Assembly (NCBI GenBank): GCA_947581895.1
Contig: CANPWE010000008.1
Span: forward strand, 1 to 46,428
Origin: an uncultured Clostridia bacterium
GTDB taxonomy: Bacteria > Bacillota > Clostridia > TANB77 > CAG-508
Length of the DNA stretch: 46,428 bases
Reading direction: 5' to 3'
Both the position numbers and the translations under genes were made by a program. Under the pieces are notes generated by a model. That model made no database searches, had not been told where the DNA came from, and saw only the letters and a program-made list of their open reading frames with translations. The stretch's first letter is position 1. Each line of letters opens with the position of its first letter. Of this stretch, positions 1 through 46,428 are shown piece by piece.

Positions 1-115
1 GTAAGCGTACGGAATGTTAATATATTTATCCCTTTTACATAACTATTGAATTTGACGGCTTCCTGCAAAAGTATTAAACAGTAACCATTCATAATCACTA
101 TTTAACACTTTTTAT
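1..115. repeat. Dispersed palindromic repeat, partial copy A (right end), truncated by window start
   Basis: acataactattgaatttgacggcttcctgcaaaag (37-70) matches the right end of the complete copy at 34.8 kb; inner part (cgtacggaatgttaatatat) also resembles that copy. Confidence 0.8.
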
Positions 116-270
116 ATATAAATTATTGTAAAGTATTCTAATTCATAATTTGAAATAGTTATAATTGAAATCAAATATTGTAAAAATTAAAAGTAGGAAT
201 CAATAATTTTTCTATTATTAATTCCTACTTATGCAATTTGCAAAATTAAACATATTTTAAATTACGAATT

Positions 271-513
271 TTATTGTAATTCATTTTTTACTGTTTGTAT
301 TTCAGTAATTGTTGCAGGTTGTGCTGGCTTATAATAACCTTTAGTTTGGGCAACTTTAAATAACTCATATTGAAAACTCTCATCATTATTTCTTATTTGT
401 TGAATAGTTTGTCTTAACTGCATATTCTCAGCTTCTGATATAACACCTTGATATGTTGTTAATTCAGATTTAACTCCATTTAATATATCATTTACCATTG
501 TTTTTTCATCCAT
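271..513 (-). CDS. Spore coat protein, CotF-like
   Basis: 80 aa ORF; small helical protein with Q/Y-rich C-terminus of CotF-like type (MVNDILNGVKSELTTYQGVISEAENMQLRQTIQQIR). Confidence 0.6.
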   Translation of the reverse strand: MDEKTMVNDILNGVKSELTTYQGVISEAENMQLRQTIQQIRNNDESFQYELFKVAQTKGYYKPAQPATITEIQTVKNELQ

Positions 514-574
514 AACGGCACCTCCAATAAAAATAATTTTAATTTCTTAAAACCAATTTACTTTTTTATAAGAA

Positions 575-772
575 TTAGTTATTCAAAAAAGACATTAATT
601 TTTGTTTTGTGTTTAATGCATCTTGTGCTGATTTTGTAAATATTTGTTTTATTTGTGGATCTACAGCTTGTGAAGCATATGTGTTTAGTTTTTGATATGA
701 TGTTTCATGTGCTCCAATTAAATGTCTTAAATTTTGAAGTTCAACTTGTGTTAAATTAGCCATTGTCATCAT
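575..772 (-). CDS. Small spore coat-like (CotF-related) protein
   Basis: 65 aa ORF preceded by an RBS-like AGGA; helical, next to the CotF-like ORF. Confidence 0.5.
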   Translation of the reverse strand: MMTMANLTQVELQNLRHLIGAHETSYQKLNTYASQAVDPQIKQIFTKSAQDALNTKQKLMSFLNN

Positions 773-845
773 TCCTTTCTATTAAGTTTATATTTTAATT
801 ATTTACAAATTTTGTATTTTTATACATGTTGAACTTCTTTCCATT

Positions 846-3218
846 TTATAAAATTTCTAATCCTGCATATTTTGCCATTAATCTTTTATTTCCAGACTTA
901 TCAAAACTGATTTCAACTTTCATATCATCACCTTCTGGTTCAACTTTAGTAATTGTTCCTTCTCCAAATTTTTTATGATATATTCTTTGTCCTGGCTTAT
1001 ATTGTGTTACATCTACATTTTTACTTTTCATATTAAGTGATTGTAAGAAACTTTCTGCTGTTCTAAATGCAAATTTATTGCTTTCATTTTCTGATGATTG
1101 TGATTTATGTGAATTATATGTATTCATATCTGTAGAAAATACTGATTTACCACTTTGTGCTGTTACACCTACTGGTATTTTATATGAATCAATATTATAT
1201 GTTTTTACATTAGCAGATGCCTTATTTTTGTTAAAACCATATTCCCATTTATATCCACTATCTTCAAAATTATCTTTTTTAGGTGCAAATGCATCTTCAT
1301 ATCCATCTAGTATTTCTTCTGGTATTTCTTTAACAAATCTAGAAATAGGATTATAACTTGTTGAACCAAATATGGTTCTTCTTTTTGCACATGTTAGATA
1401 TAAAAATCTTTTAGCCCTTGTAATTCCAACATAAAACAAACGTCTTTCTTCTTCTAATTCTTGTGGTTCCCCTATTGATTTAAATCCTGGAAAAATTCCT
1501 TCTTCCATTCCTACTAAAAATACAGTTTCAAACTCTAAACCTTTTGCACTATGTAATGTCATTAAAATTACACAATCTTCTTCTTCTTGCATATTATCTA
1601 AATCTGTTGTTAATGTCATATTTTCTAGAAATTCTTGTAATGTGTTATCTGCTGATTCTTCTTCAAATTCCATTGCAACAGTTAAGAATTCATCTAAGTT
1701 CTGAATTCTACTTTCCGCTTCTATAGTATTTTCATCTTTCAAAGCTTTAGTATATCCTGTTTTATTTAAAGTTTGTTTTACGAGCTCTGAAATTAAAATT
1801 TTATCTTGTTTTTCTCTTAATTCTTCTATTGTTTCAATAAATTCTCTAGAATTTACATATACTCTATTTAGTCCATATTGTTCTGCATTTTTTATTATCT
1901 CATACATAGATATACCTGTTTTTTCAGATATTTCCTGAATACCATCTAAACTTGTTTTTCCTATTCCACGTTTAGGTTCATTAATAATTCTTTTTAATGC
2001 TAGATTATCTGATGTATTAAAAATTAATCTTAAATAAGAAATGATATCTTTAATTTCTTTTCTTTCATAGAATTTTTGACCACCTATAATTTTATATGGT
2101 ATTTTTTCTCTTCTTAAAATATCTTCTATTGCTCTTGATTGAGAATTCATTCTGTATAAAATAGCAAAATCAGAATATTTGTAAAATTGTTCTCTTTTTA
2201 AGCTATTTATTTTACTTACTATATAGTTACTTTCATTATATTCATCATCACCAACATAAATAGATGGTAAATTTCCTTCATCATTTTTGGTCCATAATTT
2301 TTTATCATATTTTACCTGATTGTTTTTTATAACTGCATTTGCTGCTTTTAAAATATTTCCTGTACATCTATAATTTTGCTCTAATTTGATTATCTTAGTT
2401 CCAGGGAAATCGTGTTCAAAATTTAATATATTTGTTATATCAGCTCCTCTGAATGAATAAATACCTTGATCATTATCTCCTACAACAGTAATATTTCCAT
2501 GTCTTGAAGCAAGAATAGATATAAGCATAAATTGTGCTTTATTTGTATCTTGATACTCATCTACTAAAATATATTGAAATTTATCTGTATAATATTCTAA
2601 AACATCTATATTTTCAGTTAATATTTTTATTGTATAATTTATGATATCATCAAAATCAACAGCATTATTTTCTTTTAAACGTTTTTGATATAGGTTATAT
2701 ACTTGTGCTATTATCTCTTTTCTATAATCACCTTCATATTTTACTGAATATGCTTTTGGTTCTAACATTTCATTTTTTGCATTACTTATTTCAGATAATA
2801 CTGCTCTATCTGAAAATAATTTATCATCTATTTTCAATTCTTTTAAACATTCTTTAATTAGAGTTTTTTGATCTTGTGTATCAAATATAATAAAAGAACT
2901 TTCAAAACCAATTCTATCTATATATTTCCTTAATATACGTACACAAATAGAGTGGAAAGTTCCAATCCACATATCATTTACTGCATCTCCAACTAAACTT
3001 TCAACTCTTTGTTTCATTTCATTAGCAGCCTTATTTGTAAATGTTATAGCTAGTATATTCCATGGTTTAATATATTTTTCTGCCATTAAATAGGCTATTT
3101 TGTGTGTTAATACTTTAGTTTTTCCACTTCCTGCACCTGCTATTATTAAGCATGGTCCATCTGTTTGAATTACTGCCTCTTGTTGCTTATCATTTAAATC
3201 TTGTATCAAATTTTGCAT
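846..3218 (-). CDS. pcrA: UvrD/PcrA-type ATP-dependent DNA helicase
   Basis: Walker A AGAGSGKT, VDEYQDTN, QNYRC, TLHSAKGLEFE motifs. Confidence 0.95.
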   Translation of the reverse strand: MQNLIQDLNDKQQEAVIQTDGPCLIIAGAGSGKTKVLTHKIAYLMAEKYIKPWNILAITFTNKAANEMKQRVESLVGDAVNDMWIGTFHSICVRILRKYIDRIGFESSFIIFDTQDQKTLIKECLKELKIDDKLFSDRAVLSEISNAKNEMLEPKAYSVKYEGDYRKEIIAQVYNLYQKRLKENNAVDFDDIINYTIKILTENIDVLEYYTDKFQYILVDEYQDTNKAQFMLISILASRHGNITVVGDNDQGIYSFRGADITNILNFEHDFPGTKIIKLEQNYRCTGNILKAANAVIKNNQVKYDKKLWTKNDEGNLPSIYVGDDEYNESNYIVSKINSLKREQFYKYSDFAILYRMNSQSRAIEDILRREKIPYKIIGGQKFYERKEIKDIISYLRLIFNTSDNLALKRIINEPKRGIGKTSLDGIQEISEKTGISMYEIIKNAEQYGLNRVYVNSREFIETIEELREKQDKILISELVKQTLNKTGYTKALKDENTIEAESRIQNLDEFLTVAMEFEEESADNTLQEFLENMTLTTDLDNMQEEEDCVILMTLHSAKGLEFETVFLVGMEEGIFPGFKSIGEPQELEEERRLFYVGITRAKRFLYLTCAKRRTIFGSTSYNPISRFVKEIPEEILDGYEDAFAPKKDNFEDSGYKWEYGFNKNKASANVKTYNIDSYKIPVGVTAQSGKSVFSTDMNTYNSHKSQSSENESNKFAFRTAESFLQSLNMKSKNVDVTQYKPGQRIYHKKFGEGTITKVEPEGDDMKVEISFDKSGNKRLMAKYAGLEIL

Positions 3219-3269
3219 TTTAGAATCTCCTTATATTTGGGTATTTTTACTCCATATACTATAACATAT

Positions 3270-4487
3270 TTAATTAAATAATTCAATTGCAAATATATTT
3301 ATATAATCCCATATATCTCTTTTTTCCACTGTGTTTATGTTTTTTATGTCGACTATGTCTATTATTTCTTCATTTAAAACTATTTTTAAACTACCTATAG
3401 TAGTATCCTTTTCAATAGGTGCTTCAAAATAATATGGATTATTTATTTCTATATTTATTTTATCTTTATCTGACTTTTTTATTGGAATAATATTATTATC
3501 TAGTTCAGACATATATAATTCCATATTGTTATATTTACACTTATTAATTTGGATTCTATCTTTATTTATTAAAATCCAGTTTTTAAATTTTTCATCAACT
3601 ATATTTTTAATATTTACAAGCTCATAATTTTCATAAATATAATCTATTAGATTTATACTATCATTTGTTCTAATTTTTTTTGTATCTGCTTGTAATACTA
3701 CTGTTATAATTTCAAAACCATTTCTATTTACTGAAGTTACTAAACACCTTCCTGCATTATTTGTAAATCCTGTTTTTACACCATTTACACCATTTAGGTA
3801 TCCAAGTAATTCATTTGTATTTGAAATTGCTTTTGGGTATCCATTTATTGTTACTGTATAATCTTTAGTATTAACTACTCTTGCAAATGTTTCATTTTTT
3901 AATGCATAATCTGCCAGTTTTGCAAGTTCATATGCTGTAGTATAATGTTCTGGGTCATCTAGTCCATGTGGTGTAACAAAATGTGTATTTTCTAAACCTA
4001 ATTGTTTAGCTTTTTCATTCATTAATTCTGCAAAACCTTCTACACTACCACCAACATTTTCTGCAATTGCAACTGCTGCATCATTTCCAGATTCTAGCAT
4101 TAGCCCATATAATAAATCATTCATTGTAATTTTGTCGTTTTTCTTCAGACCTAATCTTGATCCACCTGTTCCAGCTGCTTTAGCTGATATTGTAACTGTT
4201 TGGGTTAAATCAGCATTTTCTATTAATATTATTGAAGTCATTATTTTTGTTGTAGATGCCATAGCACTTCTTTTATTTTCATTTTTACCATATATTACTT
4301 TTCCTGATTTTCTATCATATGCAACTGCTATTTTAGAATTTAAAGTTGGTTCAGCTTTTGTCTGATTTGTAGCTTCCATAAAATAATTTTTAGTTAGATT
4401 CATATTTTCATCATTAGCATTAATTATAATTGTGTTCATCATTATTAAGTTTATTATTATTATTATATAAAACACTTTTTTAAACAT
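3270..4487 (-). CDS. dacF: D-alanyl-D-alanine carboxypeptidase (DacF-like)
   Basis: SxxK motif (SAMASTTKIMT), SGN, KTGFT motifs; N-terminal signal peptide. Confidence 0.88.
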   Translation of the reverse strand: MFKKVFYIIIIINLIMMNTIIINANDENMNLTKNYFMEATNQTKAEPTLNSKIAVAYDRKSGKVIYGKNENKRSAMASTTKIMTSIILIENADLTQTVTISAKAAGTGGSRLGLKKNDKITMNDLLYGLMLESGNDAAVAIAENVGGSVEGFAELMNEKAKQLGLENTHFVTPHGLDDPEHYTTAYELAKLADYALKNETFARVVNTKDYTVTINGYPKAISNTNELLGYLNGVNGVKTGFTNNAGRCLVTSVNRNGFEIITVVLQADTKKIRTNDSINLIDYIYENYELVNIKNIVDEKFKNWILINKDRIQINKCKYNNMELYMSELDNNIIPIKKSDKDKINIEINNPYYFEAPIEKDTTIGSLKIVLNEEIIDIVDIKNINTVEKRDIWDYINIFAIELFN

Positions 4488-4492
4488 AAAAA

Positions 4493-4530
4493 ATCACCTA
4501 TATAAAATATATTTTATATAGGTGTTTTTT
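4493..4530 (-). terminator. Intrinsic terminator downstream of the 4545-4886 gene
   Basis: Palindrome cacctatataaaatatattttatataggtg followed on minus strand by ATTTTTT. Confidence 0.75.
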
Positions 4531-4544
4531 ATGTATTTATTTTT

Positions 4545-4886
4545 TTATGGTCCAATTTGACTTGCTATATTGTTATTTATCCAATTATATAATGTAGACA
4601 TAGACATTAACAAAACTACTCCTGTTGCTACTATTACAAAACGCTTTCTAGCATCTGACTTCCCTTCTGGTGATGCAGTTATCATTTTATATCCTAAATA
4701 CAATACCATAAATACTGCTGCACCTATTGCAAAATTTTTAATATATCCAGCAATGAGTGCACCTACATTTACTAATCCAGAATTTACAGAATAAATATCA
4801 GATGCACCTGCAAATACTACACTATATTTTAATGTTATTAATATAAATAACATTATATTAAATATAACAACTCTCTTTTTTTTCAT
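4545..4886 (-). CDS. TrbC/VirB2-like small membrane protein
   Basis: Signal/TM, second hydrophobic segment, SPEGKSDARKRFV motif, third TM; paralogous to the next ORF. Confidence 0.6.
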   Translation of the reverse strand: MKKKRVVIFNIMLFILITLKYSVVFAGASDIYSVNSGLVNVGALIAGYIKNFAIGAAVFMVLYLGYKMITASPEGKSDARKRFVIVATGVVLLMSMSTLYNWINNNIASQIGP

Positions 4887-4929
4887 ATTTTTTCACCTTC
4901 GTTATATTTAGTATTTAAACCTCCAAATT

Positions 4930-5277
4930 TTAGCCTCCTAAATTATCTGCGATGAAGCTAACTATTGCTGTAGCAAATAATACAACTGCTATACCTCCAA
5001 TAAATAATGGTAATTGTTTCTTTATTTCTGCTTTACCTTCTGGAGATTTTGTAATATATGATATACCTAAATACATTGCAACTACAGCTGCTGTTGCAAT
5101 TCCTACAGCTTTCATAATACCTAATATATTACTTACTGCACTTTCCATACCACCAAGACCTACTCCATCATTTGCCTCTGGTACCGTAATAGCTAATGCT
5201 GTATTTCCAAATATCATTAATAACATTATTACTAATATAGCTATATTTATAACTTTAATACTTTTTTTATTTAACAT
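4930..5277 (-). CDS. TrbC/VirB2-like small membrane protein
   Basis: 115 aa with the same layout and SPEGKAEIKKQLP motif as the neighbouring ORF. Confidence 0.6.
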   Translation of the reverse strand: MLNKKSIKVINIAILVIMLLMIFGNTALAITVPEANDGVGLGGMESAVSNILGIMKAVGIATAAVVAMYLGISYITKSPEGKAEIKKQLPLFIGGIAVVLFATAIVSFIADNLGG

Positions 5278-5419
5278 TTTACTTTCCTCCTTTTATTTAA
5301 TAATAAAATACTAACGCTATATAATATAATGATACTTCTTTTTTACAAAAAAGTCAATATTTTTTAACTTTTTAAAAAAATTTTTATAAATTTATTAATA
5401 ATACTATATTATTTATATT

Positions 5420-5584
5420 TTAAAATATGTCTTTTTTTGCATCATTACTATCATTTTTCATATAATATTTAGCTATTAATTCATCGAGTTCCACGCTTAG
5501 ATTATATATTTCTTCGTAGCTTTTTCCAGTTATTATGCTTTCGTTTAATCTCTCCCTTGCTTTTCGGATTTTATCGTCTAACAT
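5420..5584 (-). CDS. Spo0E-like aspartyl-phosphate phosphatase family protein (not in ORF track)
   Basis: My translation: MLDDKIRKARERLNESIITGKSYEEIYNLSVELDELIAKYYMKNDSNDAKKDIF*; contains the SxxLDxLIxxYY Spo0E signature. Confidence 0.85.
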   Translation of the reverse strand: MLDDKIRKARERLNESIITGKSYEEIYNLSVELDELIAKYYMKNDSNDAKKDIF

Positions 5585-5703
5585 ATTAACCAACTCTCCT
5601 TTTCACTATGTAAGCTTGTCTCATCTCTGTATATATAGAATACCATATTTTTATCATCTACGTCAACAAAAAAGATATATTTATATATGTTTTAGCAAAC
5701 TTT

Positions 5704-6495
5704 TCATCTGTCTTTTTCGACAAAATTCGACATATGTTTATATTTATTTTTTTTATATATCAAAATAATACTAAATACTATAAAAAATGCCAATGACAAG
5801 ATTTGTGAAATTCTCCAATTAAATAACATTAAACTATCAGTACGTAAACCTTCTATTATAAATCTTATAAAAGAATAGCAAATTATGTAAAGATATGTTA
5901 TTTCTCCTGTAAATTTTCTATTTTTGCTTAATTTGGATAAAACAATAAAAATTATAAAAGTACAAATAGATTCATATAAAAAAGTTGGATGAACATATTT
6001 TATAATTCCTTTTTCAATAATTTCCATTTTTATTGGTAAATTAGTTTCATAACCATATGCTTCAATATTTATGTAATTTCCCCATCTTCCAATAGATTGA
6101 CAAAGTGCAACAACAGGAACTATGTAATCTGTTATATCAAATATTTTGATTTTTTTTATTTTACTAAAAATTGATATAACAGCAAGCCCTCCTATTATTC
6201 CTCCATATATGGCTAATCCTCCATCTTTTATTTGAAAAATTTCTGATGGATTATTTTTATAATAATCTAAAGAAAATATCACATAGTATAATCTGGCACA
6301 GATTATAGCTACTGGTAACATTATGATTGCTATATCTAACAAATCTTCAAACTTTATTCCAAATCTTCCATCATGAAATCTACACCATATTACTGCTATT
6401 ATCATTGCAGATACAATCAATATTCCATACCAATATATTTCAATACCGAATATTTCACATGCTACTCTAGGTATCAAACCTGTTTTTATTATCAT
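5704..6495 (-). CDS. lgt: Prolipoprotein diacylglyceryl transferase
   Basis: YGGIIGG, QSIGRWGNYINIEAYG and HPTFLYES motifs with multiple TMs. Confidence 0.93.
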   Translation of the reverse strand: MIIKTGLIPRVACEIFGIEIYWYGILIVSAMIIAVIWCRFHDGRFGIKFEDLLDIAIIMLPVAIICARLYYVIFSLDYYKNNPSEIFQIKDGGLAIYGGIIGGLAVISIFSKIKKIKIFDITDYIVPVVALCQSIGRWGNYINIEAYGYETNLPIKMEIIEKGIIKYVHPTFLYESICTFIIFIVLSKLSKNRKFTGEITYLYIICYSFIRFIIEGLRTDSLMLFNWRISQILSLAFFIVFSIILIYKKNKYKHMSNFVEKDR

Positions 6496-6637
6496 TTTAA
6501 TTTCTCCTTATATAATAATTAATTTTAAACTTTTTGGCTATTAACATTTAAAGGATGTGTACCTAAAAAGTTCACATCCTCTAAAATCCAAATTTTAAGA
6601 AATTAAGTTCATTTCCCAAAATTCCCTCATTTTATAA

Positions 6638-7924
6638 CTATTTAGGTTTAATGATACTTACAGCCATTTTATCTTCACTAAACACTTCATTTAAAATTTG
6701 TTGTGTATATTCTTTTGTAACAGTATTAAATTTTTCAATATAATCAAAACTATTAATTCCTTTAAATGAATCAGCCAAAAACATCCTAGCAATATCTGCT
6801 ACACTATTATATTCTGTAACATAATCTCCATATATTTTCCTTTTAATTCTTTCAAAATGTTCCTCATTTAAGCCATCTTTCTTGAATTTTGAAACCTCAT
6901 CTTTAAATTTTTCATAAATCATTTCTGGATTTTTAGATTGTCCACCTACTAAAACATGAGCATATTGTTTTGAAAATTCATATTCTAAATCTGGTTCTGC
7001 AAGTAGATCTCCAGTATTATATAGTTCTTTATATAAATTTGAACTTTTACCAATCAACATATTTAGTAATACTTCTATTGCAATATGTTTTTTTACTATT
7101 TCCTCTGTGTTTGGTAATTTATCTTTAATTCCTATCATAAAAATAGGTGTACTAACTTCCATATTAGCTTCTTTACTTTTTTTATTTATAGTATCTTCTT
7201 CTATTTCATATATTCTTTTTATTTCTCCTTGATTTTCCTTAGGTTGCAACCTTTTTTTGATTTCTTCAAGTAAATCTTCTGGTTTAAAATCTCCACATAC
7301 CACTAAAGTCATATTACTTGGATGATAAAAAGTATTATAACATTTATATAATACATCTGGATCTATTTTGCTTATTGATTCTATAGTTCCTGCTATATCA
7401 AGCTTTACGGCATTTTTATGATATAAACAATCCATTGTATTTAAATAAAGTTTAAATCCTGGATCATCATCATACATCATTATTTCTTGACCAATAATTC
7501 CTTTTTCTTTTTCAACATTTTCATTTGTAAAATATGGATTTTGAACATAATCCATTAATTCATCTAAACCTTCATAAAATTTGTCTGATGAACATTCAAA
7601 TAAATATGCTGTATGGTCATTTGTTGTATATGCATTTGCTTCCAAACCTAATGCCATTAACACATCTAAACTATTAGTTCCATTTTTTTGCTCAAACATT
7701 TTATGTTCTAAAAAGTGTGCAACACCATCTGGTATAAACACTTCTTCATTTGTTTGTGGCATTATAAATCTATTATCAATTGAACCAAAATTTGTCCCCC
7801 ATATTATATATTTTTTATTTGTATTTGCTTTTGGAATTATGATTATATTTAATCCATTTTCCAATTTCTCAAAATACGCTTTTTCTTTTATTTTTGTACT
7901 TTCAATAATTTTCATATTTATCAA
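6638..7924 (-). CDS. M16 family peptidase (YfmH-like)
   Basis: HFLEH zinc motif; paired with the adjacent M16-like ORF. Confidence 0.88.
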   Translation of the reverse strand: MINMKIIESTKIKEKAYFEKLENGLNIIIIPKANTNKKYIIWGTNFGSIDNRFIMPQTNEEVFIPDGVAHFLEHKMFEQKNGTNSLDVLMALGLEANAYTTNDHTAYLFECSSDKFYEGLDELMDYVQNPYFTNENVEKEKGIIGQEIMMYDDDPGFKLYLNTMDCLYHKNAVKLDIAGTIESISKIDPDVLYKCYNTFYHPSNMTLVVCGDFKPEDLLEEIKKRLQPKENQGEIKRIYEIEEDTINKKSKEANMEVSTPIFMIGIKDKLPNTEEIVKKHIAIEVLLNMLIGKSSNLYKELYNTGDLLAEPDLEYEFSKQYAHVLVGGQSKNPEMIYEKFKDEVSKFKKDGLNEEHFERIKRKIYGDYVTEYNSVADIARMFLADSFKGINSFDYIEKFNTVTKEYTQQILNEVFSEDKMAVSIIKPK

Positions 7925-7986
7925 TTTCCTTTCGTAATTATTTCATATAATCTAGCTAAAGAATTTATAGTAATAATATAATTTTC

Positions 7987-9258
7987 TTAATCTTTTAAGA
8001 AATATATTGTATTAATTTGTATATTTTTAGCTATTTCAATAATTTGCTGTTTAGTAACTTCATTTATTTTTTTAATATAATCTTCAATTGAAACAAATTC
8101 ATCAGATAATTCTTGTGAAAAATAATATGTTATTTCTGAATCTTGTGTTTCTGGAATACTTCCAACAGTAGAAGATATCAATATTTTTGCATTATTTATA
8201 TCATCATCTGTAAAATCTCCATTTTCCATTTGTTTTAATTGCTCTTTTATTAATCCTAATGTTTTTTCATAATTTGGAATATCTATACCACATTTTATAA
8301 ATATATTATCTTTTTGTCTTAAATAACTTGAACCTGCTGAATATGCCAAACTTGCCTTTTCTCTTACATTTTGAAACATTTTTGAGTTTGCACTTCCACC
8401 TAAAATTATATTATATACAGATGCCCAATATTTACATTCTTTTTTATTTTCTAATACATCTAATCCTAAAATTAATTTACCTTGTGTAATTTGCATACTC
8501 TCTGAAATTACTTGTGGTTCATCTACTTTATTTTTTTGTATATTTTCATTATTAATATTATATTTAGGAATTCTTTCTTCTAAATTTTTTATTATTTCAT
8601 TTTCTTTTATTTCAGAAATAATATTTTCATCTAAATCACCAGAAACAAAAATATCTATTTTTACAGTTTTTATTAACTCTAAATAATACTCATATAGATT
8701 TTGTGAATTTATATTTTCTAAATCCTCAATATATCCATATTTATACAAACCATATGGTTCATTTTTATACATTTCTTCAATACATCTATCATATGCATAT
8801 CTAGCTTTATTATCAATTTTTCCTTGTATTATTTGTTTTAAATTTTCCTTTTCTCCATCTACATATTCTTGTTTAAATTTGTTATCTTCTAAAAATGGAT
8901 TAAACACTATATCTAGCAATATTTCTAAACATTCTTTACTTAAATTTTCCTGTGATGGTAAAAATTCATTATTTATACTCTCTAAATAGAATTTTATAAC
9001 TTGATTATCACCAGTTTTTTCAACACCACAATCAAAATTAGCTCCATACATATTTTCTAGGCTTTTACTAATTTCTTCTTGAGTATTCAATTTTTTTGTT
9101 CCTCGTCTTAAAACTGCTGCTAATAACGCATTTTTTGTTATAGTCTCTCTATCTAATTTTGTTGTTAAAAAAATTGCAAATAAATTAGTTTTAAATTTAT
9201 TTGTATTAATTTTATGAAATGTAATGCCTTGTTTTAAATTTTCTTTTTTGTAATTCAT
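7987..9258 (-). CDS. M16-like peptidase family protein lacking the zinc motif (YfmF-like)
   Basis: M16 fold-type sequence (NVREKASLAYSAGSSYLRQKDNIFIKCGI), upstream of the YfmH-like gene. Confidence 0.83.
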   Translation of the reverse strand: MNYKKENLKQGITFHKINTNKFKTNLFAIFLTTKLDRETITKNALLAAVLRRGTKKLNTQEEISKSLENMYGANFDCGVEKTGDNQVIKFYLESINNEFLPSQENLSKECLEILLDIVFNPFLEDNKFKQEYVDGEKENLKQIIQGKIDNKARYAYDRCIEEMYKNEPYGLYKYGYIEDLENINSQNLYEYYLELIKTVKIDIFVSGDLDENIISEIKENEIIKNLEERIPKYNINNENIQKNKVDEPQVISESMQITQGKLILGLDVLENKKECKYWASVYNIILGGSANSKMFQNVREKASLAYSAGSSYLRQKDNIFIKCGIDIPNYEKTLGLIKEQLKQMENGDFTDDDINNAKILISSTVGSIPETQDSEITYYFSQELSDEFVSIEDYIKKINEVTKQQIIEIAKNIQINTIYFLKD

Positions 9259-9532
9259 TTTACTATCCTTCCCTTCCTTTTATTTATTTTATTATGATAT
9301 ATTTTTCTAAAAAATATACGATTATGTGAAATTTGGAAATGTATACTAGATTTTATATTTTTTATAAAATTTGTAAACACATATTTAATTTCACATTTTT
9401 CCTTTTTCTTTTTCAATAATTGAATTATATATAATTTAAAAATTTTTTACAATACATTTTTTTTGAATAAATATCAAATTTTTTGTTAAGAATAATCTTA
9501 AGATATAATTTTATAGAAAGGAGTATCAATTC

Positions 9533-9727
9533 ATGAAAATTATAAATGTAATTGCTTTATTATTAGTTATAATTGGAGGCATAAATTGGGGATTAGTTGG
9601 ATTATTTGATTTTAATTTAGTTGATTTCTTATTTAAAGCTGGTTCAATATTAGCTAAAGTAATATATATATTAGTTGGAATAGCAAGTTTATGGTGTATT
9701 AGTCTATTTGCTAAAGTTACTGAATAA
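9533..9727 (+). CDS. DUF378 family small membrane protein
   Basis: IGGINWGLVGLFDFNLVDFLFK is typical of DUF378; RBS aaaggagt upstream. Confidence 0.85.
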   Translation: MKIINVIALLLVIIGGINWGLVGLFDFNLVDFLFKAGSILAKVIYILVGIASLWCISLFAKVTE

Positions 9728-9740
9728 AATGATTTAGATA

Positions 9741-9786
9741 AATAAACATGTATATTATATAATAATTTATAATACACATGTTTATT
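9741..9786. terminator. Hairpin terminator after the DUF378 gene (possibly bidirectional)
   Basis: aataaacatgtatatta...taatacacatgtttatt inverted repeat. Confidence 0.65.
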
Positions 9787-9823
9787 TATTTTGATATAAG
9801 ACTTTATTTTTCATATTTTCTTT

Positions 9824-10273
9824 TTATGCTAATAGTTTTTTTACAATTTCATTTATCATTTTTCCATCTGCAGTTACACCTAATTGTTCTTTTGCTTCTT
9901 TCATTATTTTTCCCATATCTTTCATAGATGTAGCACCTACTTGTGAAATAATTTCTTTTATTTTTTCTGTTAATTCTTCCTCTGATAACTTTTTAGGTAA
10001 ATATTCCTCTAATACAGACATTTCCTCTTTTATTTGATTTATTAAATCTTCTCTACCAGATTTTTCATAATCAGCTAATGCATCATTTCTTTTTTTAAAT
10101 TCCTTAGCAATTACTTCTAAAATTTGATCATCATTTAATTCTATTTTCTTATCTTTTTCTATTTGTAAAATTGAAGCTCTTACCATCTGAATAGTATTTT
10201 TTCTATTTACATTTTTATCTTTCATTGATGTTTTCAAATCATCTAATAATTTTTCTTTTAACATACTAATCAT
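9824..10273 (-). CDS. GatB/YqeY domain-containing protein
   Basis: DDLKTSMKDKN..R...IQMVRASI, LPKKLSEEEL, MGKIMKEAKEQLGVTADGKMI motifs. Confidence 0.92.
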   Translation of the reverse strand: MISMLKEKLLDDLKTSMKDKNVNRKNTIQMVRASILQIEKDKKIELNDDQILEVIAKEFKKRNDALADYEKSGREDLINQIKEEMSVLEEYLPKKLSEEELTEKIKEIISQVGATSMKDMGKIMKEAKEQLGVTADGKMINEIVKKLLA

Positions 10274-10326
10274 CCTTTCAATATATCACAAAAGTGCAAG
10301 TGTAATACTTGCACCTTAATAAACCA

Positions 10327-10494
10327 CTAAAATTTTCTTTTTCTAGCAGCTTCTGACTTTTTCTTTCTTCTTACACTAGGTTTTTCATAGTGTTCTCTTT
10401 TACGAACTTCTTGTAATACTTGGTTTCTAGCACATTGTCTTTTAAATCTTTTTAGAGCATCTTCCAAGTTACCATTATTTTTTACTTCTGGCAT
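10327..10494 (-). CDS. rpsU: 30S ribosomal protein bS21 (not in ORF track)
   Basis: My translation: [55 protein letters not shown]. Confidence 0.95.
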
Positions 10495-10655
10495 ATATAT
10501 TCCCCTCCTTCCGGTATAAACCTTACCTTATTAGGATGTGTTTTTAGGGGTTTCTTTTTTTTAACCCTTTTTGCATACGCATATAATTATACTCTACATA
10601 TGAAGCAATTGTCAATACAATTACTAGATTTTTCCAATTTTTGGGGCAACTTTAA

Positions 10656-10683
10656 TTGTCGAATTTTGTCAACAATTATCGAA
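10656..10683 (+). promoter_or_regulatory. Two Spo0A-box-like sites upstream of the 10730 CDS
   Basis: TTGTCGAA at 10656-10663 and TTATCGAA at 10676-10683, 20 bp apart; 0A-box consensus TTGTCGAA. Confidence 0.55.
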
Positions 10684-10729
10684 TTTTTTCATATTATATA
10701 ATATACACAATAATAGGAGGTGTATTTCT

Positions 10730-10984
10730 ATGGATCAAGAAATAGATATTTGCTGCTGCAAAAAAGCTAAAAAGAACAAAAAATGCTGTGTTGACTTAAT
10801 ATTATTTATATACTCACTCATACTTGCTTTTGTAATTGGAGTCTTAATTGGTGCTGTTACAGGACTATTTGCTGCTTTAGGAATAGGTGCTATTGTAGCA
10901 ATTATTGTAACTCTAGTAATATTCATCATCGTAAGAATTGTAACACTACTTTGTGAAAAAGATAATAAAAAAAATTGCTGTTAA
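10730..10984 (+). CDS. Small Cys-rich membrane protein of unknown function
   Basis: 84 aa; CCCKKAKKNKKCC N-terminus, two TM-like segments, NCC C-terminus; RBS aggaggtg; followed by a terminator. Confidence 0.75.
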   Translation: MDQEIDICCCKKAKKNKKCCVDLILFIYSLILAFVIGVLIGAVTGLFAALGIGAIVAIIVTLVIFIIVRIVTLLCEKDNKKNCC

Positions 10985-10995
10985 TTTTTCTAAAT

Positions 10996-11025
10996 CAAAC
11001 CTGCTCACAAATAGCAGGTTTGCTT
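10996..11025 (+). terminator. Intrinsic terminator
   Basis: aaacctgct cacaaat agcaggttt followed by gcttttt. Confidence 0.8.
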
Positions 11026-11063
11026 TTTATAAACCAACAACTCATTCCCCCTCCTATAGAGTA

Positions 11064-11336
11064 GCCCAAAAACCCTAGATAATAATTGGTCTCTTGGGGG
11101 GAAAATTATATATTACTTTAAAAATGTGGCTTAAGTGGGGACCGGCTAGCTACAGAGAGTTATAATTCCCCAGACCACCACCACCCCAAAAACGTATACA
11201 CACTCCCTCACTGCCACACAGCAATCCGACCCTCACGCTCAGGAATTATTACTCTCTGTGCGCTGTTGGGAAACATTTTTAAAGTAATATATAATTTTCC
11301 CCCCAAGAGACCAATTATTATCTAGGGTTTTTGGGC
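11064..11336. repeat. Palindromic element copy C: perfect 64-bp inverted arms around a 145-nt G+C-richer centre
   Basis: Arm 11064-11127 (gcccaaaaaccctagataataattggtctcttggggggaaaattatatattactttaaaaatgt) is the exact reverse complement of 11273-11336; flanks agagtag / cggctacctgcaaaagc are shared with other copies. Confidence 0.9.
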
Positions 11337-11449
11337 GGCTACCTGCAAAAGCAAAAAATCCCCCAAATATCATTTTTTTAAATTTTCCTATTGATTTTTC
11401 CCCAAAAAAATGATACCATAATACACATAATATCAAGTGTACAAGAGAC

Positions 11450-11670
11450 CAGTAATAAACATTATTTTACTCAGAGAGATTATGTTTGGTGAAAATAATC
11501 TAAAATAAGTTTATGAATCTACTCTTCAGCTTTTAGTGAAAACTAAACCTCCTAATGCAAGGTTACACGCATTCTAAAGATATATAATTGTTTATCAATT
11601 TATATAAATTAAGGTGGCACCACGATACAAAAAATCGTCCTTATGAACTTCATAAGAACGATTTTTTTAA
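11450..11670 (+). promoter_or_regulatory. T-box leader of serS with terminator
   Basis: T-box sequence aaggtggcaccacg (11611-11624); terminator aaaatcgtccttatgaacttcataagaacgatttttt; candidate specifier tct (Ser) in tgaatctactc. Confidence 0.9.
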
Positions 11671-11722
11671 TTACACAAACAAAAAAATATTCAAAAAATA
11701 AAAAAAGAAAGGAAGATGTTTT

Positions 11723-13006
11723 ATGATTGATATCAAATTTTTAAGAGAAAACCCAGATATTATAAAAGAAAACATTAAAAAGAAATTTCAAGACCACAAA
11801 TTACCTCTAGTTGATGAAATACTAGATTTAGACAAAAAAAATCGTGAATCAAAACTAAAAGGTGATGAACTAAGAAGCAAAAGAAACACATTAAGTAACC
11901 AAATTGGTAATCTAATGAGAAATGGTCAAAAAGAAGAAGCACAAAAAATAAAACTAGATGTTCAAAATATAAACGAAGAACTTGCTCAAAATGAAAAATT
12001 AGAACAAGAATACTCAGAAGAAATCACAAAAAGAATGATGAAAATTCCAAATATAATTCATGAATCAGTACCTATTGGTGAAGATGATAGCAAAAATGTT
12101 GAAATACAAAAATATGGTGAACCCAAAGTACCAAACTATGAAATTCCTTATCATGGTGAAATTATGGAAGCTCTACATGGCTTAGACCTAGATTCTGCTC
12201 GTAGAGTTGCTGGAAATGGCTTTTATTACTTAATGGGAAATATTGCAAGACTACACTCAGCTGTTTTAACCTATGCAAGAGACTTTATGATTAATAAAGG
12301 TTTTACCTATTGTATCCCACCATACATGATTCGTTCAGAAGTTGTAACAGGTGTTATGAGTTTTGAAGAAATGGATGCTATGATGTACAAAATTGAAGGA
12401 GAAGACTTATATTTAATTGGAACAAGTGAACACTCTATGATTGGTAAATTTAAAGGCCAAATTCTTCAAAAATCTGATTTACCTTATACTATGACATCTT
12501 ATTCTCCATGTTTTAGAAAAGAAAAAGGTGCACATGGAATTGAAGAACGTGGTGTTTATAGAATTCATCAATTTGAAAAACAAGAAATGATAGTTGTATG
12601 TGAACCAGAAGATAGTTACAAATGGTATGATAAAATGTGGTCATATACTGTTGAATTATTTAGAAGCATGGATATTCCAGTTCGTACTCTTGAATGTTGT
12701 AGTGGAGATTTAGCTGATTTAAAAGCAAAAAGTGTTGATGTTGAAGCATGGAGCCCTCGTCAACAAAAATATTTTGAAGTTGGAAGTTGTTCAAATTTAA
12801 CAGATGCACAAGCACGAAGATTAGGAATTCGTATAAAAGGAGAAAATGGAAATTATTTTGCACATACTTTGAATAATACTGTTGTTGCACCACCTCGTAT
12901 GTTAATTGCTTTAATAGAAAATAACTATCAACCTGATGGAAGTGTAGTTATTCCAGAGGTTTTACGTCCTTATATGGGTGGATTAGATAAAATTACTATT
13001 GATTAA
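11723..13006 (+). CDS. serS: Seryl-tRNA synthetase
   Basis: MIDIKFLRENPDIIKENIKKK start, class II motifs, SCSNLTDAQARR, TLNNTVVAPPRMLIALIENNYQPDGSV. Confidence 0.97.
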   Translation: MIDIKFLRENPDIIKENIKKKFQDHKLPLVDEILDLDKKNRESKLKGDELRSKRNTLSNQIGNLMRNGQKEEAQKIKLDVQNINEELAQNEKLEQEYSEEITKRMMKIPNIIHESVPIGEDDSKNVEIQKYGEPKVPNYEIPYHGEIMEALHGLDLDSARRVAGNGFYYLMGNIARLHSAVLTYARDFMINKGFTYCIPPYMIRSEVVTGVMSFEEMDAMMYKIEGEDLYLIGTSEHSMIGKFKGQILQKSDLPYTMTSYSPCFRKEKGAHGIEERGVYRIHQFEKQEMIVVCEPEDSYKWYDKMWSYTVELFRSMDIPVRTLECCSGDLADLKAKSVDVEAWSPRQQKYFEVGSCSNLTDAQARRLGIRIKGENGNYFAHTLNNTVVAPPRMLIALIENNYQPDGSVVIPEVLRPYMGGLDKITID

Positions 13007-13092
13007 TTTTGTAAAATAGTAGTAAACTTTTTACATTACTGAAAATAAATCATTATTTTATTTGATAAATTTAATATGGAGGTGAAAATAAA

Positions 13093-13674
13093 ATGATTAT
13101 AAAAAATCCTAAAATCGAAATATCAGCTACCTCTTCAAAACAATACCCTACTTCAGGATTACCAGAAATTGTATTAGTTGGTAAATCTAATGTTGGTAAA
13201 TCATCTTTTATTAATACTATGATTAATAGAAAAAAATTAGCTAGAACTAGTAGTGAACCTGGTAAAACAAGACAGATAAATTTTTATAATATGGATGACA
13301 AATTCTATTTTGTTGATTTACCTGGATATGGATATAGTAAAATGTCTAAAGTAGAACAAGAAAAAGTTAATCACTTTATTGATGAATATTTACATATTAG
13401 AAAAAATATTTCTTTAATCATTTTACTGATAGACATTAGACATGAGCCTGGAACTAATGACAAAATGATGTATGACTACATAATTCACTCTGGATTACCT
13501 TTTTTAGTTCTTTGCAATAAAGCTGATAAAATAGCAATAACCAAAGTACAAAATACAGTAAAAGATATTCAAAAAATTTTAAACCCAATTGGAGATTTTA
13601 CTTTCATGCCATTTTCTGCTGAAACAAAGATTTATTCTGATGATGTATGGAGTATTTTAGAAAAATATATTTAA
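13093..13674 (+). CDS. engB: Ribosome biogenesis GTP-binding protein YsxC/EngB
   Basis: GKSNVGKSSFIN, TSSEPGKTRQINFY, DLPGYGY, CNKADK motifs. Confidence 0.95.
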   Translation: MIIKNPKIEISATSSKQYPTSGLPEIVLVGKSNVGKSSFINTMINRKKLARTSSEPGKTRQINFYNMDDKFYFVDLPGYGYSKMSKVEQEKVNHFIDEYLHIRKNISLIILLIDIRHEPGTNDKMMYDYIIHSGLPFLVLCNKADKIAITKVQNTVKDIQKILNPIGDFTFMPFSAETKIYSDDVWSILEKYI

Positions 13675-13679
13675 AAATT

Positions 13680-13720
13680 TAGAAGAACAAGTATAATTAT
13701 AGTTACTTGTTCTTCTATTT
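13680..13720 (+). terminator. Intrinsic terminator after engB
   Basis: agaagaacaagt...acttgttcttct inverted repeat followed by attta. Confidence 0.65.
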
Positions 13721-13786
13721 ATAATAATATTAGTTAATTTTTTATATTATAGTACAATTTTCATAATAACAATATAAAATTTTTAA

Positions 13787-15538
13787 TTAATTATTTACTT
13801 TTAAAATAATATTTCCATTAGTAGAAGAATTAATTAAATTACTATCAAAATTTTTCATATAAGTATTATTATCAAAATTCATATTAAGAGTATAAATATT
13901 TCCTTCATCACTATTTCTTCCTACTCCTAAAATTACTGTACCAGTATATTTCTTTTCAAAACTATCAGTTCCTGTGAAACTAAACTCTGTATATTGTGTT
14001 CCAGCGGCAATATCATCATTTAATAATGTAAAATTATTTATTTTGATGCTATTAACTTCTCCTACAGATTGTTGTACAACTGTAGTTGTAACTTCTATAT
14101 TAGATATTTTTAATTCTTCATTTTCAAAACCAAATGTAATATTATATATATTTCCTATTTTATAATCCCCAGATTCATAGTTTTGTTCTCCAGAAGCTTT
14201 TAATGAATGTGTGTTTTCTTTTTCACTTAAATTATTATCTTTATTAACTTCACTATCCTTATTAGCTCCATTATTGTCTATAACCTCATTTTTATTAACA
14301 TCTTTTTCTTGTGTATTTTCTTCTGTATTAGAAACTGCTGTAACTTCATCAACAACTTGCTTATTTACATCTTTAAATATAATATTTTTATCTAACATAT
14401 ATATTGAATAATTATCTATTAACATTACAGAAATTCTTCCATCAGGATTATCACGTACAAATCCTGAAACACCATCTGCAAGACATTCTTCTTTTGCATT
14501 ACTTCTTTCAACTCTATAGAATTTGCTATCTTTATAAAAATATGCATATTTACTCTCTCCATTTACATGAAGATATGTTATATTGTTAACTGTATAATCA
14601 CCTTTTCCATCATCAGGAATTGCAGTTTTATTATGTGCATCAATATATTTTTGATTTAACTCATTATAATGTTTAGGTTCATTATCATACCAATTGTTTA
14701 CCTCACCTATTTCAATTTCTTTTCTTAATCCATCACTTCTTATTGCATTTACATATTCATAATCTGTATTAGAATATGAGTATTTTCTTGATTTTTGCTC
14801 AAATCCTACTACATCATCTAATCCCTCTAGCTTAGTTGACACAAAATAAAATTGGTTATTTGTATAACAATGTAAATCAATATATTCAACAGTTCCATCT
14901 TCCATTAAAAGAAATACATATGGTAAACCTCTAGATTCAATATGTCCTATAAATATATCTGAAACATCACTTGTTATATTTTCTACTTTATAACAATCTG
15001 TTGTATTAAATTCTTCACCAAATTCATTCCAATATTGTGATGTTAAATTTATTCCAATATCACGTTTACCTAACATATATACTCTTACAAAATTATCTTG
15101 TACATCTTTTAGAATCTCTACATTAGACATTTCCAATTTTTCATTTTGTACCAATTTTTTTCTATTATATGTTATTGTCTCTGTTTCTGTTTGTGCTTGA
15201 TTATTAAAATTATTTTTATCATTTTTATTAAAATATAAAACAGAACCTCCAACTAGGAAAACTGAAAGTGAAACAGCTGCTACACTTAATATTCTGCTAA
15301 ATTTTCTGTAAGAGTTCCCCTTAATTTTATTTTTTTCTGTATTATTTATATTATCTTTATAATTTTTGTTTAAGTCTTGCCTTGTATTATCCTTTGTTTC
15401 TTGTTTTATATTTTTATTAGTATATTGCTCTGGATTAAAATTAGCAAAAACAGAATTTGCTTTATCAGAAATTTTATCATCCCTTTTTAATTTTTCTTTT
15501 ATAATTTCATCTATTTGTTTATCTGTTAATCTATTCAT
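13787..15538 (-). CDS. Putative anti-sigma factor / sigma-associated membrane protein
   Basis: Large ORF immediately after an ECF sigma gene and overlapping it; N-terminal cytoplasmic helices, single TM (RILSVAAVSLSVFLVGGSVLYF), large extracytoplasmic part; start likely MNRLT at 15538. Confidence 0.6.
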   Translation of the reverse strand: MNRLTDKQIDEIIKEKLKRDDKISDKANSVFANFNPEQYTNKNIKQETKDNTRQDLNKNYKDNINNTEKNKIKGNSYRKFSRILSVAAVSLSVFLVGGSVLYFNKNDKNNFNNQAQTETETITYNRKKLVQNEKLEMSNVEILKDVQDNFVRVYMLGKRDIGINLTSQYWNEFGEEFNTTDCYKVENITSDVSDIFIGHIESRGLPYVFLLMEDGTVEYIDLHCYTNNQFYFVSTKLEGLDDVVGFEQKSRKYSYSNTDYEYVNAIRSDGLRKEIEIGEVNNWYDNEPKHYNELNQKYIDAHNKTAIPDDGKGDYTVNNITYLHVNGESKYAYFYKDSKFYRVERSNAKEECLADGVSGFVRDNPDGRISVMLIDNYSIYMLDKNIIFKDVNKQVVDEVTAVSNTEENTQEKDVNKNEVIDNNGANKDSEVNKDNNLSEKENTHSLKASGEQNYESGDYKIGNIYNITFGFENEELKISNIEVTTTVVQQSVGEVNSIKINNFTLLNDDIAAGTQYTEFSFTGTDSFEKKYTGTVILGVGRNSDEGNIYTLNMNFDNNTYMKNFDSNLINSSTNGNIILKVNN

Positions 15539-16082
15539 AAATATCCCCCTCACTTTTTATAATTTCATAAATTTTACTTCTAGCCCTAGAAAGTCTCGAT
15601 TTTACTGTTCCTTCAGGAATCTTCATTATATTTGAGATTTCAGTTACTGAATAATCATTGTAGTAATACAAAATTGTTATTGTTTTTAAATCTTCATCTA
15701 TTTTAGATAAAACATTTTCAATCAATGAATCAGAATTATAACTATCACATGATTTCAATCCATCATTTACATTATACTCATCTATATTTATTATATTTGA
15801 ATATATTTTTTTATTTTTATTAGCAATATCATATGATTTATTAATTAAAATTCTTATCAGCCATGTTGAAAAAAATTGATCATTTTCCAGTTTGTTTAAG
15901 TTAGTGTACACACTAATTAATGTATTTTGAATAGCATCACAAACATCATCTTCATCTTTTAAAATAGATTTTGCAACTTTGTACATCTTCAATTTGTTTT
16001 CTTCAATTAATTTATTAAATGCTTCATTATTACCTAATTTTGCTTCTTCTACTAAGTTCATTTTTTCATCTCCTTTTATCAC
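15531..16082 (-). CDS. RNA polymerase ECF-type sigma-70 family factor
   Basis: Region 2 (DVCDAIQNTLISVYTNLNKL..FSTWLIRILINKSYD) and region 4 (YYYNDYSVTEISNIMKIPEGTVKSRLSRARSKI). Confidence 0.9.
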   Translation of the reverse strand: MIKGDEKMNLVEEAKLGNNEAFNKLIEENKLKMYKVAKSILKDEDDVCDAIQNTLISVYTNLNKLENDQFFSTWLIRILINKSYDIANKNKKIYSNIINIDEYNVNDGLKSCDSYNSDSLIENVLSKIDEDLKTITILYYYNDYSVTEISNIMKIPEGTVKSRLSRARSKIYEIIKSEGDIYE

Positions 16083-16171
16083 TTGATTATTTATCCCTAT
16101 ACCTATTAGACAATATTTTTTCTTTATTGGTTCACATATTTTTTATATTTTATATAATTTTTTTAGATATG

Positions 16172-16227
16172 TAAAATAATTTCTATACTAACATTATTAT
16201 AAAATAATTTCTATACTAACATTATTT
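16172..16227. repeat. Tandem duplication, 2 x 28 bp
   Basis: taaaataatttctatactaacattatta repeated back-to-back at 16172 and 16200. Confidence 0.85.
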
Positions 16228-16234
16228 TTTTAGT

Positions 16235-16272
16235 CAAAAAAAAATCCAAATTAAATTTGGATTTTTTATTGA
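16235..16272 (-). terminator. Intrinsic terminator after rplQ (end of alpha operon)
   Basis: aaatccaaatt aaatttggattt hairpin with A/T tracts. Confidence 0.75.
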
Positions 16273-16278
16273 TTTTTA

Positions 16279-16812
16279 TTAAACTAAAGATAATATAACA
16301 ACTTCAGCTGAATCTCCTCTTCTAGGTCCTTTTTTGATTATACGAGTATAACCACCATTTCTACCTTCATATTTAGGAGCTATCTCATTAAATAATTTAG
16401 ATGTTAAATCTACATTATTTCCTTCATTATCAGCTACTTTATTTACCATTCTCATCATTTTTCTTCTTGCATTTAATCTTGATGGCATATCTTTTTGTCT
16501 TTTTTCAGTTGTTTCTTCTTTAACAACTTTTAAATATTCTTTACCATTTTTGCTTTTTGCAACTTCTGTAACTTTTCTACCATTGCTATCTAATTTAGCT
16601 TTTACTACTTTAGCGTCAACAGTTTCATAGTTATCTTTTTCTTTTACAGCTAATGCTATTATACTATCAGCCATAGCTTTTACTTCTTTTGCTCTAGCTT
16701 CAGTTGTTTCTATTTTTCCATGTAATATTAAATCAGTTAAAGCTGTTTTTAACATAGCATTTCTAATATCTGTAGTTCTACCTAACTTTCTGTTAATAGC
16801 CACTTTTTTCAC
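16279..16812 (-). CDS. rplQ: 50S ribosomal protein bL17
   Basis: [36 protein letters not shown]. Confidence 0.95.
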
Positions 16813-16851
16813 CCTCTCTTTTTTATTAATAAGTTAACTTGATTTTCTATT

Positions 16852-17799
16852 TTATTCTTCTTCCTTAGCAAAACCTAAACCTAATGAATGTAATTTATTT
16901 GTTACTTCATCTAATGATTTTTTACCAAGATTTCTAACTTTCATCATATCTGATTCTGTTTTATTTGTTAAATCTTCAACTGTAGAGATATTAGCTCTTT
17001 TTAAACAGTTAAATGATCTTACAGATAATTCTAATTCTTCTATAGACATCTCTAATACTTTTTCTTTCTTGAATTCTTCTTTTTCAATCATTACTTGAGT
17101 ATTTTTTGTTGCCTCAGATAAATCTATAAATAGGTCTAAATGTCCAGTCATTACTTTTGCAGCTAAACTTAGAGCTTCATATGGTTTTAAACTTCCATCT
17201 GTCCAAACTTCTATTGTTAATTTATCATAATCTACCATTTGCCCAACTCTAGTGTTTTCAACTGAATAATTAACTTTTTTAACTGGTGTATAGATAGAAT
17301 CTATAGGAAGTACACCTAAAGGTTGATTGTCCTTTTTGTTTTTCTCAGCTGTATTGTATCCTCTACCCATTTCAGCTGTTAATTCCATTACTAATGAACC
17401 ACCTTCTGAAACAGTAGCTATATGTAAATCTGGATTTAATATTTCAACTGTTCCATCAGTAATTATATCACCTGCAGTAACCTCTCCTTCTTCTTTAATG
17501 TTAATTCTTAGAATTTTCTCCTCATTTTTATCAAGTTTTAATCTTACATTTTTTAGATTAACAATTATCTCTGGTACATCTTCTACTACATTTGGTATTG
17601 TAGAAAACTCATGTAATACACCTTCAATTTTCACACCAGTAATAGCACTTCCTGGTAGTGATGAAAGTAATATTCTTCTTAAAGAATTTCCTATTGTAAT
17701 ACCATAACCCCTTTCCAATGGTTCACAAACAAATTTAGCATAATTATTTTCATTGTCTATCTCTAAGCATTTAATATTTGGCTTTTCAAATTCTATCAT
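16852..17799 (-). CDS. rpoA: DNA-directed RNA polymerase subunit alpha
   Basis: [20 protein letters not shown] and C-terminal LGKKSLDEV. Confidence 0.97.
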
Positions 17800-17942
17800 T
17801 TTTACCTCCTAATAATTAATCATTTTTTATATTCAGTCTTAAAGTTAAAGTATATATTTAGTTTATTACATATGAATATAGTTTTATATTACATAATAAA
17901 ATATGCATAAATACAAACTTTTCTTTAATACACATACAACTA

Positions 17943-18539
17943 TTATTTTGAGTAAAGCTCTACTATTAAATGTTCTTCTACTGGGTAGTCAATTTCTTCT
18001 CTTGATACTTCAGCTAATACTTTACCTGATAAGTTATCTATATTTTTCTCTAACCATGTAGGTACTAATCTTGATGCTGTTTCTTCAACACTTTGTTTAA
18101 TTGTACCATTATCTTTTCTTATTTCTCTAACAGCTATTTCATCTCCTGGTTTTACTAGGTATGATGGAATATCAACTTTTTGTCCATTAACTTGAAAAGC
18201 ACCGTGTGAAACTTGCATTCTAGCTTCTGCTCTTGTTCTTGCATATCCTAATCTAAATACTACATTATCTAATCTACTTTCTAGTATTTTTAGTAATAAT
18301 TCACCTGTATTTCCCTTTTTGTTATATGCAATAGCAAAATATTTTCTAAATTGTTTTTCTCCAACTCCATATATAAATTTCAATTTTTGCTTTTCTTTTA
18401 ACTGAATAGCATATTCAGAAACTTTTTTATGTTTATTACCTGCTGGTTTACGATTAGATTCTTTATCAATTCCGATAACTGTTGGACTGATACCTAAATA
18501 TCTACATCTTTTTAAAACAGGTTCTCTATATCTTGACAT
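17943..18539 (-). CDS. rpsD: 30S ribosomal protein uS4
   Basis: LESRLDNVVFRLGYARTRAEARMQVSHGAFQVNG. Confidence 0.97.
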   Translation of the reverse strand: MSRYREPVLKRCRYLGISPTVIGIDKESNRKPAGNKHKKVSEYAIQLKEKQKLKFIYGVGEKQFRKYFAIAYNKKGNTGELLLKILESRLDNVVFRLGYARTRAEARMQVSHGAFQVNGQKVDIPSYLVKPGDEIAVREIRKDNGTIKQSVEETASRLVPTWLEKNIDNLSGKVLAEVSREEIDYPVEEHLIVELYSK

Positions 18540-18571
18540 TAATTTTCACCTTCCTTATTATTTTCATTTTA

Positions 18572-18970
18572 CTATACACGACGTCTTTTTGGTGGTCTAC
18601 AACCATTGTGTGGTATTGGTGTTACATCTTTAATACTACTTATTTCTAGACCTGCAGCTTGTAATGATCTAATAGCTGCTTCACGACCAGAACCTGGTCC
18701 TTTTACAAATACTTCAACTGTTTTTAATCCATGTTCCATAGCTGTTTTAGCTGCTGTTTCTGCTGCTTCTCCAGCTGCAAATGGTGTGCTTTTTCTAGAA
18801 CCTTTGAATCCTAATTGTCCAGCACTTGCCCAAGATAATGCATTACCTTGAACATCAGTTATTGTAACTATTGTATTATTAAAACTAGAATGAATATGAG
18901 CCATACCTTTTTCAATATTTTTTCTGTCTCTTCTTCTAGTAACTCTTTTTGTTACATTTTTAGTAGCCAT
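18572..18970 (-). CDS. rpsK: 30S ribosomal protein uS11
   Basis: [42 protein letters not shown]. Confidence 0.97.
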
Positions 18971-18988
18971 TTATGTTTTACCTCCTAA

Positions 18989-19354
18989 TTATTTTTTACT
19001 TTTACTTACTAATTTTCTAGGACCTTTTCTTGTACGAGCATTAGTTTTTGTTCTTTGTCCTCTAACTGGTAATCCTCTTCTATGTCTTAAACCTCTGTAG
19101 CATCCTATTTCTGTTAATCTCTTAATATTAAGAGCAACCTCTCTACGTAAGTCACCTTCAACTACATAACCATCCATAGCATTTCTTATTGCTTGTACTT
19201 GGTCATCAGTTAAATCTTTAACTCTAGTATCTGGGTTAACACCTGCTTGTTTTAATATTTTTTGTGAACTTGGTAAACCAATTCCATAAATATATGTTAA
19301 TCCAATTTCTACTCTTTTTTCTCTAGGTAAATCTACACCTGATATACGAGCCAT
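18989..19354 (-). CDS. rpsM: 30S ribosomal protein uS13
   Basis: [51 protein letters not shown]. Confidence 0.97.
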
Positions 19355-19555
19355 TATTTTAGCACCTCCAAAATATTTTGTTTATTATTATTATTTGTTT
19401 ATTTTATATTTTATTAAAGGTGAAATGCATTAATATAATTAATTCGGATTTTTAATTATATTAATCTTTAACAAATATAAAATTTATATATAAACACAAA
19501 TTAAATAAATTATCAGCCGCTTATCGTAATTTGTGTTAATATCAGTTTCTTGAAA

Positions 19556-19669
19556 TTATCCTTGTCTTTGTTTGTGTTTAGGATTTTCGCATATTACTCT
19601 TATAACACCTTTTCTTTTGATTACTTTGCATTTTTCACACATTTTTTTAACTGATGGTCTTACTTTCAT
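19556..19669 (-). CDS. rpmJ: 50S ribosomal protein bL36 (not in ORF track)
   Basis: My translation: [37 protein letters not shown]; Cys-containing form. Confidence 0.97.
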
Positions 19670-19710
19670 TTCACTACACCTCCTGTAATTTTTGTTACAA
19701 TAACCTACAT

Positions 19711-19820
19711 ATAGTGTTTGTAATAATTTAATGATGCGTGAGGTCAGACGTATAGAAATAACAGGCTAAATGCAATTTTATACATCTCACATCGCACCTC
19801 ATAAATTAATCAAACACTAT
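19711..19820 (-). promoter_or_regulatory. Long imperfect hairpin in infA-rpmJ spacer, candidate RNA element
   Basis: atagtgtttg (19711-19720) pairs with caaacactat (19811-19820); further nested complementarity inside. Confidence 0.55.
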
Positions 19821-19916
19821 TTGCTTTTGTATATCATTAAAATGAGGGAATATAGTTACTCCATCATTTTTCTGTATCTTATTAATTCTATTTTTTATTT
19901 TGCTATTATTTTAATC

Positions 19917-20135
19917 TTATTTTGCTCTCCATGTAATTCTTCCTCTTCCTAAATCATATGGTGATAATTCAACTTTTACTTTATCTCCAGGAAGAATTTT
20001 TATATAATTCATTCTAAGTTTTCCTGAGATATGAGCTAAAATTTGATGTCCATTTTCAAGTTCTACCTTGAAATTTGTATTAGGTAAAGTTTCAATAACT
20101 GTTCCTTCTAATTCTATAACATCTTCTTTTGCCAT
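19917..20135 (-). CDS. infA: Translation initiation factor IF-1
   Basis: [53 protein letters not shown]. Confidence 0.97.
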
Positions 20136-20279
20136 TTTAACCTCCCAAAATTCATTTTTAAACTTATTTTTATTTTTATGTATTATATTTTTTATTAAAC
20201 TATTTGGCTAATTTTTCAAATTATAACTGACATATAATTCCAAATATTCGCATAATAGCTTTTATATTATATAATATTT

Positions 20280-21050
20280 TTATAATAAAGTCAAGATTTC
20301 TGGCTCATTTTCTGTAATTAAAATTGTATTTTCATAATGTGCTGATAAACTTGCATCTTCTGTAACAATTGTCCATCCATCATCTAATTCCAATATATCT
20401 GATTTTCCTTGTATAACCATTGGTTCAATTGCAAGAGTCATACCAGGTTCAAGTCTTACTCCTCTACCTGGTTTTCCATAGTTTGGAATTCCTGGATCTT
20501 CATGCATTTGTCTACCTATACCATGTCCTTGAAACTCTTTAACAACAGAATATCCATTTTGATTTACAAATTCACCAATTGCATGACAAACATCACCAAT
20601 TCTGTTTCCTTTAACAGCATATTTGATTCCTTCATAAAAAGCTTGTTCTGTAATATTTACTAAATCATATGCAGATTTACTACCTTTACCTACAACATAT
20701 GTTCTTGCAGCATCACCATTAAATCCATCTTTTAAAACTACTAAATCAATACTTATTACATCACCTTCTTTTAGTTTAACTCTACTAGAAGGAATTCCAT
20801 GAATAACTTCATCATTAATAGATGTACAAATTGAAGATGGAAAAGGTGGAACACCTTTAATTCCAGGATTATATCCCTTTTGTGCAGGAAATCCTCCATT
20901 TTCTCTCATAACTTTTTCTGCAATTTTATCTAATTCTAATGTTGTTATTCCTGGTCTAATGTTTTTTGCTAATTCTTGATGTACAAGTGCAGTAACTCTA
21001 CATGCTTCTCTCATTAGTTCAATTTCTTTTTTAGATTTTATAGTTACCAT
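20280..21050 (-). CDS. map: Type I methionyl aminopeptidase
   Basis: SINDEVIHGIP, GHGIGRQMHEDPGIPNYG, EPMV motifs. Confidence 0.96.
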   Translation of the reverse strand: MVTIKSKKEIELMREACRVTALVHQELAKNIRPGITTLELDKIAEKVMRENGGFPAQKGYNPGIKGVPPFPSSICTSINDEVIHGIPSSRVKLKEGDVISIDLVVLKDGFNGDAARTYVVGKGSKSAYDLVNITEQAFYEGIKYAVKGNRIGDVCHAIGEFVNQNGYSVVKEFQGHGIGRQMHEDPGIPNYGKPGRGVRLEPGMTLAIEPMVIQGKSDILELDDGWTIVTEDASLSAHYENTILITENEPEILTLL

Positions 21051-21089
21051 ATTTCATTACTCCTTTTTTCTATTATACACTTTTTGTAT

Positions 21090-21758
21090 TTATCCTTGAA
21101 TACGATGCATAAAATCTTGGCATGCTTCTTCAGCAAATCTATTTATTCTTTCACTAATTTCTTCTACAATAACAATACCTTTATTATTATAAAAATCAAT
21201 AAGAGGTTTTGTTTGTGTATCATAAATTTCTAATCTTTTCTTAATAGCCTCTGGGTCACTATCATCAGCTCTAATAATTAATTCTGAACCACAATTATCA
21301 CAAATACCTTCAACTTTTGAAGGATGTAGTTTCAAATTATATGTAGATTTACATTTAGGACATACTCTTCTATTTAACATTCTTTCAATTATTTCATCTC
21401 TAGGAGTTTCTAAATTAATTACCCAGTCAACTTTTTTACCTTTAGAATCTAATATTTCATCAAGTTTTTCGGCTTGTTCTAATGTTCTTGGAAATCCATC
21501 TAAAATTATTCCTTTTTCATCTTTTAATTCTTCTAATCTTTTTTCAACCATTGATATTGTAATTTCATCTGGAACTAGACATCCTTTTGAAATATATTTA
21601 TTAGCTTCAATTCCTAATTCTGTTCCTTTAGATATATTTTCTCTAAATATATCTCCTGTAGATAATTGTATCCAACCATTTTTCTTGTTTAATATTCCTG
21701 CTACAGTTCCTTTTCCAGTTCCTTGTGCACCTAACATAATTATTATCATAACATACAC
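21090..21758 (-). CDS. adk: Adenylate kinase (Zn-binding LID type)
   Basis: GAQGTGKGT P-loop; CPKCKSTYN...CDNCG; DGFPRTLEQAE. Confidence 0.95.
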   Translation of the reverse strand: MYVMIIIMLGAQGTGKGTVAGILNKKNGWIQLSTGDIFRENISKGTELGIEANKYISKGCLVPDEITISMVEKRLEELKDEKGIILDGFPRTLEQAEKLDEILDSKGKKVDWVINLETPRDEIIERMLNRRVCPKCKSTYNLKLHPSKVEGICDNCGSELIIRADDSDPEAIKKRLEIYDTQTKPLIDFYNNKGIVIVEEISERINRFAEEACQDFMHRIQG

Positions 21759-21971
21759 CTACTTTTAAAATATTATTAGCTATACTTTGTATATAACTTT
21801 TTAAATAACTAAATCTAAAATTAGTTATTTAAAAAATTATATACTAACAAACTTTTGAAGTTGGAAGCGAGAATTGTTTTTTCTCTCTCCCAACCTCTTT
21901 TGTTTATTACAATATTTAGGATTAAGGTATTAATCTATTTTCATAAGGCACATTTACCATATTATCAATAA

Positions 21972-23327
21972 TTAACTTAAAAATCCTTTATAATGTCTCA
22001 TTACTAAGAATGATTCTAATTGTTGAACAGTCTCTAAGGCTACACCTACAACAATAAGTATTGATGTTCCTCCAAAAGCTAAATCTAATCTTCCTAAAAC
22101 ACCAAATCTAGCAAACATTGGTATAATAGCAATTAATGCTAGGAAAAATCCTCCTACCCATGTTAATTTTGTAAGTATAGAAGATAAATATTGAGTTGTT
22201 GGTTTACCAGCTCTTATACCTGGTATAAATCCACCATTTTTCTTAATATTACTTGATACTTCTGCTGGATTAAATGTTGCATATGTATAGAAAAATGTAA
22301 ATCCAACTATAAGTAATAAATAAATTATAGCATTAGCAATTACATACCCCCATGGAAGTGGTACTCCTTCTGATAATTGTGTTGTAGAAGTTGCAATTGA
22401 TAATTTATATAATCCAGCTAAAAATCCTGTTTGACTAGCAATATCAGCTTTAAATATTTGTATTATCATTGCAGGAAATGTCATAAATGATGAAGCAAAA
22501 ATTATTGGCATAACACCAGCCATTGCTAATTTTAATGGAATGTGTGTATTTTGTGCTCCCATCATTTTTCTTCCTACTACTTTTTTTGAATATTGTACTG
22601 GTACTCTTCTTTCAGATTGTTGTACAAATATAACACCTGATACTAAAACCAATACAGCTGCTAAAATTGCTAAAGAAATTATTAAGTTTGTAGTATTAAA
22701 ATGACCTTGTAATAATAATTCATTAAATACCTTTTCTATTCCCTTTGGTAATCTAGAAACAATACCAACAAAAATTAAAATTGATATTCCATTTCCAATT
22801 CCTTTGCTTGTTATTTGATCTCCTAACCACATTAGGAATGCTGTTCCTGCCATAAAAGAAAGAACAACAATTGCAAGTGTTAAAAATCTTTCTGAGCCTG
22901 CTTCTGCAGAAGCACCTATAAAATATTGCTTATATGATAAATATAATCCTAATCCTTCTATAAGTGATAAAACTAAAGTAAGAATTTTTGTATATCTATT
23001 TACTTTATTTCTACCCTCTTCTCCACCTTCTTTAGTTAATTTTTCTAAAGAAGGTATTATCATACCTAATAATTGTATAATAATTGAAGCTGTGATATAT
23101 GGTGTTATTGACATAGCAAAAATAGATAAATTTTCAAAAGCTCCTCCTGAAATTGTATTTATTAATCCTACAATACCACCTTTACTTCCTATATCTAACA
23201 AAGCTGTATTTACTGCTGGTACAGATATATAACATCCTAATCTAAATATTACTATTAATAATAATGTGTAAAACACTCTTTTTCTTACATCTGGAGTCTT
23301 TAAAGCGTTTTTTATGGTGTTGAACAA
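21972..23327 (-). CDS. secY: Preprotein translocase subunit SecY
   Basis: SIFAMSITPYITASIIIQLL; QQSERRVPVQY; IPGIRAGKPTTQYL. Confidence 0.97.
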   Translation of the reverse strand: MFNTIKNALKTPDVRKRVFYTLLLIVIFRLGCYISVPAVNTALLDIGSKGGIVGLINTISGGAFENLSIFAMSITPYITASIIIQLLGMIIPSLEKLTKEGGEEGRNKVNRYTKILTLVLSLIEGLGLYLSYKQYFIGASAEAGSERFLTLAIVVLSFMAGTAFLMWLGDQITSKGIGNGISILIFVGIVSRLPKGIEKVFNELLLQGHFNTTNLIISLAILAAVLVLVSGVIFVQQSERRVPVQYSKKVVGRKMMGAQNTHIPLKLAMAGVMPIIFASSFMTFPAMIIQIFKADIASQTGFLAGLYKLSIATSTTQLSEGVPLPWGYVIANAIIYLLLIVGFTFFYTYATFNPAEVSSNIKKNGGFIPGIRAGKPTTQYLSSILTKLTWVGGFFLALIAIIPMFARFGVLGRLDLAFGGTSILIVVGVALETVQQLESFLVMRHYKGFLS

Positions 23328-23762
23328 TTAAATCACCTCTGTCTTTCCTCCTAAAGCCTCTATTTTTTCTTGTGCAGCTTTAGTAAATCTTTTAGCTTTT
23401 ACAGCTAATTTTTTCTCTAAGTTTCCTGTAGCAATTACTACGATACCATCATTTGCCTTGCTGATTATTCCATCAGCTATTAAACTTTCAGCAGTTACTT
23501 CTTCAGTAGTAGCTTTATTTAACATTGTTAAAGTTACTTCTGTATAGTTTTTTGCATGTATATTTGTGAATCCTCTTTTTGGTAATCTTCTATACAATGG
23601 TGTTTGACCACCTTCAAAACCTCTTCTTACTCCACCGCCTGATCTAGCTTTTTGACCTTTATGTCCTCTTCCTGAAGTTTTTCCAAGGCCAGAACCTATT
23701 CCACGTCCTACCCTAGTTCTTGTCTTTCCTTCTTGTGCTGGGCTTAATTCGTCTAATTTCAT
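23328..23762 (-). CDS. rplO: 50S ribosomal protein uL15
   Basis: [26 protein letters not shown]. Confidence 0.96.
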
Positions 23763-23798
23763 TGTGCGGTTACACCTCCTTAATTTTTAATTATATTT

Positions 23799-23827
23799 AG
23801 TATATACTATAATTTTTTATATTTCAA
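23799..23827 (-). promoter_or_regulatory. Sigma-A-like promoter upstream of rplO
   Basis: Minus strand TTGAAA - 17 bp - TATACT (TTTCAA 23822-23827; AGTATA 23799-23804). Confidence 0.6.
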
Positions 23828-23873
23828 CACTAATTTTTATAAAATATTTAAATTATATTATAACAATTATTCT

Positions 23874-23914
23874 GCAATAGAAAAAGTATTTTGTTTATAA
23901 ACTTTTTCTATTGC
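23874..23914 (-). terminator. Strong hairpin (14-bp perfect stem) between rpsE and rplO
   Basis: gcaatagaaaaagt / actttttctattgc with 13-nt loop; no clear U-run, so a terminator role is uncertain. Confidence 0.5.
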
Positions 23915-23924
23915 AAATATAAAA

Positions 23925-24413
23925 TTATAATATTTCATCAACTTTTTTTCCTCTTTTAGCAGCTACAGCTTCAATTGTTTGCATTGATTTTAATCCTTCT
24001 ATTGTAGCATATACAACATTTCTAGGGTTATTTGTTCCTATAACTTTTGTTCTTATATTTTTATAACCTGCAAGTTCTAGAACTGGTCTAACACTTCCAC
24101 CAGCTATAACTCCAGTACCTTCTGCTGCTGGTTTTAACATAACTTTTGCACTACCAAAAGTTCCTATATATTCATGAGGTATACTTGTATTAACAATTGG
24201 AACTTCTACTAAGTTTTTCTTAGCTTCTTCAATTGCTTTTTTAATAGCATCTGGAACTTCAGCTGCTTTACCATTTCCAACACCTACATGACCATTTTCA
24301 TCACCAACAACTACTACAGCACTAAATCTAAAAGTTCTACCACCTTTAACAACTTTAGCAACTCTGTTTATAGCAACAACTTTTTCTTTTAATTCTGTTA
24401 CTGTATTTTCCAT
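23925..24413 (-). CDS. rpsE: 30S ribosomal protein uS5
   Basis: [41 protein letters not shown]. Confidence 0.97.
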
Positions 24414-24473
24414 GAATTTATTTTTCCCTCCTTCTTAATTCATAAGTGTAAATATATCTCATATTTTTATAAA

Positions 24474-24833
24474 TTAGAATTTTAAACCTGCTTCTCTTGC
24501 AGCTTCAGCTAATTCTTTTATTACACCATGATATATATAACCACTTCTATCAAATACTATTGTATCAATTTTCTTTTTTAAAGCTTTTTTTGCTATTAAA
24601 GTTCCTACTTCTTTAGCAGCTTCTTTATTTGAGTGTTTTACTTTTACTTCTTTATCTAAAGTAGAAGCACTTACTAATGTATTTCCAGCAACATCATCTA
24701 TTATTTGAGCAAATAGATTGTTATTACTTCTATATACACATAATCTTGGACATTCTGGTGTTCCACTTATTTTTCTACGAACTCTTATATGTCTTCTTTT
24801 AACTTCAGCTTTTCTATCTGTTTTAGAAACCAT
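24474..24833 (-). CDS. rplR: 50S ribosomal protein uL18
   Basis: [35 protein letters not shown]. Confidence 0.96.
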
Positions 24834-24887
24834 TTTCTTCTCCTTTCTAACTAATGTAACAGCATTAGTTTTTTCGATTGGCTAATT

Positions 24888-25427
24888 TTATTTTTTACCT
24901 GCTTTTCCTTCTTTTCTTCTAATATGTTCATAATCATATTTAATACCTTTACCTCTATATACTTCAGGTGGTCTTTTTGTTCTTACAACAGCTGCTGTTT
25001 GACCAACAACTTCTTTATCTATACCTTTTACTATAATTTGGTTAGGATTTGGAACTTCAAATGTAATTCCTTCTGGAGCATCCATTTCAACTTGGTGTGA
25101 ATACCCTAAATTCATTACTAATTTTTTTCCTTTTAATTGTGCTCTATAACCAACACCATTAACTTCTAGAGTTTTAGTATATTGATTTAATACACCTTCA
25201 ATCATATTGCTAATTAGTGTTCTTGTTAATCCATGTAAACTTCTATTAAAAGCTTCATCATTTGGTCTTTTTACTGTAATTACATTATCATTTATAGAAA
25301 CTTCTATATTTTTATGTAATTCTTTTGTTAAAGTTCCTTTAGGACCTTTTACAGTAATGTTACTACCATTTAATGTAACTTCAACACCTGCTGGTACTGT
25401 TATAGGTTTATTTCCTATTCTTGACAT
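24888..25427 (-). CDS. rplF: 50S ribosomal protein uL6
   Basis: [29 protein letters not shown]. Confidence 0.97.
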
Positions 25428-25498
25428 GGTTTTTCCTCCTTCTTTTCTTGTTATTTTTTATTTTGAAAAAGTTTATTAATATTTCTTATTTAGAAATT

Positions 25499-25900
25499 TT
25501 ACCAAACATATGCTAAAACTTCTCCACCAAGACCTAATTGTCTTGCTTCTTTATCTGTTTTTATTCCTTTAGATGTAGATATTAGTGCTATTCCTAAACC
25601 ATTTAATACTTGTGGTAATTGATCTTTAGAAGCATATACTCTTAAACCTGGTTTACTAATTCTTTTTAATCCATCAATTACTCTACTACCTTTTTCATTA
25701 TATTTTAAAGTGATTCTTATAACACCTTGATTATTTTCACTTTTTATTTCTTCTAATGATTTGATATATCCTTCATTTAGTAATATATTAGCTATAGCTA
25801 ATTTCATATTTGAAGAAGGGATATCAACTGTTTTATGTTTTGAACTATTTGCATTTCTTATTCTTGTTAGCATATCTGCTATTGGATCAGTAGTTATCAA
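25499..25900 (-). CDS. rpsH: 30S ribosomal protein uS8
   Basis: [55 protein letters not shown]. Confidence 0.97.
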
Positions 25901-26045
25901 TTTCTTAACCTCCTTTTTCTAAAAGTATTTATATTAAACTCATTATTTAATACAATATTTTATTTATTATTTTATGTAATTTTTATATTTCATTTTAAGC
26001 AAAATTTGCCTATATCAAACTGTATTTAATACTAAGTTTAATATA

Positions 26046-26231
26046 TTACCAACTTGCTTTTTTAACACCTGGAATTTCACCTTTGTGTGCTAATTCTCTA
26101 AAACATACACGGCAGATTCCAAATTTTCTAATATATGCATGTGGACGTCCACATATTTTGCATCTATTATATTCACGTGTTGAATATTTTTGTGTTTTTT
26201 GTTGTTTAACTTTTAAAGATTTCTTAGCCAT
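26046..26231 (-). CDS. rpsN: 30S ribosomal protein uS14, type Z (Zn-binding)
   Basis: 61 aa with [25 protein letters not shown]. Confidence 0.96.
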
Positions 26232-26265
26232 GAATTTCTCCTTTCTTCTTAACTAATCTCTCTAA

Positions 26266-26805
26266 TTAATTTTTGAATGGCATTCCTAATAATGTTAATA
26301 ATTCTTTAGCTTCTTCATCTGTCTTAGCTGTTGTAACAAATATTATATCCATACCTCTAATTTTATCGATTTTATCATATTCAATTTCTGGGAATATTAA
26401 TTGTTCTTTAACACCCATTGAATAATTTCCTCTTCCATCAAAAGAATTAGCAGAAACACCTCTAAAATCTCTTACTCTTGGAAGTGCTACATTAAATAGT
26501 TTGTATGCGAAATCATACATTTTACCTTTTCTTAAAGTTACTTTACATCCAATGTTAACTCCTTCTCTTAACTTAAATGCAGCTATAGCTTTTTTAGATT
26601 TTGTTATAATTGGTTTTTGACCTGTAATTATACTTATATCATTTACTGCATTTTCTAATGATTTAGGATTTTCTTTTGTATCACCTAAACCTACATTTAT
26701 AACTATTTTATCAAGTTTTGGAACCTGCATAACTGATGTGTAATTAAATTTTTTCATCATTGCTGGTATAACTTCTTTTTCATATTGTTCTTTTAATTTT
26801 TCCAT
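26266..26805 (-). CDS. rplE: 50S ribosomal protein uL5
   Basis: [45 protein letters not shown]. Confidence 0.97.
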
Positions 26806-26828
26806 AAGTCTTTAATAGACCTCCTTTC

Positions 26829-27140
26829 TTATTTTATTTTTGTACCACATTTTTTACAAACACGTACTTTATTTTCTTTGTCCATAGTAAATCCTATTCT
26901 AGTAGCTTTACCACATTTTGGACATACTACATTTAATTTACTCATATGAATTGGGAATTCTGATACTATAATTCCACTTTCATCACCTTGTTTTCTAGCT
27001 TTAACATGACTTGTTTTTTTGTTAACATCTTTTACAAGTACTTTTTGTTTTTTTGGTAATACTTCTAAAACTTCTCCAGTTTTACCTTTATCATTACCTG
27101 ATAAAACTTTAACTGTATCGCCTTTTTTAATTTTTAACAT
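26829..27140 (-). CDS. rplX: 50S ribosomal protein uL24
   Basis: MLKIKKGDTVKVLSGNDKGKTGEVL; start likely at 27140 rather than the track's 27185. Confidence 0.95.
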   Translation of the reverse strand: MLKIKKGDTVKVLSGNDKGKTGEVLEVLPKKQKVLVKDVNKKTSHVKARKQGDESGIIVSEFPIHMSKLNVVCPKCGKATRIGFTMDKENKVRVCKKCGTKIK

Positions 27141-27256
27141 TATCTTTTTCACCTCTTTATTAGAAAATTTGCTTTGATTTCTCACCGAAACTCTTTTCTA
27201 GTTGGTAATACAGAATTTCTTAGAAATTTTGTATCTTTAACCTGATATTGTATAGA

Positions 27257-27625
27257 TTAAAGAACCTCTGGAGCTAATGATAAGATTTTCATATAATTTT
27301 TATCTCTTAATTCTCTAGCTATTGGTCCAAATATACGAGTTCCTCTTGGAGTACCATCTTCTTTTAATATAACAGCAGCATTTTCATCAAATCTTATATA
27401 AGAACCATCTGCTCTTTTTGTAGGTTTTACAGTTCTAACTACAACTGCTTTTACTACATCACCTTTTTTTACAACGCCACCTGGTGTAGCTGTTTTAACA
27501 GAAGCAACTATTACATCTCCAACTTTTGCGTATTTTCTATAAGAACCACCTAAACATCTAATAACCATTATTTCTTTAGCACCTGTGTTATCAGCTACTT
27601 TTAATATTGATTGTTGTTGTACCAT
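27257..27625 (-). CDS. rplN: 50S ribosomal protein uL14
   Basis: [28 protein letters not shown]. Confidence 0.97.
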
Positions 27626-27675
27626 TTAGTAATTCCCTCCTTTTATAAATCATTTTATACTCTTTAAATTAATTA

Positions 27676-27939
27676 TTATTTTATTATTGCCTTTTCAACT
27701 ATTTCAACTACTCTCCATCTTTTATCTTTTGATAGAGGTCTTGTTTCCATAACTTTTACTTTGTCTCCAACTTGGCATTCATTGTTTTCATCATGAGCTT
27801 TTAATTTATATGTTCTTTTTTGGATTTTACTATATATTTTGTGTTTTACGTTTGTTTCAACTGCAACAACAACTGTTTTATCCATTTTATTAGAAACAAC
27901 TGTACCAACCATTACTTTACGAAGATTTCTTTCTTCCAT
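27676..27939 (-). CDS. rpsQ: 30S ribosomal protein uS17
   Basis: [38 protein letters not shown]. Confidence 0.97.
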
Positions 27940-28048
27940 GTTACAATCTCCTTTCTTAGACTTGTTTTACCAATAATTTGCAAGATTTTATATTATAAAA
28001 ATATATTGCAATAAATTATTTTATAATAATCATAATTTAAAATTATAA

Positions 28049-28252
28049 TTATTTATTTTCAGCTATTTCTCTACTTCTTAATTCAGTTTTTACTCTAGCT
28101 ATATCTCTTCTTACTTCTCTAATTTTCATAGGATTTTCTAAACCATTTGTTTTTGATGAAAATCTTAATTTGAATAATTCAGATTTTAATTCTCCTAATT
28201 CTTTTTCTAGATCAGATGAAGACATTTCTCTAATTTTATTTATTTTCATCAT
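28049..28252 (-). CDS. rpmC: 50S ribosomal protein uL29
   Basis: [30 protein letters not shown]; start likely at or near 28252. Confidence 0.95.
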
Positions 28253-28679
28253 TATCACCACCTAATTCAGATTCCTTTTTAACAAATTTTGTTTTAACAG
28301 CTAATTTATTAGCTCCTAATCTTAAAGCTTCTCTTGCAGTTTCTTCTGGAACACCTGCAATTTCAAACATTACTCTACCTGGTTTAACAACTGCAACCCA
28401 GTAAGTAACAGCACCTTTACCTTTACCCATACGAGTACCGATACCTTTATTTGTGATTGGTTTGTCTGGGAATACTTTTATCCAAACTTTACCACCTCTT
28501 TTTATATAACGAGTCATAGCAACACGGGCAGCTTCTATTTGATTTGAAGTAATTAGCCCTGCTTCTAAAGCTTGAATACCATATTCACCTTCACTAACTT
28601 TATTTCCTCTTGTTGCTTTTCCTCTCATTCTACCTTTTTGTTGTTTTCTATATTTTGTTCTATTTGGCATTAATGGCAT
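28236..28679 (-). CDS. rplP: 50S ribosomal protein uL16
   Basis: [49 protein letters not shown]; start could be internal Met (MPNRTKY). Confidence 0.96.
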
Positions 28680-29341
28680 TATTTTTCTCCTCCTTCCATT
28701 GTTGCTTTTTTAGCTGGAAGAACTTCTCCTTTATAAATCCAAACTTTAACACCTATTTTTCCATATGTTGTATCTGCTTCTGCAAATCCATAATCAATAT
28801 CAGCTCTTAAAGTTTGAAGTGGAATTGTACCATCTTTATAGAATTCAGTTCTAGCCATGTCTGCTCCACCTAGTCTTCCAGATACAGCAGTTTTAATTCC
28901 TAAAGCACCTGATTTCATAGTTTTTTGCATACATTGTTTCATTGCTCTTCTGAATGAAATTCTTCTTTCTAGTTGTCCTGCTATGTTTTCTGCAACTAAT
29001 TGTGCATCAACATCAACATTTTTCACCTCAACGATATTTAAATTAACTTCTTTATTTATCATTTTCTCTAATTCATTTTTTAATATTTCAGCATAGTTTC
29101 CACCTTTACCAATTACTAAACCTGGTTTTGCAGTGTAAACATTAACTCTAACAAATTTAGCTGTTCTTTCAATTTCTATTTTTGAAATACCACTAATGTA
29201 TAATTTCTTTTTAATATATTTACGAATTTTGTTATCTTCTACTAGATAATCTCCAAAATGTTTTGAATCTGCATACCATTTTGAGCTCCAATCTTTGATA
29301 ACACCAACTCTTAATCCATGTGGATCCATTTTTTGTCCCAT
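28679..29341 (-). CDS. rpsC: 30S ribosomal protein uS3
   Basis: [33 protein letters not shown]. Confidence 0.97.
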
Positions 29342-29362
29342 GTTAATTATTCCTCCTTTCCA

Positions 29363-29725
29363 TTATGCTCTTTCTCTTAATACTATTGTAATATGACTTG
29401 TTCTTTTTCTAATTCTAACTGCTGAACCTTTTGCAGCTGGTCTAATTCTTTTCATTGTAGGACCTTGGTTTGCATATATTTCAGCTATATATAGTTTATT
29501 AGATGCCATATTATGATTGTTTTCAGCATTTGCAATTGCTGATTTTAATAATTTTTCTAATATTTCAGATGCAGCTTTAGGTGTAAATTTAACTATAGCT
29601 AAAGCTTCTTTAGCATCTTTTCCTCTTATTAAATCTGCTACTATTTTAACTTTTCTAGCTGAAATTCTAGCATTTTTAAGAGTTGCTACTGCTTCTGGAA
29701 CGATAACTTCTTGAATTTCTTCCAC
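29363..29725 (-). CDS. rplV: 50S ribosomal protein uL22
   Basis: [41 protein letters not shown]. Confidence 0.96.
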
Positions 29726-29756
29726 TTTATTTACCTCCTTATTTATTTAAGAAATT

Positions 29757-30032
29757 TTATTTTTTTGTTGTTTTATCTCCTGAGTGTCCTCTATATGTTC
29801 TTGTAGGAGCAAATTCTCCTAATTTATGTCCTATCATTTCTTCTGATATATAAACAGGTACATGTTTTCTACCATCATGAACAGCTATTGTGTGTCCAAC
29901 CATTTGTGGATAAATAGTAGAAGCTCTTGACCATGTTTTTAGAACTGTTTTTTCTCCAGTTTCATTCATTGCTTCGATTCTCTTTAATAATTTTGGAGCA
30001 ATGTAAGGCATTTTCTTACTTGATCTTGACAT
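29757..30032 (-). CDS. rpsS: 30S ribosomal protein uS19
   Basis: [52 protein letters not shown]. Confidence 0.97.
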
Positions 30033-30107
30033 ATTTTTTATTTCCCTCCTTATTTTGTGTTGTTAATAATATCTTAACTAACCTTGTTCTATGTTTAAGC
30101 TGATATT

Positions 30108-30935
30108 TTATTTTCTTCTCTTAACAATAAATTTATCAGATTGTTTATTTTTCTTTCTTGTTTTATATCCAAGTGCTGGTTTACCCCAAGGAGTCATTGG
30201 ACCTGCGTGTCCTACAGGAGCTCTACCTTCACCACCACCATGAGGGTGATCATTAGGGTTCATTACAGAACCTCTAACTTCAGGTCTTTTACCTAAATGT
30301 CTTGTTCTTCCTGCTTTTCCTAATTTAACATTTTCATGGTCTGAATTTCCTACAGTTCCTATTGTAGCTCTACATACAGCCATTATTAATCTCATTTCTC
30401 CAGAAGGTAATCTAACATGTGCATATTTACCTTCTTTAGCCATTAATTGAGCTTCTTGACCAGCAGCTCTAACTAATTTTCCACCTTGACCTGGGTTTAA
30501 TTCTATATTGTGTATCATAGTACCAACTGGTATGTTTTCTATTTTCATGCAGTTTCCAGGTTTAATATCAGCTTTTTCTCCTGATACTACTTTATCTCCA
30601 TCTTTTAATCCTATTGGAGCTAAGATATATGATTTTGTTCCATCTTCATATTCTATTAATGCGATATTAGCACTTCTATTTGGATCATATTCGATTCCTA
30701 AAACTGTTGCTGTCATATCATCTTTTCTTCTTTTAAAATCTACTAATCTGTATTTTTGTCTGTTTCCTCCACCTTGATGTCTAACAGTTATTCTACCATA
30801 TGAGTTTCTACCTGAATTTTTCTTTTTTGTTGTTAATAAAGATTTTTCAGGAGTCTTTTTTGTAATTTCATCAAATGTAGAAACTGTCATATTTCTTAGT
30901 GATGGAGTCATTGGTCTAAAATGTTTCATTCCCAT
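30108..30935 (-). CDS. rplB: 50S ribosomal protein uL2
   Basis: [56 protein letters not shown]. Confidence 0.97.
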
Positions 30936-31044
30936 TTTTTTATTCTCTCCTTTTAAATTTTATTTTCCTGGTTTAATTCCAGATAATTATATATCACTAA
31001 AGTTTTTCCTAATTCTCTTAATTTTTATTTATGTGACTTATTAA

Positions 31045-31392
31045 TTAAGCACCCATAAATTCTTCAATAGAATCTTTATATTTTTTAGAAACTTTCTTAA
31101 CTTTTCCACCTTTAGCTAAGTATTTTGTATCAGATGGATTTGTATCTATAGTAACTATAGCTTTTTTCCAATCTGATGTTTTTCCAACATTTCTTCCTAC
31201 TCTTCTTGTTTTACCACTAACATTGATTGTATTAACTTTTAAAACTTTAACTTCAAAAAGTTTTTCTACTGCTTTAGCTATATCAACTTTTGTAGCTTTT
31301 TTATTTACTTTGAAAGTGTATTTACCTTCTTGTATTCCATCATTACTTTTTTCAGTAATAACTGGCTCAATTATTATATCTTCTGCCATCAT
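31045..31392 (-). CDS. rplW: 50S ribosomal protein uL23
   Basis: [49 protein letters not shown]. Confidence 0.96.
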
Positions 31393-32015
31393 TATGCATA
31401 CACCTCCTCTAATTTTTTAACAGTATCTAAAGTTACTACTAAATTTTTGTATTTTAATAAATCATAAACATTTATTGTATTTACTAAAGTTGTTTTTACT
31501 CCTTCAATATTTCTAGCTGATTTTTGAACATTTTCATTTTTTTCTGGTAATAATATTAAAGATTTTCCTTCAACTTTTAATTTATTTAATGCATTTACCA
31601 TTTGTTTTGTTTTGATTTCTTTAAATGCTAATGTATCTACAACTGTTAATTCTTTTTCTAATACTTTAGAGCTTAATAAAGATCTTATTGCTAATCTCTT
31701 TTCTTTTTTATTAACTGAATATTTGTATGAACGAGGTTTTGGACCTAAAGCTATACCACCTTTAATCCATTGTGGAGCTCTAATACTTCCTTGTCTTGCT
31801 CTACCTGTTCCTTTTTGTCTCCATGGTTTTCTTCCACCACCACGAACTTCTGCTCTTGTTTTTGTGCTTTGAGTACCTTGTCTTTGATTAGCTAAATAAT
31901 TAACTAATACACTATGTACTACAGCTTCATTTGGTTCAATTCCAAATACTTCATCTTTTAAGTCTATACTTTGAACTTTTTTACCTTCAACATTATATAC
32001 ATCTATACTAGGCAT
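31392..32015 (-). CDS. rplD: 50S ribosomal protein uL4
   Basis: [44 protein letters not shown]. Confidence 0.97.
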
Positions 32016-32032
32016 TTCTTAATCCTCCTTCC

Positions 32033-32659
32033 TTATGCTTTTACACTTTTTCTTATTTTTAATATTGCACCTTTAGCACCTGGTACACTACCTTTTATTA
32101 AGATAACATTTTTATCCATATCTACTTTTACAACATCTAAGTTTTGTATTGTAACTGTAACTCTTCCCATATGTCCTGGTAATCTTTTACCTTTGAAAAC
32201 TCTACCTGGAGTTGATGTTGGTCCCATTGAACCTGGTCTTCTATGATACATAGAACCATGACCCATAGGTCCTCTTGATTGTCCATGACGTTTAATAACA
32301 CCTTGGAATCCTTTTCCTTTTGTTGTTCCTTGAACATCTATTTTATCTCCAATTTCAAAGCTATCAGCTTTAATTTCTGATCCAATTGTTATATCTTCAA
32401 AATCATCTACTCTGAATTCTCTTAAATGTTTTTTTGGAGCTAGATTTGCTTTTGCAAAATGTCCTTTTTCTGGTTTGTTTATTTTAGATTCTTTTACATC
32501 TCCGAATCCTAATTGGATAGCATTATATCCATCTGTTTCAACTGTTTTTACTTGTGCTACTACACAAGGACCAGCTTCAATAACTGTTACTGGAATAACT
32601 CTTCCATGTTCATCAAATATTTGTGTCATTCCAACTTTTTTACCTATAATTGTTTTCAT
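32033..32659 (-). CDS. rplC: 50S ribosomal protein uL3
   Basis: [57 protein letters not shown]. Confidence 0.97.
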
Positions 32660-32903
32660 TTTTTAAATCCTCCTTAACTATTGGCTGACATATTATATTC
32701 ATTAATTATTAATGTATATCAGCTTGGTTTTGTTTGATTATTCTTCCTAAATTAAAATAATTTATATATTTCTCATTTTATTAGGAAATTTATTTGAATC
32801 TTAAACTAATCAATTTAAGAAATAACTTTTCTTTTGATTTTTCATTTTTGATAATTTCAAATCTGTTTTTGCTTAATTTAATTTGATTTTAATGTTTTAG
32901 AAA

Positions 32904-33236
32904 TTATAATTTGATTTCAATATCAACACCTGCAGGTAATTCTACTTTCATTAAAGTATCTACAGTTTTTTGTGTTGGGTAAAGAATATCTATAACTCTT
33001 TTATGTGTTCTCATTTCAAATTGTTCTCTTGAATCTTTATGTTTGTGTGGAGAACGTAAAATTGTTATAATCTCCTTTTCTGTTGGTAGTGGAATAGGAC
33101 CTGAAACTTTTGCTCCTGTTTTTTTAGCAGTATCTACTATTTTTTCAGCAGACTGTTCTAATACTACATGATCATAAGCTTTTAATCTTATTCTAATTTT
33201 TTCGCTTGCTACCGCATTTCCTGTTACTGTTGCCAT
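32904..33236 (-). CDS. rpsJ: 30S ribosomal protein uS10
   Basis: [50 protein letters not shown]. Confidence 0.97.
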
Positions 33237-33587
33237 GTAAATTTCCCTCCTTAAAATATTTTTTATTTTGGTCGGAAGTTATAAACGCACCCTGGTGTTT
33301 TGTTAAGTTCTAATATTTAAACCCAAGTTTGGCATGATATATCTTGGGATAAGTGCATGACATTCTGACAATAAAAAATATGCTTTTATATTTGGCATTA
33401 TAATTATAGATTAATTATTTTGCTTCATATATTTTTAAGCATTTTTTATCTTTTGAAAGTCTAAATATTTTAAATAACTTACCGCCTGGTCTAAGCCACG
33501 ACATACTCCATAAGAGTTCCCTCCAACCTTATTATTTCAAAGGTTGTAGCCACATCTTACTTCATCGCTAATCTTACATGCCTTACT

Positions 33588-33616
33588 ATTATATACTTGT
33601 TAGACTGGAAAGTCAA
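33588..33616 (-). promoter_or_regulatory. Sigma-A-like promoter of the S10 operon
   Basis: Minus strand TTGACT (33611-33616) - 17 bp - TATAAT (33588-33593). Confidence 0.75.
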
Positions 33617-33670
33617 TACATTTTTGAAAGGTTTTTCAACTTTTTGTGTTATTATTTAACCCAATAATAA

Positions 33671-33716
33671 AAAACCTTAGCTAACTTATTTTCAAGTCAA
33701 CTAAGGTATTTTTTCA
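33671..33716 (-). terminator. Terminator after the cyclophilin gene
   Basis: aaaaccttag(ct)...(tcaa)ctaaggtatttttt hairpin. Confidence 0.65.
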
Positions 33717-33719
33717 TTA

Positions 33720-34589
33720 TTATTCTTCAGTTGTTACTGCAGTATCTCCACCAAACAAATTACTATATTGTTCATTTACTTTATTTATAGTTTCTTCATA
33801 ATTTACTGTTTCTGGTAAACCATAATCAATTCCAAAAGTATCTACTGTTATAGAAGATATTGTAATAGTATTTACATCATCTTCAGTTTCTTCTGAATCA
33901 CTAGTTTCACCTGATTCACTAGTTTCTTCTGAATCACTAGAAGTTTCATCTGATGATGTTTCTGTTCCAGAAATATCTACTTCTCCACTTTCACTACTAT
34001 TTTCATCTTCACTTTCTTCCACTCTTGTTGCTGCTATAGCATCTAATACATCCATTCCCTCTACTATTTCACCAAAAGCAGCATAATATCCATCATAACT
34101 TTCTAAATCTTCTGTTAATATACAAAAATTACAATTTGCTGAATTATAACCCTCTTCTGTATATCCAAAATAACTATAATCATCTCTTTCCATTGTAACT
34201 ACACCTTTTTTATGTTTTTTTAAATTATCATAACCATTTACAATGAAATCTCCTTTTATACCATATACATAATCTTCAGCTGGATTTTCTACAATATTAG
34301 ACAATTTAGCCATTTGCATTGATTCATCACCTAATAATCTATTTGATTCTATAGACATTTTGAAATTTGTATAATATCCATTATTAACTAATTTAACAAA
34401 ATTAGCTACAGCATTTGGTGCAGATTGTGGATCTAATTCTATTTTTATTGGTTTTTCATAACCCTCAATTTGAATTGTTGCTATAGGATTTTGTGGTTTA
34501 TATGTTTTTGATTTTACCAAAAGTCCTCCTACTGCTATTATTGCTATTAAGACTAAAATAATTCCTATTCTTAAACATATTTTTTTCAT
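33720..34589 (-). CDS. Membrane-anchored cyclophilin-type peptidylprolyl isomerase
   Basis: N-terminal TM; IQIEGYEKPIKIELDPQSAPNAVANFVKLVNNGYY; acidic Ser/Glu-rich insert; RBS supports start at MKKICLR. Confidence 0.85.
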   Translation of the reverse strand: MKKICLRIGIILVLIAIIAVGGLLVKSKTYKPQNPIATIQIEGYEKPIKIELDPQSAPNAVANFVKLVNNGYYTNFKMSIESNRLLGDESMQMAKLSNIVENPAEDYVYGIKGDFIVNGYDNLKKHKKGVVTMERDDYSYFGYTEEGYNSANCNFCILTEDLESYDGYYAAFGEIVEGMDVLDAIAATRVEESEDENSSESGEVDISGTETSSDETSSDSEETSESGETSDSEETEDDVNTITISSITVDTFGIDYGLPETVNYEETINKVNEQYSNLFGGDTAVTTEE

Positions 34590-34700
34590 TCGAATTTCCT
34601 CCATCTTTTTTAAAATTACCATAAACTTATTATAAACTTATTTCCATAAAAATTACAATACTTTTTTCAATTTTTTTTATATTTAACCATTACTAAAACT

Positions 34701-34890
34701 TGTAGAGTAGTCAAATTCAATAGTTATGTAATGCAGGAAAATATATTAATATGTAGTGGAGTGCGCAGTTTGGCGCCCCCACCTAACGTCTTCCACAAAA
34801 CCCAAACGCCAGCAAACGAACGGAATATTAATATATTTTCCTGCATTACATAACTATTGAATTTGACGGCTTACTGCAAAAGCATTAAAC
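34701..34890. repeat. Palindromic element copy B: perfect 42-bp inverted arms around a 72-nt G+C-richer centre
   Basis: 34711-34752 (tcaaattcaatagttatgtaatgcaggaaaatatattaatat) is the exact reverse complement of 34825-34866; flanks gtagagtag / cggcttactgcaaaagc. Confidence 0.9.
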
Positions 34891-34905
34891 AAAAATATTT
34901 AACAA

Positions 34906-35985
34906 TTATAACATTAAATTATCAAAAATAAATTGCTCCTGCATTCTTTTCAAAGACTGTTTTATAGTGCGTGCTCTAATTTCTCCAATTCCATCAACAT
35001 CATCTAACTCTGGAATATCTGCATCCAATATATGTTGAAAAGATTTAAAAGACTTAACCAAATTTTCCACAATATTACCTGGTACTCTTGGTATTTTATT
35101 TAAAACTCTATACCCTTTAGTAAATACTCCAACTTCATCATAATTATCAAAATCCTCATATCCTAATAATTTCGCAATTAACTGAGGTTTAGTTAATTCT
35201 TCATGAGTTGTAGCTTTTATTTCTTCTAAAATTTGTTCTGGAGTTCTTTTTTTACTTGGCACCATATAATCCTTAATTATTAATAATTCTTCAAGTTCTA
35301 AATCTCCAATTAATTCATCTAATTGCAGTTGTAATAACCTACCTTCTTCACCTAATTCATATATTGCTTTTCTAACTTCATCTGCTACTTTCATTACCAT
35401 TTCAGCTCTTTGAATTGCAATTATTACATTTTCTAATGTAACAATATCATTAAATTCATATTCATTTAATAAACTTAATTTACTATCAAAAACCTTTTTA
35501 TATTTTTCAACTGTTTGTAATGCTTGGTTTGCTTTAGTTATAACCTTTGATGTATCTTCTAATACATACCTAGAATTTCCTTTAAAAAGTGTTATAATAT
35601 TTCTTCTTTGTGATACACTTATTACCAGTTCCCCTGTTTGTTTTGCAGTTCTTTCAGCAGTTCTATGGCGTGTACCAGTTTCAGCTGTTGAAATATCTGA
35701 AGATGGTATTAATTGTGTATTGGCAAGTAATATTTTCTTCAAATCTGCACTTAAAACTATAGCACCATCCATTTTAGCAAGCTCATATAATTTAGCTGGT
35801 GTATAATCAACATTTATGTTAAAACCACCATCTACTATGTCTAGAACTTCTTTTGTATCACCTATAACTATTAAAGCTCCTGTTTTTGCTTTTAATATAT
35901 TTTCTAAACCTTCACGAATTGGTGTTCCTGGTGCTATTAACTTTAATATATCAACCATTGCATTGTCATCTTTTATTAATGCCAA
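34906..35985 (-). CDS. disA: DNA integrity scanning diadenylate cyclase DisA
   Basis: DGAIVLS, GTRHRTAERTAKQTGELVISVSQRRNIITL; C-terminal HhH DVDGIGEIRART. Confidence 0.96.
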   Translation of the reverse strand: MALIKDDNAMVDILKLIAPGTPIREGLENILKAKTGALIVIGDTKEVLDIVDGGFNINVDYTPAKLYELAKMDGAIVLSADLKKILLANTQLIPSSDISTAETGTRHRTAERTAKQTGELVISVSQRRNIITLFKGNSRYVLEDTSKVITKANQALQTVEKYKKVFDSKLSLLNEYEFNDIVTLENVIIAIQRAEMVMKVADEVRKAIYELGEEGRLLQLQLDELIGDLELEELLIIKDYMVPSKKRTPEQILEEIKATTHEELTKPQLIAKLLGYEDFDNYDEVGVFTKGYRVLNKIPRVPGNIVENLVKSFKSFQHILDADIPELDDVDGIGEIRARTIKQSLKRMQEQFIFDNLML

Positions 35986-36017
35986 ATTTAAAACCTCCTC
36001 TATGTATATAATAGAAA

Positions 36018-37388
36018 TTAGCGTAATCCGAGTGCTTTCATTGCTTCATTGATATTTTTCACACCTATTATATCTAATTTATAGCTCTCTTTCAATAGCT
36101 TTTTATTACTTTCTGGAATTATACAAGTTTTAAACCCTAATTTTTCAGCTTCTTTTAATCTTTTATCAATTAAATTTACTGTTCTGATTTCACCTGTAAG
36201 TCCAACTTCTCCAATAACAACTACATCTTTAGAAATACTTAAATTTTTAAAACTTGATGCTACTGCAGAAATAATTCCTAAATCTATAGCTGGCTCTGTA
36301 ATTTTCATTCCACTTACTATATTTACATAAGCATCTTGATTTCCTAAATTAAACCCTGCCTTTTTTTCTAAAACAGCCATCAATAATGTTAATCTATTAT
36401 AATCTATTCCATTTGCATTTCTTCTAGGCATTCCAAATATACTTGGTGTTGTTAATGCTTGTAATTCTATTAATAATGGTCTTGTTCCCTCCATACTTGC
36501 AACTATTACAGAACCTGCTGGATTATCATCTCTTTCTGATATCAAAACTGCTGATGGATTAGTTATTTCTACCATTCCTTCATTTTGCATTTCAAACATT
36601 CCTACTTCATTTGTTGAACCAAATCTATTTTTTACACCTCTTAAAATTCTATATGAAAAATATCTTTCTCCTTCTAAATATAAAACTGTATCTACCATAT
36701 GTTCTAATACTCTTGGTCCTGCTATATTTCCCTCTTTTGTAACATGTCCAATAATTATAGTTGTTATTCCATTTGTTTTACATAATTTCATTATTCTAGC
36801 TGTAATTTCTCTTACTTGACTTACTGTTCCAGGTGCTGATGTTATTTCATCTGAATACATTGTTTGAATAGAATCTATAATAACAAGTTTTGGATTCATA
36901 TCTAAAATAGCTGTTTGAATTATATCCATATCTGTTTCACCAAGAAACATTAAATCATTGTTTTTTATTCCTAATCTATCTGCTCTTATTTTTATTTGTT
37001 CAGCTGATTCTTCCCCAGATACATATAATACTTTACCTTCACCTTTTACTTTATCACAAATTTGTAAAATTAAGGTTGATTTACCAATTCCTGGCTCACC
37101 ACCTAATAATACTAAAGATCCATTTACTAAACCACCACCTAATACTCGGTCTAGTTCATCAAAACCTGATGATATTCTTGTATCTTCTTTACCTATTACT
37201 TCATTTAGTTTAAGGGGTTTACAACTCTTTTTTTCTGTAATTGCCATTCCTGATTTATCATTTATTTTACTTAATTTTTCCTCATAAAAACTATTCCATT
37301 CATTACATCCTGGGCATTTACCTAACCATTTACTTGATTCATATCCACAATTACTACATACAAATACTGTTTTTATTTTGTTTGACAT
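36018..37388 (-). CDS. radA: DNA repair protein RadA
   Basis: Zn finger CSNCGYESSKWLGKCPGCNEWNSF; GGEPGIGKST; KNRFGSTNE. Confidence 0.97.
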   Translation of the reverse strand: MSNKIKTVFVCSNCGYESSKWLGKCPGCNEWNSFYEEKLSKINDKSGMAITEKKSCKPLKLNEVIGKEDTRISSGFDELDRVLGGGLVNGSLVLLGGEPGIGKSTLILQICDKVKGEGKVLYVSGEESAEQIKIRADRLGIKNNDLMFLGETDMDIIQTAILDMNPKLVIIDSIQTMYSDEITSAPGTVSQVREITARIMKLCKTNGITTIIIGHVTKEGNIAGPRVLEHMVDTVLYLEGERYFSYRILRGVKNRFGSTNEVGMFEMQNEGMVEITNPSAVLISERDDNPAGSVIVASMEGTRPLLIELQALTTPSIFGMPRRNANGIDYNRLTLLMAVLEKKAGFNLGNQDAYVNIVSGMKITEPAIDLGIISAVASSFKNLSISKDVVVIGEVGLTGEIRTVNLIDKRLKEAEKLGFKTCIIPESNKKLLKESYKLDIIGVKNINEAMKALGLR

Positions 37389-37469
37389 TTTTTCCTCCTT
37401 TTTTATATTTATAAGTAATTTTATATATGTACAAAAAGCTTTAAAAAAGTTTGTGTTCTATAAATTAAA

Positions 37470-39956
37470 TTATTCTACACTTTTTAAGGATTCAATCATA
37501 TCAATTTTTTTCAAGTTTTTATGAGTAAAAATATTTACTATAATTGTAAATATTGTTGTTATTAATGTTGCATATATATAACTTTGAGTGTTTACATGTC
37601 TTACAAACATTAATGTTTCTATTTCACATGTAGTTATTATAAAATGACCTAAATATACACCAAATATTAATCCTAATGCAATTCCTATTATAGTTAATAT
37701 AATATTTTCCTTTGTTATATAATTATCTACTTCTTTATCATAAAAACCTAATACCTTTAATGTTGCAATTTCTCTTTTTCTTTCACTTATATTTATATTT
37801 GATAAATTATACATTACTACAAATGCTAGTATAGCTGCTGAAACTACTAAAATTAAAACAACTGAGTCTAAAGAATCCATCATATCTTTAACAGAATTTA
37901 TAATATCTTTAGAGGTAGTAATACTAGCTACAGATTCATTATTTAAAATACTTTCATCAAGTTTTTGGCTATTTTCATCAGATAAGTCTTTTGTTGTAAC
38001 TAATACTACATTTTCTTTATATTCTCCAAAAATTTTTTCATATGTGTTTTTACTTAAATATGCATAATTATTAATATAATTTTCCACTTGTGCTTGAACT
38101 TGTAATTTATATTCATTATTTTGTTCATCTTTAAATGATATTTCATTTACTTGTTTTACTTCTAATAATTTGGCAGTTTTTTCACTTAAAATAACTTTAT
38201 CTTCTTCAACATTTACATTATTATAATTATTATTTATATCATTTAAACTAATAACTTTTTCTAATTCTTTTGGATTATCTGTTACCACTAAATTAATTTC
38301 ATAATTTTTATCATTATTGTATATTTTTACTGTTTCCATTCTAATTGGAACATAGTCTATTATATTCTCATTTTCTTTTAACTCTTGTTTTAATCCATCA
38401 TTTCCTTTATCTGATTTTAGAGTTATCATTTTATCATATTTTGATACATTTTCAAATTGATAATTAACTATACTAGAAATAGAATCTTTAAGCCCAAACC
38501 CTGCAAGTATTAAAGCAGTACAACCAGCTATTCCAATAATTGTTACAAATACACGAATTTTGTACCTAAACAAATTTCTTATTGTAATCTTATTAGAAAA
38601 TTTTAAGTGATTCCATATAAAATGAATATGTTCTAATATTGTTCTTTTCCCTGCCTTTTGAGCTTTTGGTCTCATTAATATTGATGGAGTATGTATCAAT
38701 TCCTTATGTGTTGCAATTATACAAGAACCACAAATACATAAAATTCCTATTAATAAACCTATCATTCCCAAAATAACATTAAATTCTATTATAAAATCTG
38801 GAATTGTAAATAACATTTGATATATATTCCATATGATACTAGGAATTAATCTAAAGCCTATTGTCATACCAAGAATTCCACCTATTGTAGTTGCAGATAA
38901 TGAATATATAATATATTTTATCATTATTCTAAGATTATTAAATCCCAAAGCTTTTAATGTTCCTAATTCTTGCCTATCTTCATCTATCATTCTGGTCATT
39001 GAAACTAAACTTACTAATACAGCTATTATATAAAATACTAATGGAAATACATTACCTATTTTTTCTATACTTTGTGTTGCATCAATAAAATCAGTATATC
39101 CCTGATTATTAGTTCTATCTGTAATATACCATGTTGGTGTTGTAAGATTTGATTGATCTATATCTTGATTTTGTAATTTTGCTAAATTAATATACTCTCC
39201 ATATACTTCATTAAATCTAGCATCTTGTCTATCTTGTTTTATTTCATCAATCTTATTTTTCGTTGTTTCTATTAATTCTTTGTATTCATTTGTACTTGTT
39301 GTTAAATTTTTTGCATTTTGTACTGTTAGATATATAGAATTATAATAGTTTTGATTAAATACACTATTTTGAGCATAAGCATAATAATTTATTTGACCTT
39401 TTCCTAAATTTGTGTTTCCTCTTTTTCTTGAAAAATATAATGGACTTTGTACTATACCTACTATTTTATATTCCTTTTTTAATAATTCATTATCTTCGAA
39501 TTTTATTGTATCTCCAATATTTATATGTTCTTCTTCTATAAATTTTTTCTCTACAACTATTTCATCATCTTTTTTTGGTAAATTACCTTCTATTAATGAT
39601 ATTTTATTTATATTATCATTAATTCCTATCATCTTAATTATATATTCTTCTTTATCTGTTTTCATAATAACATCTTTAGAATATATACCTTCTACTTTAT
39701 CTATATTTTCAATCTCTTTTATTTTATTTATATCATTATCAGTTAACCCTAAAGTAGAAACAATCTCTATATCATATACATCATTTTTATCTAAATATGT
39801 ATCTAATGTTTTTAACATATCTGGAGATGTAGCTTGTATTCCTGCAAAAAAACCAACACCTAATAATGCCATACACATTAGTGAAATAAATCTTTTATAT
39901 GTACTTTTTATTTTTCTAAAACTACTTGTTAATATTCTATTTTTTTTCATTACCAT
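37470..39956 (-). CDS. FtsX-like ABC transporter permease
   Basis: Two FtsX-type TM modules (SMTRMIDEDRQELGTLKALGF; NINISERKREIATLKVLGF) with extracytoplasmic domain. Confidence 0.9.
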   Translation of the reverse strand: MVMKKNRILTSSFRKIKSTYKRFISLMCMALLGVGFFAGIQATSPDMLKTLDTYLDKNDVYDIEIVSTLGLTDNDINKIKEIENIDKVEGIYSKDVIMKTDKEEYIIKMIGINDNINKISLIEGNLPKKDDEIVVEKKFIEEEHINIGDTIKFEDNELLKKEYKIVGIVQSPLYFSRKRGNTNLGKGQINYYAYAQNSVFNQNYYNSIYLTVQNAKNLTTSTNEYKELIETTKNKIDEIKQDRQDARFNEVYGEYINLAKLQNQDIDQSNLTTPTWYITDRTNNQGYTDFIDATQSIEKIGNVFPLVFYIIAVLVSLVSMTRMIDEDRQELGTLKALGFNNLRIMIKYIIYSLSATTIGGILGMTIGFRLIPSIIWNIYQMLFTIPDFIIEFNVILGMIGLLIGILCICGSCIIATHKELIHTPSILMRPKAQKAGKRTILEHIHFIWNHLKFSNKITIRNLFRYKIRVFVTIIGIAGCTALILAGFGLKDSISSIVNYQFENVSKYDKMITLKSDKGNDGLKQELKENENIIDYVPIRMETVKIYNNDKNYEINLVVTDNPKELEKVISLNDINNNYNNVNVEEDKVILSEKTAKLLEVKQVNEISFKDEQNNEYKLQVQAQVENYINNYAYLSKNTYEKIFGEYKENVVLVTTKDLSDENSQKLDESILNNESVASITTSKDIINSVKDMMDSLDSVVLILVVSAAILAFVVMYNLSNINISERKREIATLKVLGFYDKEVDNYITKENIILTIIGIALGLIFGVYLGHFIITTCEIETLMFVRHVNTQSYIYATLITTIFTIIVNIFTHKNLKKIDMIESLKSVE

Positions 39957-40651
39957 TCAATCTCCTCTACTTCTTTAGGATTTTCATTTATGATAATATC
40001 TTCTACTTCACCATTTTTAAATTTAACAATTTTATCTGCCATTTCTGCTATACTACTATTATGTGTAACAATAACCACTGTCATTTTTTCATTTTTACAG
40101 GTATCTTGTAATAGTTTTAAAATTTGTTTTCCTGTTTTGTAATCTAATGCTCCTGTTGGTTCATCACAAAGTAATAATTTAGGATTTTTGGCAATTGCTC
40201 TTGCTATTGCTACTCTTTGTTGTTCACCTCCAGATAATTGTGATGGGAAATTATCTTTTCTATTACTTAATCCAACTTTATCTAATATCTCTTTTGGTTC
40301 TAAATAATCATCACATAATTGTACTGCTATTTCTACATTTTCAAGTGCTGTTAAATTTTGTATTAAATTATAAAATTGAAACACAAATCCTATATCTTTT
40401 CTTCTGTATTCTATTAACCCCCTTCCTTTAAGTTTTGTTATATCTTTTTTATCTATTATCAGTTTTCCAGATGTTGCTGTATCCATTCCACCTAATATAT
40501 TAAGAGTAGTTGTTTTACCAGCTCCACTTGGTCCTAGAATACAAACTAATTCTCCTTTTTCTATATTAAAACTTGCTTTTTTTAGTGCATTTATTTCTAT
40601 TTCTCCCATTTTATAGATTTTACTTATATCTTTGAACTCTATATATGCCAT
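39950..40651 (-). CDS. ABC transporter ATP-binding protein
   Basis: [34 protein letters not shown]; overlaps permease start by 7 nt. Confidence 0.95.
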
Positions 40652-40697
40652 TTATATTTCCTCCTTGTATTTGTTTAATACTAGTAATTTTTTGTGC

Positions 40698-43031
40698 TTA
40701 TATATTTTTTTTCTTGTTTTTATAATCTCCATTTGTATCATCATTTTTCTTCTTAGTTTTAGTATGTTCTTCACCACATATATCATGTGTTATATTATTC
40801 CTCTTAAAATATTCAATATAAGTATCATTACAACTGCTATTAGCAATTTTCCCTGTTTCTCTACAAATTTCTACTTGTTCAACAGAATCACACACATCAA
40901 AATCTGCTTTAATTAAATCTTTATGTATATTATTCATGACATTTGACCAAATTTGAGTAGCCATAGAATCTGCCCCTTCATTAATTGTTTCATTATAGTC
41001 AAACCCAAACCATGTTGCTGCTGTATAATATTTAGTAAATCCACATAGCCATTTATCATAATTATCATTTGTAGTTCCTGTTTTAGCTGCAACCTCAAAA
41101 CCATCTATTTTGCATGTTTTTGCAGTACCTTTTTCACCTTCTACAGGTTGAGTTAATAATTCTTTTAATACATATGCTGTATCTTCTGAATACACAACTT
41201 TATTCTTTTGTTTTGGCTCAATAATTACATTTCCATTTGCATCTTCAATTTTTGTGTAAAAAATTGGTTCTATATACACACCATCATTTGCAATTGTTGC
41301 ATATGCAGCAGCCATTTCTAGTGGACTTATGCCTTTTTCTAGGCCTCCTAAAGCCAAACTTAAATTATTATCTCCTTCTGTTAAAGTAGTTATTCCTTGG
41401 TTTTTTAAATATTTTATAGATTTTTTTGTACCCAATTCTTCCATCATTTTTACAAAAGGTATATTTTGCGAAGATTCTACAGCTCTTCTTACTGTAATTT
41501 TTCCAAGCTCATTTTCACAATCTTCTGGAGTATAATTTCCATCAAATGTTGTTAATGTATCATTATATATAGTTAATGGAGTTATAATATCTTCTTCTAA
41601 TGCAGGGCCTAAAACTGCTATTGGTTTTATTGCAGAACCTGTTTGTCTTAGTGCTTGTGTTGCTCTATTAAATCCTCTTGAAGTATCTTTTTCACCTAAT
41701 CCTCCAACACATGCTACAACTTGTCCATTTGTATGGTCAATTATAACCATAGCAGCCTGAGTTGTTGCTTCTTTATTTATTGTTGATTTTAACATATATT
41801 TATCTTTTTTGCACTCATTTTCTGTTTTTTCTTGAATATCTGAATCTTGTGTACTATATATTGTTAAACCTGCCCAATATAAATAATTTGTTGCAAAAGT
41901 TTTAGACATATTTTTTTCTTTTTCCAAATCTGAAATCACTCTTGAGATAGTAGCATCTGCCATATATGAATATACTGCATCACCATCAGGCTTAACATCT
42001 CCTTTTTTAAAACTTAATCCATTTTCAACTTCTTCTATGGCATCTCTGTATTCAGATTTTTTTATATATCCTTCTTCTAACATAACATTTAATACAGTTT
42101 CAGTTCTATCTTTAATTTCTTCTGAATTATCTATTTCATCATAAAAAGGATTATATGAATTTGGTGAATGATTAATTCCAGCTAAATAGGCACATTCTGC
42201 TAAATCTAGGTCTGTAACATTTTTATCAAAATAATATTCAGCTCCCATTTCAACTCCATAAACATTAGGTGCAACATAAATTATGTTCAAATATGCTTCT
42301 AAAATTTCATCTTTGGTTAAAACCATTTCTGTTTTAATTGCTTTATCCCATTCATTAATTTTTCTAAATACTGTTGCTTCATTTTCACCTGTTATATTTT
42401 TTACTAATTGCTGTGTTATTGTACTTCCACCAAAAGATGATGAACCACCATTTTTAATATATGAAATAGTAGCACCTATAGTTCTTTTTAAATTTATCCC
42501 ATTATGCTTATAGAAATTTTTATCTTCTATTGATACATATGCATTTATTAAATCTTCTGGTATTTCATCTAAACTTACCTTTTTATGAATTCTTTGTTCT
42601 CCCAAAACTGCAATTTCATTTCCTGTTGAATCTAATATTATTGAATTTTCACAAACTAGAATATCTTTAATTATTTTATTCCATTTATATAGTGAAATTA
42701 AAAACATTACTAATATAATTATTAATATAATTACTATACAAATAATTATTCTTTTTTTCAACTTTTTTCTTTTTAATTTTTTTTCTACATCAATTACCTG
42801 TAAACTAACTTCTTTTGGAAGAGTATTATTTGTTAATTCATTATTATTCTCACCCTTTTCTTTTTTATTTATTTTTCTTTTGTTCTTTTTTAATTTTACA
42901 TTATTCTCCTTTTTTTTATTATTATTTTTTTTTTTTTTATTTTCTTTTTTTTTTTGCTTTTCTTTTAATCTTTTGCGGACTTTTTCTTTGTTAATTTTCT
43001 CTTTAATTTTCAAATTTTTCAGTCCTTTCAT
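40698..43031 (-). CDS. Class A penicillin-binding protein (transglycosylase/transpeptidase)
   Basis: EDKNFYKHNGIN..TIGA, GGSTITQQLVKN, TGSAIKP, KTGTT motifs; Lys/Asn-rich N-terminus. Confidence 0.92.
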   Translation of the reverse strand: MKGLKNLKIKEKINKEKVRKRLKEKQKKKENKKKKNNNKKKENNVKLKKNKRKINKKEKGENNNELTNNTLPKEVSLQVIDVEKKLKRKKLKKRIIICIVIILIIILVMFLISLYKWNKIIKDILVCENSIILDSTGNEIAVLGEQRIHKKVSLDEIPEDLINAYVSIEDKNFYKHNGINLKRTIGATISYIKNGGSSSFGGSTITQQLVKNITGENEATVFRKINEWDKAIKTEMVLTKDEILEAYLNIIYVAPNVYGVEMGAEYYFDKNVTDLDLAECAYLAGINHSPNSYNPFYDEIDNSEEIKDRTETVLNVMLEEGYIKKSEYRDAIEEVENGLSFKKGDVKPDGDAVYSYMADATISRVISDLEKEKNMSKTFATNYLYWAGLTIYSTQDSDIQEKTENECKKDKYMLKSTINKEATTQAAMVIIDHTNGQVVACVGGLGEKDTSRGFNRATQALRQTGSAIKPIAVLGPALEEDIITPLTIYNDTLTTFDGNYTPEDCENELGKITVRRAVESSQNIPFVKMMEELGTKKSIKYLKNQGITTLTEGDNNLSLALGGLEKGISPLEMAAAYATIANDGVYIEPIFYTKIEDANGNVIIEPKQKNKVVYSEDTAYVLKELLTQPVEGEKGTAKTCKIDGFEVAAKTGTTNDNYDKWLCGFTKYYTAATWFGFDYNETINEGADSMATQIWSNVMNNIHKDLIKADFDVCDSVEQVEICRETGKIANSSCNDTYIEYFKRNNITHDICGEEHTKTKKKNDDTNGDYKNKKKNI

Positions 43032-43110
43032 TTAAATTGCTTTTCTATTATATCACAAATTAAAAAAAAAAAATAGCACAGAACTATAAAATTTCCATGC
43101 TAATTATCAC

Positions 43111-43182
43111 TATTCAACACTTCTCACATAACCAAACTTTGCAGAGTAGTCAAATTCAATAGTTATGTAATGCTTTTGCAGC
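43111..43182. repeat. Dispersed repeat partial copy D, overlapping the 3' end of the 43156-43698 gene
   Basis: tattcaacacttctcacataaccaaactttgcagagtagtcaaattcaatagttatgtaatgcttttgcag, near-identical to 46325-46396. Confidence 0.85.
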
Positions 43183-43698
43183 ATTAATTGCCTCTTTTAC
43201 AGCTTGTTCAGGTGTTGTAACTTCAATACATTTCAATCTTTTTCTTTCATCTATATATGTATTTGAAACCTTTTTAGCCCAACCTGAAAAATTTGAAACA
43301 GTTATTATAGGAATACCTGCTTGATATGCAATTGCCATTTCTGTTAAAGTACCTGAACCTCCTCCAATTGCAATAATTACATCACAAGATAAAACTAAAG
43401 TAAATTCTCTTCCACCACCAATGCCTAATCCACATGGAATAAGTACATCTGGTTTAAAATCCCCATAAATTTCTTTATCTTTTCCACCTGTTATTCCTAC
43501 TGTTAATCCTCCATTTTTATTAGCTTCTATTGCCGCATTTGTTGATAATGAGCTATATTCTTTTTCAGCTCCATATACTAAAATATTATTACTATTTGCA
43601 ATTAACTCTCCTAATTTTTTTGCAAAATTCAAAGCTTCTTCACTATAATCTAAATCAGCGGCAGAACCCATTATTCCTATCTGGATTTTTTTCATCAT
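43156..43698 (-). CDS. TIGR00725/LOG-like Rossmann-fold protein
   Basis: IGIMGSA, GGGREFTLVLSCDVIIAIGGGSGTLTEMAIAYQAGIPII. Confidence 0.8.
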   Translation of the reverse strand: MMKKIQIGIMGSAADLDYSEEALNFAKKLGELIANSNNILVYGAEKEYSSLSTNAAIEANKNGGLTVGITGGKDKEIYGDFKPDVLIPCGLGIGGGREFTLVLSCDVIIAIGGGSGTLTEMAIAYQAGIPIITVSNFSGWAKKVSNTYIDERKRLKCIEVTTPEQAVKEAINAAKALHNY

Positions 43699-44630
43699 AC
43701 ATCAATCCTCTCCTTAAAATATTTACTATTCTATCATTACCTTTTGTATTAATTATTCTTTCTGGTAAATTTTTAATATAAATTTCTTTACCAGTTAAAC
43801 TTTCAATCTGATTCCATAAAAACATTGACCTTAATAAACAACCATTTGAGAAAAAGACTACATATTCATCTGGAATTGATGCTCTTTCTTTAGGGTCTCC
43901 AAATGGTGTAAAATATGGTGCTTTACAAATTCTTCCTGTACTATCAAGTTCTGACATTCCTGATTGAACAATACCAAAATAAAAATCTCTTTCACATATT
44001 TGATCTATTACATCTTTTCCTAATAAACAACCACACTTTAATCCTTTTTTTGTTGTTTCATTAAAATATTTATATGATTCTTCTGTAGAAATACATGCCC
44101 TTATTCCTTCAACACCTATTCCATTTTCTTTGAATTGTTTTATTATATTTCTTAAAACTTCTCCAGAAAAAACAACATCATCAAATAATAAAATTTCTTG
44201 TTGTCCTTTTTTCTTTAAATCCTCTGAAATGCGTTTTATCTGTTCACTAACAGGAACTTTATCATTTTCCTTTCTTGGTACTAAATCTTTTGATCCGCTT
44301 CATTCTTGTACAATCTAAATAATATATATCATTATCATTATTATCAGAATCATATAAATAAATTTTATCTAATGATACTATTGGAATATTCTCTGAATCT
44401 TGTAGAACTTCTTGTACATATTTTTCCATTTCTTCTTCACTTATAATTTCTACATTATTTTTAAATATTCTATTTACATCTTTTCTAAAATCAGCTCTTA
44501 AAATTTCTATGTCTTCTTCACTTGGTAATTTCATTCCATTTTGCTCATAATTAAAATCTAAAGCATTTTTTCCATTTAAAATTCTTACAATATCATTACT
44601 AAATACTATTCCCTTATCTATTATTCTCAC
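43655..44630 (-). pseudogene. Phosphoribosyltransferase-like gene split by a frameshift near 44297
   Basis: ORF1 44262-44630; the second frame is open from about 44296 (GSKDLVPRKENDKVPVSEQIKRISEDLKKKGQQEILLFDDVVFSGEVLRN...) to 43655, with PRPP-binding-like LLFDDVVFSGE. Confidence 0.65.
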
Positions 44631-44690
44631 TTTATATCACCTCTTAATCTTATATAATATTAATTTTTTATTTTTTGTTATATATAATAA

Positions 44691-46010
44691 CTAATAATTT
44701 TCTTTTATAATTTTAATTGCTTCATCTAATGAAACTTCAGACTGTTCTCCAGTTTCCATATTTTTTATTGAAACTGTATTATTTTTTATTTCATCTTCAC
44801 CAATAATAATAATATATGGAATATTTAACCTACTTGCATATTTAAATTGATTTTTTATTTTAGCTTTATCTGTATATATTTGAGTATTTATATCATTTGT
44901 TCTTAATTTAGTAGCTATTTCTATACTTTTTGAAAAATCATCTATCATTGAAACAATCATTACTTTAGATATTGAACGATTTCCTGCTTGTATTATTTTA
45001 TTATCATTTAATTGGAAAAATAATCTTGTAAGTCCTATTGAAATTCCTACACCAGGCATTTTTTTGTCTGTATAATATTCAGATAAATTATCATATCTTC
45101 CTCCTGAACACACACTTCCTAATTGTCTATATTTATTTAAAAATGTTTCATATACTGTTCCAGTATAGTAATCTAATCCTCTTGCTATTGTTAAATCAAT
45201 TTTATAATTTTCTGCTGGAACTCCAAATAATTTTATATTATTTGTAACTTCATCTAATTCATTTATTCCCAAAATAAATAATTCATTATCTATATTCATA
45301 TTTCTTAAAGATTTTATTGTTTCTTCAACATTTCCTGAAATAGAAATAAAATTAATAATAGTTTCTATTTTGTCTTTTTCCAATCCTAATTCTTTCATTT
45401 CTTTAATAACATTTTCTTTACCAATTTTATCTATTTTATCAATTATTCTTAATATATCTATAGATTGATTTTTAAGGTCTAAATATTCAAATAATCCATT
45501 TAATATTTTTCTATTATTTATACTAATTGTAAAATCATCAAAACCTAATTGTGTAAATGTATTATATATTACACTTGGTAATTCTGCATCATTTATTAAA
45601 CTTAGTTCATTTTCACCAATTATATCTATATCACATTGATAAAATTCACGAAATCTTCCTCTTTGAGCTTTTTCTCCTCTATATACTTTTCCTATTTGAT
45701 ATCTTCTAAATGGAAATGTTAAATTAGGATAATATTCAGTAACATATTTTGCAAGTGGTACTGTTAAATCAAACCTTAAAGATAAGTCTGATTCTCCTTT
45801 ATTAAATCTATAAATTTGTTTTTCTGTTTCTCCACCTGCTTTTGCTAATAATACTTCTGATGATTCTATAATAGGTGTATCTAATGGTAAAAATCCGAAT
45901 TTCTCATATGTTTTTTTAATTTTCTCTTTCATTTCATTAAATAATATTTGTTCATTTGGTAATAATTCCATAAAACCAGGTAATGTTTTTGGTAATACTT
46001 TTTCATTCAT
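44691..46010 (-). CDS. hisS: Histidyl-tRNA synthetase
   Basis: Class II motifs: RFDLTVPLAKYV, RRYQIGKVYRGEKAQRGRFREFYQCDIDIIG, ARGLDYYTGTVYE. Confidence 0.92.
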   Translation of the reverse strand: MNEKVLPKTLPGFMELLPNEQILFNEMKEKIKKTYEKFGFLPLDTPIIESSEVLLAKAGGETEKQIYRFNKGESDLSLRFDLTVPLAKYVTEYYPNLTFPFRRYQIGKVYRGEKAQRGRFREFYQCDIDIIGENELSLINDAELPSVIYNTFTQLGFDDFTISINNRKILNGLFEYLDLKNQSIDILRIIDKIDKIGKENVIKEMKELGLEKDKIETIINFISISGNVEETIKSLRNMNIDNELFILGINELDEVTNNIKLFGVPAENYKIDLTIARGLDYYTGTVYETFLNKYRQLGSVCSGGRYDNLSEYYTDKKMPGVGISIGLTRLFFQLNDNKIIQAGNRSISKVMIVSMIDDFSKSIEIATKLRTNDINTQIYTDKAKIKNQFKYASRLNIPYIIIIGEDEIKNNTVSIKNMETGEQSEVSLDEAIKIIKENY

Positions 46011-46036
46011 AATAATTCCTCCTCTAAATTTATAAT

Positions 46037-46085
46037 ATTAAAAAAAGACTATGTAAGTTTTATATAACCTACATAGCCTTTTTAT
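46037..46085 (-). terminator. Intrinsic terminator in the hisS leader (attenuator candidate)
   Basis: Minus strand GGCTATGTAGG...CTTACATAGTCTTTTTTT about 30 nt upstream of the hisS start. Confidence 0.7.
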
Positions 46086-46090
46086 TATAG

Positions 46091-46159
46091 CATTGTAGGC
46101 ACGAATATTAACACTCGTACCTACGCATATAACTACGCAATACAAGTGCTCCTACAATG
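46091..46159. repeat. Imperfect palindrome in the hisS leader
   Basis: cattgtaggcac (46091-46102) pairs with gtgctcctacaatg (46146-46159). Confidence 0.7.
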
Positions 46160-46324
46160 ATGATGTAATTCAATATTTATTATATATATATTCATAATAA
46201 CAACCTTCTTTTTTAGTATATTAAATATCAATGTCAACTTTATGTGACTATTTCTATATTACCACCTTTTTAATACCTTTGTCAACACTTTTTTGATTTT
46301 TTTAAAATTTATCCATTTTTCTTA

Positions 46325-46428
46325 CTATTTAACACTTCTCAAACAACCAACTTCTGTAGAGTAGTCAAATTCAATAGTTATGTAATGCTTTTGCAGGAGG
46401 CAGTCAAAAAATCCAAGATAAGTATGGC
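46325..46428. repeat. Dispersed repeat partial copy E at window end, apparently joined to a second junction motif
   Basis: cttctgtagagtagtcaaattcaatagttatgtaatgcttttgcaggaggcagtcaaaa; the last part resembles the reverse complement of the right junction (cttttgcaggaagccgtcaaa). Confidence 0.8.

Follow-up and report, generated by a model that had tools for sequence, protein, structure and literature searches.

The bcr1, BOX and similar repeats of Firmicutes are dispersed, mobile, intergenic and able to fold, and in these traits they resemble the repeat family described here; we know of no report among them of cores conserved throughout a class beside perfect arms that vary freely. Prokaryotic MITEs are short, non-coding intergenic sequences with terminal inverted repeats, direct target repeats and a stem-loop, and the direct repeats fade with age (PMC10969869). 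The present family is likewise short, intergenic and non-coding, with terminal inverted repeats, target repeats and a stem-loop fold; it differs from MITEs in that conservation across species is highest in the internal tip, its arms co-evolve perfectly and the orientation of the core tracks the replication strand skew. GTAG-tagged REPs (PMC3733652) are also intergenic, of high copy number and marked by GTAG at the hairpin foot, but consist of 20–40 bp repeats, whereas the arms here are 43–65 bp long, 8 bp duplications are present and the genome contains no associated Y1 gene. Template switching between inverted repeats homogenizes the arms, creates stems and gives multi-base compensatory changes (PMC8794818; PMC8604942). 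The copying of one arm onto the other is the likeness to the present case; such hairpins were described in RNA genes and yeast coding DNA, whereas here a whole bacterial repeat family with arms of 43–65 bp is concerned. In integron attC sites, which are recombination hairpins, the strand relative to replication matters, and an inverted Vibrio cholerae array led to more excision and a fitness cost (PMC11023631); the analogy is one of orientation only, with no cassettes, arrays or integrase shown for the present family. Two features of the family are unusual: its arms co-evolve perfectly at the DNA level, and the orientation of its conserved core goes with replication.

The window analysed here (46,428 nt) is one entire contig of a 1.67 Mb Clostridia genome (G000) assembled in 94 contigs. 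The element under study, copy C, consists of the following parts.

11058–11063, + strand: left junction motif AGAGTA, immediately outside the arm; the same motif lies 5' of copy B and in most relatives
11064–11127, + strand: left hairpin arm, 64 nt; inner 20 nt conserved, outer part family-specific
11128–11151, + strand: class I core, 5' side of an asymmetric internal loop, GGCTTAAGTGGGGACCGGCTAGCT; near-invariant across 26 copies (mean identity 98.6%)
11152–11169, + strand: inner stem, 5' strand, ACAGAGAGTTATAATTCC (copy alignment and fold)
11170–11241, + strand: terminal loop, C-rich, G-poor and variable (copy alignment)
11242–11259, + strand: inner stem, 3' strand, GGAATTATTACTCTCTGT (copy alignment and fold)
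11260–11272, + strand: class I core, 3' side of the internal loop, GCGCTGTTGGGAA; mean identity of the 3' core 99.6%
11273–11336, + strand: right hairpin arm, reverse-complementary to the left one without mismatch
11337–11352, + strand: right junction motif, GGCTACCTGCAAAAGC (window and genome-wide matches, alignment of copies)

As a preliminary description of this DNA had stated, the 64 bp arms are exact reverse complements (100% complementary, 145 nt apart) and have no obvious sequence in common with the arms of copy B. Its observation that the bases outside the arms match copy B (AGAGTA on the left, CGGCTACCTGCAAAAGC on the right) also holds far beyond chance, the right junction CGGCTTACTGCAAAAGC giving four matches in the window at up to three mismatches against 0.04 expected. 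Segment 11040–11360 folded as ssDNA at −85 kcal/mol, compared with −28.4 ± 3.8 kcal/mol for shuffled sequences (z = −14.9). On one side copy C is preceded by a small membrane-like ORF with its terminator at 10996–11022; on the other side, ∼80 bp downstream, lies the T-box leader (11431–11645) of serS (seryl-tRNA synthetase; gene assigned by Pfam). A class I copy with different arms occupies the same serS site in a relative (G013), and another relative (G008) has the gene order of this site without a recognizable element. The terminal repeats and target duplication of copy C itself are no longer recognizable, and its outer arm shows only weak similarity to those of other class I copies (0.56; null 0.47, 95th percentile 0.57).

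Four further copies or fragments were located in the window.

34703–34883, + strand: copy B, a class II element with junctions, 43 bp arms (34710–34752 and 34825–34867) and class II core (repeat and motif searches)
3–86, + strand: right half of a copy of class III type, within which the contig begins (motif matches, comparison with relatives)
43104–43181, + strand: fragment of the left end of a copy; it overlaps a SLOG cluster4 gene (43156–43698, − strand) at the gene's 3' end
46319–46428, + strand: left end of a long-armed copy, within which the contig stops (motif and end matches)

The fragment at 43104–43181 may supply the stop codon of the SLOG cluster4 gene. Both ends of the contig (1–95 and 46319–46428) lie inside copies of the family, as do the ends of many other contigs of the genome, and the repeat family is thus a main cause of assembly breaks.

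Copies C and B are members, of classes I and II respectively, of a dispersed non-autonomous MITE-type element. A right-end probe (CTGCAAAAGYATTAAACA, up to three mismatches) had 129 matches genome-wide compared with five for the reversed control. Copy C as a query gave 38 matches in the genome, mostly to the core and inner arms (query positions 68–254) and many at contig ends. The genome-wide picture was built from searches and targeted stretches, and the genomes are fragmented MAGs in which many copies are broken at contig ends. Seven genomes belonging to the same genus contain class I relatives, compared with 0 of 43 related genomes outside it; the named carrier records are Clostridia MAGs of rumen and rabbit gut. 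The class II core (GTGCGCAGTTTGGCG...CGCCAGYAARCGAACGG) differs from that of class I and was present in eight of 16 genus members, with up to 96 matches each; a strict pattern gave none outside the genus among 117 genomes of the family. A third core class has motifs in common with class II (L059, L065). In viral contigs, searched with class I and class II patterns, class I had no match and five contigs carried one or other class II half-pattern; plasmids (class II query) and phages (class I query) gave no match. As far as tested, the element is confined to one genus of gut Clostridia, in which hundreds of these small transposon-like hairpins are dispersed, and as far as the libraries tested show the MITE-type family is new. 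The arms of copies B and C look unrelated chiefly because the two belong to different core classes. Other repeats were met beside the family: in one class I copy (L101, a G013 relative) a second long inverted repeat (GTCAATGGGGACGGAGATTTTTGACAC...) stands in place of the terminal loop and is apparently another mobile repeat nested in the tip, and in G007 a further repeat, GGGACACCTCCAAAAAACATCT, lies near class II copies (L222, L205) and forms long outer arms in L222.

The junctions are not the true transposon ends, which in related copies are situated 30–44 bp further out. In one relative (G014) perfect 8 bp target duplications abut ends starting GTTACARTTCAGG in 12 of 15 full elements (161, 283 and 75 bp), and other copies in this genome have the same junctions, GTAGAGTAG and CGGCTACCTGCAAAAG, inside an end that begins GTTACARTTCAGG. 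In G000 the outer end GTTACTATTTAACACTTYTCACAYAAC occurs in 47 copies against none in the control; two 230 bp class II copies have perfect 8 bp duplications (TGTAATAT, CCCTAATA), and two 69 bp deletion derivatives have their own (GTCTTTAG, TTCAAATT). GTTAC-type terminal inverted repeats are thus present in both genomes, as in MITEs, the perfect target duplication has a fixed length of 8 bp (12 of 15 elements in G014 and four in G000), and the element, at 69–283 bp, is too short to encode a transposase. In the 69 bp derivatives the left end is fused to the right arm at the common string ACATAAC, with loss of the hairpin and left junction. Since the 69–75 bp deletion derivatives carry their own duplications, the ends alone suffice for movement, and since the 69 bp forms moved without a core, the core is not needed for it. 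Outer ends are no longer recognizable in copy C or in most class I copies of genomes other than G000; these copies presumably once had GTTAC-type ends. The 8 bp duplications point to a DDE enzyme. No transposase was found between end repeats in G014, including a 2 kb pair on contig C17; the DDE families searched, ISL3 and IS256 (PF00872 and PF01610), were absent from nearly all carriers, do not track the element and were rejected as partners. The 2 kb pair (L255; G014:C17:9212-11192) flanks two small ORFs and is either a composite element or a coincidence; by eye we take the ORFs to be an MqsRA-type toxin–antitoxin pair.

The conserved unit includes the hairpin tip besides the junctions. Mean pairwise identity of the two core strands was 0.986 and 0.996 in 17 class I elements, chosen for an intact left junction, the identity of which is therefore inflated; in the same elements it was 0.60 for the right junction, 0.44 for the outer arms and 0.32–0.34 for the flanks (random 0.31). 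The core is kept at orthologous sites despite diverged flanks, and the variability of the terminal loop between the core strands argues against simple gene-conversion homogenization of the whole core. The core is probably a constrained, strand-specific signal, the conservation suggesting selection. No promoter or terminator signal above shuffles was found at the element. A terminator role of the hairpin was rejected because no T-run follows it on either strand; the only terminator found is that of the upstream gene.

The arms behave differently from the core: mean identity was 0.988 within and 0.545 between elements for class I, and 0.977 and 0.629 for class II. Of the 1412 arm pairs in 25 class I elements, 1394 were Watson–Crick, the rest comprising six G–U, seven A–C and five of transversion type; the corresponding numbers in 51 class II elements were 2135, 16, 18 and 15. 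Selection on RNA pairing should give more G–U than A–C pairs; no such excess is seen, and correction at the DNA level fits instead. Among unique copies, class I arms had at least two Watson–Crick types at 47 of their 53 positions and class II arms at 39 of 43, with transversion-type double changes at 46 and 36 of these, respectively. Orthologous copies (L004, L043, L047) show matched arm changes around a fixed core. In L059 the left flank is now the complement of the right end, and in long-armed copies the left arm holds the complement of the right junction or flank; both are explained by copying past the hairpin base, nested insertion or recombination being another conceivable route to the long-armed copies. 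The arms have thus most likely been kept perfect by DNA-level template switching at replication forks, as the pattern of matched changes suggests. Where the preliminary description saw conserved boundaries and exchanged stems, the junctions do recur around different arms, but an exchange of stems is not supported: the arms change together and continuously, also between orthologues. It had asked whether arm families are discrete; within a class the arms form a continuum (identity 0.23–0.98).

The orientation of the core is strongly biased. Judged by flank GC skew, 61 elements carry the core strand on the C-rich side and five on the G-rich side (p = 3e-13), the ratio for class I being 24:0. When gene layout and GC skew were combined, the ratio was 11:1 (three weak) between divergent genes and 6:0 (one weak) between convergent genes; the bias persists in both settings, so that read-through from neighbours is no explanation. 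Relative to genes in tandem the strand of the element is fixed (38 versus 5). Most of the 161 bp copies in G014 have 44 bp ends that are the same on both sides (one A/G position in some), yet are oriented ∼10:1. Copy C, like few others, is sense to both neighbours; it follows the wider window skew (−0.26), its own 3 kb skew being near zero. Orientation set by replication is the favoured rather than the sole reading, since the skew stands in for a mapped origin, GC skew correlates with gene direction and some copies are orthologous. Template switching is known to invert the spacer between perfect arms (PMC8604942), so orientation should randomize unless something prevents it. One tentative and rather doubtful model is that the core is a strand-specific ssDNA signal: the hairpin would fold on one template strand during replication and a host or transposon protein would read the two conserved internal loops, which would set orientation and retention after end decay, arm perfection being a by-product of the same folding.

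Several other explanations were weighed. A structured functional RNA, with arm pairing kept by selection on the RNA stem, would account for the conserved asymmetric core, the strong fold, the retention of the core at orthologous sites and the strand fixed relative to tandem genes (38 versus 5). It is nevertheless improbable: arm mismatches lack a G–U excess, the orientation bias also exists between divergent (11:1) and convergent (6:0) genes, promoter and terminator signals are not above shuffles, and the sole Rfam match in the window is the serS T-box, with nothing significant in the element. Assignment to an RNA family therefore fails on the Rfam and wobble tests. That the perfect arms are an assembly artefact might be suspected from the many copies at MAG contig ends, but the chance of this is negligible, as perfect arms occur within long contigs (up to 190 kb) in independent assemblies from several animals and orthologues show matched differences.

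The idea of a conserved integration site taking different hairpin cassettes came from the preliminary description and draws on identical junctions around different arms and three core classes. Its term 'modular element' is fair, since several species have these junctions around different arms and the terminal repeats that enclose them also differ. The integration site itself is very improbable: the duplications, where found, abut the outer GTTAC ends instead of the junctions, an empty junction was never seen (the 69 bp forms are deletion products, each with a target duplication of its own), arm divergence within a class is continuous and orthologous sites retain the class I core while the arms change. 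A REP/RAYT-like system, in which the hairpin with GTAG at its 5' foot would be moved as ssDNA by a Y1 tyrosine transposase, has in its favour that GTAG stands unpaired directly at the 5' foot in nearly all copies and that GTAG-tagged REPs form a known superfamily (PMC3733652). Such a system is highly improbable here, and the assignment fails on the transposase test: no PF01797 protein was detected in G000, the family being present in the non-carriers G001, G002, G009 and G010, and such hairpins are absent near Y1 genes; moreover, the 8 bp duplications indicate a DDE enzyme and the arms exceed REP size. A retron or RT-made hairpin was rejected, as RT genes do not track the element (no RVT_1 match in the carriers G004 and G008, matches in some non-carriers). 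At G000:C4:19131-19704 (L132, L135) an RT domain is split across two short open frames that overlap, and this may be a broken RT gene.

Copy C is best explained, with a probability of about 0.72, as an old and fixed member of a high-copy, non-autonomous MITE-type family of DNA transposons with GTTAC-starting ends, 8 bp duplications and a hairpin with template-switch-corrected arms. The ends, duplications, arm co-evolution, core conservation and orientation bias were observed directly. A transposase would act in trans on the GTTAC ends, inside which the proposed layout is junction AGAGTA, arm, asymmetric core, arm and junction CGGCTNCCTGCAAAAG. The fast-changing arms would remain mirror images through copying of one onto the other as DNA, most likely by template switching at the fork, and copying beyond the hairpin base would extend them into the flank. 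Core and junctions would be conserved for a separate reason tied to the direction of replication.

With dozens of long palindromes of various ages, the family is a natural series from which the correction of arms can be read off directly. Its many matched changes, which include transversion types and show no wobble excess, allow DNA-level template switching in bacteria to be told apart from RNA selection. A functional RNA is often regarded as proven by compensatory changes, and the family shows how this can mislead. The replication-linked orientation of an element with symmetric ends is a testable question.

Follow-up and report, generated by a model that had tools for sequence, protein, structure and literature searches.

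A putative superfamily of small MITE-like elements with conserved cores and mirrored hairpin arms in a family of gut Clostridia

The window analysed here is the whole 46,428-nucleotide stretch of contig CANPWE010000008.1 (assembly GCA_947581895.1) from an uncultured Clostridia bacterium. Directly downstream of disA it carries an intergenic palindromic element, copy B, in surroundings of ~73% A+T. By-eye alignment with intact copies places this class A element at positions 34676 to 34892 of the plus strand, with approximate outer limits; all parts given below are on the same strand. The hairpin has a conserved base, the left foot GTAGAGTAG (34702-34710), and continues with the left arm (34710-34752), the centre (34753-34824), the right arm (34825-34867) and the right foot CGGCTTACTGCAAAAG (34867-34882), whose initial C is paired with the final G of GTAG. 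The original prediction, made from the sequence alone, described perfect inverted arms of 42 bp; the right arm is indeed the perfect complement of the left, and the length is 43 nt. The centre has the predicted 72 nt and is G+C-rich as described, with 57% G+C versus 26% in the flanks and 27% in the whole window; it is asymmetric and, like the rest of copy B, holds no ORF, as had been noted. Inner arms and centre together form the class A core (34736-34842), which is kept between species and is recognised by model R1 with 125 bits (E 7e-25). Both terminal repeats of copy B are degenerate, and no target duplication is recognisable there.

Parts of copy B recur in the window. The arm sequence TCAAATTCAATAGTTATGTAA has five exact matches (35-55 minus, 34711 plus, 34846 minus, 43150 plus and 46365 plus) and none in 100 shuffles of the window. 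The left junction GTAGAGTAG is found at 34702 and 46356, with a variant GCAGAGTAG at 43141, and the right junction CGGCTTNCTGCAAAAG at positions 56 and 34867, confirming that the outer junctions recur. The arm matches at 43.15 kb, 46.36 kb and the window start had been taken as further copies of one element; they belong instead to two other core classes (C, C and B, respectively). These are three partial copies, all on the plus strand, which have their outer ends in common with copy B: a class B right end interrupted by the start of the contig (1-85), with a right terminal repeat ending in TTAAACAGTAAC; a class C left end truncated after CTTTTGCAG (43107-43181); and a class C left end cut by the contig end (46321-46428). 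The truncated class C end (43156-43181) provides the final codons and the stop of a minus-strand ORF (43156-43698), and ten bases past the class B right end there is a solo left-type terminal repeat, CACTATTTAACACTTTTTATAT (94-112). A complete class C copy, absent from the original prediction, lies on the plus strand at 11056-11352; it has a ATAGAGTAG foot, a CGG foot with the right junction, perfect arms of 64 nt (11064-11127 and 11273-11336) and a core at 11111-11289. This copy sits between co-directional plus-strand genes in the sense orientation, which is the minority orientation.

The original prediction would have been contradicted by a lack of further copies in the genome or by a match to a known family; neither was observed. 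In the host genome (G000; 1.67 Mb in 94 contigs) a 30-base left and a 36-base right pattern gave 69 left-end and 75 right-end matches, that is ~70 copies, and reversed control patterns gave 0. Numerous host contigs start or stop within element copies, indicating that some copies are incompletely assembled. Rfam searches with classes A, B and C at permissive thresholds returned only sub-threshold chance matches (miRNA and sRNA models), phage, plasmid and viral-contig collections had no match for the element parts searched, and no known IS or MITE was identified among these sources.

The elements measure ~180-290 bp, with extremes of 51 and 472 bp, and carry no gene. Alignment of their ends revealed that the palindrome is only the middle part of the element. 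Outside the hairpin lie TTACTATTTAACACTTTTCACATAACAAAATTTTGTAGAGTAG on the left and, read as reverse complement, GTTACTGTTTAATACTTTTGCAATAAGCCG on the right; the outermost 18 bases on the two sides repeat each other imperfectly in inverted orientation and begin with GTTAC. These terminal inverted repeats read GTTACTRTTTAAYACTTTT in the host, GTTACARTTCAGG in a sister species (G014) and GTTACARTTCACAG in 20 genera. The inner feet are GTAG on the left in 79 of 110 copies and CGG on the right in 71 of 110. This asymmetric foot in most copies, together with a strong orientation bias (see below), agrees with the suggestion that the junctions could give the fold an orientation. Behind the common ends the host genome has at least three core classes: class A with the 72-nt centre seen in copy B, class B with a longer apical hairpin and the GCGCAGTTTGGC and GCCAGYAA motifs of class A, and class C with the core AAAATGYGGCTTAAGTGGGGACCGGCTAGCTACAGAGAGTTATAATTCC...GGAATTATTACTCTCTGTGCGCTGTTGGGAARCATTTT. 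In a sister genus (G151), three loci (L393, L394 and L395) represent two more hairpin families of 258-264 bp that share the GTTACAATTCACAG ends and have unrelated cores.

Of 14 complete copies in G014, 11 have exact 8-bp target duplications on either side. The corresponding figures are 9 of 18 in another genus, G225 (15 of 18 allowing one mismatch), 3 of 17 in the host (8 of 17) and 9 of 31 in other genera (14 of 31), while shuffled or mismatched partners gave 0-1.5% overall and 0-0.3% for G014 and G225; a systematic count over the same copies found no extension of the duplications to 9 bp. G014 has ~20 near-identical copies with other ends, GTTACARTTCAGGTGCC, that keep the class A core, and G225 has more than 100 terminal-repeat matches, mostly in pairs 181 bp apart. 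About 50 near-identical 181-bp copies in G225 (L418-L467) have AGTAGC / GCGGAT feet and yet another core. Hairpin-less elements of 51-72 bp also exist, some with exact duplications, and a 59-bp hairpin-less version in G225 (L453) has its duplication intact. The proposed non-autonomous mobile element is thus upheld by dispersed copies, terminal inverted repeats and the exact duplications in the sister species.

We consider it likely, with a probability of roughly 0.78, that copy B belongs to a non-autonomous MITE-like transposon with ~70 copies in this genome, the arms of which are rewritten by template switching and the folded core of which is under selection. The elements as a whole are best read as a previously undescribed superfamily of small MITE-like transposons. 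We propose that the ends are recognised by a transposase acting in trans, which makes 8-bp staggered insertions in intergenic, AT-rich DNA with a bias tied to the replication fork. Prokaryotic MITEs such as QMITE2 of Coxiella, the Correia elements and RUP are likewise short, AT-rich, intergenic and gene-free, with a stem-loop body, terminal inverted repeats and duplications of 7-9 bp (PMC10969869). The present elements agree with MITEs in ends, duplications and size; no partner enzyme was found in the assemblies searched. They differ from MITEs in that one kind of ends encloses several distinct asymmetric cores across many genera of one family, in that the arms change in mirror image, and in that the parent transposon was not found here; the review cited mentions no clostridial case. 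Core conservation across genera is a further point against a plain MITE, which gives no reason for it. Searches for an autonomous parent, both as terminal-repeat pairs 0.5-4 kb apart in the loci studied and with whole-genome patterns in G000, G014, G151, G218, G040, G237, G292 and G225, recovered short elements only, and MAGs often lose multicopy elements. A MITE mobilised by IS1595, for which 8-bp duplications would fit, was ruled out, as IS1595-type transposases are absent from all 16 genomes of the host's genus. No gene beyond ordinary orthologues recurs beside the copies, which sit singly among housekeeping genes; an integron attC site, which would belong to an array of tandem cassettes beside an integrase, was ruled out on these grounds.

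The arms vary widely among copies and match within each copy. Class A arms have a mean of 41 nt and are perfect in 51 of 84 cases; class C arms average 53 nt, and their 908 columns contain 10 mismatches. Flanking sequence was used to find loci that carry an element in two or three species, and the arms there were compared. Twelve orthologous comparisons gave ~63 mirrored substitutions versus 11 one-arm changes, in addition to mirrored indels. Local alignment and trimming lead to an under-count of one-arm changes near the outer ends, and loci shared by three species do not give independent comparisons. L320/L307, whose flanks are 97-98% identical, and L179/L257 each have two differences, both mirrored; at L259/L276 all changes, five substitutions and one indel, are mirrored; and L291 differs from L292/L293 by a mirrored 9-bp indel. 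Judged from these alignments, the arms change in mirror image, apparently through one arm being copied onto the other. Template switching can make and keep perfect stems, as described for RNA genes (PMC8794818) and yeast (PMC8604942). At L345, L384 and L385 the palindrome passes through the terminal repeats into flanking host DNA, which is inverted and duplicated, as expected if template switching acts at a hairpin (PMC8794818, PMC8604942). Selection for RNA pairing would leave more G-U than A-C mismatches in the arms; there are 18 G-U and 20 A-C, and wobble is not favoured. The mirrored changes and the lack of a G-U preference together favour template switching at the DNA level over selection on RNA, and the latter was dropped as the explanation for arm pairing. 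The idea that the arms copy the target site was also rejected, because recent G014 copies have identical arms at different targets.

After insertion, the hairpin would let DNA polymerase switch template during replication so that one arm serves as the template for rewriting the other; both arms would then drift jointly and remain perfect, and at some sites the copying would overrun the element into host DNA. In known template-switch inverted repeats (PMC8794818, PMC8604942) and in the quasipalindrome mutations of E. coli (PMC7202029) one arm similarly templates the other and multi-base changes are mirrored. The present case differs in its setting: the process is inferred here for a family of dispersed mobile elements in bacteria, at many orthologous loci, and the arms (40-90 bp) are separated by spacers of 70-150 bp. 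In G011 (L162-L165 and L228-L286) nearly all class A copies have one extra base at a fixed place in the right arm, its identity being A, G, C or T, which counts against free arm-to-arm copying because such copying should erase that base.

The cores are kept across species though the arms differ. Frequent arm copying should erase an asymmetric, unpaired core unless it is selected, and we propose that the core is spared from rewriting since its folded strand is under selection. A rather unlikely alternative is that the elements are a structured ncRNA family, spread by transposition and retained for an RNA function, with arms held complementary by compensatory selection on the transcript. The strong conservation of the core over species and genera would suit such a family, as would the inner stems of distant class C relatives, which have changed on both sides (CAGAGAG/CTCTCTG, CAGTCTG/CAGACTG, CATACTG/CAGTATG and GAAACTG/CAGTTTC), and the folding of both element strands, far better than shuffles. 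The class C core helix CCRRC/GYYGG, read on the element strand, has 148 Watson-Crick pairs, 54 G-U and 0 A-C, although a large part of the 54 G-U cells go back to a single inherited state and not to independent events; because G-U occurs and A-C does not, the helix suggests that the element strand is the folded one. Against the ncRNA explanation stand the balanced arm mismatches, the near absence of single-sided intermediates at loci with 97-98% identity, the mirrored 9-bp indel, the mainly antisense position of the elements relative to neighbouring genes, the inherited share of the G-U cells and the empty Rfam search. Of the structured ncRNA family named in the original prediction, what survives is the conserved structured core; arms without a G-U excess and the missing Rfam match speak against the rest. 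More speculatively, the asymmetric core may be the unit that a new system, for mobility or regulation, recognises: one folded strand, either single-stranded DNA at the fork or RNA, would be bound by a putative enzyme or RNP, and the self-correcting arms would be an adaptation that holds the fold perfect while the sequence drifts; we regard this as unlikely.

Copies are located within an ORF in only 2 of 112 cases. Between co-directional genes, 53 are antisense and 12 sense. Relative to the replication direction deduced from regional GC skew, 99 of 115 copies share one orientation, and between divergent or convergent genes the bias is still 23 of 26, which carries weight because transcription cannot set the sign there. 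In distant genera the ratio is 14:3. Older copies reach 27 of 27 (G013), and the recent bursts give 13:3 in G014 and 18:8 in G225, the latter with polarity assigned post hoc. Orientation of recent insertions was dropped as proof of an insertion bias, given the 18:8 of G225, and the weaker bias in recent bursts suggests that selection after insertion may also contribute. Fork-linked transposon orientation is known: in Tn7-TnsE, IS608 and transposons with beta-clamp binding (PMC5371812) orientation likewise follows fork direction, whereas here the bias is strong in older copies and weaker in the latest G225 burst.

These observations bear on the possibility, improbable in our judgement, that the element is recognised in the form of a folded single DNA strand, as are IS200/IS605, REP/RAYT and integron attC sites, with the GTAG-footed hairpin and core as the substrate and the terminal repeats secondary. 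The orientation along replication and the kept asymmetry of the core would fit it. The extra base at a fixed position in G011 resembles the extrahelical bases of attC sites. GTAG-tagged REPs and REPINs (PMC3733652, PMC3116915) are also dispersed extragenic palindromes of high copy number with an unpaired GTAG at one foot, comparable to the frequent GTAG foot and opposite CGG of the present copies. REPs measure 20-40 bp, so the present hairpins of ~158-275 bp are several times longer, and the present elements have terminal repeats and 8-bp target duplications; REP membership was rejected on size and target duplication, though the GTAG foot is common to both. The exact 8-bp duplications at GTTAC ends are the mark of staggered double-strand insertion, and they also rule out an IS200/IS605-derived element, which requires that no target site be duplicated. 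Moreover, the strand that appears to fold is not the lagging-strand template, opposite to IS608, the recent identical G225 insertions are weakly biased, and no HUH transposase, the RAYT (Y1) type included, was detected when 1.39 Mb of loci were scanned with loose motifs. An immobile, terminator-like palindrome duplicated by chance or misassembly, for which the position downstream of disA, the A+T-rich surroundings and the many contigs ending within copies might speak, is refuted by the ~70 copies, the target duplications, the same classes in independent assemblies and the orthologous sites in several species.

BOX, ERIC and Rickettsia palindromic elements are hairpin repeats of 100-200 bp. A conserved core within freely changing mirrored arms is not known for any of them. 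They resemble the present elements as dispersed hairpin repeats (RPE, BOX: PMC10969869) and differ from them in sequence and host group.

Class A was found in the host's genus. The class C core model detects relatives across 9 genera, in 24 genomes out of 290 from the order; every one belongs to the host's family. Of the 195 genomes and 39 sampled genera of that family, 57 and 20, respectively, contain the end motif GTTACARTTCACAG (control, ~1 match). The same element classes were recovered from independent assemblies of other species. One copy (L287) is on a contig labelled Cyanobacteria UBA3803; its flanks are orthologous to gut-Clostridia loci (81-84% identity), so a cyanobacterial host was dropped and the contig is probably misbinned, judging from these flanks.

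We conclude that the superfamily is new as a family and that its unusual feature is the combination of conserved cores and mirrored arms. The Rfam, phage and plasmid searches had no match for it, and it runs through a family of gut Clostridia, with dozens of copies in some sister genomes. Its loci form a large natural set in bacteria at which the age of double mirrored changes can be gauged from the flanking DNA. Direct counting there can address an old question, whether compensatory stem changes come singly, base by base, or through template switching. A conserved core within freely drifting, self-mirrored arms also implies a putative partner molecule that can be fished for. Many contig ends of this assembly fall in copies.

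In G014, L205 is a chimera with one end from each of two terminal-repeat types, a junction in the core and a single 8-bp duplication. One intergenic site is occupied in different species by elements of classes A, A and C (L002, L226 and L313, respectively), which suggests insertion hotspots or class replacement.
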